Source: Bdellovibrionota bacterium (GTDB lineage Bacteria > Bdellovibrionota > Bdellovibrionia > Bdellovibrionales > Bdellovibrionaceae). Taken from it: a DNA stretch of 47,381 nt. Numbering within the stretch: position 1 is the first letter of the stretch; each line of letters starts with the position of its first letter. Shown one piece after another: positions 1-47,381 of the stretch. The notes under the pieces are model-generated. The model did not search any database and was not told where the DNA came from. It was given only the letters and a program-made list of their open reading frames with translations. The translations under genes were made by a program, and so were the position numbers. The DNA lies in NCBI GenBank assembly GCA_963170155.1, contig CAUJGP010000007.1:1-47381 (forward strand), in the 5' to 3' direction.

Positions 1-99
1 GCTCACGTTTTTAATCCAACATTGTTATGGCACACGACACTCAAGTTGGTGCGACATTATGAATATTTGTCTGCCCTCGTTGACTCGAGACTGGAGTGA
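1..99 (+). other. possible C-terminal end of a gene cut by the window edge
   Basis: One frame is open from the first base to a TGA at 97-99, giving 32 residues with a plausible protein composition (ends LVDSRLE). A second frame is also open to about 105, so the coding claim is weak. I do not recognise the sequence. It lies directly upstream of the truncated gene copy that contains the 141-bp repeat. Confidence 0.2.
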
Positions 100-141
100 C
101 TAAAGGCCCAAACAGAAGAATGAATGCGCTATTAGACATAA

Positions 142-441
142 ATCCGAATCCAACAATGGAAAGTTCATTTAAGAAAATTTCCATGTAATCAAACGAATAA
201 AAGAAGTGCTGTTTACATATCTAGTCTTGGCACGAACACCGGGGATGCAAGTCGCTGGAATCGGCCACTACCCCAAAACTGGGGCAATGGAGAGGTCTAT
301 CCAAAATCAACTTGCTTTCTTACAGAAGAAAGACCAACTTCGGATCAACTTATTGAACTCCCTAACAAGGGCTCCTCCATTGTGGCCACTGATTTGATTT
401 TTTGCATTTACCCGCTGATTTATTTTCTGGAATTCGTATGA
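142..441 (+). pseudogene. truncated, chimeric copy of the repeat-borne gene
   Basis: A frame open from just after a TAA (139-141) to TGA (439-441) encodes 99 residues with no convincing start codon. From 188 to 328 it is the same coding sequence as the C-terminal gene fragment at the right end of the window (shared motifs TGDASRWNRPLPQNWGNGE and YPKSTCFLTE). At base 328 similarity stops abruptly, and the frame runs on into an unrelated hydrophobic tail ending IYPLIYFLEFV. The lack of a start and the sudden switch of sequence point to a recombined gene remnant. I do not recognise the protein family. The frame itself is seen directly; its status as a pseudogene is inferred. Confidence 0.55.
188..328 (+). 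repeat. 141-bp inverted repeat, left copy
   Basis: These bases match the reverse complement of 47241-47381 over 141 positions, with a single difference: A at 232 against C at 47337 on the plus strand. Similarity ends sharply at 328. It cannot be followed past 188 because the other copy runs off the window. The repeat lies inside a coding frame and the one difference changes Thr to Ala, so this is a piece of a duplicated gene rather than a short non-coding repeat. Confidence 0.95.
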
Positions 442-519
442 AAAAATTTAGCTTGTATTCAGAAAGTATTAAAACTACGGTGAAGCTGTTGAAACCATAA
501 ATATTCAAGGTCTTTTTAA
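442..519. other. short gap before yggS
   Basis: The gap holds the rest of a weak 20-codon ORF (ATG at 438, TAA at 498-500) and an AAGG ribosome binding site 9-10 bases before the yggS ATG. I see no other feature. Confidence 0.4.
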
Positions 520-1242
520 ATGAACTTATTAGAACGTATCACGGCTGTTTCTGCGAATATAAATCGATGCTGTCAACTTTCTGGAAGAGATCCAGAAAGC
601 GTTCAACTGATGCTCGTTACAAAAACTGTTTCCATAGAAACTATTATTGAAGCTCACCAATTAGGAAACCACCTTTTTGGTGAAAATAAGGTCCAAGAAG
701 TAGTACAGAAATGGATCGCGCCTCCTGAAGTTTCTTTAGTCAAACCTGAGTTCATCGGGCACCTACAAACAAATAAAGTTAAAACCTGCCTTGATGTTTG
801 CAGCCGAATTCAATCTGTAGACCGGCTGAGCCTTGTCGAAGCCCTTGACCGTGAATTACAAAAACGCGGAGAGCAACGCGAAATTTTTCTTCAAGTGAAT
901 AGTTCCGACGAAGCCAGCAAATTCGGTCTCTCTGTCGAAGAAACCCTTCCTTTTGCTCAAACAATTCAACGTTACCAAACTCTCAAGGTCACGGGATTGA
1001 TGACTCTCGCTCTGTTCTCTCAAGATGAAAACAAGGTCAGGCCTTGTTTTAAAAAATTAAAACAACTCTTCACACAAGTTCAAGACACTGGTCTTTTTGG
1101 AGAAGACTTCCAACACCTCTCCATGGGAATGTCCTCTGACTATCAAATAGCGATCACTGAAGGCGCCACCTTAGTGAGAGTCGGTACCGCTATTTTTGGT
1201 GCGCGCACCACTCCGGATTCCCATTACTGGCCGGACATCTGA
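520..1242 (+). CDS. yggS: YggS/PLPBP-family pyridoxal phosphate homeostasis protein
   Basis: This 240-residue protein is a full-length member of the YggS/PROSC family. These are single-domain TIM-barrel proteins that bind pyridoxal 5'-phosphate, have no known catalytic activity, and buffer cytoplasmic PLP and amino/keto acid pools. The PLP-binding lysine is Lys35 in LVTKTVSIE. Family signatures visible are FGENKVQE, FIGHLQTNK, and near the C-terminus LSMGMSSDYQIAI followed by GATLVRVGTAIFG. The ATG is preceded by AAGG at a suitable distance. The gene stands alone on the plus strand and converges on hutI, with only 17 bp between stop codons. Length and motifs are normal. Confidence 0.95.
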   Translation: MNLLERITAVSANINRCCQLSGRDPESVQLMLVTKTVSIETIIEAHQLGNHLFGENKVQEVVQKWIAPPEVSLVKPEFIGHLQTNKVKTCLDVCSRIQSVDRLSLVEALDRELQKRGEQREIFLQVNSSDEASKFGLSVEETLPFAQTIQRYQTLKVTGLMTLALFSQDENKVRPCFKKLKQLFTQVQDTGLFGEDFQHLSMGMSSDYQIAITEGATLVRVGTAIFGARTTPDSHYWPDI

Positions 1243-1259
1243 AGATAACGTCATAACCC

Positions 1260-2507
1260 CTACAGAGGCATTGATTTTCCCCCCACAAACGCTTGGGTCA
1301 CTGGAGACGTGCCCGTTTGATAAAAAAGACCGCGCCAATCAAGATCAACCACTTGCAAATCCGCCCGAAAGCCTGCCAGCAATGAACCGCGGTCCCTCAA
1401 AGCCAAAGCTTTAGCAGCTCCCACCGTCCATGCGGCGATCACTTCAGGCAAACTCATCTTCATGTATAAGCGAGCAAGCAACCCCACCAAAGAGAGATCC
1501 ATACTGGGACAGCTCCCAGGATTATAATCTGTAGCCAAAGCAACACAAGCACCGTGATCAATGAGTTCACGAGCGGGAGGGTACTCACACTTCATATACA
1601 AATCCGCTAGAGGCAATAACATCGCAACAGTTTCTGATTGAGCCAAACGTTGAATCTCTACAGGCCCCAGCTGAATGACATGATCAGCACTCAATGCTCC
1701 CAGCTCTACGGCAATCTGTGTTCCTCCTGATAAACTCAACTGATCGGCATGAACCACAAGAGAAAAACCAAGATCTTGAGCTCTCCTCAAGTAATTTTTA
1801 GCCATCTCGCCTTCAAAAAAATTCTTTTCAATAAAAATATCCACGCGATCGGCTAACTTCTTCTTTTGAATTTGAGGAAGAACCTTCTCTGATAAAAATT
1901 GTAAATAAGATTCGTGGGTTTCGAACTCAGGAGGCTTCGCATGAGCCCCCAAAAAAGTCGTTATAATTTGGGGTCCTTCCAGACTCCGAGCCACTTCAAG
2001 TTGCTTGATCTCACCCTTTAAATCCAAAGCATAGCCCGATTTGATTTCAAGAGTGGTCACTCCTTGCCTAAGGAATTCATCGACTCTTTTTTGAGAAATC
2101 TCTTTCAAACTCTGCTTTGTCGCAGCTCGTGTCGCCTTCACCGTTGAAAGAATCCCGCCCCCTTGCCTTGCAATCTCTTGATAAGAAACTCCTTGGCAAC
2201 GGAGCTCAAACTCGTCCCAACGCTGCCCCCCATACACAAGGTGGGTGTGCCCATCGATCCAACCTGGTAAAACAGTCTTGCCTTGAACGTCCCACTCACG
2301 TGTGACTTTTTGGTACTGACGGGGTAAATTTGCTAAAGCGCTTTTCAGTTTTTTTTCAGGTCCGACCCACAGTAAACGCCCTTGATCCATTAAAAGAGCA
2401 GCTTTGGAAATAAGTCCCAAATCCTCAGTTTGAACAAATCTCCCTGACTTTTTCCAAGCTCCCTCTAAACTTAATAAAGTTCCAATCCCTCGAATCAACG
2501 CACTCAT
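1260..2507 (-). CDS. hutI: imidazolonepropionase (histidine degradation)
   Basis: This 415-residue amidohydrolase-superfamily enzyme hydrolyses 4-imidazolone-5-propanoate to N-formimino-L-glutamate, the third step of histidine breakdown. The metal-binding HxH pair is His87/His89 in [14 protein letters not shown]. Other family signatures are [30 protein letters not shown] and [13 protein letters not shown], which carries the metal-ligand Asp. The start codon overlaps the gpmA stop as ATGA, so the two genes are probably translated together. No other hut gene (hutH, hutU, hutG) lies in the window, and pairing with a glycolytic mutase is unusual. Function is firmly supported by the motifs; the operon reason is unknown. 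Confidence 0.95.
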
Positions 2508-3253
2508 TTTTTCGCTTTACCTTGGTGAGCTACAGATTCCATAGCCTTGGCAATCTCAGTGGCATTTCCAATCAAGCGTCGTCCCAAAACCTTTAAATTC
2601 TGATCAAGATCGTACACCAAAGGAATTCCTGTCGGAATATTAAGCTCCAGAATCTCAGCCGGTGATAAACCTTCCAGATGCTGCACCAAAGCCCGTAAGC
2701 TATTACCGTGGGCCACGATTAAAACCTTTTTACCTTGATGGATTTCGGGAACCACAGTCTCCTGCCAAAAAGGAAGAAATCGAGCCACGGTGTCTTTCAA
2801 AGATTCACCACTGGGTAAAACCTCCCGTGGGACCCCTTGATAACGAGGATCATGACTCGGATGCCTTGGGTCTGAACTTTCCATCAAAGGAGGAGGAGTT
2901 TCATAACTTCGTCTCCAAATCTTAACCTGCTCTTCGCCATGTTTTTCAGCAGTCTCTGATTTATTCAGTCCTTGAAGAGCTCCATAATGCCTCTCATTCA
3001 GGCGCCAAGACTTTTCCACGGGAATCCAAAGTAAATCCATCTCATCCAATACCATCCAACAGGTTCGAAGAGCCCGTTTCAACACTGAAGTATAGGCACA
3101 ATCAAAACGAAATCCCTCTTGCTGAAGCTCTCGGCCCGCTCTTTGAGCTTCAACTCGGCCCACATCAGAGAGATCAACGTCTTGCCATCCCGTAAATCGG
3201 TTTTCCTTATTCCATAGACTTTCGCCGTGCCTAATTAATACGATCTGATACAT
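2504..3253 (-). CDS. gpmA: 2,3-bisphosphoglycerate-dependent phosphoglycerate mutase
   Basis: This 249-residue cytoplasmic enzyme interconverts 3- and 2-phosphoglycerate in glycolysis and gluconeogenesis. The phosphorylated histidine is His9 in [10 protein letters not shown]. The second catalytic histidine is His182 in [10 protein letters not shown]. The substrate-contact block [15 protein letters not shown] and the cofactor-dependent insert around RRSYETPPP place it in the dPGM class, not the unrelated GpmI class. I start at 3253 because AGAGGAG lies just upstream and the product then begins [10 protein letters not shown], as usual in the family; a longer frame to 3355 exists but has no support. 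It is divergent from sucA and overlaps hutI downstream. Confidence 0.95.
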
Positions 3254-3276
3254 GAGTCGACTCCTCTTGCTAATGA

Positions 3277-3305
3277 TTGCCGTAAGACAAAAAAATCGGT
3301 AGCAT
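3277..3305 (+). promoter_or_regulatory. putative sigma70-type promoter of the sucA operon
   Basis: TTGCCG at 3277-3282 and TAGCAT at 3300-3305 are separated by 17 bases, which is the optimal spacing. The sucA GTG follows about 35 bases later with an AGGA ribosome binding site. The prediction rests on sequence match only. Confidence 0.35.
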
Positions 3306-3340
3306 GACGTTGATGTGAAATCACTAAAAAAGGACTGAAT

Positions 3341-6166
3341 GTGGCCCAACAGCAATTTACAAATCGTAATAATTTAGAATATATCGAACAGCTTTATGCT
3401 CAATATAAAACAGATCCACAAAGTGTTACAGGTGACTGGAAAGTGTTTTTTGACGGAGTTGAGTTCGCTCAAGACTCCAATCTTGGGCTCTCAAGCAAAG
3501 AGCTCGATGTTTACCATCTCATTAATGCTTATCGAAACTATGGTCACTTTGAAGCACAAGTAGACCCCCTCAGCAACTCTCAAACACCCTCCGAAGAACT
3601 TTCTCTCTCTCGTTTCAATTTGAAAGAATCGGATCTCAATCAATCTTTCCAAATTGGAAGCATCATCGGCAAGCCCAATGCTAAGCTTAAAGATATTATC
3701 ACTCATCTCCGACAGTATTATTGCAACAAGCTTACGGTCCAATGCGCCGAAGCGCTTCCCAATATTCGCAATTTTTTTATCAGAGAATTCGAACAAGCTC
3801 CCACCGCCAAGTTAACACCAGACGAAAAACAATCCGTTTATCACACTCTCGTTAAAACCGAAGGTTTAGAAAAATTCATCCATACTCGCTTTGTAGGAAC
3901 CAAACGTTTTTCTGTGGAAGGAAGCGATGCGCTCCTTCCCATGCTAGAGGCCTTGACCACAAAAGCAGTCAAAACCGGCGTGGAAGAAATTGTATTGGGA
4001 ATGGCTCATCGAGGCCGTCTCAATGTTCTCGTCAATTTCATGGAAAAACCTGTAGAGCAATTGTTGGCCGAGTTTTCTGGCCCTCTCGAGCTCACTGAAA
4101 AAATTGAACATTATGATGGCGATGTAAAGTATCATTTGGGAGGCCATGTAATTAAACAAACTTCCTTTGGTCCTTGTGAAATCACCATGGCCTTCAATCC
4201 CTCTCACCTCGAAGCGGTGAATCCCGTTGTTCTTGGGTTGGCTCGAGCCGCCCAACGGATTCGCAAAGACACTGAGAAACGTCAAAAGGTGATCCCTCTT
4301 TTAATTCATGGTGATGCGGCCTTCGCAGCTCAAGGTGTCGTTGCGGAAACCCTGCAAATGTCTCAAGTGCGAGGATACCGCGTGGGTGGAACCATCCATT
4401 TAATCATCGATAACCAAATTGGATTTACAACAAACCCAGAAAATGGGCGCAGTTCTCACTACGCTTCAGACATGGCAAAAATCCTCGCGATTCCTGTTCT
4501 CCATGTGAATGGCGATGATGTAGAATCTTGTGTTCGCGCCATTGATATCGCTCTTCGTTACCGCCAACAGTTCAGTCAAGACATCGTAATAAATATGACC
4601 TGCTACCGGCGCTTTGGTCACAACGAAGGAGACGAGCCCGCTTACACTCAACCCCAGATGTATGATATTATTCGCAAGCATCCCACCCTAAGAGAAATTT
4701 ACGGCAAGCAGCTCCAACGCGAAAACTTACTCAGCACCCAGCAGTTAGACCAAGATTTCAACGATGAGATCAACCGTCTTCAGGTTCTCTTTGATAAGAT
4801 TAAGACAAAGCCACCCCGACTTTCTCCTCGTCCCTTCATGGGTCCTTGGTCAGGACTTCGATTGGCAACAGACAATGATTTTGAAATTCCGACCAATACA
4901 AAAGTCGATGAAAGTACTCTTAAGAGTATTGGAGAAGTCATATCCTCTTACCCTCAAACGTTCAATCCTCACCCAAAACTTCTGAAGCTTCTTGAACATC
5001 GACGTCAAATGGCTGAAGGCCAAGAGCCCATCGACTGGGGAATGGGAGAACTCTTAGCCTACGGAAGCTTACTCTCGGAAGGAACCTCCGTGCGTCTCAC
5101 AGGACAAGATGTGTGCCGAGGAACGTTCACACACCGTCACGCTGTTCTTAGTGATCATAAAACGGGTGAATATTATTCCGCATTGGACACCATTAACGGT
5201 AACCAAGTTGAGTTTTGTGTCTATGATAGTGTTTTATCTGAATATGGTGTTTTAGGTTTTGAATACGGCAACTCTGTTTACGATCCTCGGTTTTTAACTT
5301 TATGGGAAGCTCAATTTGGGGATTTTGCTAACGGTGCACAAATCATTATTGACCAGTTCATTGCATCCGGAGAAACAAAGTGGCAACAGATGAGCGGTAT
5401 TGTTCTTCTTTTACCTCATGGCTTTGAAGGTCAGGGGCCAGAACATTCAAGTGCCCGACTCGAACGATTTTTACAACTCTGCGCTCATAATAACATGCAA
5501 GTTGTGAATCTTACCACACCCGCTCAAATTTTTCATGCTCTTCGTCGTCAGGTACGCAGACCTTTCCGAAAACCCTTGATTGTTATGACTCCCAAACTGC
5601 TTCTTCGTCACCCCAAGGCGGTTTCAACGCTCGCCGATCTTTCTCAAGGTCAATTCATGGAAGTTATCGATGATGAAAACGCCAAGACAGAATCTGTTGA
5701 GCAACTTATTTTTTGTTCTGGAAAAGTTTATTATGAACTCCTAGAAGAACAAGCCAAACAAAAAACACCGGATGGCTTCGCCATCATCCGGGTAGAACAG
5801 TTGTATCCATTCCCACAAAAACAAATCAGCTCTATCATCAGTAAATATAAAAAAGTCAAAGCTGTTATTTGGGCTCAAGAGGAACCTATCAATAATGGCG
5901 CATGGAGCTTTGTCTACTTTAAGTTTATGCAAATTCTACAGGGTTTTAAAGATATTAAAGGTGTCTATTATGCTGGTAGAACTGAAAGAAGCTCTCCTGC
6001 TGTTGGAGCTATTTATAAACATAAACAAGAGCAACAAAAACTGCTGGAACACGCGTTTCAAAATCCCATTGAAATGGACTCGACTCGTTCAGCATCAGAG
6101 GAAGGGAGCAAGTCTTCTGAGAAAAAAAGCAAAAAAGTGAGTAAAATAAACCAGAATGCAATTTAA
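3341..6166 (+). CDS. sucA: 2-oxoglutarate dehydrogenase E1 component
   Basis: This 941-residue protein is full length for the OdhA/SucA family. It is the thiamine-diphosphate-dependent E1 that decarboxylates 2-oxoglutarate and hands the succinyl group to lipoyl-E2. The N-terminal segment ([13 protein letters not shown]) is the E2-docking region typical of proteobacterial E1o. Visible core motifs are [11 protein letters not shown], the TPP-binding block beginning [12 protein letters not shown] and ending near DNQIGFTT, and [13 protein letters not shown]. The C-terminal half carries [13 protein letters not shown] and [20 protein letters not shown]. The start is GTG with AGGA upstream. The tail after about residue 915 is Ser/Lys-rich and probably disordered. 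It is followed by sucB and lpdA. Confidence 0.97.
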
Positions 6167-6209
6167 AATTGATTTGAAGATAAATTTGAATAGAAAAAAA
6201 ATGATTTAA

Positions 6210-6239
6210 AAATGCTAAAGAAACCTTTCGCTAGCATTT
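6210..6239 (+). promoter_or_regulatory. hairpin between sucA and sucB
   Basis: An 8-bp perfect inverted repeat (AAATGCTA at 6210-6217, TAGCATTT at 6232-6239) encloses a 14-base loop that can itself pair AAAG with CTTT. No run of T follows, so it is not a standard terminator. It may adjust sucA/sucB transcript ratio or stability. Confidence 0.4.
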
Positions 6240-6281
6240 AACACCCGAATCAGTAACTTGATAAACAAAAGGAGCTGCCCT

Positions 6282-7595
6282 GTGAAACTAGATGTAAAAA
6301 TTCCCTCCGTTGGTGAATCTATCACGGAAGCCACAATTTCTTCTTGGAATAAAAAAACAGGAGATTTCGTTCGCGCGAATGAATTGCTTCTACTTATTGA
6401 AACCGATAAAGCCAGTGTAGAAGTCGTTGCCGAAAAAGAGGGGCAACTGACAATCTCCACCGAAGCAGGTCAGACAGTGCCCATTGGAACCGTAGTAGGC
6501 TCTATTGACACCTCGGCCACCGCGGGATCAGGAACTGGAGCTTCGGCAACAACGACGGCGGCTAAAGACACAAACTCGACTGCAAAGTCATCAACGCCCC
6601 CGCCTTCTGGCGCAACAACCGAAGCCCAATTTGAAACTCAAACACACTTGAGTCCTGCGGTTCAAAAAATTGTCACTGAAAAATCCCTGGATCCGTCTCT
6701 TATCAAAGGAACGGGAAAAGATGGACGATTAACAAAAGAAGATGTGAGCAACTCTGCTGCGCAAAAACAAACAGCGACAACAGCCTCTGCTCCTCAAGCT
6801 TCAGCGCCGACAATCCTTACTCCTGTTAAAGCAGCAAAGCCTGCCTCCTCCCCTTCTGCTCCGTTTACCCAAGTCGCACGCGGAATCAGCCGACAAGGAG
6901 AAATCGAGCGAGTCCCTATGAACAACATCCGTCGACGTACGGCTGAACGTTTAGTTGAAGCGCAGCACACCGCTGCGATCTTAACCACTTTCAATGAAAT
7001 CGACATGAGCCGAGTCATAGAAGTGCGCAACAAGTACAAGGACGCTTTTAAGGAAAAATATGGCAACAGTCTAGGCTTTATGGGTTTTTTCACTAAAGCC
7101 GTGATCGAAGCCCTTCGTGCCTTCCCTGCTGTCAATGCCTCTATTGATGGTACTGATATTGTTTATAAAAAATATTTTAATATTGGAGTTGCTGTCGGAA
7201 CCGAAAAAGGCCTGATTGTTCCCGTGGTTCGAGATGCTGATTTGCTCAGTATCGCCGGCATTGAGCAGGCGATTAAGCACTTTGCAATAAAAGCCCGTGA
7301 AGGGAGAATCAGCATCGATGATCTTTCCAATGGAACTTTCACGATTTCAAATGGCGGAGTTTACGGCTCCTTAATGTCCACTCCCATCCTCAATTATCCT
7401 CAAGTGGGAATTCTTGGTATGCATAAGGTGGAAGATCGCCCCATGGCTATTAATGGAAAAGTTGAGATTCGCCCCATGATGTATGTCGCTCTTTCTTACG
7501 ATCATCGGATTATTGATGGCAAAGAAGCTGTCAGCTTCTTGGTCAAAGTTAAAGAATGTGTTGAGGCTCCTGAACGGCTTCTTCTTGAAGTTTGA
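6282..7595 (+). CDS. sucB: dihydrolipoyl succinyltransferase E2 component of 2-oxoglutarate dehydrogenase
   Basis: This 437-residue protein forms the core of the complex and transfers succinyl from the lipoyl arm to CoA. The order is a lipoyl domain at residues 1-77 with lipoylated Lys43 in ETDKASVE, an Ala/Thr/Ser-rich flexible linker, a peripheral-subunit-binding domain around [16 protein letters not shown] and [13 protein letters not shown], a second linker, and a catalytic domain. The active site is His408 and Asp412 in [13 protein letters not shown] choose the GTG at 6282 because GGAG lies just upstream and the product begins [12 protein letters not shown]; an upstream ATG at 6258 would add eight unusual residues. 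One lipoyl domain is normal for SucB. Confidence 0.96.
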
Positions 7596-7701
7596 GGATT
7601 TTAAGGCCAATGAAAGGTTGGCTCTTTTAATAAAGAACTCAGTGAATTTGACTATGATATTTATAATGGCAACATAAGCTTTTTGAAGAGAGGTTTTTAT
7701 T

Positions 7702-9111
7702 ATGTCTGAGATGCAATTTGATGTGGTTTTTATTGGGGCAGGACCGGGTGGTTATGTGGGAGCGATAAGAGCCGCTCAGCTGGGATTAAAAACAGCCATT
7801 ATAGAAAAAGATAAAACCTTTGGGGGCACTTGTCTCAATGTGGGTTGCATCCCTTCCAAAGCTCTTTTGGAATCCTCCGAGCACTATGCAGCAGCTCAAC
7901 ATGAATTAATCAAACACGGAATTGAAGTTGAAGGTGTTAAACTGAATCTTCCGACCCTTCTAGAGCGAAAAGATAAAGTTGTAAAAGATCTCACTCTCGG
8001 AGTTTCTTTTCTTATGAAAAAGAATAAAATCACAACGTTCAATGGTTGGGCCCGAGTGGTTGATGCTCATCAGATTGAAGTCACAATGGCTAACAATATA
8101 AAACCTTTAATCACCACTCAACATATTGTTATCGCAACGGGAAGCGCTCCCATTGAGCTTCCCTTCTTGAAATTTGATGAGAAAAAAGTGGTTTCTTCAA
8201 CAGGAGCCCTTTCACTTTCTGCCGTTCCCAAAAGAATGGCCATCATTGGAGCGGGAGTCATTGGTTTGGAAATGGGAAGCGTGTGGAGTCGCCTTGGCTC
8301 TGAAGTGACCTTTCTTGAATTTGCTGATAAAATTGGCGGGACCATGGATAGCACCACCATGGCTCAATTTCAAAAAATTCTGATGAAGCAAGGTTTCAAG
8401 TTTTTACTTAAAACTAAAGTCACAGGCGCAGAAATAAAAGATAAAGAAATTTTATTGAAGTATGAATCGCAAACAGATTCTTCTACAAGTTTGGCTGTCG
8501 ATGTCGTTCTTGTTGCTGTTGGAAGAAAGCCTTTCACGGAGAAATTAGGACTGACGGAATTAGGCATTGAACTTGATAAAGCTGGGCGCATTCTTGTCAA
8601 TGAGCACTATCAAACTCCTAAATACAAGAACATCTATGCGATCGGTGATGTCATTCAAGGCCCTATGTTGGCTCATAAAGCAGAAGAAGAAGGTGTTGCC
8701 GTTGCTGAAATCCTCGCTGGTCAAGCAGGCCATGTGAATTACAACACGGTTCCAGGTGTCATTTATACATGGCCAGAGGTTGCTTCTGTCGGTATGACAG
8801 AAGAGCAATTGAAAGAGAAAAACATTCCCTACAATGCAGGTACATTCCCTTTCGTTGCCAACGGTCGAGCAAAAGCTCTTGGCTTTACCGAAGGACAAGT
8901 TAAAGTTTTGGCCCACCAAAATACTGATAAAATTTTAGGTGTTCATATTGTTGGACCTAGAGCTTCAGAGCTGATTGGCGAAGCTGTCATCGCGATGGAG
9001 TTCGGTGGTAGCGCTGAAGATCTGGCTCGCAGTTTTCATGCCCACCCAACACTTTCAGAAGTTATTCGAGAAGCTGCTTTGAATGTGGACAAAAGAGCCC
9101 GACAAATGTAG
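7702..9111 (+). CDS. lpdA: dihydrolipoamide dehydrogenase (E3)
   Basis: This 469-residue flavoenzyme reoxidises the dihydrolipoyl group of E2 and passes electrons via FAD to NAD+. The FAD-binding motif GAGPGG is at residues 12-17. The redox disulfide is Cys44/Cys49 in GGTCLNVGCIPSK. The NAD-binding motif is GAGVIGLEMGSVWSRLG. The second FAD motif is IYAIGDVIQGPMLAHKAEEEG, and the catalytic His448-Glu453 pair lies in HAHPTLSE. Length and motifs are standard. AGAGG precedes the ATG. The 106-bp gap from sucB has only a weak hairpin, so the three genes plausibly form one transcript. It may also serve pyruvate dehydrogenase or glycine cleavage. Confidence 0.97.
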   Translation: MSEMQFDVVFIGAGPGGYVGAIRAAQLGLKTAIIEKDKTFGGTCLNVGCIPSKALLESSEHYAAAQHELIKHGIEVEGVKLNLPTLLERKDKVVKDLTLGVSFLMKKNKITTFNGWARVVDAHQIEVTMANNIKPLITTQHIVIATGSAPIELPFLKFDEKKVVSSTGALSLSAVPKRMAIIGAGVIGLEMGSVWSRLGSEVTFLEFADKIGGTMDSTTMAQFQKILMKQGFKFLLKTKVTGAEIKDKEILLKYESQTDSSTSLAVDVVLVAVGRKPFTEKLGLTELGIELDKAGRILVNEHYQTPKYKNIYAIGDVIQGPMLAHKAEEEGVAVAEILAGQAGHVNYNTVPGVIYTWPEVASVGMTEEQLKEKNIPYNAGTFPFVANGRAKALGFTEGQVKVLAHQNTDKILGVHIVGPRASELIGEAVIAMEFGGSAEDLARSFHAHPTLSEVIREAALNVDKRARQM

Positions 9112-9444
9112 TCAATAAACAAATCTTCACATCTAATTCAATTTTGTTTTCCATATTAGAAAAATATTTTCTGAATATTTGAGTATTATAATAATTACAA
9201 AATATTTATTAAACATTTCTATGTTAGCTTTTTTCTACGTTGAGTTATGAATTTGAATTTGCAATCGCTATAGCGAATCAAATTTGATCTCGCTGGATTG
9301 AAATTGAAAAAGATCGACATTGATAGATCAAATCGACAGACCCGTTGTTTATCGACTGGAGACTGGATTTGATAAAACGATGACGTTTTTTTTAATTTCG
9401 CGATAATGACTCATGTAAACAAAGTTATGTAGGAGGGGGCATCT
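9112..9444. promoter_or_regulatory. AT-rich 333-bp intergenic region with a nested dyad at 9250-9284
   Basis: The region holds no convincing ORF or terminator. Its clearest structure is a nested inverted repeat. The inner 12-bp palindrome TCGCTATAGCGA is at 9265-9276, flanked by outer arms AATTTGA (9250-9256) and TCAAATT (9278-9284). It lies about 160-195 bp upstream of the membrane-anchored receiver gene and could be an operator. TCGAC and GATCAAAT motifs recur around 9290-9360. Confidence 0.4.
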
Positions 9445-9987
9445 ATGGAACTCTTTGTTGTGGGATTTTTAGGTCTGTTACTATTACCATTAATTCTAGG
9501 CTGGTTGCTGATTATGGTGAGTTTGTTCGCAACTCCACTCGTTGGAGCCAGTTACTTATTATCTGCTACATTCAGAAAGTTGAATCCGCTGAATAAAAAT
9601 CCAAGCCACATTGATGTGCTTGTCGTGGATGATCAATATATCACAGTTATCCCTCTCATTAAACTCTTAGAGCAAGCTCAAGTACCCTTTAAATATGTGA
9701 CGGATGGATTTGAGGCTATCAAAGAATTAAAAAATAAACATTACCGATTGATCTTCATGGATTATTATATGCCACTTATCACCGGTCTTGAAACACTCAT
9801 CCGAGCGGATCAATTGCTTCGCGATGACAAACCTGCAATGCCTGTCGTTTTTTATACTGGTGCAGAAATCTCTGAAAAAGGAAAATTTCGATTTAAACAT
9901 GTGTCTATTGTCGACTCGTGGCATAAATCAATGAATCGACTCGAACTCAATTCACGATTGAATCGGATACTCCTAAATAATATTTGA
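9445..9987 (+). CDS. membrane-anchored stand-alone response-regulator receiver protein
   Basis: This 180-residue protein starts with a strongly hydrophobic segment (residues 1-42, one long or two short transmembrane helices) and continues into a CheY-like receiver domain (about 55-178). Receiver residues are visible: acidic pair Asp62/Asp63 in VVDDQ, phospho-acceptor Asp106 in FMDYYMP, switch Thr138 in FYTGA, and Lys161. The lysine is in HKS, where most receivers have KP. There is no output domain. TAGGAGGGGG precedes the ATG, a strong ribosome binding site. It is followed by an OmpR-type regulator after a hairpin-bearing gap. The role is unknown; a membrane-tethered phosphate sink or localised signalling partner is a guess. 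Confidence 0.85.
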   Translation: MELFVVGFLGLLLLPLILGWLLIMVSLFATPLVGASYLLSATFRKLNPLNKNPSHIDVLVVDDQYITVIPLIKLLEQAQVPFKYVTDGFEAIKELKNKHYRLIFMDYYMPLITGLETLIRADQLLRDDKPAMPVVFYTGAEISEKGKFRFKHVSIVDSWHKSMNRLELNSRLNRILLNNI

Positions 9988-10132
9988 TGACATAATGATT
10001 TGATGTATCAAAATAAAAATATATTTCATTTAAGCTTGTTGTTTCTCTCAACATTTTTCTTTGCAACATTCAATAAGATGAAATCTTCAAATGTTATCAG
10101 TATCTTATAATATTCCATTTTATCTGTCCGGC

Positions 10133-10170
10133 CAGTGTGTGATTAAATATGTTTATTTAATCACACACTG
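10133..10170. repeat. perfect 17-bp inverted repeat with a 4-base loop
   Basis: The arms at 10133-10149 and 10154-10170 are exact complements (CAGTGTGTGATTAAATA and its reverse complement), enclosing TGTT. No run of T follows on either strand, so it is not a classical intrinsic terminator. It lies 68 bp upstream of the OmpR-type regulator gene. It could be an operator, an mRNA-stabilising hairpin, or a cruciform. Confidence 0.85.
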
Positions 10171-10237
10171 ATATAACGAATGGAACTTTGGAAAAATTAC
10201 TCGAAATGAGTCCATTCATTGATTTGTATGAAAGACA

Positions 10238-10951
10238 ATGCTATTCAACGTACCTATGGCAGATGTTTTGGTTGTTGAAGATAATTTAGAAATTGCACTT
10301 ATTGTAAGTTCAATCCTAAAGGGAATTTGCTCTGTTCATACGGCAACCACGGTTGCTGAAGCAAAGTCCTTAGTCAGCAAATCACGTTTTGATCTTATTC
10401 TCATGGATCTCAACCTGCCTGATGGAAGTGGATTAAATCTTATTTCTAACTTAAATCAAATCACCGTAGGCAAAGAAATTCCTTTTTTATTTGTTTCAGG
10501 GGATCAATCTACGGAGAGCCAGCTTGCTGTTCTTTCGCAAGGAGCGATTGATTACATCACAAAACCTTTCAATCCTCTCATCTTAAAAGCAAAAGTACTA
10601 AACTGTCTAAGACGTCTCAACAAAGAATTAGACGAAGAGCTCATCCTCGGTCAATTGATCATTAATCGCAAAGAATTACGAGCCTACAAAGCCAATGATA
10701 AAGATGAAAAAAATATTCTTGATCTAACAGCTTTAGAGTTTCGGTTGTTAACTGTTTTCTCGGATCACTTTAATCAAGCGTTAACTCGATCCGTTCTCAT
10801 TGACCTAGTTTGGGGTGAAAACACTAATGTTATTGACCGTGTCGTGGATCAACATATTTTCAGTCTTAGAAAAAAAATTGCGGACTCTCAAGTTCAAATT
10901 AAAAGCCTTTACGGCTTTGGTTACCGTATGGAATCGAGTAGCGAATCTTAG
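10238..10951 (+). CDS. OmpR/PhoB-family DNA-binding response regulator, orphan
   Basis: This 237-residue protein has a receiver domain (about 8-125) and an OmpR-type winged helix (about 135-232). Receiver residues are acidic pair Glu14/Asp15, phospho-acceptor Asp57 in LMDLNLPDGSG, Ser87 in FVSGD and Lys109 in ITKPF. The output domain shows LTALEFRLLTVF, RSVLIDLVWGE and RVVDQHIFSLRKKI, ending with the wing in IKSLYGFGYRM. The ATG at 10238 has only a weak upstream AAAGA. A second in-frame ATG at 10256 would give MADVLVVEDN. No histidine kinase lies in the window, so its partner is elsewhere. It shares orientation with the membrane-anchored receiver gene. Confidence 0.93.
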   Translation: MLFNVPMADVLVVEDNLEIALIVSSILKGICSVHTATTVAEAKSLVSKSRFDLILMDLNLPDGSGLNLISNLNQITVGKEIPFLFVSGDQSTESQLAVLSQGAIDYITKPFNPLILKAKVLNCLRRLNKELDEELILGQLIINRKELRAYKANDKDEKNILDLTALEFRLLTVFSDHFNQALTRSVLIDLVWGENTNVIDRVVDQHIFSLRKKIADSQVQIKSLYGFGYRMESSSES

Positions 10952-11006
10952 TTAATGCAAGTTACTACATCGAAACCACATTTCATTATCATACTGCAAA
11001 TCCCAA

Positions 11007-12119
11007 TTAAGAAATCAAAAGGCGCAACATCCTTCTCAGAGGTTCAGCGGCCCCCCATAACAGTTGATCTCCGCAAGTAAAAGCATTTAAATATCGACTA
11101 CCCATCTTCATCTTACGAATGCGACCGACAGGAATTGTTAAAGTCCCGGCGACACTGACAGGAGATAGTTTTTGCAAGGTCTCTTCTTTATGATTTGGAA
11201 CAAGCTCAACCCATGCATTGTGAGACTTGATGATTTCGTTAATTTCATCTATAGGCACTTCTTTTTTTAGTTTAATGGTTAATCCCTGGCTATGGCAGCG
11301 CATCGCCCCCACTCTCACACAGGTTCCATCCACAGGAATAGGCTGATTTTCTATTCCTAGAATCTTATTCGTTTCAACAAAGCCCTTCCATTCTTCCCGA
11401 CTTTGCCCACTTTCCAACTCTTGATCAATCCAAGGAATCAAAGACCCTGCCAAAGGGACACCAAAGTGCTCTTTTGGCAACTGATCACTTCTCAAGTGTT
11501 CAGTTACGCCACGATCAATGGCTAAAATTCCCTCTGCAGGGTTACTCCAAAGAGGCTGGGTGACCTGACTCACGCTGGACATTTGTTGTAAAAGCTCCCT
11601 CATATTATGAGCACCCGCTCCAGAGGCCGCTTGATAAGTCATCACGGTCATCCACTCCACTAAATGATGTTTAAAGAGACCGCCCATGGCCATTAACATC
11701 AAAGACACAGTACAATTCCCTCCGATATAATCCTTAACACCGTGATGCACCGAAGACTTAATTAAGTCCCCATTTACAGGATCTAAAATGATGACTGAGT
11801 TTGATTTTAAACGCAATGCTGACGCAGCATCAATCCAATACCCTTTCCACCCTTGAGCCCTGAGTTGGGGGTAAACCTCATTTGTATAATCACTTCCCTG
11901 ACAGCTCATGATGATATCCATTTGTTGAAGGTCTGAAAGGCTCCTGGAGTTTTGTAAGAGCTGCTTTCCTTCACCCAAATCAGGACCTTCGTAACCTGTT
12001 TGAGTTGTTGAAAAAAAATGGGAATCAATCAATTTAAAATCGCCTTCTTCCAACATGCGATCCATCAAAACGGACCCAACCATCCCACGCCAACCTACAA
12101 TCCCCACCTTTTTTTTCAT
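11007..12119 (-). CDS. asd: aspartate-semialdehyde dehydrogenase
   Basis: This 370-residue enzyme reduces aspartyl phosphate to aspartate semialdehyde with NADPH. It is the branch point to lysine, diaminopimelate (peptidoglycan), threonine and methionine. The nucleotide-binding start is [15 protein letters not shown]. The active-site Cys136 lies in [12 protein letters not shown], and the substrate-binding histidine in [13 protein letters not shown]. The sequence is of the E. coli Asd type, and the length matches. I choose the ATG at 12119 because GAGGGGAG lies just upstream; the earlier in-frame ATG at 12137 would place that binding site inside the gene. A promoter is readable upstream. It is divergent from moxR. 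Confidence 0.96.
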
Positions 12120-12139
12120 AGAGACTCCCCTCTGCAAAA

Positions 12140-12168
12140 AATTTAGAACCTAGCGAGGCCTTAGTCAA
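12140..12168 (-). promoter_or_regulatory. putative sigma70-type promoter of asd
   Basis: On the minus strand, TTGACT (12168-12163) and TAAATT (12145-12140) are separated by 17 bases. The predicted start of transcription is near 12133, giving a very short leader that still contains the GAGGGGAG ribosome binding site. Confidence 0.5.
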
Positions 12169-12219
12169 TTTTTTCATTGTAAATTTGCCATTCCCCCAAG
12201 GGACGAAGAGAATGATTCT

Positions 12220-13146
12220 ATGACTATGACGCCGGCTTTTCTCTGGAAAAATGTTATCGATCATGCTTCTCGAATTATTTTGGATAAGCAAATAGAAATT
12301 GAACAAGCCCTCACTTGTATTTTAGCGGGTGGCCATTTACTTATCGAAGACGTACCGGGTGTGGGAAAGACAACTCTCGTGCAAGTTCTGGCAAAGCTGC
12401 TCGACCTCCCCTACTCTCGTATTCAGTTCACGAGTGATCTTCTTCCTGCAGATATTATTGGAAATTCCATTTATGATCCGGAAAAAAAAGAATTTCAATT
12501 CATTCCTGGCCCTCTTTTTGCGCCGCTGGTATTAGCTGATGAATTAAATCGCGCGAACCCCCGTACTCAAAGCGCCCTGCTGCAGTCCATGGAAGAAGGA
12601 CAAGTCTCAGTCGATCGTATCACTCACCCTTTGCCTTCTCCGTTCTTTCTCATTGCCACTCAAAATCCTCGTTCTCAAACAGGAACTTTTTCGCTGCCAG
12701 AAAGCCAGTTGGATCGTTTTCTCATGTCTTTCAGTATGAATTATGCCTCCTATCAATCAGAGATTTCTATTTTTCAGGGGCAAGATCCAAGAGCGCAGCT
12801 CAAGAGCCTCAACCCTCTTGTCACAATCCATCAACTGCAAGAAAGCCAAGAGTTCATTCAAAAGATCGTTGTCAGTGAACTTCTCGCAAAGTACATTGCA
12901 GATCTCCTCACATTCACTCGACAGCATCAGGAAAGTTTTATTCCCCTCTCAACCCGCACCGGAATCGCCTTATCCAGAGCTTCAAAAGCAAGGGCCTTTC
13001 TCAAAGAAAGACAATTTTGTCTTCCTGAAGATGTTCAAGCCGTTGCACCCTATGTACTTGCCCATCGCCTCGGAGGCGCAGAAGGAATCACTTATGGAAA
13101 AAACAAGGTCCACGAGCTTATTAAAACGGTGGCAGTACCGACTTAA
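12220..13146 (+). CDS. MoxR-family AAA+ ATPase
   Basis: This 308-residue protein is a MoxR-type AAA+ ATPase of normal length. Walker A is PGVGKTT with Lys50, Walker B is LVLADELNRA with Asp107/Glu108, and sensor 1 is IATQNPRSQTGTFSLPESQLDRF, where the stretch from TGTF to LDRF is characteristic of the family. MoxR ATPases are thought to act as chaperones that remodel or activate partner proteins, usually encoded by adjacent DUF58 and VWA genes. The last 53 bases overlap the start of the DUF58 gene in another frame. With the transglutaminase gene it forms a three-gene overlapping unit. The exact target is unknown. Confidence 0.93.
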   Translation: MTMTPAFLWKNVIDHASRIILDKQIEIEQALTCILAGGHLLIEDVPGVGKTTLVQVLAKLLDLPYSRIQFTSDLLPADIIGNSIYDPEKKEFQFIPGPLFAPLVLADELNRANPRTQSALLQSMEEGQVSVDRITHPLPSPFFLIATQNPRSQTGTFSLPESQLDRFLMSFSMNYASYQSEISIFQGQDPRAQLKSLNPLVTIHQLQESQEFIQKIVVSELLAKYIADLLTFTRQHQESFIPLSTRTGIALSRASKARAFLKERQFCLPEDVQAVAPYVLAHRLGGAEGITYGKNKVHELIKTVAVPT

Positions 13147-14158
13147 TCAATTCCAAAACCACAGAACCTATATCATTCCAACAAGATTAGGGATCTATTA
13201 TGCGGTTTTATGTTTTCTCTTACTTGGAGTGGCCTTTATTTATAATAATAATGTGGCTTACTTTTGCTGTTTTGCGCTCGTAAGCCTAGGGATCACCAGT
13301 CTCTTCCAAACCAATTACAATATGGATCGCATTAAAATCACCCCTTTGGCTATTCCTGAAACTCATGCTGAACACCCCGTATCCCTAAGGTATCTTGTTG
13401 AAAACTCATCCCATCAACCATCCTATCATTTTGATTGTTTTCTCGATGCTAAAAATAAATCCCCACGGCTCTCAACAGATTCTCAATTCTCAATAAACAA
13501 ACGAATAAATATTTCTCATTTAAAACCCAAAGACACGCTCGAGATAGAGTTTCCTATTATTTTCAATGAGAGGGGCTATCACCCGCTCCCCACCCTAGTA
13601 ATAGAAGCCACTTTTCCTTTTGGTTTATTTAAAAGCTGGAAGCTGCAACGCTCTACAGAAAAAGCTCTGATTTTTCCCGCAAAAAAAGGAAACCTTCCCT
13701 TGCCCACAATAGGATCTTCACAATATGGAGATCTTATCCAGGAATTCGTTAAACAAGAACGAGGTGCTGAGTTTTATGGTCATCGCCCTCACCAGCATAA
13801 CGACTCCTACAGGCATGTGGACTGGAAAGCTTATGCTCGCGCTAATAAACTCATCATTAAACTTTTTGATAATGAAGAGCAAGGCCTTCAGATTCTTTCT
13901 TGGAATCAAACGCAATCTCTGGGTGATTTAGAACAAAGAATCAGTCAAATCACCCAATGGATTAGTCTCTGTCAAAAACAAAAAAAAGAGTTCATCCTTG
14001 AAATGCCCGGGTGGACTCAAACATCCTCATCCACCAAGTCCTCTTACTCGGAGTGCTATCGATTTCTGGCCCTCTTTCAAAGAAATCCTTCAGATCATCC
14101 TCAGAACTCCGAATCCAATCATCATCATTTTTCTTCTTCACAAGGTCTTCAGCGATGA
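13094..14158 (+). CDS. DUF58 domain protein, membrane-anchored
   Basis: This 354-residue protein begins with a basic segment and two closely spaced transmembrane helices (about 30-75, YYAVLCFLLLGVAFIY and CCFALVSLGITSLF). An extracytoplasmic or cytoplasmic beta-rich region follows, then the DUF58 signature near residues 235-265 (YRHVDWKAYARANKLIIK). DUF58 proteins occur with MoxR ATPases and are often related to von Willebrand A folds. The ATG at 13094 has AGAAGGA upstream and overlaps moxR by 53 bp. The frame is open further upstream inside moxR, but that part is moxR read out of frame. The stop overlaps the next start as ATGA. Biological role is not established. Confidence 0.85.
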   Translation: MEKTRSTSLLKRWQYRLNQFQNHRTYIIPTRLGIYYAVLCFLLLGVAFIYNNNVAYFCCFALVSLGITSLFQTNYNMDRIKITPLAIPETHAEHPVSLRYLVENSSHQPSYHFDCFLDAKNKSPRLSTDSQFSINKRINISHLKPKDTLEIEFPIIFNERGYHPLPTLVIEATFPFGLFKSWKLQRSTEKALIFPAKKGNLPLPTIGSSQYGDLIQEFVKQERGAEFYGHRPHQHNDSYRHVDWKAYARANKLIIKLFDNEEQGLQILSWNQTQSLGDLEQRISQITQWISLCQKQKKEFILEMPGWTQTSSSTKSSYSECYRFLALFQRNPSDHPQNSESNHHHFSSSQGLQR

Positions 14159-16095
14159 TGGCCAAATCCGTCTTTGCCGACTCCAAATTCGCTTTTTGCC
14201 TCATCTTGCCCACATTTTTACTTTTTCCAGATATCCCGGCATGGTCCTTCTACTCCTCTCTTTTGTTTTGGTTTTCCCGATGGGTGATTGATAAAATGGA
14301 GTGGAAAATGCCCACTCGTTTTTTCACGGGGTTCTTTGCTCTTGTATTTTTAGGAATCACTTACCTAACCTTTGATTCTTTAATTGGTCGAGAACCAGCG
14401 TGTGCCTTTCTTGTCGTCTTGCTCAGTCTTAAAATTTTGGAATATCAAACTACTGAAGAAAATGGATTTTTAATTCTACTTGGTTTTTATTTAGTGACTG
14501 CCAAATTTTTATTCGATACGAACCTTATCTGGTTTAGCCTTGGGTTTCCAACCATGATTTTACTCATCTATTTTTTGCTCCCAGCGGGATTTCGGCAAAA
14601 AAACACGAAAATCGCAGGAACCTACGTGATCAGGAATATTTTAATTTCTCTTCCGTTATGTTTATTTTTATTTTTTTATTTCCCTCGTTTTTCATCGGAA
14701 ATCTTTCACCTTAAATCCCAGAATAATAAAATTCAATCCATAGGATTCTCAGAGGAATTAGAGCCAGGCAGCGTTTCCTCTCTGGTTCAAAATGATGAAA
14801 TCGTATTGAGAGCTGAGTTCATCAACGTGAAACCCTCCATCAATAGCCTTTACTGGAGAGGACTGACCCTGACAAAACAAGACGGGCTCAGTTGGAGCCG
14901 AGATCCTCAATTAGAATCCAAACAAAAACGCAGCCCCATGTTCTCAAAAGCAGATCCTCATGTTCAAATCACCCTAGAACCCACATTGAAAAGTTGGATC
15001 TACTCTCTCGATCAAACAACGGATCTTAGTTCAAACCAAATCAACATTTATAAATTGCCACTAGGAGTTTTCAAGACCCAAACTATGATTGAAAACCGTC
15101 TTGTCTACCACCTCAAATTTCAATCCTCTTCTCAAAGATCCATAGATGCGAATGATGGAGAAATCACTCTTAAAGACACTCCCAGTCCTGAGGTTAAAAA
15201 ACTCCTGAAAGCACTTAGTATGAATGCAAAGACACCTGAGGAGATTGTTTTTCATTTTTCTGAATTTTTAGTAAAAAACTCATTCCAATACACCTTGAAC
15301 CCTGGAGACCAAGGCAAACTCTCAATCGATGATTTTCTTTTTAAAACCAAGAAAGGATTTTGCGAGCACTTTGCATCTTCGGCAGCCATCCTCTTAAATC
15401 ACTTAAAAATTCCAGCACGAGTTATTGCTGGTTACCATGGGGGAGAATACAACCCCGTCGGTCAATTTTGGACTCTCCGACAAAAAGATGCCCATGCTTG
15501 GATAGAATATCTCGATAGCTCTAACCATTGGAGGCGTTACGACCCTACAGCGGTTATTGCTCCCATGAGACTTGCTCTAGGCGCCAATGATTTTGCCAGA
15601 CTCAGTGGTGATGAGGCTCTTGCTCTTTTAACATCACGACGACGCGATCTAGCAGGCCCCTCTTCTTTTCAAAAACTTACTTATTTTTTTGAAAATTTAA
15701 ACTATCGTTGGAATTCAGCCGTAGTAAATTTTGATATTGAAAAACAAAAAAACCTTCTCAAAGAAATGAATATTTCTCTTGCTGAAGCGATCCTTTACGG
15801 CATCACTTTCACACTCATACTGGCCCTTTCCATGAGTTGGCTTTTAAGAAGCCGAAAAAATGCCACCCGATCTCAGCGTATTTATCAAATGATCAATCGC
15901 CACTTTGAAAATTATGGTCTTGAAAAAAAACCAACAGAAGGACCTGAAGCCTGGAGGCTTAGAACCTGCCAAGCTTTTCCTGAGCAATCTCAAAAAATAC
16001 AAGCCCTTTTCGATTGTTATATTGCAGAATCTTATGGCAACAAACATTCCCAAAGTAATTTATTTCGTGCCAAACAACTCCTCCGCTCCCTTTAA
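14155..16095 (+). CDS. TgpA-like membrane transglutaminase-family protein
   Basis: This 646-residue protein has several transmembrane helices in the first 190 residues (DUF3488-like), an extracytoplasmic region, a transglutaminase-like core, one further helix near 550-565 (YGITFTLILALSMSWLL) and a C-terminal helical tail (DUF4129-like). The papain-like triad is visible: Cys403 in KKGFCEHFASSAA, His447 in DAHAWIEY and Asp463 in RRYDPTAV. This matches Pseudomonas TgpA, which is encoded beside MoxR and DUF58 proteins. The ATG overlaps the DUF58 stop (ATGA). It probably acts in the envelope; substrate unknown. It converges on the flavoprotein gene, with 46 bp between. Confidence 0.88.
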   Translation: MMAKSVFADSKFAFCLILPTFLLFPDIPAWSFYSSLLFWFSRWVIDKMEWKMPTRFFTGFFALVFLGITYLTFDSLIGREPACAFLVVLLSLKILEYQTTEENGFLILLGFYLVTAKFLFDTNLIWFSLGFPTMILLIYFLLPAGFRQKNTKIAGTYVIRNILISLPLCLFLFFYFPRFSSEIFHLKSQNNKIQSIGFSEELEPGSVSSLVQNDEIVLRAEFINVKPSINSLYWRGLTLTKQDGLSWSRDPQLESKQKRSPMFSKADPHVQITLEPTLKSWIYSLDQTTDLSSNQINIYKLPLGVFKTQTMIENRLVYHLKFQSSSQRSIDANDGEITLKDTPSPEVKKLLKALSMNAKTPEEIVFHFSEFLVKNSFQYTLNPGDQGKLSIDDFLFKTKKGFCEHFASSAAILLNHLKIPARVIAGYHGGEYNPVGQFWTLRQKDAHAWIEYLDSSNHWRRYDPTAVIAPMRLALGANDFARLSGDEALALLTSRRRDLAGPSSFQKLTYFFENLNYRWNSAVVNFDIEKQKNLLKEMNISLAEAILYGITFTLILALSMSWLLRSRKNATRSQRIYQMINRHFENYGLEKKPTEGPEAWRLRTCQAFPEQSQKIQALFDCYIAESYGNKHSQSNLFRAKQLLRSL

Positions 16096-16141
16096 TTCTC
16101 TTGCCGAGAGTCAGTTCAAAAAACGTTCTCTTCTTACGGCT

Positions 16142-17806
16142 TCATTCCCTTGAAGTGCCTTTTTTGCGTCGAGGAGGTGTGCCATAGCGCCCGGGGGCTA
16201 GGATATTCTTAGGATCCACAGCCGTTTTAATCGTATGAATCAGATTTTTAAATACGGGATTGCTATCAAAAGTTTCCTCAGCACAATGGGTTGCCACTCT
16301 ATAAGGAGGGTATCCCAAAGCAAGAAACACCTCTCTGACTTCGCGGTACCATTTTTGAGCTCTCTCGCAATCGAGGGGATCATTTCGATCAAAAAACACG
16401 CCCATTAAAAAAATAGAACTCCTCGGACTCTCGATAATATACTCAATAAACATTTCAAATTGATATTTATCGAAAAGCTGCTGGGCCACCTCGAGAGCTT
16501 TCATTGAATGGTGCGCATTCAAAGGAATCACAGGCCCTATCCAAACAAAACCGCATTGGTCTCGTGCAGGATCAATGTCCGCCACCGGTTTTTCCGGCTG
16601 CGCCTTCAAATACACCTGCCGGGCAAAACGATCCGTGGGGATTCCTTTGAAAAGATTCAACGCATCGATATAACCTTGGGCAAATACCTGAGATTTACCC
16701 ATAAGTTTAAGCGCCAAAGGAGCTAATTTCCGAATCAAACCACCTTTCATAGAGTTTTCTGTAGCAGCCCCTATAAAATGAATTTGTCCATACTTTCCTA
16801 AAGTTTTTTTTATCATCCTTTTTTGTTCGGCGACTTCTCCTTTTTTACCGTAGAGACCAAATCCAAAACTCCATGGAGCGACACCATGTTCTTTTCTCCA
16901 TTGCGCTATTCCCTCTTTGCTTAAACATAGCTCCCCGTTTTCTAATAAGTGTTTCGGGTATTGATCTAAAATACATAGCATTGCAAAGTCGTTGGCTAAA
17001 TGAGGAAATGATTTCATGTGACCCGAAAAAATAAGCCCTCTAAAATCATCAATAAAAGAACCAAAGAGACTCATGTCGGCTTTATATTCGAAAATTCCAC
17101 AATCAGAATGCTCCGGAGCAGGCATCAACCAAATTCCCGCCGAAACAACAATTCCTAAATTGGATTGAGTGAAAAAGCCATCAGCATAAGGACCAACTCC
17201 CCACTTATAAAGATGACGAACGTGATTGTTTCCCGTGGGCCCACCCCCTGTTTCTAAAACTTCGCCATTCGGTAAAATAACATTCAATCCGCAAAGATGC
17301 CCAAAATGATCTGCATACGGAGTAAGGCCTCGTCCTTTATCTAAAGCATTTCCAATCACACTTGCAAACTGGGTTGTTCCCGCCGAATCAGACCATAATT
17401 TATAACCTTTTGTTTTGAGGTGATCATTGAGCTCTTTGTAAGTCACCCCCGGCTCTATGACTGCGTATCCAAGTTCTTCATCCACTGTTAAGATCCGATT
17501 CATTCTCTCAAGAACCAAAGTAATACCACCTTCATACGTTGCAGTCTTCTCCCCATAACCCCAATTCTTTCCCGTGCTCACCGTCCAAATCGGCACTTTC
17601 AATTCATTAGCTAATAAAACCAAATCTTGAACCTGCTTTGCTTCAGTAGGATAAATAATCACGTCAGGAATTTTACGAAAGGGGATACAAGTTTGAGAAT
17701 GCGCCTCAACTTCTTTTTTAGATATGATCATTTGATCCGGTCTAAAAATTTTTGACAACGCCCCAATAAGATCCTGTTCGCTGATAACTTCTTTTACTTC
17801 AATCAT
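16142..17806 (-). CDS. FAD-linked oxidase of the vanillyl-alcohol oxidase/4-cresol dehydrogenase family
   Basis: This 554-residue protein has the PCMH/VAO fold. The N-terminal FAD-binding part includes PDVIIYPTEAKQVQDLVLLA, VSTGKNWGYGEKTA, VIEPGVTYKELNDHL and GNALDKGRGLTPYADHFGHL, which is close to 4-cresol dehydrogenase and eugenol hydroxylase flavoproteins. The C-terminus ends NILAPGRYG, as in the family. Such enzymes oxidise para-substituted phenols; the true substrate here is not known. No adjacent cytochrome c subunit is present, unlike the PchC/PchF pair. I start at 17806, where AGAGGGGA lies just upstream, instead of at 17851. An 18-bp palindrome lies about 60 bp upstream. Confidence 0.82.
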   Translation of the reverse strand: MIEVKEVISEQDLIGALSKIFRPDQMIISKKEVEAHSQTCIPFRKIPDVIIYPTEAKQVQDLVLLANELKVPIWTVSTGKNWGYGEKTATYEGGITLVLERMNRILTVDEELGYAVIEPGVTYKELNDHLKTKGYKLWSDSAGTTQFASVIGNALDKGRGLTPYADHFGHLCGLNVILPNGEVLETGGGPTGNNHVRHLYKWGVGPYADGFFTQSNLGIVVSAGIWLMPAPEHSDCGIFEYKADMSLFGSFIDDFRGLIFSGHMKSFPHLANDFAMLCILDQYPKHLLENGELCLSKEGIAQWRKEHGVAPWSFGFGLYGKKGEVAEQKRMIKKTLGKYGQIHFIGAATENSMKGGLIRKLAPLALKLMGKSQVFAQGYIDALNLFKGIPTDRFARQVYLKAQPEKPVADIDPARDQCGFVWIGPVIPLNAHHSMKALEVAQQLFDKYQFEMFIEYIIESPRSSIFLMGVFFDRNDPLDCERAQKWYREVREVFLALGYPPYRVATHCAEETFDSNPVFKNLIHTIKTAVDPKNILAPGRYGTPPRRKKGTSRE

Positions 17807-18115
17807 AAATATCCCCTCTCTTTTGAAAAGACCCATCGATGAACCATTCATTTTTTTTCTTATTTCATTAAGGTTAATGAATTTTAATGAGACTTCGAAC
17901 AGACATATTTTGTCGGCAATTGAAAATATTCCTGTGAAAATAGGTCATTAAAAAAAATTCTCAAATTGAGATTGATGCAAGGTAAAAACAGCCTTTGGAA
18001 TCCTCATTAAAAACGCTTTTATGAATACAAAGGACGGTGGCGTCTATGCCTAAGTCAAAATAGAACAATCTTTCATTGGGTATTCATGTAAAGTTTTTAT
18101 AAATTGATATTTTTT
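17807..18115. other. divergent intergenic region between flavoprotein and beta-helix genes
   Basis: This AT-rich 309-bp region separates two divergent genes. It holds the 18-bp palindrome at 17864-17881 and a possible plus-strand promoter (TTGGGT near 18077, TATAAA at 18098-18103). I see no small gene in it. Confidence 0.5.
17864..17881. promoter_or_regulatory. 18-bp palindrome, candidate operator
   Basis: TTCATTAAGGTTAATGAA is a perfect palindrome (8-bp arms, central GG), 58-75 bp upstream of the flavoprotein start. Its size and symmetry suit a dimeric repressor such as a MarR or TetR protein, common regulators of aromatic-compound genes. No such regulator gene is adjacent. Confidence 0.5.
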
Positions 18116-19780
18116 ATGGATTCGATTAGAATATTCATATCTATGTACAAAAATAAATATATCTTATTTTGTATGATAACCTCGTTCTTGATCCTCTTTA
18201 TGAGCCAGGGATGCGACAGTGGTTTACAACTTTATTTCATTGAGAAACAAGAACAAAACCAAACCTCTGCGAGCTTACCATCAACGGTATCGCCAACACT
18301 TGCTTTCAATGACAATGGCTCCACCTATGAGGGTAAAATTAGAATTTTACATCACTACTCTGCAAACTTCACATGTGAAGGAAGAAAATCCCCCGAGTCC
18401 ATTTTGGTGAGACAAGAAAATCTAAAATGGTATATGATTCAAAACACTTCAGATCAGTGCGGAGAAGATTTAGTATTGATTGAAAATGGCGTAATCTATG
18501 AGGAACAGCTTAATCAAGCCGTCTATTTAAATAAACTTTATATTCCACCCACTCCCTATTTTGTAGATGTCACGGCCAATCCCCATCTCCCTGATGTTAA
18601 TTTAACAGATGGTCTCTGCGCCAACCAAGACGGGGCTTGTAGCCTGCAAGCAAGCCTTGACCAAGCGAATGTCACCTCTTTAACTGCCCCTGTAATTATA
18701 GAGATCCCTCAAGGCACTTACTCATTAACAGAACCTCTAAAAATCTCTTTGAAACACTCCAATCATCAAAGCATTACGATGAGAGGTGCCGCAGCGAGTA
18801 CCACTCTGATCCATGGATCCAATATCACTTCTCATTTGATGATAGGCAATCACTACAGTATCCCTCTTCACCTTGAACGATTAACATTTCAAAATGGCCG
18901 AAGTTCAAATTTATCTCCATCGTCTTCCATCTCAGGAAATACCTTTATATTGCAATCCCTTCAAATTTCAGATTGTATTTTTAAAAACAACCAGGGAGCT
19001 CCGGTCATTTTAGCCGGAGCGGGCTCTGGAGACATCCATATCAAAAAAACTCAATTTATCAATAATGGTGATGCCGGAATTCGAATTCTTAACGCTCGAA
19101 ATGTCCTCATTGAAGAAAGTTTTTTTTCTGGCAATGGTGACATTGGGATTCTCATCCAACTGGGGACGGCTCGTGTAAGAGTTTTAAATTCCACGATCAG
19201 TGATAATAAAAGCGTAGGTGTGATTTTTTCTGATTGCGTGGATTGTCAAATTGAGAATTCAACGATCTTCCGCAACCAAGGATCAGGATTGGTGGTGAGT
19301 AGCAGCTATGATATTGCGGCTCATTTCGAACTTCTGGATCCTGTGATTAAAAATACAACTATCTACCGAAATGGAACGACAAGTTTGAATAATATTGTCG
19401 TGAGCTTTACGTCTCAAAAACCCAATTCCTTGCGTTTTGAAAACTCAATTATCGCGACCGAAAACCCCAATCACTCTAATTGCTCTTTCCCTAATGGAAA
19501 TGGCACTCATAACATCATTGCCAATCACAGCCTTTTCAACGATTCTTCTTGTCAAGAAACAGGACTCGGGGTTCTTCGCGACAATCCTCAATTAGAAATT
19601 TTACAAGTAACCGGTTCCCCTCTCCTTCTCATACCCAAAACGGGAAGTCCCGTCATTGATTCTGGTCAAAACGAGATTTGTACAACGAAAGACCAAAGAG
19701 GATTTTTACGACCGATTGATAAACTAGGAAATGGAGTTCTCTGTGATATGGGATCTATTGAGGTGCAGCTTCATGAATAG
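18116..19780 (+). CDS. lipoprotein with right-handed parallel beta-helix repeats
   Basis: The product (554 residues from the ATG at 18116) has a lipoprotein signal peptide ending LILFMSQGC, so it is probably lipid-anchored outside the inner membrane. After a beta-rich N-terminal part, CSLQASLDQAN introduces a parallel beta-helix region resembling pectate-lyase-like adhesins, with coils such as IHIKKTQFINNGDAGIRI, VLIEESFFSGNGDIGILI and CQIENSTIFRNQGSGLVV. The end PVIDSGQNEICTTKDQRG followed by GVLCDMGSIE is a common tail of such proteins. Neither possible ATG (18116 or 18143) has a good ribosome binding site; 18143 gives the tidiest signal peptide. The 3' end overlaps the TPR/winged-helix gene by 8 bp. 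Adhesive or glycan-binding role is inferred. Confidence 0.8.
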   Translation: MDSIRIFISMYKNKYILFCMITSFLILFMSQGCDSGLQLYFIEKQEQNQTSASLPSTVSPTLAFNDNGSTYEGKIRILHHYSANFTCEGRKSPESILVRQENLKWYMIQNTSDQCGEDLVLIENGVIYEEQLNQAVYLNKLYIPPTPYFVDVTANPHLPDVNLTDGLCANQDGACSLQASLDQANVTSLTAPVIIEIPQGTYSLTEPLKISLKHSNHQSITMRGAAASTTLIHGSNITSHLMIGNHYSIPLHLERLTFQNGRSSNLSPSSSISGNTFILQSLQISDCIFKNNQGAPVILAGAGSGDIHIKKTQFINNGDAGIRILNARNVLIEESFFSGNGDIGILIQLGTARVRVLNSTISDNKSVGVIFSDCVDCQIENSTIFRNQGSGLVVSSSYDIAAHFELLDPVIKNTTIYRNGTTSLNNIVVSFTSQKPNSLRFENSIIATENPNHSNCSFPNGNGTHNIIANHSLFNDSSCQETGLGVLRDNPQLEILQVTGSPLLLIPKTGSPVIDSGQNEICTTKDQRGFLRPIDKLGNGVLCDMGSIEVQLHE

Positions 19781-21341
19781 CCCTACAACTCGCATTGCCT
19801 CCTCTCAGCCAACACAACCCCTTCGAAAAAAAAGCCAAAACTTAAAGAAGCAATTAGAACAATGGGACCACTGGATTCGTGAAGGCCAATCCCAAAAAGT
19901 TAAAGATCTTTGTCGACAACTCAACCATAAAAAGATCCCTCGCTCTCTTCTTGCCAATTATGTTCAAATCGCTCGAAGAGTAGGACTTTATGAATTGATG
20001 GTGCTGTGGTTGAATCCCATTGTTCGTTCAGAAAAAATCTTGGATAAAGTAGCCACCGCAGAAGAATTGGCTTTATATGCCAGCGGATTATCTCGATTGG
20101 GCGCTTTTCAAGAAGCCGATCGACTCTTAAAATCCATTGACCCTCAACAAGAATCTTTAGTTTATTTTTATCAAGCTTCATTGAATATCAATCAATGGAG
20201 CTATCGCAAAGCCATTCCCCTTCTTAAAAAATTTCTATTTTACCGACAGCGTCACCTCCAGAGAAAAAATAAATTTGACTATTGGAGCCTCGTCGGCAGA
20301 CTCAATCTCTGCGCCAGCCTTACCATCATAGAACGAAATCAAGCCGCAGAACGAGAAATTAATAAACTTATGAAGCTCTTAGATTCCTCTCATGCTTTTT
20401 TACTCAAAGGCAACTTGCTAGAAATCCGGGCTCAATGGAACTTTCATCAAGGACGAATGAAAGAAGCTCTCGAGGACCTCGCTCAAGCCCAACGCATTTT
20501 AATGAATTCAGATGTAAAGAGTTTAATTTTTGTTGAAAAATGGAAGGCACGCATCAACGCTAACGAAACAAAAAATTCTCCTGATATTATTGCGCAATAT
20601 GAGGCTATTAAAAACCAAGCCATTAAAATTCAAGATTGGGAAACCGTTCGCGACTGCGATTTTTATATTGCGGATTACACAAAAAATCCTCACCTATTTC
20701 TAAGGGTGTATTGGGGCTCAAAATTTCCGGATTACAAAAAAAGAATTCTCAGAGTGTACAAAAATCCTACCGTCATTACGACTCAATTCATTTGGATCGG
20801 AGGGGCTATGAATCTCGCTTCCTCTTCCTTAGAGAACCCACCAGCTCCCGCAGTCTCCATTGATTTAGTCCAGCAAGCTCCTTCGCGACTTCTCAAGCTT
20901 TTATTTTTCGCTCTGACACGAGAGTTTTATCGCCCGATCAGTAGCATTGAATTACTCACCTCTGTTTATGCGGATGAATATTTGAAACCTGATGTGTCCA
21001 TTATAAAATTCTACCGGCTCATGGCTCGAGCCCGCCAGTGGCTAAAGGAGATGAACGTCCCCCTTATAATCAAATCCTATAAAAATAAATTTAAATTGGA
21101 ATTCACGGGTCCCTGCCAATTAATTCTTCATTCCTCTTTGAATTTAGAAAGCCGCAAACAGCAACCCCCTCCACACAATCTCTTAAATCTGGAGTCATTC
21201 ACATCTCACGACTGGGCCAAAAATAAAAAAATTTCTGTACGAACAGCCTTAAGAGAAATTAATATCTATATTGCACAAGGAAGACTGAGATCAAAAAGAA
21301 CAGGACGACAAAGAGTCTATCTTTGGCAGGCAACGGCCTAA
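19773..21341 (+). CDS. helical-repeat (TPR-like) protein with C-terminal winged-helix segments
   Basis: This 522-residue protein has no signal peptide. Residues 25-300 are alpha-helical with TPR-like spacing (ELALYASGLSRLGAFQEADRL, ALEDLAQAQRIL). Residues 370-446 resemble an OmpR/SARP winged helix (FYRPISSIELLTSVYADEYL, IIKFYRLMARARQWL, then a hairpin wing). Residues 487-518 look like a second helix-turn-helix with basic wing (ISVRTALREINIYI, GRLRSKRTGRQRVYLW). I infer a cytoplasmic DNA-binding regulator. The ATG overlaps the beta-helix lipoprotein gene by 8 bp, with TGAGGTG upstream, so the two are co-translated. I know no named family for it. Confidence 0.75.
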   Translation: MNSPTTRIASSQPTQPLRKKSQNLKKQLEQWDHWIREGQSQKVKDLCRQLNHKKIPRSLLANYVQIARRVGLYELMVLWLNPIVRSEKILDKVATAEELALYASGLSRLGAFQEADRLLKSIDPQQESLVYFYQASLNINQWSYRKAIPLLKKFLFYRQRHLQRKNKFDYWSLVGRLNLCASLTIIERNQAAEREINKLMKLLDSSHAFLLKGNLLEIRAQWNFHQGRMKEALEDLAQAQRILMNSDVKSLIFVEKWKARINANETKNSPDIIAQYEAIKNQAIKIQDWETVRDCDFYIADYTKNPHLFLRVYWGSKFPDYKKRILRVYKNPTVITTQFIWIGGAMNLASSSLENPPAPAVSIDLVQQAPSRLLKLLFFALTREFYRPISSIELLTSVYADEYLKPDVSIIKFYRLMARARQWLKEMNVPLIIKSYKNKFKLEFTGPCQLILHSSLNLESRKQQPPPHNLLNLESFTSHDWAKNKKISVRTALREINIYIAQGRLRSKRTGRQRVYLWQATA

Positions 21342-21512
21342 GAAGCGCCGCAGCAACACGAAGGATTGAAGATCTTTTACGGACCCACTATAGTTGGTTC
21401 CTTAGAGTGAAAGATTCGTTTGATAGCGATCTCTAGGACCAAAATCCATCGGCCATCAGAACGTTCCTTGACGAAAACCGTAACATTCCTAAACCCATAA
21501 TGTGGAGGCCCT

Positions 21513-22082
21513 GTGTACGAAACCGCCGATTTTAAAAAAGGCTTGAAAGTTTTACTCGAAGACAATCACCCTTATACCATTGTTGATTTTCAACACGTTA
21601 AACCAGGTAAAGGAAATCAATTTACAAGAACAAAGTTGCGAAATCTGATCACGGGCCAACTTCTAGAAAAAACCTACAAGTCTGGTGAAAAATTCGGCGT
21701 TCCCAATGTTGAAAATAAAGAGATGACATTTTTGTATGTAGACGACAGTGGCTATAACTTCATGGATCAAACAAGCTTTGAGCAAATTTGTATGCATAAA
21801 GATGACATTGGTGAATCCTCCCACTATTTAACAGAAAACTTAGTCGTGAATATTTTAATCTTCAATGAAAGAGCTATTTCGGTGGAAGTTCCTAAAGCGG
21901 TCCATCTCAAGGTAGTAAAAACAGATCCTGGCGTTCGTGGAAATACAGTAACTGGTGGCACAAAGCCGGCAACTCTTGAAACCAGCCTTGTGGTAACAGT
22001 CCCTCTTCATATCAATGAAGGGGATGTTCTCAGAGTAGACACATCCACAGGAGAGTATGTAGAACGCGTTTCTATTCGGTAA
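21513..22082 (+). CDS. efp: translation elongation factor P
   Basis: This 189-residue protein is full length for EF-P, which binds between the P and E sites of the ribosome and rescues stalling at consecutive prolines. The three beta-barrel domains are recognisable. The KOW-like N-domain carries HVKPGKGNQFTRTKLRN, with the modifiable lysine at Lys33. The C-domain ends in the signature PLHINEGDVLRVDTSTGEY. A lysine at the tip would suit EpmA/EpmB-type modification; neither modifier is in the window. The start is GTG with GGAGG five bases upstream. The N-terminal MYETADFKKG is slightly unusual in wording but well aligned. Confidence 0.96.
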   Translation: MYETADFKKGLKVLLEDNHPYTIVDFQHVKPGKGNQFTRTKLRNLITGQLLEKTYKSGEKFGVPNVENKEMTFLYVDDSGYNFMDQTSFEQICMHKDDIGESSHYLTENLVVNILIFNERAISVEVPKAVHLKVVKTDPGVRGNTVTGGTKPATLETSLVVTVPLHINEGDVLRVDTSTGEYVERVSIR

Positions 22083-22394
22083 CTTCATCTCTATCACTAA
22101 ATTGGGAACAAACAAGAATCCACCAGCAGCTCAAATCAAATGAAGGCTCACTGCTGATACACTGAAGTGAGAGGCAAAAAGGACAATGAAGTTTTTTCCC
22201 AATAATGTGACACGGAAAACAGTTTTGCAATAATCACGTCCTCATCTGAAAAAAGCAATGCTTGTTCATCTCTTTTTTCCGGCCCCAAGACGGGCTTTTT
22301 GAAACAAAAACTCCCCTTTTGAAGCCTAATAATTCATAATAAACTGTGGGAGTTTTTTCTGTCTAAACAAATAGAAATCGATATTTATAATTTT
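22083..22394. other. intergenic region after efp
   Basis: This 312-bp gap has no convincing gene. Its visible structures are a weak GCCC/GGGC hairpin followed by TTTTT at 22282-22300 (possible efp terminator) and a 10-bp stem at 22306-22357. Confidence 0.45.
22306..22357 (+). promoter_or_regulatory. long-loop hairpin that contains a GGGAG Shine-Dalgarno-like sequence
   Basis: The arms AAAAACTCCC (22306-22315) and GGGAGTTTTT (22348-22357) are perfect complements around a 32-base loop. The right arm carries GGGAG just ahead of an in-frame CTG at 22359. The stem could act as a bidirectional terminator for efp, or hide the ribosome binding site of the TPR gene. Confidence 0.5.
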
Positions 22395-23396
22395 ATGTCC
22401 CAATCAGACTCTGCTGTAGACTGCTTGGCCACTTATCTTCCCTATTGGAGAGCTCGAGGCCTCTCACAGGTAGATGCTTATATCATTTCTCATTTTTTGT
22501 TTAGTAGCGGCGCCTATAACGAGCTGATTCGCTTTTGTATTGAAAGTCTGGAAAAAGAAGATCCCATTGCTTGGCCCTACTTGGGCAAGGTCCTTCGCCT
22601 CCGGGAAAGTTCGACCCAAAGTCCTGTTTACCAGGCCTTAAAATCATATATCGAAGATCATCGCAGATGGGACGAATTTACAAACTCGGAATTATTTGAC
22701 GTTCTCTTTCCCCAGGAGGGAGATATTAAAGTCCAGCAGCTCCAAAGAAGAATTCAAATCAAGGAGCGGCACCGCCAGACTCTCTTAGATCAAATTCGGG
22801 TTTTCAATCAAAGCCGAAACTACAACATTGAAAAACAAGGTATCTTAAAATTTATTAAATTTTTTCCCAATGAAAAATTGGGACAAGAACTCCTCGAGCG
22901 ATATGAATTTGAGGATCTTCAAAGATTTTTTCACAGATACCAAAATGAAAAGCAATTAGAACAAAAAGCTAAGCCCCAGACTTTCACTGAAGAAGAAAAA
23001 AAATTATTGCAGCATTTTTTTGAAAATACACGTAATCAGGCCTCTCAGGCCCTTGAAAGTTACTTATATTTTTTTCTTTTCTTAGAAGATTACTCCCACG
23101 CCTTGGAGCTCATCACCCAAATAAAACCATCTCCCGCTAAAGATTGGCTTTATTTAGACCTTCTTTTATTGAATCGTAAGTTTGCAGCCGCTTTAGCCTA
23201 CATTCATGAAGAATTAGAGCCTCTGCACCAATCAGAGGCTACTTTTTATTCTGCTAAAATCTACTATGTGGCCCAATGCTTATGGGGTCTCGGCGAGCCA
23301 GCAAAAGCGATCGATCTCATGCACAATTTAACAAATGTGCACCCAGACTATAGACTAGCCTCCTCTTTTCTGAAAGAATGGAAGTCTGAGTTATGA
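22395..23396 (+). CDS. helical-repeat protein encoded upstream of tamB
   Basis: This 333-residue soluble-looking protein is mostly alpha-helical, with TPR-like pairs near the C-terminus (YFFLFLEDYSHALELI, LLLNRKFAAALAYI, YYVAQCLWGLGEPAKAIDLM). It has no signal peptide and a charged central region (residues 105-205). The ATG at 22395 has no ribosome binding site. The frame is open upstream, and a CTG at 22359 preceded by GGGAG would add twelve residues. The stop overlaps the tamB start (ATGA), which strongly suggests co-translation with the TamB/TamA system. Function is unknown; a cytoplasmic scaffold for envelope assembly is a guess. Confidence 0.75.
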   Translation: MSQSDSAVDCLATYLPYWRARGLSQVDAYIISHFLFSSGAYNELIRFCIESLEKEDPIAWPYLGKVLRLRESSTQSPVYQALKSYIEDHRRWDEFTNSELFDVLFPQEGDIKVQQLQRRIQIKERHRQTLLDQIRVFNQSRNYNIEKQGILKFIKFFPNEKLGQELLERYEFEDLQRFFHRYQNEKQLEQKAKPQTFTEEEKKLLQHFFENTRNQASQALESYLYFFLFLEDYSHALELITQIKPSPAKDWLYLDLLLLNRKFAAALAYIHEELEPLHQSEATFYSAKIYYVAQCLWGLGEPAKAIDLMHNLTNVHPDYRLASSFLKEWKSEL

Positions 23397-26300
23397 GAAA
23401 AGCGCTTTGGATCATCATACCATCATTTCTATTTGTGACACTCTTGAGCACGCTTTGGCATTTCAGCGAAAAAAAAATGGCTCTTTTTCTTCGCGATCAA
23501 ATTCAAGAGCAGGTTAAGTTAAAAACAAATTGGGATCTTAAAATTGAAACAGTTCAGCTTTTTTTAGTTCCTCCAAAAGTCGATATCTCCACGATCACCT
23601 TAACACCGCCCTCTGGCATAACGTGGATCACTCCCGTCACAATGGAATCTGTTTCAGGTAGCCTTGACATTCTTAATCTCTTAGCCGGGCAAATCAAGTT
23701 CTCCAATATTCAAATCAAAGGCCCTCACACCGAAATTACACTCAGTGACATCCCTCCCTCTCCCAAGCCCCTCGAGGTTCTCCCCATCAAAGAAATTTTT
23801 GACGCTCTCCAAGTCATCCAAATAAAAATGCTTTTGATCGATAAGACAAATATTCAAGTGAAGCAGAACAAAAAAACAGAGCCCTTACACGTCACGGGTG
23901 GCTTGCTATTTCAAACGACACCTCAAACGATCCATTACAGCCTTAAAGCTCAGATTGAAGCCAAGCAAAAAAAGCAAAAACTGATTGATCAAAGTTCAAA
24001 TCCTCAAATAGAGGCCAATAATGAAAAAGTCGCAGAGAACCTCCAAACTCTGCAAATCCAATCAAAAGGATCACTGACTTCCAAATCGTTACGCGTGACA
24101 GGTTTGGAGCTTGAAGCCTCACAATCTAAAATCGAATTGCAAGGAGAATTTCTCCAATTCGCAAATGTCATCACCCGCCCTCAATTTTCTGGCCTCGTCG
24201 ATCTTTCTCTCGATGGCCATACTCTCATGAATTGGCTTTCGCTCCTTGAGCTCCCCACAGCTTCTCTGAAGCTCGAGGGTCATCTCCGATCCAGTGGTAA
24301 AATTGAAATTGAAAAATGGAAACAACCTTCCTTTGATCTCAAAACAACAGTCAAAGATGCCAAACTCAACGAGCACAGCATCGGTTCTATTCAATCTCAA
24401 CTACGATTTAACAAATCAAAAATCAATACAGACGAACTAATATTAATTCATCCCGCTGGTGAGCTTGCGCTCAAGGGCTTAAAGTGGGACCTTGAACAAG
24501 ACACCATAGAATCCAAAGTGGATTTAAAAACACTCGATCTACAAAAATTATTTATCGATATTGGATTAAAGCAAATTCCTGTGGATTTGTGGGTGAGTTC
24601 TCTTTTGCAATGTAAAGGGCATCTCCAAGAATTCAAAATAGATTGCCAAGGGAAAGTTGAAGGCTCCAACCTCGATGTGAGAACCGGAATGAAGTCCTCC
24701 TCCATTGTTTCTCTCAATCAGTTTTCTGGAGAAGGGACTGTTTCTGTAGACACTCAAGAAGTTCGCTATGACTCTAGCGTCGTGCTCCCTCTTTCTCGTG
24801 GTCACTCCAAAGGGACCATTCATTTTCACACAGGGTTTATTATTGATTTTGAATCCAAAGATTTTGACTTTCAAGATATTCCCTCGATCTCCGGCCTTGA
24901 CTTTGAAGGTAAAGCCCAGCTTCAAGGCCGAACGCAAGGCACTTCAGCGGCCGCCACTCTCGCCATTTCTTTAGGAGCAGAAAACTTTTGGTTTGAAAAC
25001 TTTGGCCTTGGCTCAGTCAATGGAAAAGTATCCTATGAAAAAGGACATCTTAAAATAGACGTTCCCGACGGCCAACTAGGCAACAGCCAGTACCTCGCAC
25101 AGTTGGATGTGAACCTCTCTCAATCCACAATCAAAGGTGTGGTGGAAAGCCCGCACCTTGAAGCCAAAGATGCCATTGCCGCTCTCCATAAGCGAGTTCC
25201 CATTCCGATTGAAATCTCTGGTGTTGGAAAAACTCGAGCTCGATTTGAAGGCCCTTTTCATCTCGGCGACCTATCCTACTCTTTCGAAGGAATTTTGCAA
25301 AAAGGAAGTATTCAGGGTGAGCTGTATGATGAAGTCAAATGGTCTTGGCTGGCAGATAAAGGCTCTGTTTCTATCACCAATAATACTCTTCAAAAAGGTC
25401 AGGCTCTCATTTCGGTTAATGGAACATCAACACCCACCGGACACCTAAATCTCGTCGTGCGAGGAAATAATTTTAAATTAGAAGAAAGTTCTCTTTTGTC
25501 AAAATACGCACCTTCCTTGGGCGGTGATCTGAACTTTCAAATGAATGTTAAGAATCACATTCTAAAACCAGATATCCAGCTGGAAGGCCGTATTGAAAAT
25601 ACCACACTAGGAGACTCTGATCTTCCTGATTCTAATATTGGATTCCACACTGATGGATCAGGCTTAAAGGTCGACCTTGAACTCCTAGGAAAACAAATTC
25701 AATTTAATATGCATTTACCGTACAATAAGCAAGATCAAGCTCATCTTGTTTTTGAAGTACAAAGATTCAACTTTACCGACTTTTTAAGCAGTGCCCTTGG
25801 AAGCCCGCTTCAATCTGAGTATGATTCTCTTCTCAGTGTAAAAATGGATTTAACTTCTAAAAATAACAATCTCTTTCAAGGAACAGGTTCTTTAATCGTT
25901 GATGATCTCTTTCTTTCCAGAAACGAATATTTCCTTAAGAATGAAAAGCCCATGATGATTGAATTTCAAAATGGCTTCGCTAGTTTGAGACATTTTTCAC
26001 TCCGTGGCCCCAAAGGTCAAGTTCGTGTTGAAGGAGAGAAATTCAGTTCCAACCAGCTTAAAATCAACATCAATGGGTTCTTGGATGTTCAACTTCTGCA
26101 ATTATTCGCGCCCTTCATTGATAATATGAGCGGTCCCGTCAATGGCCAGGTGAAAATCACAGGAAGCCTTCAATCACCAGAAATTTACGGAAACTTGGAT
26201 ATTAATGAAATAGCTTTTCGAATCAAAGGCTTTCCAGCACTTTTCGATCATATCAGCGCTCATTTGGAGTTCAGTCAAAAACGCATTCTCATAGAATCAG

Positions 26301-27379
26301 TTCGTGGAGCCATGGCAGGGGGCTCTTTAACCGGGAATGGAAGCATCACGATCAACGGTGCTCGAGATATGCCTATTGATATCAAAGCGCAACTAAGAAA
26401 TATCCAATTAGAAGTTCCAGAAGATATCGAAAGTTCGGGATCAGCTGACATCACTCTCTCGGGTCATTGGTTCCCTTACTCTTTAAGCGGCACTTACCGC
26501 GTAAACCAAGCCTTTATTGATAAAGACTTCAGTGCCGACTCTGGAGAAAATCAGCTACGACAATCCATCTATTTACCAAAAGAGCTTACAAAATCCAGTT
26601 TTGACCCTGTTTTATTAGATCTACAGATTTATCTTGATAAGCGTGTTGAAATTAAAAACCCACAAATCGCTGGTCTTCTTTCAGGACAACTACAAGTGAA
26701 AGGTCCTCCACAAGCACCTCTTTTATTCGGCTCCATTAAAACGCTTCCTCAAGCCCAACTCTTCTTCCGAGATAAAATATTTGATATTCAATCAGGGCTT
26801 ATTAAATTCAATGATCCCAATGAACTCAATCCTGAACTTTTTTTTACAGCTCGATCCTACATTGAAAATTATGAAATCAATCTGCTGCTTCAAGGGAAAG
26901 CCAAGGCATTGCAATTTTCTCTCACTAGCCAACCTCCTTTAGAAGAACAAGATATTATTTCTCTTCTTGCTCTGGGAGTGACAAACCAAAAATTAGCGAC
27001 TCAAATTCAATCCAACCAACAAGCCACTCAAATGGGAAATCAACTCGGTGCTGCGATTATTTCAGCGAATCCTTTAAATAAAGAAATAAAGCAAAGTTTG
27101 GGAGTAGATGTCAAATTTTCATCAAACTATGATGATACAAAAAATGAAACGATCAATAAAGTCACTGCTTCCAAAGAACTGATTCCCAAGAAGTTGAATG
27201 CGACAGCCTCTCTCAGTGAAAATCAAAGAGATGTTCGCTTCCAATATTTAATCAACGATCGCCTTAGTAGTGTTTTAACTTATGAAACCACTGAGAATCA
27301 ATCCGGCACCAATAGCAGCACACAACCCTCCACCAGTATTTTTGGTTTGGATCTTGAATATAAGGTGGAATTTAAATGA
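23393..27379 (+). CDS. tamB: TamB/AsmA-family inner-membrane protein of envelope assembly or lipid transport
   Basis: This 1328-residue protein has one N-terminal transmembrane anchor (ALWIIIPSFLFVTLLSTLWHF). A very long beta-rich periplasmic region follows, built of repeating beta strands as in AsmA-like lipid-transfer proteins. The C-terminal DUF490/TamB domain is clear: PQAQLFFRDKIFDIQSGLIK, ELFFTARSYIENYEINLLL, QPPLEEQDIISLLALG, and an end rich in beta strands. TamB spans the periplasm and partners an Omp85 protein for outer-membrane protein insertion or phospholipid movement. The length is close to E. coli TamB. It overlaps both neighbours as ATGA (TPR gene and tamA-like gene), forming one unit. 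Confidence 0.92.
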   Translation: MRKALWIIIPSFLFVTLLSTLWHFSEKKMALFLRDQIQEQVKLKTNWDLKIETVQLFLVPPKVDISTITLTPPSGITWITPVTMESVSGSLDILNLLAGQIKFSNIQIKGPHTEITLSDIPPSPKPLEVLPIKEIFDALQVIQIKMLLIDKTNIQVKQNKKTEPLHVTGGLLFQTTPQTIHYSLKAQIEAKQKKQKLIDQSSNPQIEANNEKVAENLQTLQIQSKGSLTSKSLRVTGLELEASQSKIELQGEFLQFANVITRPQFSGLVDLSLDGHTLMNWLSLLELPTASLKLEGHLRSSGKIEIEKWKQPSFDLKTTVKDAKLNEHSIGSIQSQLRFNKSKINTDELILIHPAGELALKGLKWDLEQDTIESKVDLKTLDLQKLFIDIGLKQIPVDLWVSSLLQCKGHLQEFKIDCQGKVEGSNLDVRTGMKSSSIVSLNQFSGEGTVSVDTQEVRYDSSVVLPLSRGHSKGTIHFHTGFIIDFESKDFDFQDIPSISGLDFEGKAQLQGRTQGTSAAATLAISLGAENFWFENFGLGSVNGKVSYEKGHLKIDVPDGQLGNSQYLAQLDVNLSQSTIKGVVESPHLEAKDAIAALHKRVPIPIEISGVGKTRARFEGPFHLGDLSYSFEGILQKGSIQGELYDEVKWSWLADKGSVSITNNTLQKGQALISVNGTSTPTGHLNLVVRGNNFKLEESSLLSKYAPSLGGDLNFQMNVKNHILKPDIQLEGRIENTTLGDSDLPDSNIGFHTDGSGLKVDLELLGKQIQFNMHLPYNKQDQAHLVFEVQRFNFTDFLSSALGSPLQSEYDSLLSVKMDLTSKNNNLFQGTGSLIVDDLFLSRNEYFLKNEKPMMIEFQNGFASLRHFSLRGPKGQVRVEGEKFSSNQLKININGFLDVQLLQLFAPFIDNMSGPVNGQVKITGSLQSPEIYGNLDINEIAFRIKGFPALFDHISAHLEFSQKRILIESVRGAMAGGSLTGNGSITINGARDMPIDIKAQLRNIQLEVPEDIESSGSADITLSGHWFPYSLSGTYRVNQAFIDKDFSADSGENQLRQSIYLPKELTKSSFDPVLLDLQIYLDKRVEIKNPQIAGLLSGQLQVKGPPQAPLLFGSIKTLPQAQLFFRDKIFDIQSGLIKFNDPNELNPELFFTARSYIENYEINLLLQGKAKALQFSLTSQPPLEEQDIISLLALGVTNQKLATQIQSNQQATQMGNQLGAAIISANPLNKEIKQSLGVDVKFSSNYDDTKNETINKVTASKELIPKKLNATASLSENQRDVRFQYLINDRLSSVLTYETTENQSGTNSSTQPSTSIFGLDLEYKVEFK

Positions 27380-30237
27380 AAGGGCTAATCTCGGTTCATC
27401 ACTTTTTTCGCTTCTTCTTAAAAGACGCGACGAATGCGGGGTTACTCCTTCGACATGGTTTCTTTTCTTCTTTTCGTTGCCTGATACTCTTATTCACTCT
27501 TTGCTCGGGGGTTTCTCTCGTTAGTTTTGGAAAGCCTCTTCAATTTGGAAATCTCTCGCCAGAACTCTATGCAGAAGCTTCAGAAGCTTTTCCAAATCTT
27601 CTCACACAAAACCCAGCTCCCTCTGAGCTTGACCAATTGTTACGATGGTTGATGAACAAAGGAATCTTTGAAAATCTTCAAATCGTTGAGATTAACGGAG
27701 CTCTCCAATTACAATTCCGTTACCTCAAGAATATCAAACAAATCAATTACACTGGATTAAACACTTTTGATGCCCGAGAGTTAAACCAATGGATTCCCAT
27801 TGAGACAGGACAAAAATTTGATGCTCGCATTCTGAATGAGATTAAAGAAAAAATCATTAATTATTACTCAGAACAAGCTTATCTAAATACAAAGGTAGAG
27901 GTGAGTTATGTGGATTCTTCCGAAAACACTGTCGATTTGAACATTCAAATTCAAGAAGGAGAGCCACTTAAAGTAAACTCTATTTTCTTGGATTGCAAAA
28001 ACAGCGAGCTCAATCAAAAACTCAATCAGATTTTGAAAAAAAATATTGGAAAAGTTTATAATCCGCAGTTAATGGCCTCAATCCCAAAGCAAATTCAGGA
28101 TTACCTGAGATTTAATAACTACATCCGAACGAGCATTCAAGGCCCAGAAAGCCATACCAATGCCAATAAAACCAGTGTCGATTTAACTTATCGTCTCGAA
28201 CGAACAGAGCAGTACTCTATTGTCTTTGAAGGTAACGATGCCTTTCCAACACCTCGCCTTCTCTCCGTTGTTGAAATCAACTCTATTTCATCTGCCAGTC
28301 CCAACGTGCATGCAGAACTCACCAATAAAATCAAAGAGTTTTACTGGAAGAAAGGATACGCCCGAGCGGAAGTCAAAGGAGAAGAGAAAATTGCTATTAA
28401 CGATGTTAAATCGACTTTATTATTTCAAATCAATGAAGGAAGACCCATTAAAATTGAAGCGATCGAACTCCAAGGATCTTTCAGTCAAACAAATAAATAT
28501 TACCAAAAATTCTTAAAAAACCATAGTGGCGACACAATTTCCAGTGGCTACTTTCACCGAAATGATTTTGAAATAGGATTAAAGAATCTCATCATTGAAC
28601 TTCAAAACTCCGGTTACTTAAAAGCCAAACTCATTTCATCCCGCTATGTCTATAATAAAAATAAAGATAAAATCACCATTGTTGTGAACCTCGATGAAGG
28701 GCCTCTGACAAAAATCAATGCTATCACTTATCGTGGACTTAAAAATATCAGCGAGGAAGAACTCAATCAAACTCTCAAAATCAGCAAGGGAGAAGCCTTA
28801 AGACTGGTGCATCTGGAAGAAGGGTTACAAAACATTAAAAGTCATGCTCAGCAAAAAGGATATCTAGAGTTCAGAATTCTCAATGAAAAAGACAATCTCG
28901 TTCAATATAGCGCCGACAACACTCTTGCAACTATTGACCTTCTCATTGAAGAAGGTCCACAGATTAAAGTAGGCTCCTTGCTTATTGATGGCAATACTTT
29001 AACAAAAGAATACGTGATTCATAAAGAAATTGATTTTCAAGTGGGGGATATTCTCACTCCTGGAAAAATTGAGGAATCTACTCGACGTTTACAAAAATTA
29101 GGTCTTTTCAACTCTGTGGAAATAAGAACTTTGGAGCAAAGAACTCAAATTTCAGATCGCACTGTCATTATCAAAATCTCTGAAAGAATGCCGGGACTTT
29201 TCAACTTTGGTGCGGGAGTGACCAATGAACGACAACTCACTCTCCGAGGGTTTACAGGTATTGCGTACAGGAATATCCAAGGAACCGCTCGCGGAATTTC
29301 CACCCGTGCTGAACTCAATTACAACGTGGCAGACATTAAATTTCCAGAACTCAAAATCACAGCTGGTTATCTTGAACCCTATCTTCTGGACTCTCGAACA
29401 AAAGGCCGTGTGAACTTCACTCGTGCCACTCAAATTATGAACTACGATGATCGAACAGCCAGTGACACTTATCAATTGGATTTTTTATTGGAACAAAACC
29501 TTACATCTCATATCCTGCTCAGTTATGACCTTTGGAATATTTCGCATGTTCGGGATTTTGAGATTGATTCTAATCGAGAAAAACTTCTTATTGATCTTGC
29601 CTCTACGGGCCCAGCCATTGAAATTGACTACCGTGATCACCCATTTAATCCCACTCAAGGGACCTTCACTCGCATGCAGATTGAATACTCCAATCCCCTT
29701 CTCGGAAACTCAGGATCTATCGAGTTTTTAAGAACGACAGCGAGCTTCACTCATTATCTTCCTCTGCGCTCTTCTAACCCCATTGTATGGGCTAATTCTG
29801 TCAGAGCCGGAGATCTTTTGAACCTCAGTAAATCCGAAGGAGTTCCTTATGATAAAAAAGGGTTTCTTCTTGGAGGTCTTTCGACCATCCGAGGCTACGA
29901 GGCTGGAACTCGAGAACGCTTTCCTAATAACGCGGACTTAATGATTCCCAATTCAGAAACTTATCGTCTCAAATCCCGAAGCCAATTTTATCTCGTCAAA
30001 TCAGAACTTCGCTTTCCCATCTGGGGCGCCATCGGTGGCGCTCTTTTTTATGATGGAGGTCTTGTTCAAGTTGATGATATTAAATTTAAGGACCCTTATC
30101 GAGATTCAGCGGGAATTGGACTTCGTTATTCCACTCCTGTAGGACCTTTAAATATAGAAGTTGCCAAAAAGCTTGATTATAATAAAGAACGAGGCGAAAG
30201 CGAATACCTTTACCATATTTCTTTTGGTACTTTTTAG
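27376..30237 (+). CDS. Omp85-family outer-membrane protein (TamA/BamA-like) with about seven POTRA repeats
   Basis: This 953-residue protein has a signal peptide or anchor around residues 34-52. About seven POTRA-like repeats span residues 50-600; five repeat ends read IQEGEP, LERTEQ, NEGRPI, LDEGPLT and IEEGPQI. A C-terminal beta-barrel of about 350 residues carries DYRDHPFNPTQGTF, the lid motif GLSTIRGYEAG (VRGF/Y type), GGALFYDGG and a terminal phenylalanine for BAM recognition. E. coli TamA has three POTRAs and about 577 residues and BamA has five, so this is longer than both. Overlap with tamB makes TamA the best functional label, but BamA-like roles are possible. Confidence 0.9.
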   Translation: MKGLISVHHFFRFFLKDATNAGLLLRHGFFSSFRCLILLFTLCSGVSLVSFGKPLQFGNLSPELYAEASEAFPNLLTQNPAPSELDQLLRWLMNKGIFENLQIVEINGALQLQFRYLKNIKQINYTGLNTFDARELNQWIPIETGQKFDARILNEIKEKIINYYSEQAYLNTKVEVSYVDSSENTVDLNIQIQEGEPLKVNSIFLDCKNSELNQKLNQILKKNIGKVYNPQLMASIPKQIQDYLRFNNYIRTSIQGPESHTNANKTSVDLTYRLERTEQYSIVFEGNDAFPTPRLLSVVEINSISSASPNVHAELTNKIKEFYWKKGYARAEVKGEEKIAINDVKSTLLFQINEGRPIKIEAIELQGSFSQTNKYYQKFLKNHSGDTISSGYFHRNDFEIGLKNLIIELQNSGYLKAKLISSRYVYNKNKDKITIVVNLDEGPLTKINAITYRGLKNISEEELNQTLKISKGEALRLVHLEEGLQNIKSHAQQKGYLEFRILNEKDNLVQYSADNTLATIDLLIEEGPQIKVGSLLIDGNTLTKEYVIHKEIDFQVGDILTPGKIEESTRRLQKLGLFNSVEIRTLEQRTQISDRTVIIKISERMPGLFNFGAGVTNERQLTLRGFTGIAYRNIQGTARGISTRAELNYNVADIKFPELKITAGYLEPYLLDSRTKGRVNFTRATQIMNYDDRTASDTYQLDFLLEQNLTSHILLSYDLWNISHVRDFEIDSNREKLLIDLASTGPAIEIDYRDHPFNPTQGTFTRMQIEYSNPLLGNSGSIEFLRTTASFTHYLPLRSSNPIVWANSVRAGDLLNLSKSEGVPYDKKGFLLGGLSTIRGYEAGTRERFPNNADLMIPNSETYRLKSRSQFYLVKSELRFPIWGAIGGALFYDGGLVQVDDIKFKDPYRDSAGIGLRYSTPVGPLNIEVAKKLDYNKERGESEYLYHISFGTF

Positions 30238-30331
30238 TCACAAAAATGACCTGAAAATGACTCTTCAAACGCAACAAAGACCTCTTCTTAAAGAGAAATG
30301 CACAATTTTTCACAAATTAATATACTTTAGT

Positions 30332-30488
30332 CGCAGATTTATGGCGATAACGATAAGAAAAGTTTCCTTATCGAGATCCCTTCCGCTACAATAAATCTGC
30401 GGGTTACGTCTCCGTTCGATTTGAGCTCCGGACGCCTCGTCTTTTTTCAAGCTGGCTCTGTTCACCATAAGCCGCTGTCGCCAGCTTG
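30332..30488 (+). ncRNA. candidate structured RNA or 5' leader before the DedA-like gene
   Basis: The gap after the Omp85 gene contains several strong complementary pairs. CGCAGATTTA (30332-30341) pairs with TAAATCTGCG (30392-30401), enclosing CGATAAG (30351-30357) paired with CTTATCG (30367-30373). A small GACG/CGTC hairpin follows, ending in TTTTTT at about 30447. Then CAAGCTGGC (30448-30456) pairs with GCCAGCTTG (30480-30488), shortly before the gene at 30522. It matches no known riboswitch that I recognise. It could be a small RNA with its own terminator or a regulatory leader. Confidence 0.4.
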
Positions 30489-30521
30489 GTCCTATTGAAG
30501 AAAAGAAGGGATGATTATAGG

Positions 30522-31103
30522 ATGATTCGCTATCTCAAATCAAAAATGCTACGCTGGATTCAAATTCTTCAATTATACACGAATCGCCTTTGGTACGCCC
30601 CCCTTATTGGATTTTTAGCAGCGATTGACAATATCATTCTTATTATTCCAAATGATGGCATCCTCATTTCTAGCTCTATGCTAAAACCACAAAAATGGTT
30701 TACCTTTGCGCTTTGGGTTTCAATCGGGTCCACATTTGGAGCTTTTTGTCTGGCCGCTCTCTTGGAGTTAAAAGGTCTTCCCTGGATTTTAGAGCTCTAC
30801 CCAGGGCTCGATGAGAGCCAATCATGGCTCTGGATGCATGATTTCTTTGAAACCTACGGCTTAATCCTTGTTTTTGCTGTGGCAATCGCCCCCATCGTGC
30901 AACAACCTGCGATCATACTTGCCTCTCTCGCAGAGACACCTTTACTTCAACTTTGTGCCGTTGTTTTTGTTGGGCGATTCATCAAGTTTTTGATTATGTC
31001 CTATGTTGCCTCTCATGCTCCTCGCCTTTTATCAAAAATGTGGGGCATTAAAGATGAACTAAAAGAGGTTGGCGCTAAAATTGGGAATGGCAAATCTGCG
31101 TAG
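30522..31103 (+). CDS. DedA/VTT-type small membrane protein (YqaA-like)
   Basis: This 193-residue integral membrane protein has four or five hydrophobic helices and the general layout of VTT (DedA/SNARE-associated) proteins: an amphipathic entry region (AAIDNIILIIPNDGILISS), a hydrophobic hairpin, a cluster with basic Arg/Lys near VVFVGRFIKFLIMSYVA, and a cytoplasmic tail. DedA-superfamily members act as lipid scramblases or transporters and affect membrane energetics. I start at the ATG 30522, with TAGG or AAGGGA upstream. A longer frame from a TTG at 30486 lacks support and would overlap the hairpin arm. Substrate unknown. It converges on the UbiB-like gene. Confidence 0.7.
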   Translation: MIRYLKSKMLRWIQILQLYTNRLWYAPLIGFLAAIDNIILIIPNDGILISSSMLKPQKWFTFALWVSIGSTFGAFCLAALLELKGLPWILELYPGLDESQSWLWMHDFFETYGLILVFAVAIAPIVQQPAIILASLAETPLLQLCAVVFVGRFIKFLIMSYVASHAPRLLSKMWGIKDELKEVGAKIGNGKSA

Positions 31104-31192
31104 ATCATTCCCTTAGAACTCCTCGTTTCAAATTAATAATGCCCACAAATACAAAAAACTCAGCTTATGACTTCCATAAATAAACCTGGAGT

Positions 31193-33766
31193 TTAAAATA
31201 TTCTTTGACAAGAGCTTGTTTTTTCTTTCATTGAAGTTGCTTCGGGTTCTGTTCCAAAAAATCGATCTTTGAATGCACTTTTAACTAAGTTGAAAGTTGA
31301 GCCATTATTCTTAAGTGCAACCGCGGTCATAATAGAATCGATTCTTTTTTTAGATTCTGATGCTTCAAGTATTTGATTGATGGCTGTAAGTCCTCGATTC
31401 AATGCAGTCACATTCGAACTCAGGCTCATCCCTTTTGAAAGTGACCATTCTAACCAAGCTCGAGCTTTCATTGAACTTCTTTGCGGATGATTTGTTACTA
31501 ATGTGATAAGTTCTGATTTAGATATTTTATTCTCTTCAGGCCTTGAAAGAGCCCAAATATAATCAGCAATAAGCTCTGGGCTCATCAGATATTCAGCAAC
31601 AGCTAATTTTATGAAAGTATTTCGCTCATTCTCAGTCAACCGACCAATCATACCGAAATCAAAAAGATTAACGATAATATGATCATGAGACTTCATGACA
31701 ACGTTAAAATTTCCTTGGTGCAGATCCGTATGGAAGAAAAAACCCGTAAAGAAAGTCCTTTCAACCCAATGCTCAGAAATAGCTTCGGCAACTTCAACTG
31801 CTTGCTTTTTATTGTTGGCCGCAAAGGACTCAAACTTTTCTCCATCAAGCCAACTTGAGTAAATCACATCTTTCTGATAACTTTTGTAAGTCTTAGGCAC
31901 CATGAATTCAATTTTAGCAATAGAGCTGCTTTTCAGTGTTTTTTGGTACTGAAGAGCTCCTTCCTCTTGATTTCTTTTAGTCAACTCCACATTGAGCTCT
32001 TCACGCGCCATTTCGTGAATGTCCGAAAGAATGGGTTCAATCAGAGGGAAATCATGAGCGCGCAGGAGAGGGTCCTTATCAATGACCTCAGCAACGCGTG
32101 CGATAAGCTGTTCTTCTTTAGAAATATTCTCTCTTATGGAATCCTTCAGAACTCGAGCCGCTATTTTTAGATTATTACCACTGTCATCTTTGTATATTGC
32201 CTGGTACGTTTGCGCCATTGTACCAACTTTTGGTTCTTTATTTATTGAAATAAGGCGCATTCCTTCAGGCCCATTTCTAAGTCGTGCTTCGACCTTTTCC
32301 CAAGGGGTTTTAAGACCGGCATCTTCAACTTCATTAAATATCTTTCTGAGTTCTGGAGAGAAGTCCTTTCGGCGTCCTAAAATTTGTAGAAGTTTCTGCA
32401 TCTGTGGTCCCGAATATAAAACTAAAGTTCGAAAAACTTCTCTAAATGAATTCTCATGAGGTCGCTCAATAAGTCTTTTAATAATGTTCTTGCTATCAGC
32501 GTATGAGATAGTTGAAAAATAAGTTTTGAACAGCAGCTCAAAAAATCTTTGATCCGCCGCTCGTGTAAAACTCATCTCTTTTGAAGCTAAGATTTCTTCA
32601 CTGATTTGACGAATTTTATTCCATTCGCGTTTGAATTTTTCAGCAGCCTTCTCGAAAATCACAAGTTTGGCTCCATCATCATCCAACAAAATTTTTCGAT
32701 AAGTATGATCTGGTCCGATAAGATAATCAATCGTAATGCGAGTCAATCCTAGCTCAATATGCTTTCGAGCTATATTCAAGGCCCGATCACGCCTCTCTTG
32801 ATAGCTTTTTGCTTTTTCCTCATACTCACTTCCACGGTTTGGGTACTTGTCTTCAAGTTGTTTCATATACTTATTGTATTCCTCTAAAACCTCATTGCTG
32901 GCCACTTGATTTTTTTCATCTGACATTTTTTGATACAATTTAAAATCAATTTCTTTTAAAGAAACATGGAAATACAAGTTGGTTGACCCACCTAAAAAAC
33001 CTATAAGGTTTTCGGCCTTGCTACCCTCACTCCAATCTCCCAAAATTCCAGCGGGAACATTCAATCCCTTTGCTTTTTCTTTTATTTCATCACTGAGAAA
33101 ATTAAATTCGTCCGTTAAACTTTTTTCAAAATTTTTTCTATCCTTAGAACTAGCAATTCGTATGTAACGAGTTTTCTCCTCTTTGAAATCCTCCGCATAG
33201 TATTTTTGGATCTGACGAAGAGTGGTGTTTAATAAGTTTATTTTTTCTGAATCTGTTTTGTCAGATCCATAGAGTAGGGTCTTTAGAATCAAATTTTTGA
33301 AAATATAATTTTTGAGAGGCCCTACTTGATCCGCTCTTTCAATACCTGTAAAACCATACCTATGAATAAAGTAATGCTCCACAATTGAGCGAAGTCGTGG
33401 GCTGGTTTTTGGAGAGTCCATAATTTCAATTAAATAATTGTATCGTTCATCATAAGTCTTTATTTGATCTAGATCACTTGTGAGCTTTTGGAACTGCACT
33501 CTTCCTTCCTGATCCCATGTTCTTTTTTCAGATTCAGGTATAAAATCTGGGATTTCACCTTTACGGTCGCTCCCTTGAAATATTTTATTTGCTTCCCTAA
33601 AAGCACCCTCCCATGGAGATTCAACTTCAGAATGAAATACGGCATCACGTGGCTTGCGAATATCAGGGCCAAGCATTTGGAAGTAGTATAAGTTTTCGTT
33701 TGCACTGGTATCCCAAGCGACTAAAAGAAATGAAATAAACAATACTCTAAACTTTGTTGATGTCAT
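31193..33766 (-). CDS. exported UbiB/ABC1-like atypical kinase-fold protein
   Basis: This 857-residue protein starts with a signal peptide (KFRVLFISFLLVAWDTSA), so it is likely exported. About 480 residues of helical, charged sequence follow, matching no family I know. A UbiB/ABC1-type kinase domain lies at about 505-745. Its motifs are HTDLHQGN (679-686, usually HTDPHPGN) and FDFG with Asp703. The ATP-site lysine in the usual VAVKVL motif is replaced by Arg538 (IAARVL). Classical UbiB proteins are cytoplasmic or membrane proteins that support ubiquinone synthesis, so an exported form is unusual. The start at 33766 has AAAGGAAG upstream. It is monocistronic. Confidence 0.8.
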   Translation of the reverse strand: MTSTKFRVLFISFLLVAWDTSANENLYYFQMLGPDIRKPRDAVFHSEVESPWEGAFREANKIFQGSDRKGEIPDFIPESEKRTWDQEGRVQFQKLTSDLDQIKTYDERYNYLIEIMDSPKTSPRLRSIVEHYFIHRYGFTGIERADQVGPLKNYIFKNLILKTLLYGSDKTDSEKINLLNTTLRQIQKYYAEDFKEEKTRYIRIASSKDRKNFEKSLTDEFNFLSDEIKEKAKGLNVPAGILGDWSEGSKAENLIGFLGGSTNLYFHVSLKEIDFKLYQKMSDEKNQVASNEVLEEYNKYMKQLEDKYPNRGSEYEEKAKSYQERRDRALNIARKHIELGLTRITIDYLIGPDHTYRKILLDDDGAKLVIFEKAAEKFKREWNKIRQISEEILASKEMSFTRAADQRFFELLFKTYFSTISYADSKNIIKRLIERPHENSFREVFRTLVLYSGPQMQKLLQILGRRKDFSPELRKIFNEVEDAGLKTPWEKVEARLRNGPEGMRLISINKEPKVGTMAQTYQAIYKDDSGNNLKIAARVLKDSIRENISKEEQLIARVAEVIDKDPLLRAHDFPLIEPILSDIHEMAREELNVELTKRNQEEGALQYQKTLKSSSIAKIEFMVPKTYKSYQKDVIYSSWLDGEKFESFAANNKKQAVEVAEAISEHWVERTFFTGFFFHTDLHQGNFNVVMKSHDHIIVNLFDFGMIGRLTENERNTFIKLAVAEYLMSPELIADYIWALSRPEENKISKSELITLVTNHPQRSSMKARAWLEWSLSKGMSLSSNVTALNRGLTAINQILEASESKKRIDSIMTAVALKNNGSTFNLVKSAFKDRFFGTEPEATSMKEKTSSCQRIF

Positions 33767-33962
33767 CGATTCTTCCTTTCTCTCTTTTACTTTTGCGAAT
33801 GAGTTGAAGATCAAAATTACTTATAGATCAAATGCAATCCCATCAAATTCCTTTTCCCATTCAATTCTTCAACAGGACAAACAGGCAATAGCTTCGGTTC
33901 GCTTCAGGATGACAACCTTCATTTCGCAGTATTCTTCTCAAGTTTCTAGGTAAGTGATTAAC

Positions 33963-33988
33963 TGCAAACTCAATGCCGTGAGTTTGCA
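33963..33988 (+). promoter_or_regulatory. perfect 10-bp hairpin upstream of the small ORF
   Basis: TGCAAACTCA (33963-33972) pairs exactly with TGAGTTTGCA (33979-33988) around ATGCCG. It ends 10 bp before the AAAAAAGGAGG ribosome binding site of the small ORF. It may be an operator or a leader hairpin. Confidence 0.6.
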
Positions 33989-34007
33989 CCCTTTAAAAAA
34001 GGAGGCT

Positions 34008-34049
34008 ATGTTTAATCCTAAGAATTTAAGGCGTGGTCACAAATTGTGA
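34008..34049 (+). CDS. possible 13-residue leader or micropeptide
   Basis: ATG at 34008 is preceded by AAAAAAGGAGG at ideal spacing, one of the strongest ribosome binding sites in the window. The product would be MFNPKNLRRGHKL. The stop lies inside a hairpin (34028-34060) followed by TTTT, an arrangement like an attenuator in which translation of the ORF would disturb the hairpin. The next gene starts 200 bp downstream. There is no homology evidence, so it may be a chance ORF or a remnant. Confidence 0.35.
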   Translation: MFNPKNLRRGHKL

Positions 34050-34062
34050 CTCTATGCCTTTT
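34028..34062 (+). terminator. terminator-like hairpin overlapping the small ORF
   Basis: AAGGC (34028-34032) pairs with GCCTT (34056-34060), and GTCACAA pairs with TTGTGAC around one central base at 34036-34050. A run of four T (34059-34062) closes the structure. The stem has mismatches between the two paired blocks, so termination would be moderate. Confidence 0.4.
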
Positions 34063-34252
34063 CTGTAGACAGAATCACGTTGGCACCTTCTCATCCATCA
34101 ATCCTGCGACACCTGTAAAACAATTTAGAGATCCGTTTTTGAACCATCTCATCCTGATACGGTTTTTATTGTTTTTCCTGAAGTAAATGCCTCACATTGA
34201 TTCAATGGCATGGTCTTGTTCTTGCTGTTAGTGAGAGTAGGAGACCATAAAT

Positions 34253-35065
34253 ATGAAAAAAGAACTCAATACTCTCAATAATCAAAAAGGCACTCATCAC
34301 CTCGAACGCTCTAAAAACTCCCTGCCCTTCTTATTACTCTTTTCTTTTTGCAGTGCCTTTTTTCTCCTGGGTTGTAGTGCACAAAACGGTGATCCTGGCT
34401 TCTTAAAATCATCAGGAAGCACCGATAATGCCAGTCGCCTTGCCATCCCCGACACTCAAGCGAATACCCCTAAAGACGTTGCTCTCTGCAACCAACTTCA
34501 AGATTCCATGATCACTGCTCGACTGATGGTTTATTATGATGTGTATAATAACTACAGACCTGATTTACTACGTCTCTACATCCCACAAATTAAATCTGAA
34601 TTTGAAAACCCCAATTATCAATTGGTCTTCAGAAAGTGGAAAGCCAATCCGAATGGTGAAACTTATCAAGATAATAATCCTTTAAAGTTTTGGGCTGAGA
34701 GAAAATCAGATCGGGCATTGGTGACCTCTTTCATGACCGTTCTGCAATGGAATTTACTCTCATCTGAAATAGAAAAAACAACGAAATCCCAAAATCTCAC
34801 GATGAAGGATACTTTTAGCAAATTTAATTTTGTTATCGATCTACAAGACCCTTCAGCTTCTTATGACGTACTCAAGATCTCCCTTTATCAAGACGAACAA
34901 TGGTTACAAGATTGGAATGTTCTTATACCCGCTTTCTATGCCCATCCAAAAACATACGCAACAAGCCAGAACAGCGTTCTTGCCCAGCTCCACCCGTTTT
35001 ATGGACAAGAGAATTCAAGCTTTGGCAATGAATTCGCCACACAATTAAATAATTTTTGTTTTTAA
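34253..35065 (+). CDS. lipoprotein of unknown function
   Basis: This 270-residue protein has an unusually long, charged n-region (residues 1-22), then a hydrophobic segment and the lipobox FLLGC with lipidated Cys41. The mature part starts with a Ser/Gly/Asn-rich linker, followed by a mixed alpha/beta region with many aromatic residues (MVYYDVYNNYRPDLLRLY, FRKWKANPNGETY). I see no catalytic motif. AGGAG lies 8-10 bases upstream of the ATG. It converges on the gene at 35119, with a hairpin between. No family recognised; probably outer-membrane or periplasmic. Confidence 0.75.
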   Translation: MKKELNTLNNQKGTHHLERSKNSLPFLLLFSFCSAFFLLGCSAQNGDPGFLKSSGSTDNASRLAIPDTQANTPKDVALCNQLQDSMITARLMVYYDVYNNYRPDLLRLYIPQIKSEFENPNYQLVFRKWKANPNGETYQDNNPLKFWAERKSDRALVTSFMTVLQWNLLSSEIEKTTKSQNLTMKDTFSKFNFVIDLQDPSASYDVLKISLYQDEQWLQDWNVLIPAFYAHPKTYATSQNSVLAQLHPFYGQENSSFGNEFATQLNNFCF

Positions 35066-35090
35066 AAAACGCTCGTTCCTCAACCCCATG

Positions 35091-35114
35091 ACGACAGAAA
35101 AGATTCTCTGTCGT
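35091..35114. terminator. hairpin between convergent genes
   Basis: ACGACAGA (35091-35098) pairs with TCTGTCGT (35107-35114) around an 8-base loop. It lies between two convergent genes, where a shared terminator is expected, but no T-run follows on either strand. Confidence 0.4.
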
Positions 35115-35118
35115 GGCT

Positions 35119-35985
35119 TCAATGGCTGTTTTCCTGAACCACTTCCTCAGCATGAAGATTTTCCCCGTTGCGATAACGCTCCAATAAAGATTCATCGGTG
35201 GTGGGAAAAGAAAAAAGCAAAGAATGCACTGAAGACGCTTGACCATCTTCCTGGGTGATAACCACATAATGAAGATCTGAGTGCTGAGGATCGTCCCCAA
35301 ACTCTTTTATAAAAGTCACCAAGCGGTTCCCCTGAAAATCAGAACTCCTCCAAATCTCATCAGGATTCTCAATCGTTTGTTCTCTCAAGTTAGCAAAGTC
35401 TCTGAATTTATCCATGGGAATATCTTTTTCTGATCGAACTTTGAGCATTGCTGAAAATAAACCAACAGAGAGAGAATCCCCTTCCGTTAACCCATCGCCA
35501 TCAATCAGTGCTGGTTCAAACTCAGCCATAGTTCTATCAAAAACCACCTGTCCGCGTCGAAATTGATCGGCTAGTTCCATAGACCGCGTTGGAAAGTGCA
35601 AAAAAATAAAAGTAGGATCTTCATCATAAAGATAAGTAGAGACAACGTAATAAATCATTTGAGAGGACCCCTCAAATAAACGATGAAAATGATAAATGGG
35701 AAAATCGGCACTGACTTCATTGTCCATCCAAATCTGATCCGGTTCGTCCAAGGTTAAATTTAAGAGTTCGTGCATGAACTCGGCCTCAGAATCAGTGTAA
35801 TCTTCTTGATTTCTCAATTCTAAGTACTCAGTCTCTAAGAGTTTTATTGATTCACTGAAATGACTGAACAGTTCTTCTTCTGATTGAAAAATCCATTTTT
35901 TATCGGGGTCGATCACGATAGCATGGCCGGATTTTTGCGCTAATTTCTTAAGATGATCCTTCGATGATTTTTTATTTTTGCTCAT
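35119..35985 (-). CDS. acidic protein with an internally duplicated domain, function unknown
   Basis: This 288-residue protein has no signal peptide. After a short basic N-terminus it is strongly acidic. Two stretches align with each other. Residues 72-150 contain LDEPDQIWMD, then MIYYVVSTYLYDEDPTFIFL and HFPTRSMELADQFRRGQ. Residues 200-276 contain IENPDEIWRS, then DLHYVVITQEDGQ and FSFPTTDESLLERYRNGE. The shared pattern is xPDxIW, a hydrophobic strand, YYVV/HYVV, and an F-PT-(8-10)-R-G/NGE end. This indicates tandem copies of one alpha/beta domain. I recall that some PBECR nuclease-like domains have similar wording but cannot verify it. It has no strong ribosome binding site. Confidence 0.75.
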   Translation of the reverse strand: MSKNKKSSKDHLKKLAQKSGHAIVIDPDKKWIFQSEEELFSHFSESIKLLETEYLELRNQEDYTDSEAEFMHELLNLTLDEPDQIWMDNEVSADFPIYHFHRLFEGSSQMIYYVVSTYLYDEDPTFIFLHFPTRSMELADQFRRGQVVFDRTMAEFEPALIDGDGLTEGDSLSVGLFSAMLKVRSEKDIPMDKFRDFANLREQTIENPDEIWRSSDFQGNRLVTFIKEFGDDPQHSDLHYVVITQEDGQASSVHSLLFSFPTTDESLLERYRNGENLHAEEVVQENSH

Positions 35986-36117
35986 GACACTATTTAATCA
36001 CACCAATAGCATGTCACGTCAAGGCTCAGAAATTTTGATTGCAAGGCGAATTCTTTTTCATGACCATCATTATTAGGGCATGGGTTCTTTATTCACTTTT
36101 ATCGCAAGGAGGCGATC

Positions 36118-36435
36118 GTGGAAAAAATAGAAGAAAAAGGCTTACTGCAAATGGAAGCTCTTCTTCATCACTCAACAAGAGGGGTGCATATTTTGTTTGA
36201 TAATCAAACAATTGCTCGGATTTTAAGAAATCCAACCAACCAAACCTCTCTTTTAGAAGTAGATCGCCTTAAACAAGTGCAGGACCTTTTAGGTGAGTTA
36301 ATCTCATGCAAAACTTATACAGCCAAAATGGCTTTTCTGGAGGGACTGGAGCCTCAAAGACTTGAGATTTTGATTCGAACCTACTTTAACATTGTTGAAA
36401 ACACCATCCGAGCCAGCAGCAATCAATATCATTAA
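36118..36435 (+). CDS. small helical protein of unknown function
   Basis: This 105-residue protein begins at GTG with an excellent AAGGAGG six bases upstream, which decides the start. It is predicted largely alpha-helical and near neutral, with no signal peptide, transmembrane segment or cysteine cluster apart from one Cys (ELISCKTY). The pattern LLEVDRLKQVQDLLGELI followed by LEPQRLEILIRTYFNIVENTI suggests a small helical bundle or adaptor. I do not recognise it. It stands 178 bp upstream of the coiled-coil/Hsp20 gene in the same direction. Confidence 0.7.
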   Translation: MEKIEEKGLLQMEALLHHSTRGVHILFDNQTIARILRNPTNQTSLLEVDRLKQVQDLLGELISCKTYTAKMAFLEGLEPQRLEILIRTYFNIVENTIRASSNQYH

Positions 36436-36612
36436 TAGCTGATCTCATAAAAACGATACCGTTCATGTTGAGTACTAATACCATTTCTACCGTTTTGCGC
36501 CTCGCAAACATTGAGCAAATCTCTCTTTTAAATTCTATAACTTCAATACGCTAACTCAACTTCAGGTCTTAGGTCTGTTGTCTAAATTTTTAATTCTCCA
36601 TACCATTAAAGA

Positions 36613-37875
36613 ATGGACGCTGGAAAACTCAGAGAAGCTAAAAATTATGAACTTAGCCAACTCAATAAAGACTATCAAAAACGCAAAGACAAATTGGTAG
36701 AGCAACGAGAAGCTGAGTTGAATCAAATAAAAAAATACTACCATGAAAAAGAAGAAAATCTTCGAAATCGATCGGAAGCTGCGATCAGCCATCTTCAAGG
36801 ACGTACACAATCACAGGTGGACCAGGAAAAAATGGATGGCCAAAAGAATATTGAAAATGTGAAGCAATCTCTTCGGTCGGAGACACAAATTTACGAAAAA
36901 AATCTAAAACAGCAAAAACAGATTCAGCAGGATCGTCTTCGTCAAATTCAATCTCACTTTGAACATGAGCGAAAAAATACTGTTGAAGAATTCCATGGCG
37001 ACATGGAGAAAATACAAACCATCCACAGCAGAGATCTTCATGAATCTCAAGATCGCCATGAAAAACAAATTCACAAACTCCGCGCAAACCATCAAGAAAA
37101 ACTCAGCACTACTCAAGCTCGGGGACAAGCTCAAATAGCCAAAGTCAGTGAAGCCTACAGAGATCAAATAGAAAGTCTCCATAATGAAGCTGATCGTAAA
37201 ATTGATCATGAAAAAAAACGAGAAACCCTTACTTTAAACCAATTGCAATCTGAAAACAAAAAATCCTTGAAACAAGAACACAAAAACCATGCTCTGCAAT
37301 TAGAACAAGAACAACAATCATTCAGGCAGTTGCATCAAAACAACAAAGAACGTCATAAGGAAGAAATGTCGAAACAAAACCAACTCTTCGACACCTATCG
37401 AGAAGGCCGTCACTCTCAAATGGAAAAAAACCTTCAGTCTCAAGATCGCATTTTCAATCGAGAGCTCCTGAAACAAAAGCTGGACTGGGCAGAGAAACTA
37501 GAACCTTTTCAAAGCCAAAAAGACGATCCCTTTTATAAGCTTATTGATCGAAAAAGCGATTTTGAAGAGAATGATCACTCTTATATCTTAAAAGCCTTTA
37601 TTCCTCTCTATGATAAAAAAAACATTCACATCCATGTCCAACCAGACAAGGTGTCTATTCAAGGCAGTCGCTCCTTCAAAGATGAATCATTAGATGAAGG
37701 AAGAAAAGTCTCTAGTCAGCAGTATCAAAGCTTTCGCGAAGAATTTCCACTAGAAACGCCGGTTCTTGAAAAAGCCATTATTCAAGAAAGAGACGGCGAC
37801 TATGTCACCGTGACTATTCCTAAAATATCTTCTTCTCGTAAAAAACAAAACCCCGTTGACCCTAACCTGGGATAA
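36613..37875 (+). CDS. long coiled-coil protein with C-terminal Hsp20/alpha-crystallin-like domain
   Basis: This 420-residue protein has residues 1-300 as nearly continuous charged coiled coil rich in Gln, Glu, Lys and His, without glycine or proline breaks. A junction (DWAEKLEPFQSQKDDPFYKL) leads to an alpha-crystallin-type beta sandwich at about 325-410. Visible strands are YILKAFIPLYDKKNIHIHV, PDKVSIQGSR, the F-R-E-F-PLE block in SFREEFPLETPV, and DGDYVTVTIPK. Ordinary small heat-shock proteins are about 150 residues with a short N-terminal arm, so the long coil is unusual. It probably forms elongated cytoplasmic oligomers. The ATG has only a weak upstream AAAG. Hsp20 assignment is by motif pattern. 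Confidence 0.78.
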   Translation: MDAGKLREAKNYELSQLNKDYQKRKDKLVEQREAELNQIKKYYHEKEENLRNRSEAAISHLQGRTQSQVDQEKMDGQKNIENVKQSLRSETQIYEKNLKQQKQIQQDRLRQIQSHFEHERKNTVEEFHGDMEKIQTIHSRDLHESQDRHEKQIHKLRANHQEKLSTTQARGQAQIAKVSEAYRDQIESLHNEADRKIDHEKKRETLTLNQLQSENKKSLKQEHKNHALQLEQEQQSFRQLHQNNKERHKEEMSKQNQLFDTYREGRHSQMEKNLQSQDRIFNRELLKQKLDWAEKLEPFQSQKDDPFYKLIDRKSDFEENDHSYILKAFIPLYDKKNIHIHVQPDKVSIQGSRSFKDESLDEGRKVSSQQYQSFREEFPLETPVLEKAIIQERDGDYVTVTIPKISSSRKKQNPVDPNLG

Positions 37876-37949
37876 ATCTCCCTTTTCTTGCTTTACTCAA
37901 CATTCATCAAAAGTTGATTTGCTCATCGCTCAAACCACTAAAGATTGAA

Positions 37950-38110
37950 AAAAGACAGAGGAGGAGGGAGCGTTTCTTTTCGGAAACTTCCTCCTGGAAG
38001 GTGGGTTGTAAGATGGGTATAAGAACTCTTCGAGCTCCGCGAATGCGGATCGAGTTCGGTTGGTATTACTAGACTTTAGCAAGGCCTGTGCCAACCAACT
38101 TGACACCAAG
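37950..38110. ncRNA. candidate non-coding RNA, strand uncertain
   Basis: Three consecutive stem-loops are visible. The first, 37962-37995, pairs AGGAGG with CCTCCT and an inner GTTTC with GAAAC. The second, 38023-38057, pairs GAACTC with GAGTTC and an inner CCGC-GAAT-GCGG. The third, 38058-38099, pairs GGTTGG or GTTGGT with the CCAACCAAC block. On the minus strand the first hairpin is followed about 10 bases later by TTTTTT, so a minus-strand transcript with a terminator is slightly favoured. It does not show the conserved cores of tmRNA, RNase P, 6S or SRP RNA that I know. Confidence 0.4.
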
Positions 38111-38242
38111 GACCATTTTTGCACATGAAAGCCCCAAAGTGTCTGTCCCTGCATAACTCCTAAACAGTAAGAATTTTTTTCAAATTTAAGCTCTATAAAA
38201 ATAATTCAATTATATTCAATAATTAATCTCCTTTTAAACATC

Positions 38243-38275
38243 GTCTCATTTTGGTCCAATGTTTGAAAATGAGAC
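38243..38275. promoter_or_regulatory. 10-bp inverted repeat upstream of the matrixin-like gene
   Basis: GTCTCATTTT (38243-38252) and AAAATGAGAC (38266-38275) are exact complements separated by 13 bases, 68-100 bp ahead of the ATG. It may be an operator or hairpin; there is no adjacent T-run on the plus strand. Confidence 0.5.
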
Positions 38276-38342
38276 ATTCTTAGAACGGTTAATAAATGTA
38301 AAAAAGTAAATATTTTTAATTGAGTGGTAAGGTAGGTTTTTC

Positions 38343-38969
38343 ATGTTGCGTTATATTACTTTTGGATTTGGGATAGCCGGTGTCCTTTTGGGACTCTTTG
38401 CTTGTGCTCCAAATCCAAAGGCAGAAGAATCCTGCAATTTTGTACAAAATGTGTATGGACAAAGGATTTCCTGGAAGGATCAAGTTCCCATTCCGTTGAT
38501 GGTGCATAGTAATTTTCCAAAAGAGTATTTACCCGCCCTCGAGCGCGCAATTAAAACTTGGGAAAATTCAGCTGGTCGCCGTCTCTTCGCTATTACCAGC
38601 ACTCAATACCAAGACAGTGCTTCTCCCGCAAAAGATGGTCAATCCGTTGTGTACTGGCTCCATAACTGGGAGCCAGAAAAGCCCACAGAGCAAGCAAGAA
38701 CCTCTATTTATTGGGTTGGAAATCAGATCCGTGAAGCCGATCTTAGAATTAACGACAAAAATTTTGATTTTTATACAGATACGTCCAATACCAATAAAGG
38801 TGTTCACTTAGAAAGTCTTCTTATTCATGAATTAGGACATATTCTTGGTCTCAAACATATTGATGGAACTGACAATAACAGTGTGATGGCAACTTACTTG
38901 GCTTTACAAGTCAAAAGGGAAAATCTCTCTGATATAGATAAAGAAGCCTTGTCCTGTGAATATAAATAA
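38343..38969 (+). CDS. matrixin-like zinc metalloprotease lipoprotein
   Basis: This 208-residue protein has a lipoprotein signal (GVLLGLFAC, Cys21) and a compact zinc-protease domain. The metzincin zinc motif is HELGHILGLKH (His162, catalytic Glu163, His166, His172), followed by the Met-turn SVMATYL (Met182), as in matrixins. The N-terminal part of the domain has PIPLMVHSNFPKEY and an ADLRIND strand. Three further cysteines besides the lipobox may include a disulfide (Cys31 with Cys205). It is expected to be anchored in the envelope facing the periplasm or outside. GTAGG precedes the ATG. Short matrixin-like lipoproteins are typical of predatory and related deltaproteobacterial-type lineages. 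Confidence 0.88.
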   Translation: MLRYITFGFGIAGVLLGLFACAPNPKAEESCNFVQNVYGQRISWKDQVPIPLMVHSNFPKEYLPALERAIKTWENSAGRRLFAITSTQYQDSASPAKDGQSVVYWLHNWEPEKPTEQARTSIYWVGNQIREADLRINDKNFDFYTDTSNTNKGVHLESLLIHELGHILGLKHIDGTDNNSVMATYLALQVKRENLSDIDKEALSCEYK

Positions 38970-39036
38970 AAAATCACCCCCTTGAAAAGCCAAGGTGGTG
39001 TGGGTTTCAGCTCATTTGTGGATGTAATTACTTAAC

Positions 39037-39057
39037 GAGTTATTTTTTAAATAACTC
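39037..39057. terminator. AT-rich hairpin between the matrixin gene and the next small gene
   Basis: GAGTTATTT (39037-39045) pairs with AAATAACTC (39049-39057) around TTT. It is weak because it is AT-rich, and no T-run follows the stem. An imperfect CACC/GGTG stem near 38977-39000 lies closer to the matrixin stop. Confidence 0.3.
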
Positions 39058-39139
39058 AATTTAAAGTTGTGATTTTACTTATGTCGATTCTAAACTGTTG
39101 CCATAAGCATTTTTGCACGAAAGATGGAGGCATATAATA

Positions 39140-39352
39140 ATGGAGCCTATGGATGCTATTAGTAAAAAAGGACAAAAAGACTGGGTTCACTCCAACTCGT
39201 CAGAGGCGTTGTTATTTCCAGAAGCAGAAGATAACACTGCGTTTAGTGATTTAATTGTTGAAATGAATTTCAAACTCGAAACTCTTACAGATCTTTGTCA
39301 AAGGCTCTCGTTTTCAATGAGAGAGCTTCGCCAAGTTTTAAAGATTAAATAA
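39140..39352 (+). CDS. small conserved-looking protein of unknown function
   Basis: This 70-residue protein starts at the ATG 39140, preceded by TGGAGG nine bases upstream; an earlier in-frame TTG at 39113 has no support. The N-terminal half is polar and probably unstructured (KKGQKDWVHSNSSEALLFPEAED). The C-terminal half is a predicted helix (FSDLIVEMNFKLETLTDLCQRLSFSMRELRQVLKI) with heptad-like hydrophobic spacing that could dimerise. There is no signal peptide. I do not recognise a family. It stands alone between the matrixin gene and the convergent serA. Confidence 0.6.
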   Translation: MEPMDAISKKGQKDWVHSNSSEALLFPEAEDNTAFSDLIVEMNFKLETLTDLCQRLSFSMRELRQVLKIK

Positions 39353-39483
39353 TTGCGATTGCAGAATCCTTTTTTGAGATCGCAAAATTGAAAATAAACT
39401 TTATTCCTTTGGCCTTCCAAAAAATATCGCCACCGCGATTCAATGGTTTTTGATAATTTAATGCTGTCTATTCCACTTATTCG

Positions 39484-40728
39484 TTAAACAACAATTCGCG
39501 TGTGGATACTGCGCTTCAATAAAGCTATTTCTTTGGCCACCCGCTCTGCCTCGCCCTTTTCTAAATCTGTGACCAAATATCCAATATTAGCGTCCGTTGC
39601 TAAAAACTGCCCCAAAATATTAGCACCTTCTTTGGAAACAATTCCATTGATCTCTCCTAAAACTCCCGGCTCATTTTTATGCACATTAATAATACGGCGA
39701 CAACGTCGATGAATGGGTAAATCCACATTGGGAAAATTCACGGCTCCTGTCGTTGATCCATTTTTAATAAACTGAATCAAGCTTTGAGCAACCTCAACTC
39801 CAATATTGTATTGGGCCTCTTCTGTGCTGCCTCCAATATGCGGTGTTAAAATAACATTGGATAAGTTTTGTAAAGGCGAACTAAATTTTTCTTTATTGGA
39901 GGCAGGTTCTTCTGGAAAAACATCAATTGCAGCTCCCATCAAATGTTGCTCTTTCAGCGCTCCAGCCAAAGCCTCAATATCCACAACAGTCCCTCGACTG
40001 GCATTAATCAAATAAGAACCACGTTTCATTTTTCCTAACTCTCCAGCTCCAATCATCTCCTTCGTTTGAGGAGTTTCAGGAACATGAAGACTTACAAAAT
40101 CAGCGAGAGCCAAAAGTTCTTCCAAACTCGCGGTAGCCTGAGCATTCCCGAGAGGTAACTTCTTTACAAGGTCATAAAAAATAACTTTCAATCCCAGAGC
40201 CTCAGCTAAAACACTGAGTTGAGAACCGATATGGCCATATCCGACAATTCCTAAAACTTTTCCTCGGACTTCACGAGAACCTACTGCCATTTTAATCCAC
40301 TCTCCACGATGAGCCCCTGAATTACGATCTCCTAACTGTCGAGACAATGCGATAATCTCAGCAATCACAAGTTCTGCTACACTTCTGGTGTTGCTATAAG
40401 GCGCATTAAAGGCAGGAATCCCTTTACTATTGGCTGCCTCTAAATCAATTTGATTGGTTCCAATACAAAAGGCGCCGAGAGCTAAGAGATGGGGACTTTT
40501 CTGAAAAAAAGAATTTGTTAAGTTGGTTTTGGAACGAATTCCTAAAACTTGATACTGGGAAATAATTTGAAGCAGTTCTTCTTCACTCGGAGAGTGAGAG
40601 AGTAGAGTCACGTCAAACCCGGCCTCTTCCAATTGCTCCTTAGCAACGGGATGAATGGATTCCACCAGTAAGATTTTGATCTGAGACGTTGATTTTAAAA
40701 GATTTGAATGAACAAAATTTGGCTCCAT
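39484..40728 (-). CDS. serA: D-3-phosphoglycerate dehydrogenase
   Basis: This 414-residue enzyme oxidises 3-phosphoglycerate to 3-phosphohydroxypyruvate with NAD+, the first step of serine synthesis. It is of the E. coli SerA type, with FCIGTNQIDLEAANSKGIP, FNAPYSNTRSVAELVI, the NAD-binding GIVGYGHIGSQLSVLAEALG, LHVPETPQTKEMIG, NASRGTVVDIEALA and the catalytic LTPHIGGSTEEAQ histidine. A C-terminal ACT domain (about 340-414, NVHKNEPGVLGEINGIVS) suggests feedback inhibition by serine, as in E. coli. I use the ATG at 40728; a GTG at 40746 would add six residues, and neither has a well-placed ribosome binding site. It is divergent from the NtrC-like gene. Confidence 0.95.
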   Translation of the reverse strand: MEPNFVHSNLLKSTSQIKILLVESIHPVAKEQLEEAGFDVTLLSHSPSEEELLQIISQYQVLGIRSKTNLTNSFFQKSPHLLALGAFCIGTNQIDLEAANSKGIPAFNAPYSNTRSVAELVIAEIIALSRQLGDRNSGAHRGEWIKMAVGSREVRGKVLGIVGYGHIGSQLSVLAEALGLKVIFYDLVKKLPLGNAQATASLEELLALADFVSLHVPETPQTKEMIGAGELGKMKRGSYLINASRGTVVDIEALAGALKEQHLMGAAIDVFPEEPASNKEKFSSPLQNLSNVILTPHIGGSTEEAQYNIGVEVAQSLIQFIKNGSTTGAVNFPNVDLPIHRRCRRIINVHKNEPGVLGEINGIVSKEGANILGQFLATDANIGYLVTDLEKGEAERVAKEIALLKRSIHTRIVV

Positions 40729-40851
40729 AAAGTAAAAAATACCCACCTTCTTTAATGATCAATTTCAATTCCGTTAGTTTATAAAAATTAACGACCTTAA
40801 AATCATGAATAACGTGCAAAATTGAAGCATCTCTTGTATATTCAACAATAG

Positions 40852-42207
40852 ATGTCGAATACACCTAATCCCCGCTACCACCTTTTACTTGTTGATGATG
40901 ATCCGTTGATTGGCGCTTCAATGAAGCTCCTCTTACCGCCTCACTGGAAAATGATATATTCGCCTTCAACTTCATCAGTAAACTATAATTTTCCTTATCA
41001 TGCTGCATATATCGATATGCATCTTCAAGAGAGTAAAACAGAAGCCACGGGACTTCAAATTATTAAAAAATTAAGAGCTAGCCAACCACAACTTGAAATT
41101 GTGGCTATTTCTGGAGACATCTCTCTGGATCTCATGGAAGAAGGGCTGGATTCAGGAGCCCAAAGATTTCTGGCAAAACCCTTAATCGCTGATGAATTTT
41201 TACTTTATCTATCTAAAATTGAAGCACTCATTCAAATCCGGCAAGCCGCTCTCAATGCTCATTCAACCGGGCCTCGCTGGGTGGGTTCCTCCCCTGAGTC
41301 TGAAAAAATCCGACAGGATATTGCCTCGTTAAGAGGAGAATCAGGTCCTATTCTCATTTCTGGCGAATCCGGTTGCGGCAAAGAAGTGATCTCACGTCTC
41401 CTTCATCAACAAGAAGGGCATGGTCCCCTCATCCCCGTTAATATGGCCAGTCTTTCAGAAAACCTCTTTGAATCTGAGCTTTTTGGACATCTTAAAGGCT
41501 CTTTCACCGGTGCTGATCACCACAAGGTCGGATTGATTGAAGCGGCCTCGGGAGGTGATTTATTCTTAGATGAAATAGAGGCGCTCCCGCTCTCTCTTCA
41601 AGCCAAACTGCTACGTTTTCTGGAAACAGGAGAGTATAAAAAAGTGGGGTGCAAAGAAAGTCAGATGTCGAGTTGCCGAGTTATTTGTGCCACGAACTAT
41701 GATCTTCAAGATATGGTACGTACAGGTCAGTTTCGTGAAGATCTTTATTGGAGAATTTCAGGAAAAAAGGTAAATATCCATCCTCTCCGAGAAAGAATCG
41801 ATGATATTCCTGACCTTGCTGATTTTTTTCTGACCCATGATCGCCCTAAACGAAATAAAAAATTCAGCGAAGATGGTTTGAAAGCTCTCAAGGCCTATCA
41901 CTGGCCTGGAAACGTGAGAGAACTCAAGCGCGTGTGCGAGCAATTAAGCCTCACGAGTCCACTTCCCGTCATCCGAGGACGAGATGTCCAAAATATTCTT
42001 TCTTACCAAGTTTCTTCCTCCAATCTTTTTGGAGATTTTGATTTTTTTCAAGGACTCAGCGAGCTTATGAACAAGCACGAAGCCTCCATTATAAAAAAAG
42101 TCTTGCACAAATTTCAGGGAGATATCGATCGCTGCTCTGAAGTTTTAAAAATTTCACGCTCTAGCTTTTACAAAAAAATCAAAGACTACAATATTGAGAG
42201 TAAATAA
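40852..42207 (+). CDS. NtrC-family sigma54-dependent response regulator
   Basis: This 451-residue protein has a receiver domain (1-125; acidic residues in LLVDDDP, phospho-acceptor Asp55, Lys109 in LAKP), a sigma54-activating AAA+ domain (about 140-375) and a Fis-type helix-turn-helix (about 410-448, DIDRCSEVLKISRSSFYKKI). Walker A is GESGCGKE (171-178) and Walker B includes DEIEA (240-241). The sigma54-contact loop reads GSFTGAD (216-222), a tolerated variant of GAFTGA. It should activate sigma54 promoters when phosphorylated. No histidine kinase is nearby. The ATG has no clear ribosome binding site. Targets unknown. Confidence 0.93.
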   Translation: MSNTPNPRYHLLLVDDDPLIGASMKLLLPPHWKMIYSPSTSSVNYNFPYHAAYIDMHLQESKTEATGLQIIKKLRASQPQLEIVAISGDISLDLMEEGLDSGAQRFLAKPLIADEFLLYLSKIEALIQIRQAALNAHSTGPRWVGSSPESEKIRQDIASLRGESGPILISGESGCGKEVISRLLHQQEGHGPLIPVNMASLSENLFESELFGHLKGSFTGADHHKVGLIEAASGGDLFLDEIEALPLSLQAKLLRFLETGEYKKVGCKESQMSSCRVICATNYDLQDMVRTGQFREDLYWRISGKKVNIHPLRERIDDIPDLADFFLTHDRPKRNKKFSEDGLKALKAYHWPGNVRELKRVCEQLSLTSPLPVIRGRDVQNILSYQVSSSNLFGDFDFFQGLSELMNKHEASIIKKVLHKFQGDIDRCSEVLKISRSSFYKKIKDYNIESK

Positions 42208-42291
42208 AAACACGCTGTTCGCCGATGGGGCCAGTGTGAATGCCACAAAGACTGCTTATAGTGAAAACAATAGTTAAAAAATGATGATAAA

Positions 42292-43287
42292 ATGACATGG
42301 AGAGAAATTTTCCCTTCCCTCCACTTAAAAAATAGACAGAGAAAAGCCCTTGGAGTTAGCCTTAGTGATATGAATAATGCAGCAGCTTGGTCCAGCCCCG
42401 TTTACCAACAAACGGTTCTTATTGTTTTAGGATTTCTTTTTTGCTCAGGTATTATTGTTTATCTCCTAAGAAACAAAAACCATTATTTTGTCGTCTCTTG
42501 GGCTAGTATTAAAAGTTGGCTTGTGGCAGCTCCTTTGCTCTTTGCCGCGCTGGGAGCTCCCCATCCATGGCCTTTGGTAGCTCTCACCTTTCTCGCACTC
42601 ACAGGCGCGAAAATTTTTTTTCAAATTCTAGGCATTTATCACCGCAGTTGGTTTGTCATGATTTGTTACTTAGGAATCATCGGACTTTCCTTCAGTGTTT
42701 ATAAAGAGAGAATTGATTTTTACAATCTCATGCCCATGCTCGTGCTGGGTCTTTCCTGCTTTGTACCCATTGCAATGAATCGATATAAGCACATGATCCA
42801 ATATATTGCCTTAACAATGATGTGTTTCATTTTTCTGGGCTGGAGTTTTATGCATGCCGGCCTCATCATGAAATTCGAAAATGGCATTTATCAATTAATG
42901 TACTTAATCATACTCACCGAGTTCTGCGATAATACCATTTTAGCCATCAGTCGCTATATTGGCTCTGTCCACTTTGTTAATAATATCAATCCTAAACGAA
43001 CCCTTGAAAGCACCGCCGTCAGTATCGCTATCACCGTGGGGCTGGCTTTTCTGATGCGAAGCCTTCTCCCTGACCAGGGAGAGAAATACTGGCTCACCGC
43101 CGGACTCATCGCTGGTTTAGGAGGAGGATTTGGGGATCTCGTGATGACAGTGATTCGACGTGATTTAGGAATTCGTGACTATGGAGTGTTTATTTTTGGT
43201 CGAGGGGATTTCTTAAATCGCATGGATCGCCTGATTTTTGTTTGTCCCATTTATTATTATGTGATGCATTTTGTGGCCGGAATGTAA
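42292..43287 (+). CDS. cdsA: phosphatidate cytidylyltransferase (CDP-diglyceride synthase)
   Basis: This 331-residue polytopic membrane enzyme converts phosphatidate and CTP to CDP-diacylglycerol, precursor of phosphatidylethanolamine, phosphatidylglycerol and cardiolipin. It has about eight hydrophobic helices. The C-terminal signature runs from GGGFGDLVMTVIRRDLGIRD to FGRGDFLNRMDRLIF, matching the CdsA GDL-(x)-KR-(x)-GIKD-(x)-D-R-D pattern including the metal-binding Asp residues. A conserved acidic block TEFCDNTILAISRYIG lies upstream. The N-terminal 25 residues are soluble and basic. The ATG has a poor ribosome binding site. The gene is 26 bp upstream of plsC, whose product is its substrate. 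Confidence 0.9.
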   Translation: MTWREIFPSLHLKNRQRKALGVSLSDMNNAAAWSSPVYQQTVLIVLGFLFCSGIIVYLLRNKNHYFVVSWASIKSWLVAAPLLFAALGAPHPWPLVALTFLALTGAKIFFQILGIYHRSWFVMICYLGIIGLSFSVYKERIDFYNLMPMLVLGLSCFVPIAMNRYKHMIQYIALTMMCFIFLGWSFMHAGLIMKFENGIYQLMYLIILTEFCDNTILAISRYIGSVHFVNNINPKRTLESTAVSIAITVGLAFLMRSLLPDQGEKYWLTAGLIAGLGGGFGDLVMTVIRRDLGIRDYGVFIFGRGDFLNRMDRLIFVCPIYYYVMHFVAGM

Positions 43288-43313
43288 GATTACAACAGAG
43301 TGAGAATTCTAAA

Positions 43314-44078
43314 ATGAAAAAATGGAACTATGATAACGAACAATGGACACGGCTCCCTTCTCACATAAAACATTTGCCACTCTTTACGCGTCACTTTGAT
43401 CTTTTTAGCTTTCTTATACGGTGCTTATGGCGATTTATTTTAAGGGGTCTTTTTTTCAGATTCTATATTCGTCTCAAAGTGATTGGAAGCTATGCTCCCA
43501 TTTATAAGAATCATCCCCGATTACTTGTGATTTCCAATCACAGCAGTCACCTCGATGCAATTTCTATTGCGGCATCCATTCCTTTTCTTTATTGGAAAGA
43601 CTTGTTTATTGCCGCAGCAAAAGATTATTTCTTTTCGAATGGTTTTATCACCTTCTTTTCTCAACATTGCTTGGGAGCTATTCCCATTGACCGCAAAGAT
43701 AAAAAAGGAGAGGCGGTTAAACTCTGCATTAATCTCTTAGAACAATTGGATCGAATGTGGCTGATCATGTTTCCTGAAGGAACACGCTCAAGTGATGGTC
43801 TCATCCACCAGTTCAAGCGCGGAGTTTCTATTTTCGCAGAAAAAACCAAAACGCCTATTTTATTTTTATATATTGAAGGTAACAGCGGTCTCTGGCCCAA
43901 GGGACGCATTTTTGCCAAACCCGGAAAACTCAAACTTCATGTAGGCCCTGTGCAGCCTCCAGCCTCTATTGATATTATTTTTGCCAACTACCGTAAATGG
44001 GTTGAAACCATTAACCCTAAAGCTTTTGGAGAGCAGGTTTACATCAATCCCGATGACTCTTTAAAAAGTTTTGTGTAA
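43314..44078 (+). CDS. plsC: 1-acyl-sn-glycerol-3-phosphate acyltransferase family (PlsC)
   Basis: This 254-residue membrane-associated enzyme belongs to the PlsC acyltransferase family. The catalytic motif is NHSSHLD (His76, Asp81), with the second motif FPEGTRS (153-159) binding the phosphate. An N-terminal hydrophobic segment (FSFLIRCLWRFILRGLFFRFY) anchors it. It would acylate lysophosphatidate to phosphatidate, the substrate of the adjacent CdsA, so the pair forms a short lipid-synthesis unit. I start at the ATG 43314, since the longer frame to 43242 is inside cdsA. The ribosome binding site is a weak GAGTGAG. A role on other acyl acceptors is possible. Confidence 0.88.
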   Translation: MKKWNYDNEQWTRLPSHIKHLPLFTRHFDLFSFLIRCLWRFILRGLFFRFYIRLKVIGSYAPIYKNHPRLLVISNHSSHLDAISIAASIPFLYWKDLFIAAAKDYFFSNGFITFFSQHCLGAIPIDRKDKKGEAVKLCINLLEQLDRMWLIMFPEGTRSSDGLIHQFKRGVSIFAEKTKTPILFLYIEGNSGLWPKGRIFAKPGKLKLHVGPVQPPASIDIIFANYRKWVETINPKAFGEQVYINPDDSLKSFV

Positions 44079-44201
44079 ATAAAAAGAGACTTTATTGGCC
44101 TCTCATCTCATGGATTCTTGTCGGTGACTTAATACCGCTTGCAAAGGCACAATAGATTTTTTATTCATAGAACTGTCTTTGAACACAGGAGGAACTTTCT
44201 G

Positions 44202-45110
44202 ATGGAAATAAAAGAAGCTCAACTTGAAATTGCATCCTATCAGATCATCCCATTAGCCACGGGCGTGTTTGGCTTGGATGGCGGAGCCATGTTTGGAACG
44301 GTTCCTAAAATACTCTGGGAAAAACACATTCCTGCAGATTCCCAAAACCGTATTCCCATGGAAGCACGAGCTCTCCTTCTTAAAGGTAAAGGCGCGAATA
44401 AAACAAAAAATATCTTAATCGACTGCGGGAATGGAAAAGATTTTGTTGAAAAATTCGGAGATAAATTGGGGAAAAAGTTTGCGCAAATGTACAATATTGA
44501 TCCCAACGGCCCCTCGCTCTTAAACTCTCTCAAGCACGCCGGTTTAGGTGTTGATGATGTTACCGATGTCATATTCACTCACCTCCACTTCGACCATTGT
44601 GGCGGAGGCACCATTTGGAAAGACAATCGAATCCAACCCCAATTTCCCAATGCCACCTACTACGTACAAAAAGAAAATCTTCAAACAGCCCAAAATCCTA
44701 ATATCCGCGAAAAAGCGAGCTACTTATCCCCTAACTTTCTTCCTCTTTTAGACAGCGGTGTTTTAAAAATATTGGAAGGTCCCACGGACGAACTTCTTCC
44801 CGGAATCACAGTGGGAATTTCAAATGGCCACACCAAAGGTCAGCAATGGGTTCAAATTTCTGATGCGAAGAATACATTGATTTATTGTGCGGATGTGATC
44901 CCCACCAGTGCTCACGTTCGATCTGCTTGGATTATGGGTTATGATTTGGATCCACTGAAGATCATAGAAGAAAAAACAGCTATGCTCTCTCAAGCTGCCC
45001 AACATGGTTGGTATCTTTTTTTCGAACATGATCCCAAAGTTGACGCTTGCAAAGTCATCAAAAATGGCAATGACTTCGCTGTATCAGATGCTTTCAAACT
45101 CCTTGCTTAA
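44202..45110 (+). CDS. metallo-beta-lactamase-fold hydrolase
   Basis: This 302-residue enzyme has the MBL fold with a complete dinuclear zinc site: THLHFDHCGG (His127, His129, Asp131, His132), a later His in SNGHTKGQQ, the bridging Asp in IYCADVIPT, and the last His in FEHDP. The N-terminal LATGVFGLDGGAMFGTVPK is typical of the lactonase-like and YtnP-type MBL group, so a lactone- or ester-cleaving activity is plausible, but the substrate is unknown. No signal peptide. I start at the ATG 44202, with AGGAGG nine to ten bases upstream. It follows plsC by 123 bp and converges on the SRPBCC gene. Confidence 0.85.
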   Translation: MEIKEAQLEIASYQIIPLATGVFGLDGGAMFGTVPKILWEKHIPADSQNRIPMEARALLLKGKGANKTKNILIDCGNGKDFVEKFGDKLGKKFAQMYNIDPNGPSLLNSLKHAGLGVDDVTDVIFTHLHFDHCGGGTIWKDNRIQPQFPNATYYVQKENLQTAQNPNIREKASYLSPNFLPLLDSGVLKILEGPTDELLPGITVGISNGHTKGQQWVQISDAKNTLIYCADVIPTSAHVRSAWIMGYDLDPLKIIEEKTAMLSQAAQHGWYLFFEHDPKVDACKVIKNGNDFAVSDAFKLLA

Positions 45111-45286
45111 GAAATCCATGGCGTTGGCGTTACTCAGTTGAATGGGTGTTGCCAAGTTGAAATAGACTTCGTTGCTTTAATCAAATCTCCCTGGGATGGA
45201 CAAAAGAAGCCGTCTCCCCTCTTTATTTGATCGATTTCATTGAGCATCGAAGCCTCGTCTTTATTCCAATTTAATTGGAGAACTCA

Positions 45287-46243
45287 TTAAAGAGAACTTG
45301 TAAGGAGTAATTCCAACTTGTCAAAGGATCCTGCCCACCCCTGAGTCATTCCTGATTTCTCCTTATGAAATGTTTGGCGTTCTATTTCCGTGGCGTCTCC
45401 GTAAACTTCCCACTTCACCGTGACCCGGGTTTCATGAGGTCCTTCTTCTGCAAAAGTTATTGTCGACAACATCCTATCCGGCCATGTGGGAGCGAACGGA
45501 GGCTTTGTGAGCATTCCCTCTTTGTCACAAAAGTTTTGCGTGTAAATCAAAAGCTGATAAGGACTGATTTTTTGGTAGTTCACCATTCCATACATGGGTG
45601 CGCTTTCACCCATCGTCATCTCGTAGTGAAGCTTTCCTCCTTCTTTCACGTCACTTTGAAGAAGAACCATCGACGAACCCGTAGGTCCCATCCATTGAGC
45701 AAAATGTTTGGGATTCACCCACATCTCAAAAACTGTTTGAATATTAGCTTCAAAAGAACGGTTTATAATAAAGACATCTCTTTTTGTTTGCATCTCTTCG
45801 AGATGTTCCCCCAACCGATCCCAAGTCGAATCCCCGCTCGCTTGTTTAATAAATTTTTTCGCTTCTTGAGCTGCTTCTGGAGTCGCCAAACTCATTGTCA
45901 TATCCATCACTGTTTTGCCTTTGAACTCCTCAAAGGTCACTGTCACTCTGAAAAGAGCCTCACGCTCCTCATTAGCACCGTGATCATAAACAAGGCGCTT
46001 GTATTTTTCGACCTCATGATATGTGGTGATATTAGGGTAATCGACACCATCGGGTCCGTGCATAGTAAAAACCCAACGCCCTCCGGGACAAATTTCTTTG
46101 CTTTTTGTAGTGTAAGTAAAACCTCGCGGACCATACCACTTTGAAACATGTTTATCTTCAGTCCACGCCTCCCATACCAATTTGACGGGAGCATCAAAAA
46201 CACGAACAAGCCTCAATTCATTATCTTTTTTTGCTTTTGCCAT
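45287..46243 (-). CDS. double SRPBCC (AHSA1-like) domain protein
   Basis: This 318-residue protein contains two tandem AHSA1-type SRPBCC domains. The first (about 8-150) includes RVFDAPVKLVWEAWTEDKHV, KWYGPRGFT and GGRWVFTMHGPDG. The second (about 155-315) includes RSFEANIQTVFEMWVNPKHF, QWMGPTGSS and GGKLHYEMTMGES. Such domains bind hydrophobic ligands; AHSA1-like proteins are often encoded next to ArsR regulators. Here the gene overlaps the upstream arsR-type gene by 23 bp. Function is unknown beyond ligand binding. Most relatives carry one domain; the fusion may form an internal dimer. Confidence 0.85.
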   Translation of the reverse strand: MAKAKKDNELRLVRVFDAPVKLVWEAWTEDKHVSKWYGPRGFTYTTKSKEICPGGRWVFTMHGPDGVDYPNITTYHEVEKYKRLVYDHGANEEREALFRVTVTFEEFKGKTVMDMTMSLATPEAAQEAKKFIKQASGDSTWDRLGEHLEEMQTKRDVFIINRSFEANIQTVFEMWVNPKHFAQWMGPTGSSMVLLQSDVKEGGKLHYEMTMGESAPMYGMVNYQKISPYQLLIYTQNFCDKEGMLTKPPFAPTWPDRMLSTITFAEEGPHETRVTVKWEVYGDATEIERQTFHKEKSGMTQGWAGSFDKLELLLTSSL

Positions 46244-46592
46244 GCTTAATTCCTTTCGATTTTTCTTGAATCGTTTTTAAGTATTCATCGAGACGATCAA
46301 AACTTTCTTCCCAATAAGTACGATAATAAGAAATCCAATCATCCGCTTCTCTCAGGGTTTTTGCCTCGAGTTGACAAGGGCGCCACTGGGCATCCTTTCT
46401 TCGTGAAATCAATCCCGCCTTTTCTAAAACCTTGAGGTGCTTCGTTATCGCCGGGAGACTCATCTTATTTTTATAAGGGTCAGCGAGTTCAGTAACAGAT
46501 AAATGGCCTTTGGATAACCTATTCAAAATGCTCCGTCGAGTTGGGTCACTCAGGGCAGAGAAAACTAAGGATAATGAATCTTGAGCACTCAT
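46221..46592 (-). CDS. ArsR-family transcriptional regulator
   Basis: This 123-residue winged-helix protein begins MSAQDSLSLVFSALSDPTRR, with the ArsR signature SDPTRRSILNRLSKGHLSV, the recognition helix in MSLPAITKHLKVLEKAGLI and the wing in SRRKDAQWRPCQLE. It lacks the paired cysteines of classical metal-sensing ArsR proteins (one Cys only), as is usual in the subgroup linked to SRPBCC genes. I start at the ATG 46592. No ribosome binding site precedes it; a 30-bp palindrome abuts the start, so the message may be leaderless or the promoter may overlap the operator. It overlaps and is probably co-transcribed with the SRPBCC gene. Confidence 0.92.
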   Translation of the reverse strand: MSAQDSLSLVFSALSDPTRRSILNRLSKGHLSVTELADPYKNKMSLPAITKHLKVLEKAGLISRRKDAQWRPCQLEAKTLREADDWISYYRTYWEESFDRLDEYLKTIQEKSKGIKHGKSKKR

Positions 46593-46593
46593 A

Positions 46594-46623
46594 TTTTTAT
46601 TTAACCATTTGGTTAAATAAAAA
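46594..46623 (-). promoter_or_regulatory. 30-bp palindrome, probable ArsR operator
   Basis: Arms of 13 bp (TTTTTATTTAACC at 46594-46606 and its exact complement at 46611-46623) flank a 4-base centre ATTT. It lies immediately upstream of the arsR-type start codon, as expected of autoregulation by a dimeric winged-helix repressor. Confidence 0.75.
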
Positions 46624-46784
46624 GCAAGCAAGTTTTTAAGCTAAAAAGCCAATGAATCAAGCAAAACTTGCTACTCAAATCTTAAGGATTAAAAAAATTG
46701 ATGACACATCCATGCCTCTTAACGTATCCTGCGGCTTCTTGATCTTACTCTCAAAGTGAGATTTTTTTGTTTTTTCATCAATAG

Positions 46785-46861
46785 GGCCCCGTAACTCAGT
46801 TGGATAGAGTAACTGCCTTCTAAGCAGTAAGTCGCTTGTTCGAATCAAGCCGGGGTCACCA
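46785..46861 (+). tRNA. tRNA-Arg (anticodon TCT)
   Basis: This 77-base gene folds as a standard cloverleaf. The acceptor stem GGCCCCG pairs with CGGGGTC (one G-U), and the D loop holds AGTTGGATAGAG. The anticodon arm ACTGC-CTTCTAA-GCAGT has TCT at 46819-46821, and the T arm is GCTTG-TTCGAAT-CAAGC. Discriminator A is followed by an encoded CCA. It reads AGA and AGG-type arginine codons. The terminal truncated gene copy lies 180 bp downstream. Confidence 0.97.
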
Positions 46862-47040
46862 GTTATTTTCTTTGTTGAATCATCTGAATATGATTTACAG
46901 TTGCAACACCAGCCTGATTTTCAACAATCTTAATTGCTGATGAGTTCGAAAAGATGTGCATAAAACAATGCTAAACCGTGAGAATCAAGTCTTAGAGCTC
47001 ATTGTCGCTTTCTAAGTCCTCAATCTTCATCCCATAAGTC
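46862..47040. other. intergenic region between the tRNA and the truncated end gene
   Basis: I see no gene, clear terminator or duplicate of the tRNA 3' end here. Only an 8-base match (GAATCAAG at about 46982) resembles the tRNA T arm, which is not enough to call an attachment site. Confidence 0.4.
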
Positions 47041-47381
47041 TTACAGTCTTGAGAGCCAATATGACGTGAATGTGTCTATATTTGCTCGATTAGTTAAATG
47101 GTCCACAATACCCTGAGCACATTGGTTAGGATTAGATTCGCCAGCACAACCCATTCCTGTCTTAAGCCAATCGGTTACAATCTGTTGTGACCACGTTATC
47201 GCATTTCGACACTCGCCTATAAAAGTTGGATGATACTTTCCTTCTGTAAGAAAGCAAGTTGATTTTGGATAGACCTCTCCATTGCCCCAGTTTTGGGGTA
47301 GTGGCCGATTCCAGCGACTTGCATCCCCGGTGTTCGCGCCAAGACTAGATATGTAAACAGCACTTCTTTTATTCGTTTGAT
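47041..47381 (-). CDS. C-terminal part of an unrecognised gene, cut by the window edge
   Basis: A minus-strand frame is open from the window edge to a TAA at 47041-47043, giving 112 residues with no start in the window. It is rich in Trp, Asn and Cys (RWNRPLPQNWGNGEVYPKST, GECRNAITWSQQIV, GMGCAGESNPNQCAQGIVDH, ending SYWLSRL). Four cysteines suggest disulfides and export. The first part (47381-47241) is the 141-bp repeat shared with the left end, where the same frame is used. Because that frame stays open beyond the repeat and has natural composition, this copy is probably closer to the intact parent gene. I do not recognise the family. Confidence 0.6.
   Translation of the reverse strand, partial: QTNKRSAVYISSLGANTGDASRWNRPLPQNWGNGEVYPKSTCFLTEGKYHPTFIGECRNAITWSQQIVTDWLKTGMGCAGESNPNQCAQGIVDHLTNRANIDTFTSYWLSRL
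47241..47381 (-). repeat. 141-bp inverted repeat, right copy
   Basis: Reverse complement of 188-328 with 140 of 141 identical bases. The copy reaches the last base of the window, so its outer limit is unknown. It is read in the same coding frame as the left copy. Confidence 0.95.

Follow-up and report, generated by a model that had tools for sequence, protein, structure and literature searches.

The locus and its protein

The window is the whole stretch of DNA that was analysed, 47,381 nucleotides in length. It makes up the entire contig C7 of a 2.85-Mb genome in 37 contigs. At 31193..33766 on the minus strand, stop included, lies a gene for a UbiB-type protein of 857 amino acids that is predicted to be exported. 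The reading frame is intact. AAAGGAAG lies five bases upstream of its ATG start (33766), and its stop is at 31193-31195. An alternative TTG start would yield 873 amino acids; the ATG is preferred because the signal peptide then begins the protein.

The predicted signal peptide covers residues 1-22 (33701..33766, minus strand), as judged from the sequence itself and from the N-terminal signals across the family. It reads MTSTKFRVLFISFLLVAWDTSA, after which the mature protein would start with NEN. The hydrophobic core measures 11 residues, and there are two basic residues. A 19-residue membrane-like window is found nowhere in the protein.

Residues 23-439 (32450..33700, minus strand) form a helical N-terminal region of about 415 amino acids, which is longer than in relatives and is modelled with low confidence. 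Searches against Pfam and PDB sequences gave no match for this region, apart from a weak Pfam hit (0.00098) in one of ten rows. The sequence-only reading had described the N-terminal part as being of no known kind, and this description holds for the whole family.

The UbiB/COQ8 fold follows in residues 440-826 (31289..32449, minus strand). The ABC1 domain PF03109 matches residues 515-724 with 71 bits, where the Pfam cut-off is 22.9, so the protein belongs to ABC1. The UbiB equivalog model TIGR01982 gives 76 bits, far under its cut-off of 487.55, which places the protein outside that group. The chain ends in the tail SSCQRIF (31196..31216, minus strand), which holds C853, the sole cysteine of the protein.

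A conserved operon partner was looked for, and none exists across genera among the relatives compared. The Bdellovibrio members adjoin an MFS transporter gene; other members adjoin unrelated genes. In the window, adjacent TamB-like (PF04357) and POTRA/Omp85 genes lie near the gene, at 23393-30237. No TamB or Omp85 neighbours were seen beside the relatives compared.

Relatives and distribution

A PF03109 search of the genome itself found matches in four places. These are a canonical UbiB (C24, locus L001), an AMP-binding and ABC1 fusion (C29), the gene in the window, and a 789-aa paralogue (C21) with the same layout. Given the canonical UbiB, the gene in the window is an extra paralogue. The fusion, L163:7200-10403, joins an AMP-binding enzyme to an ABC1 domain in 1068 amino acids.

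It had been proposed earlier to search for homologues with the same layout. This produced 58 distinct relatives, all from the phylum of Bdellovibrio, so the protein is no one-off. Bdellovibrio bacteriovorus strain kdesi is among the carriers of a family locus. For the Bdellovibrio genus the gene was found in 21 of the 24 genomes listed, a list that covers match-less genomes only in part.

A search with the protein itself gave a match in 48 of 59 related genomes, mostly the canonical UbiB. Family-type matches at 1e-30 or better occur in 16 of these 59, the own genome included. A 17-row profile, at 1e-42 or better, finds the family in 56 of 290 genomes sampled from the phylum of Bdellovibrio. 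In the phylum of a Desulfobacula genome, the same profile has a single hit among 297 genomes; this frame of 565 aa, at 3.8e-44, is of canonical length. Another 297 genomes, from the phylum to which an Acidobacteriota genome belongs, gave no hits, and 19 mixed genomes gave none better than 4e-37; empty results of this kind show little when there is no positive control. The family search covered these three phyla and the mixed set.

Export signals and membrane segments

A home-made rule and visual reading were used to call signal peptides, lipoboxes and membrane segments. By the simple signal test, 48 of the 58 members start with a signal-peptide-like sequence, versus 0 of 91 canonical UbiBs; of the neighbouring ORFs, 72 out of 228 pass. 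The earlier claim of export is thereby extended to the family. Ten members fail the test. L021 is cut at the start of its locus, and the others have hydrophobic starts by eye, several of them non-ATG.

A lipobox-like match is present in 8 of 58 members, and L168 adds one more by eye. The lipobox of L177 seems spurious, given the better signal downstream of it.

C-terminal membrane-like segments are typical of UbiB: 82 of the 91 have one. In the family this is 1 of 58, and the protein studied here has none.

The ATP site

The active site was compared in an alignment of the 58 family members with 31 of the 91 UbiBs. The mapping of residues onto ADCK3 is our own, made from the multiple and profile alignments. 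All features below are on the minus strand.

The position of the ATP-site lysine is taken by Arg538 (32153..32155), as the sequence-only reading had it. Of the 58 family members 49 have Arg, 8 have Lys and 1 has Gly, while the UbiBs have Lys in 31 of 31, a difference that goes beyond chance. A shifted lysine was considered as a replacement and rejected. K541, three residues on, sits at the Arg of the UbiB motif VAVKVxRP, and no other Lys fits in the alignment.

The alphaC glutamate, present in 31 of 31 UbiBs, is Thr596 here (31979..31981). Across the family 40 members have Thr at this position, 7 have Glu, 5 Ala and 4 Ser, with Gly and Lys once each. One profile alignment puts Q600 at this position instead, so there is no Glu either way; T596 is favoured because of the spacing VVx(E/D)-7-EL. 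The Lys-Glu pair of the ATP site is therefore replaced by R538 and T596.

The KxGQ motif has lost its glycine. The protein has K458-L-L-Q461 (32384..32395), with L460 where Gly is found in 31 of 31 UbiBs and in none of the 58 members. K and Q are kept in all 58, which makes the family form KxPhiQ.

The Ala-rich loop AAASIAQVH is replaced by PKVGTMAQTYQA, residues 512-523 (32198..32233). AAAS becomes KVGT, with G515 at the position of ADCK3 Ala339 and T516 next to it. The last Ala is Gly in 49 of 58 members and the Ser is Thr in 49 of 58, for a family form of GxGT. Taken together, these changes are concerted: 35 of 58 members have R, T, G, T, versus K, E, A, S in all 31 UbiBs.

Other residues have been retained. 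The catalytic loop HTDLHQGN, residues 679-686 (31709..31732), has its D and N in 58 of 58 members and the His of HxD in 55. DFGM, residues 703-706 (31649..31660), has D and G in all 58. In the protein itself H679, D681, N686 and D703 are intact. Arg791 (31394..31396), the counterpart of ADCK3 Arg611, is Arg in 58 of 58 members and Lys in 31 of 31 UbiBs.

The earlier description of altered catalytic residues is thus half right. It applies to the ATP lysine and the alphaC glutamate, but not to the catalytic Asp and Asn or the DFG Asp, which are kept. HTDLHQGN does stand in for HTDPHPGN, but the substituted positions are not catalytic, and this change does not count as such an alteration.

According to excerpts of PMC4718504, Lys358 of ADCK3 pairs with Glu411, and Asp488 with Arg611. 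The same excerpts report that A339G turns the ADP preference of ADCK3 into one for ATP and allows autophosphorylation. Part of PMC7877690 terms this mutant hyperactive. The kept HxD, Asn and DFG, along with a Gly at the Ala339 position, could mean that some chemistry has been retained.

Structure

AlphaFold2 models were built from rows consisting of the protein, its kdesi relative and 31 UbiBs. Mean pLDDT values are 68.6 and 72.8. It had been suggested to model both halves: the UbiB part is confident and has the COQ8A fold, but the N-terminal part came out with low confidence.

Residues 440-826 align to COQ8A (7udp) with a VIA-align Z of 23.3, over 346 residues at an rmsd of 3.9. Mycobacterial ABC1 proteins come next, at Z 15-19, followed by RIO kinases at a Z of about 12. 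The models have the UbiB fold complete with predicted N-terminal KxGQ helices, toward which the 31 UbiB rows bias them. Sequence profiles agree with this fold (COQ8B 9tvk, E 1e-13).

Tree and history

The tree puts the 58 members in one clade apart from the 31 UbiBs, with an SH-aLRT of 100. It is a quick tree, made without the four diagnostic columns, with a third of the 91 UbiBs and with several long-branch rows.

Seven members that have both Lys and Glu form the sister group of the remaining 51 (supports 98 and 95). Two changes between Lys and not-Lys are needed, one of them a reversal in L155. Four of the seven pass the signal test, and three are signal-like by eye. Since these basal members bear signals, export probably came before the recoding of the ATP site.

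It is the C21 paralogue, and not the protein in the window, that adjoins the main Bdellovibrio branch. The latter is a long branch of uncertain placement.

The cysteine tail

A cysteine within the last 15 residues is found in 53 of 58 members, versus 7 of 91 UbiBs. In 42 of those 53 it is the only Cys of the last 620 residues. The usual forms are RCEMVFN, SCQRIF and MCLSFYSKK.

A like tail is present in three out of three complete exported ClpB-like AAA+ proteins, as LCLRFYGWR and KCLAGYVFN in two other genomes and as ASCTKLFY in the own genome. These proteins are found at L257/L227 (own genome, C11:4317-6830), L157:9063-12080 and L226. Their layout is a signal peptide, an N-terminal region of no known kind, intact P-loop motifs and the Cys tail. 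It would be surprising to find an unfoldase of this ATP-driven type outside the cytoplasm. The canonical Clp-type paralogues, 27 rows with some genes twice, have neither signal nor tail.

An exported family of C26 peptidase/class-I GATase proteins has the tail in 15 of 15 loci (L279:2226-3248 and L288-L302), the best 15 in a set of 24 rows that spans 21 genomes. The own genome also encodes an exported M48 peptidase (L248:17446-19491, C24:197446-199491; 682 amino acids) that ends in SCRTVFN; of 58 other genomes, one holds a partial relative.

There are further exported proteins with such motifs. L219:2937-5177 has a signal peptide, RCEDFY and a MoxR-type AAA+ domain, where the tail-like Cys motif is at the mature N-terminus. 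L206:12003-14021 is an exported oxidoreductase-like protein with the tail RCKTFYRADH and weak similarity to UbiH-type hydroxylases (E 0.0019). At L246:14873-16608 and L247:9174-9941 an exported protein of about 255 amino acids, with YCYFFDRK-type ends, is present in three close copies; the one that was scanned has no Pfam match.

The idea that a C-terminal Cys is a mass tag was tried on about a tenth of genome G036 and given up, as exported ORFs there have no clear excess. The tail was seen in 1 of 67 SP-class ORFs, namely the UbiB-type family member.

Over all the stretches compared, with the family members set aside, a tail pattern that was picked after the examples matches 15 of 577 ORFs in a permissive exported class, where shuffled tails predict 6.4, and 4 of 742 cytoplasm-class ORFs, where they predict 3.7, for a Fisher p of 0.0018. 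Among the 15, three are close copies of a single gene, and at least three are not tag-like (CSELNHVS, CRELRD, CNVLNKAQ). For these reasons the genome-wide excess is weak. Earlier patterns, with family members included, had Fisher p values of 0.005 and 0.003. Good conservation of the tail inside a few exported families that are unrelated makes a stronger case than the count of tails.

One hypothesis is that the similar tails are a single signal, served by a single machinery. In a wider and rather tentative form, the phylum of Bdellovibrio might export cytosol-type, cofactor-dependent enzymes (UbiB-type, ClpB-like AAA+, MoxR-type AAA+, C26/GATase, M48 peptidase and FAD-type oxidoreductase), whose mature end bears an undescribed tag. 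This tag would be Cys-x-x-hydrophobic-Phe/Tyr, within about 9 residues of the C-terminus, and would serve sorting or covalent anchoring, perhaps at places where nucleotides exist, such as in prey. If true, predatory bacteria would have in the shared Cys tail a new signal for protein targeting.

What the protein may do

UbiB proteins have been studied in the cytoplasm and in the mitochondrial matrix, and the function of their kinase fold is still argued over. Free ATP is not expected outside the cytoplasm.

The export signals, the separate clade, the recoding and the fold are established by the comparisons above. Going by its sequence, the protein would act outside the cytoplasm and would have lost ordinary kinase chemistry. 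With the cleft and metal-binding residues retained but the Lys-Glu pair gone, a ligand-binding or regulatory role in the envelope is favoured. On balance, the protein probably belongs to an exported UbiB-fold clade whose members bind a ligand in the cleft or are pseudo-enzymes, and is an envelope regulator or ligand carrier and not an ordinary ATP-driven kinase. The seven exported members that still have Lys and Glu speak against this reading, as do the signs of possibly retained chemistry noted above.

This could have come about as follows. A Sec signal peptide, with a lipobox in some relatives, would take a UbiB-type protein out of the cytoplasm. The fold, the cleft-closing KxxQ helices and the metal-binding residues would be retained, and after export the ATP-anchoring Lys-Glu pair would be replaced as a set. 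The UbiB cleft would go on to bind its ligand in the service of regulation or transport in the envelope. As a guess, that ligand could be either a nucleotide or a lipid of the isoprenoid type.

A special case of this explanation is that the protein moves isoprenoid lipids or quinones in the envelope, so that the lipid role proposed for UbiB would have an exported counterpart. This is possible, if somewhat doubtful. The KxxQ helices and the fold are kept, and excerpts of PMC8346625 describe CoQ distribution in yeast as regulated by UbiB proteins. However, the C-terminal membrane helices of UbiB are absent, and no quinone or lipid gene recurs nearby. With no neighbour conserved across genera, the gene context gives lipid handling no support.

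As the main rival, the protein could be a phosphotransferase or ATPase whose site has been rewired but is still active, at work in places that offer ATP, for example on or in prey during predation. The D681, N686, D703 and R791 positions are conserved without exception, the Gly at the Ala339 position is the change that activates ADCK3 in the excerpts cited above, and some of the same genomes, the own one included, encode exported AAA+ ATPases that have a similar tail and whose P-loops are intact. The spread of the gene over the Bdellovibrio-genus genomes listed also speaks for it. Such activity is nonetheless unlikely, given that the ATP Lys and the alphaC Glu have been lost together.

That the hydrophobic N-terminus has been misread and the protein is a cytoplasmic UbiB is very improbable, as signals recur in relatives with unlike first residues and sometimes with lipoboxes, the C-terminal helices are absent, the equivalog score is far too low, and the genome already has a canonical UbiB.

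The preferred reading thus remains that of a cleft-binding envelope protein. Its fold is already known. The exported clade, the coordinated recoding and the tail are not described in the literature searched, which left most subscription journals outside; the excerpts of PMC12546842, PMC11656739 and PMC12622784 mention neither an exported UbiB-type protein nor the tail.

A role outside the cytoplasm would not fit the known role of the UbiB fold. Here a natural exported clade has rebuilt the very residues that laboratory mutants have probed, namely the ATP Lys, Ala339 and KxGQ. The clade therefore offers a direct way to test which elements of the fold count where ATP is not expected.

Comparison with known systems

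Secreted kinase folds are not new. Fam20 secretory-pathway kinases and other secreted kinases and pseudokinases also combine export with a kinase fold. These are however different kinase families and eukaryotic, and the secretory pathway contains ATP.

The mycobacterial ABC1 proteins Rv3197 and MSMEG_1954 share the fold with the protein (Z 15-19, as noted above), and are likened to it by fold alone. Neither is known to be exported. Going by the titles of the entries, their structures were solved with ADP, AMPPNP or erythromycin.

UbiB, COQ8A (ADCK3) and COQ8B are the closest comparison. Shared are the fold, the K and Q of KxGQ, HxD...N, DFG and the counterpart of Arg611. Unlike UbiB and COQ8, the protein is predicted to be exported, and it has Arg for the ATP Lys, Thr for the alphaC Glu, GxGT for AAAS and KxPhiQ for KxGQ. 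It also differs from UbiB in lacking the C-terminal membrane helices, and in having a long N-terminal region and a C-terminal Cys tail.
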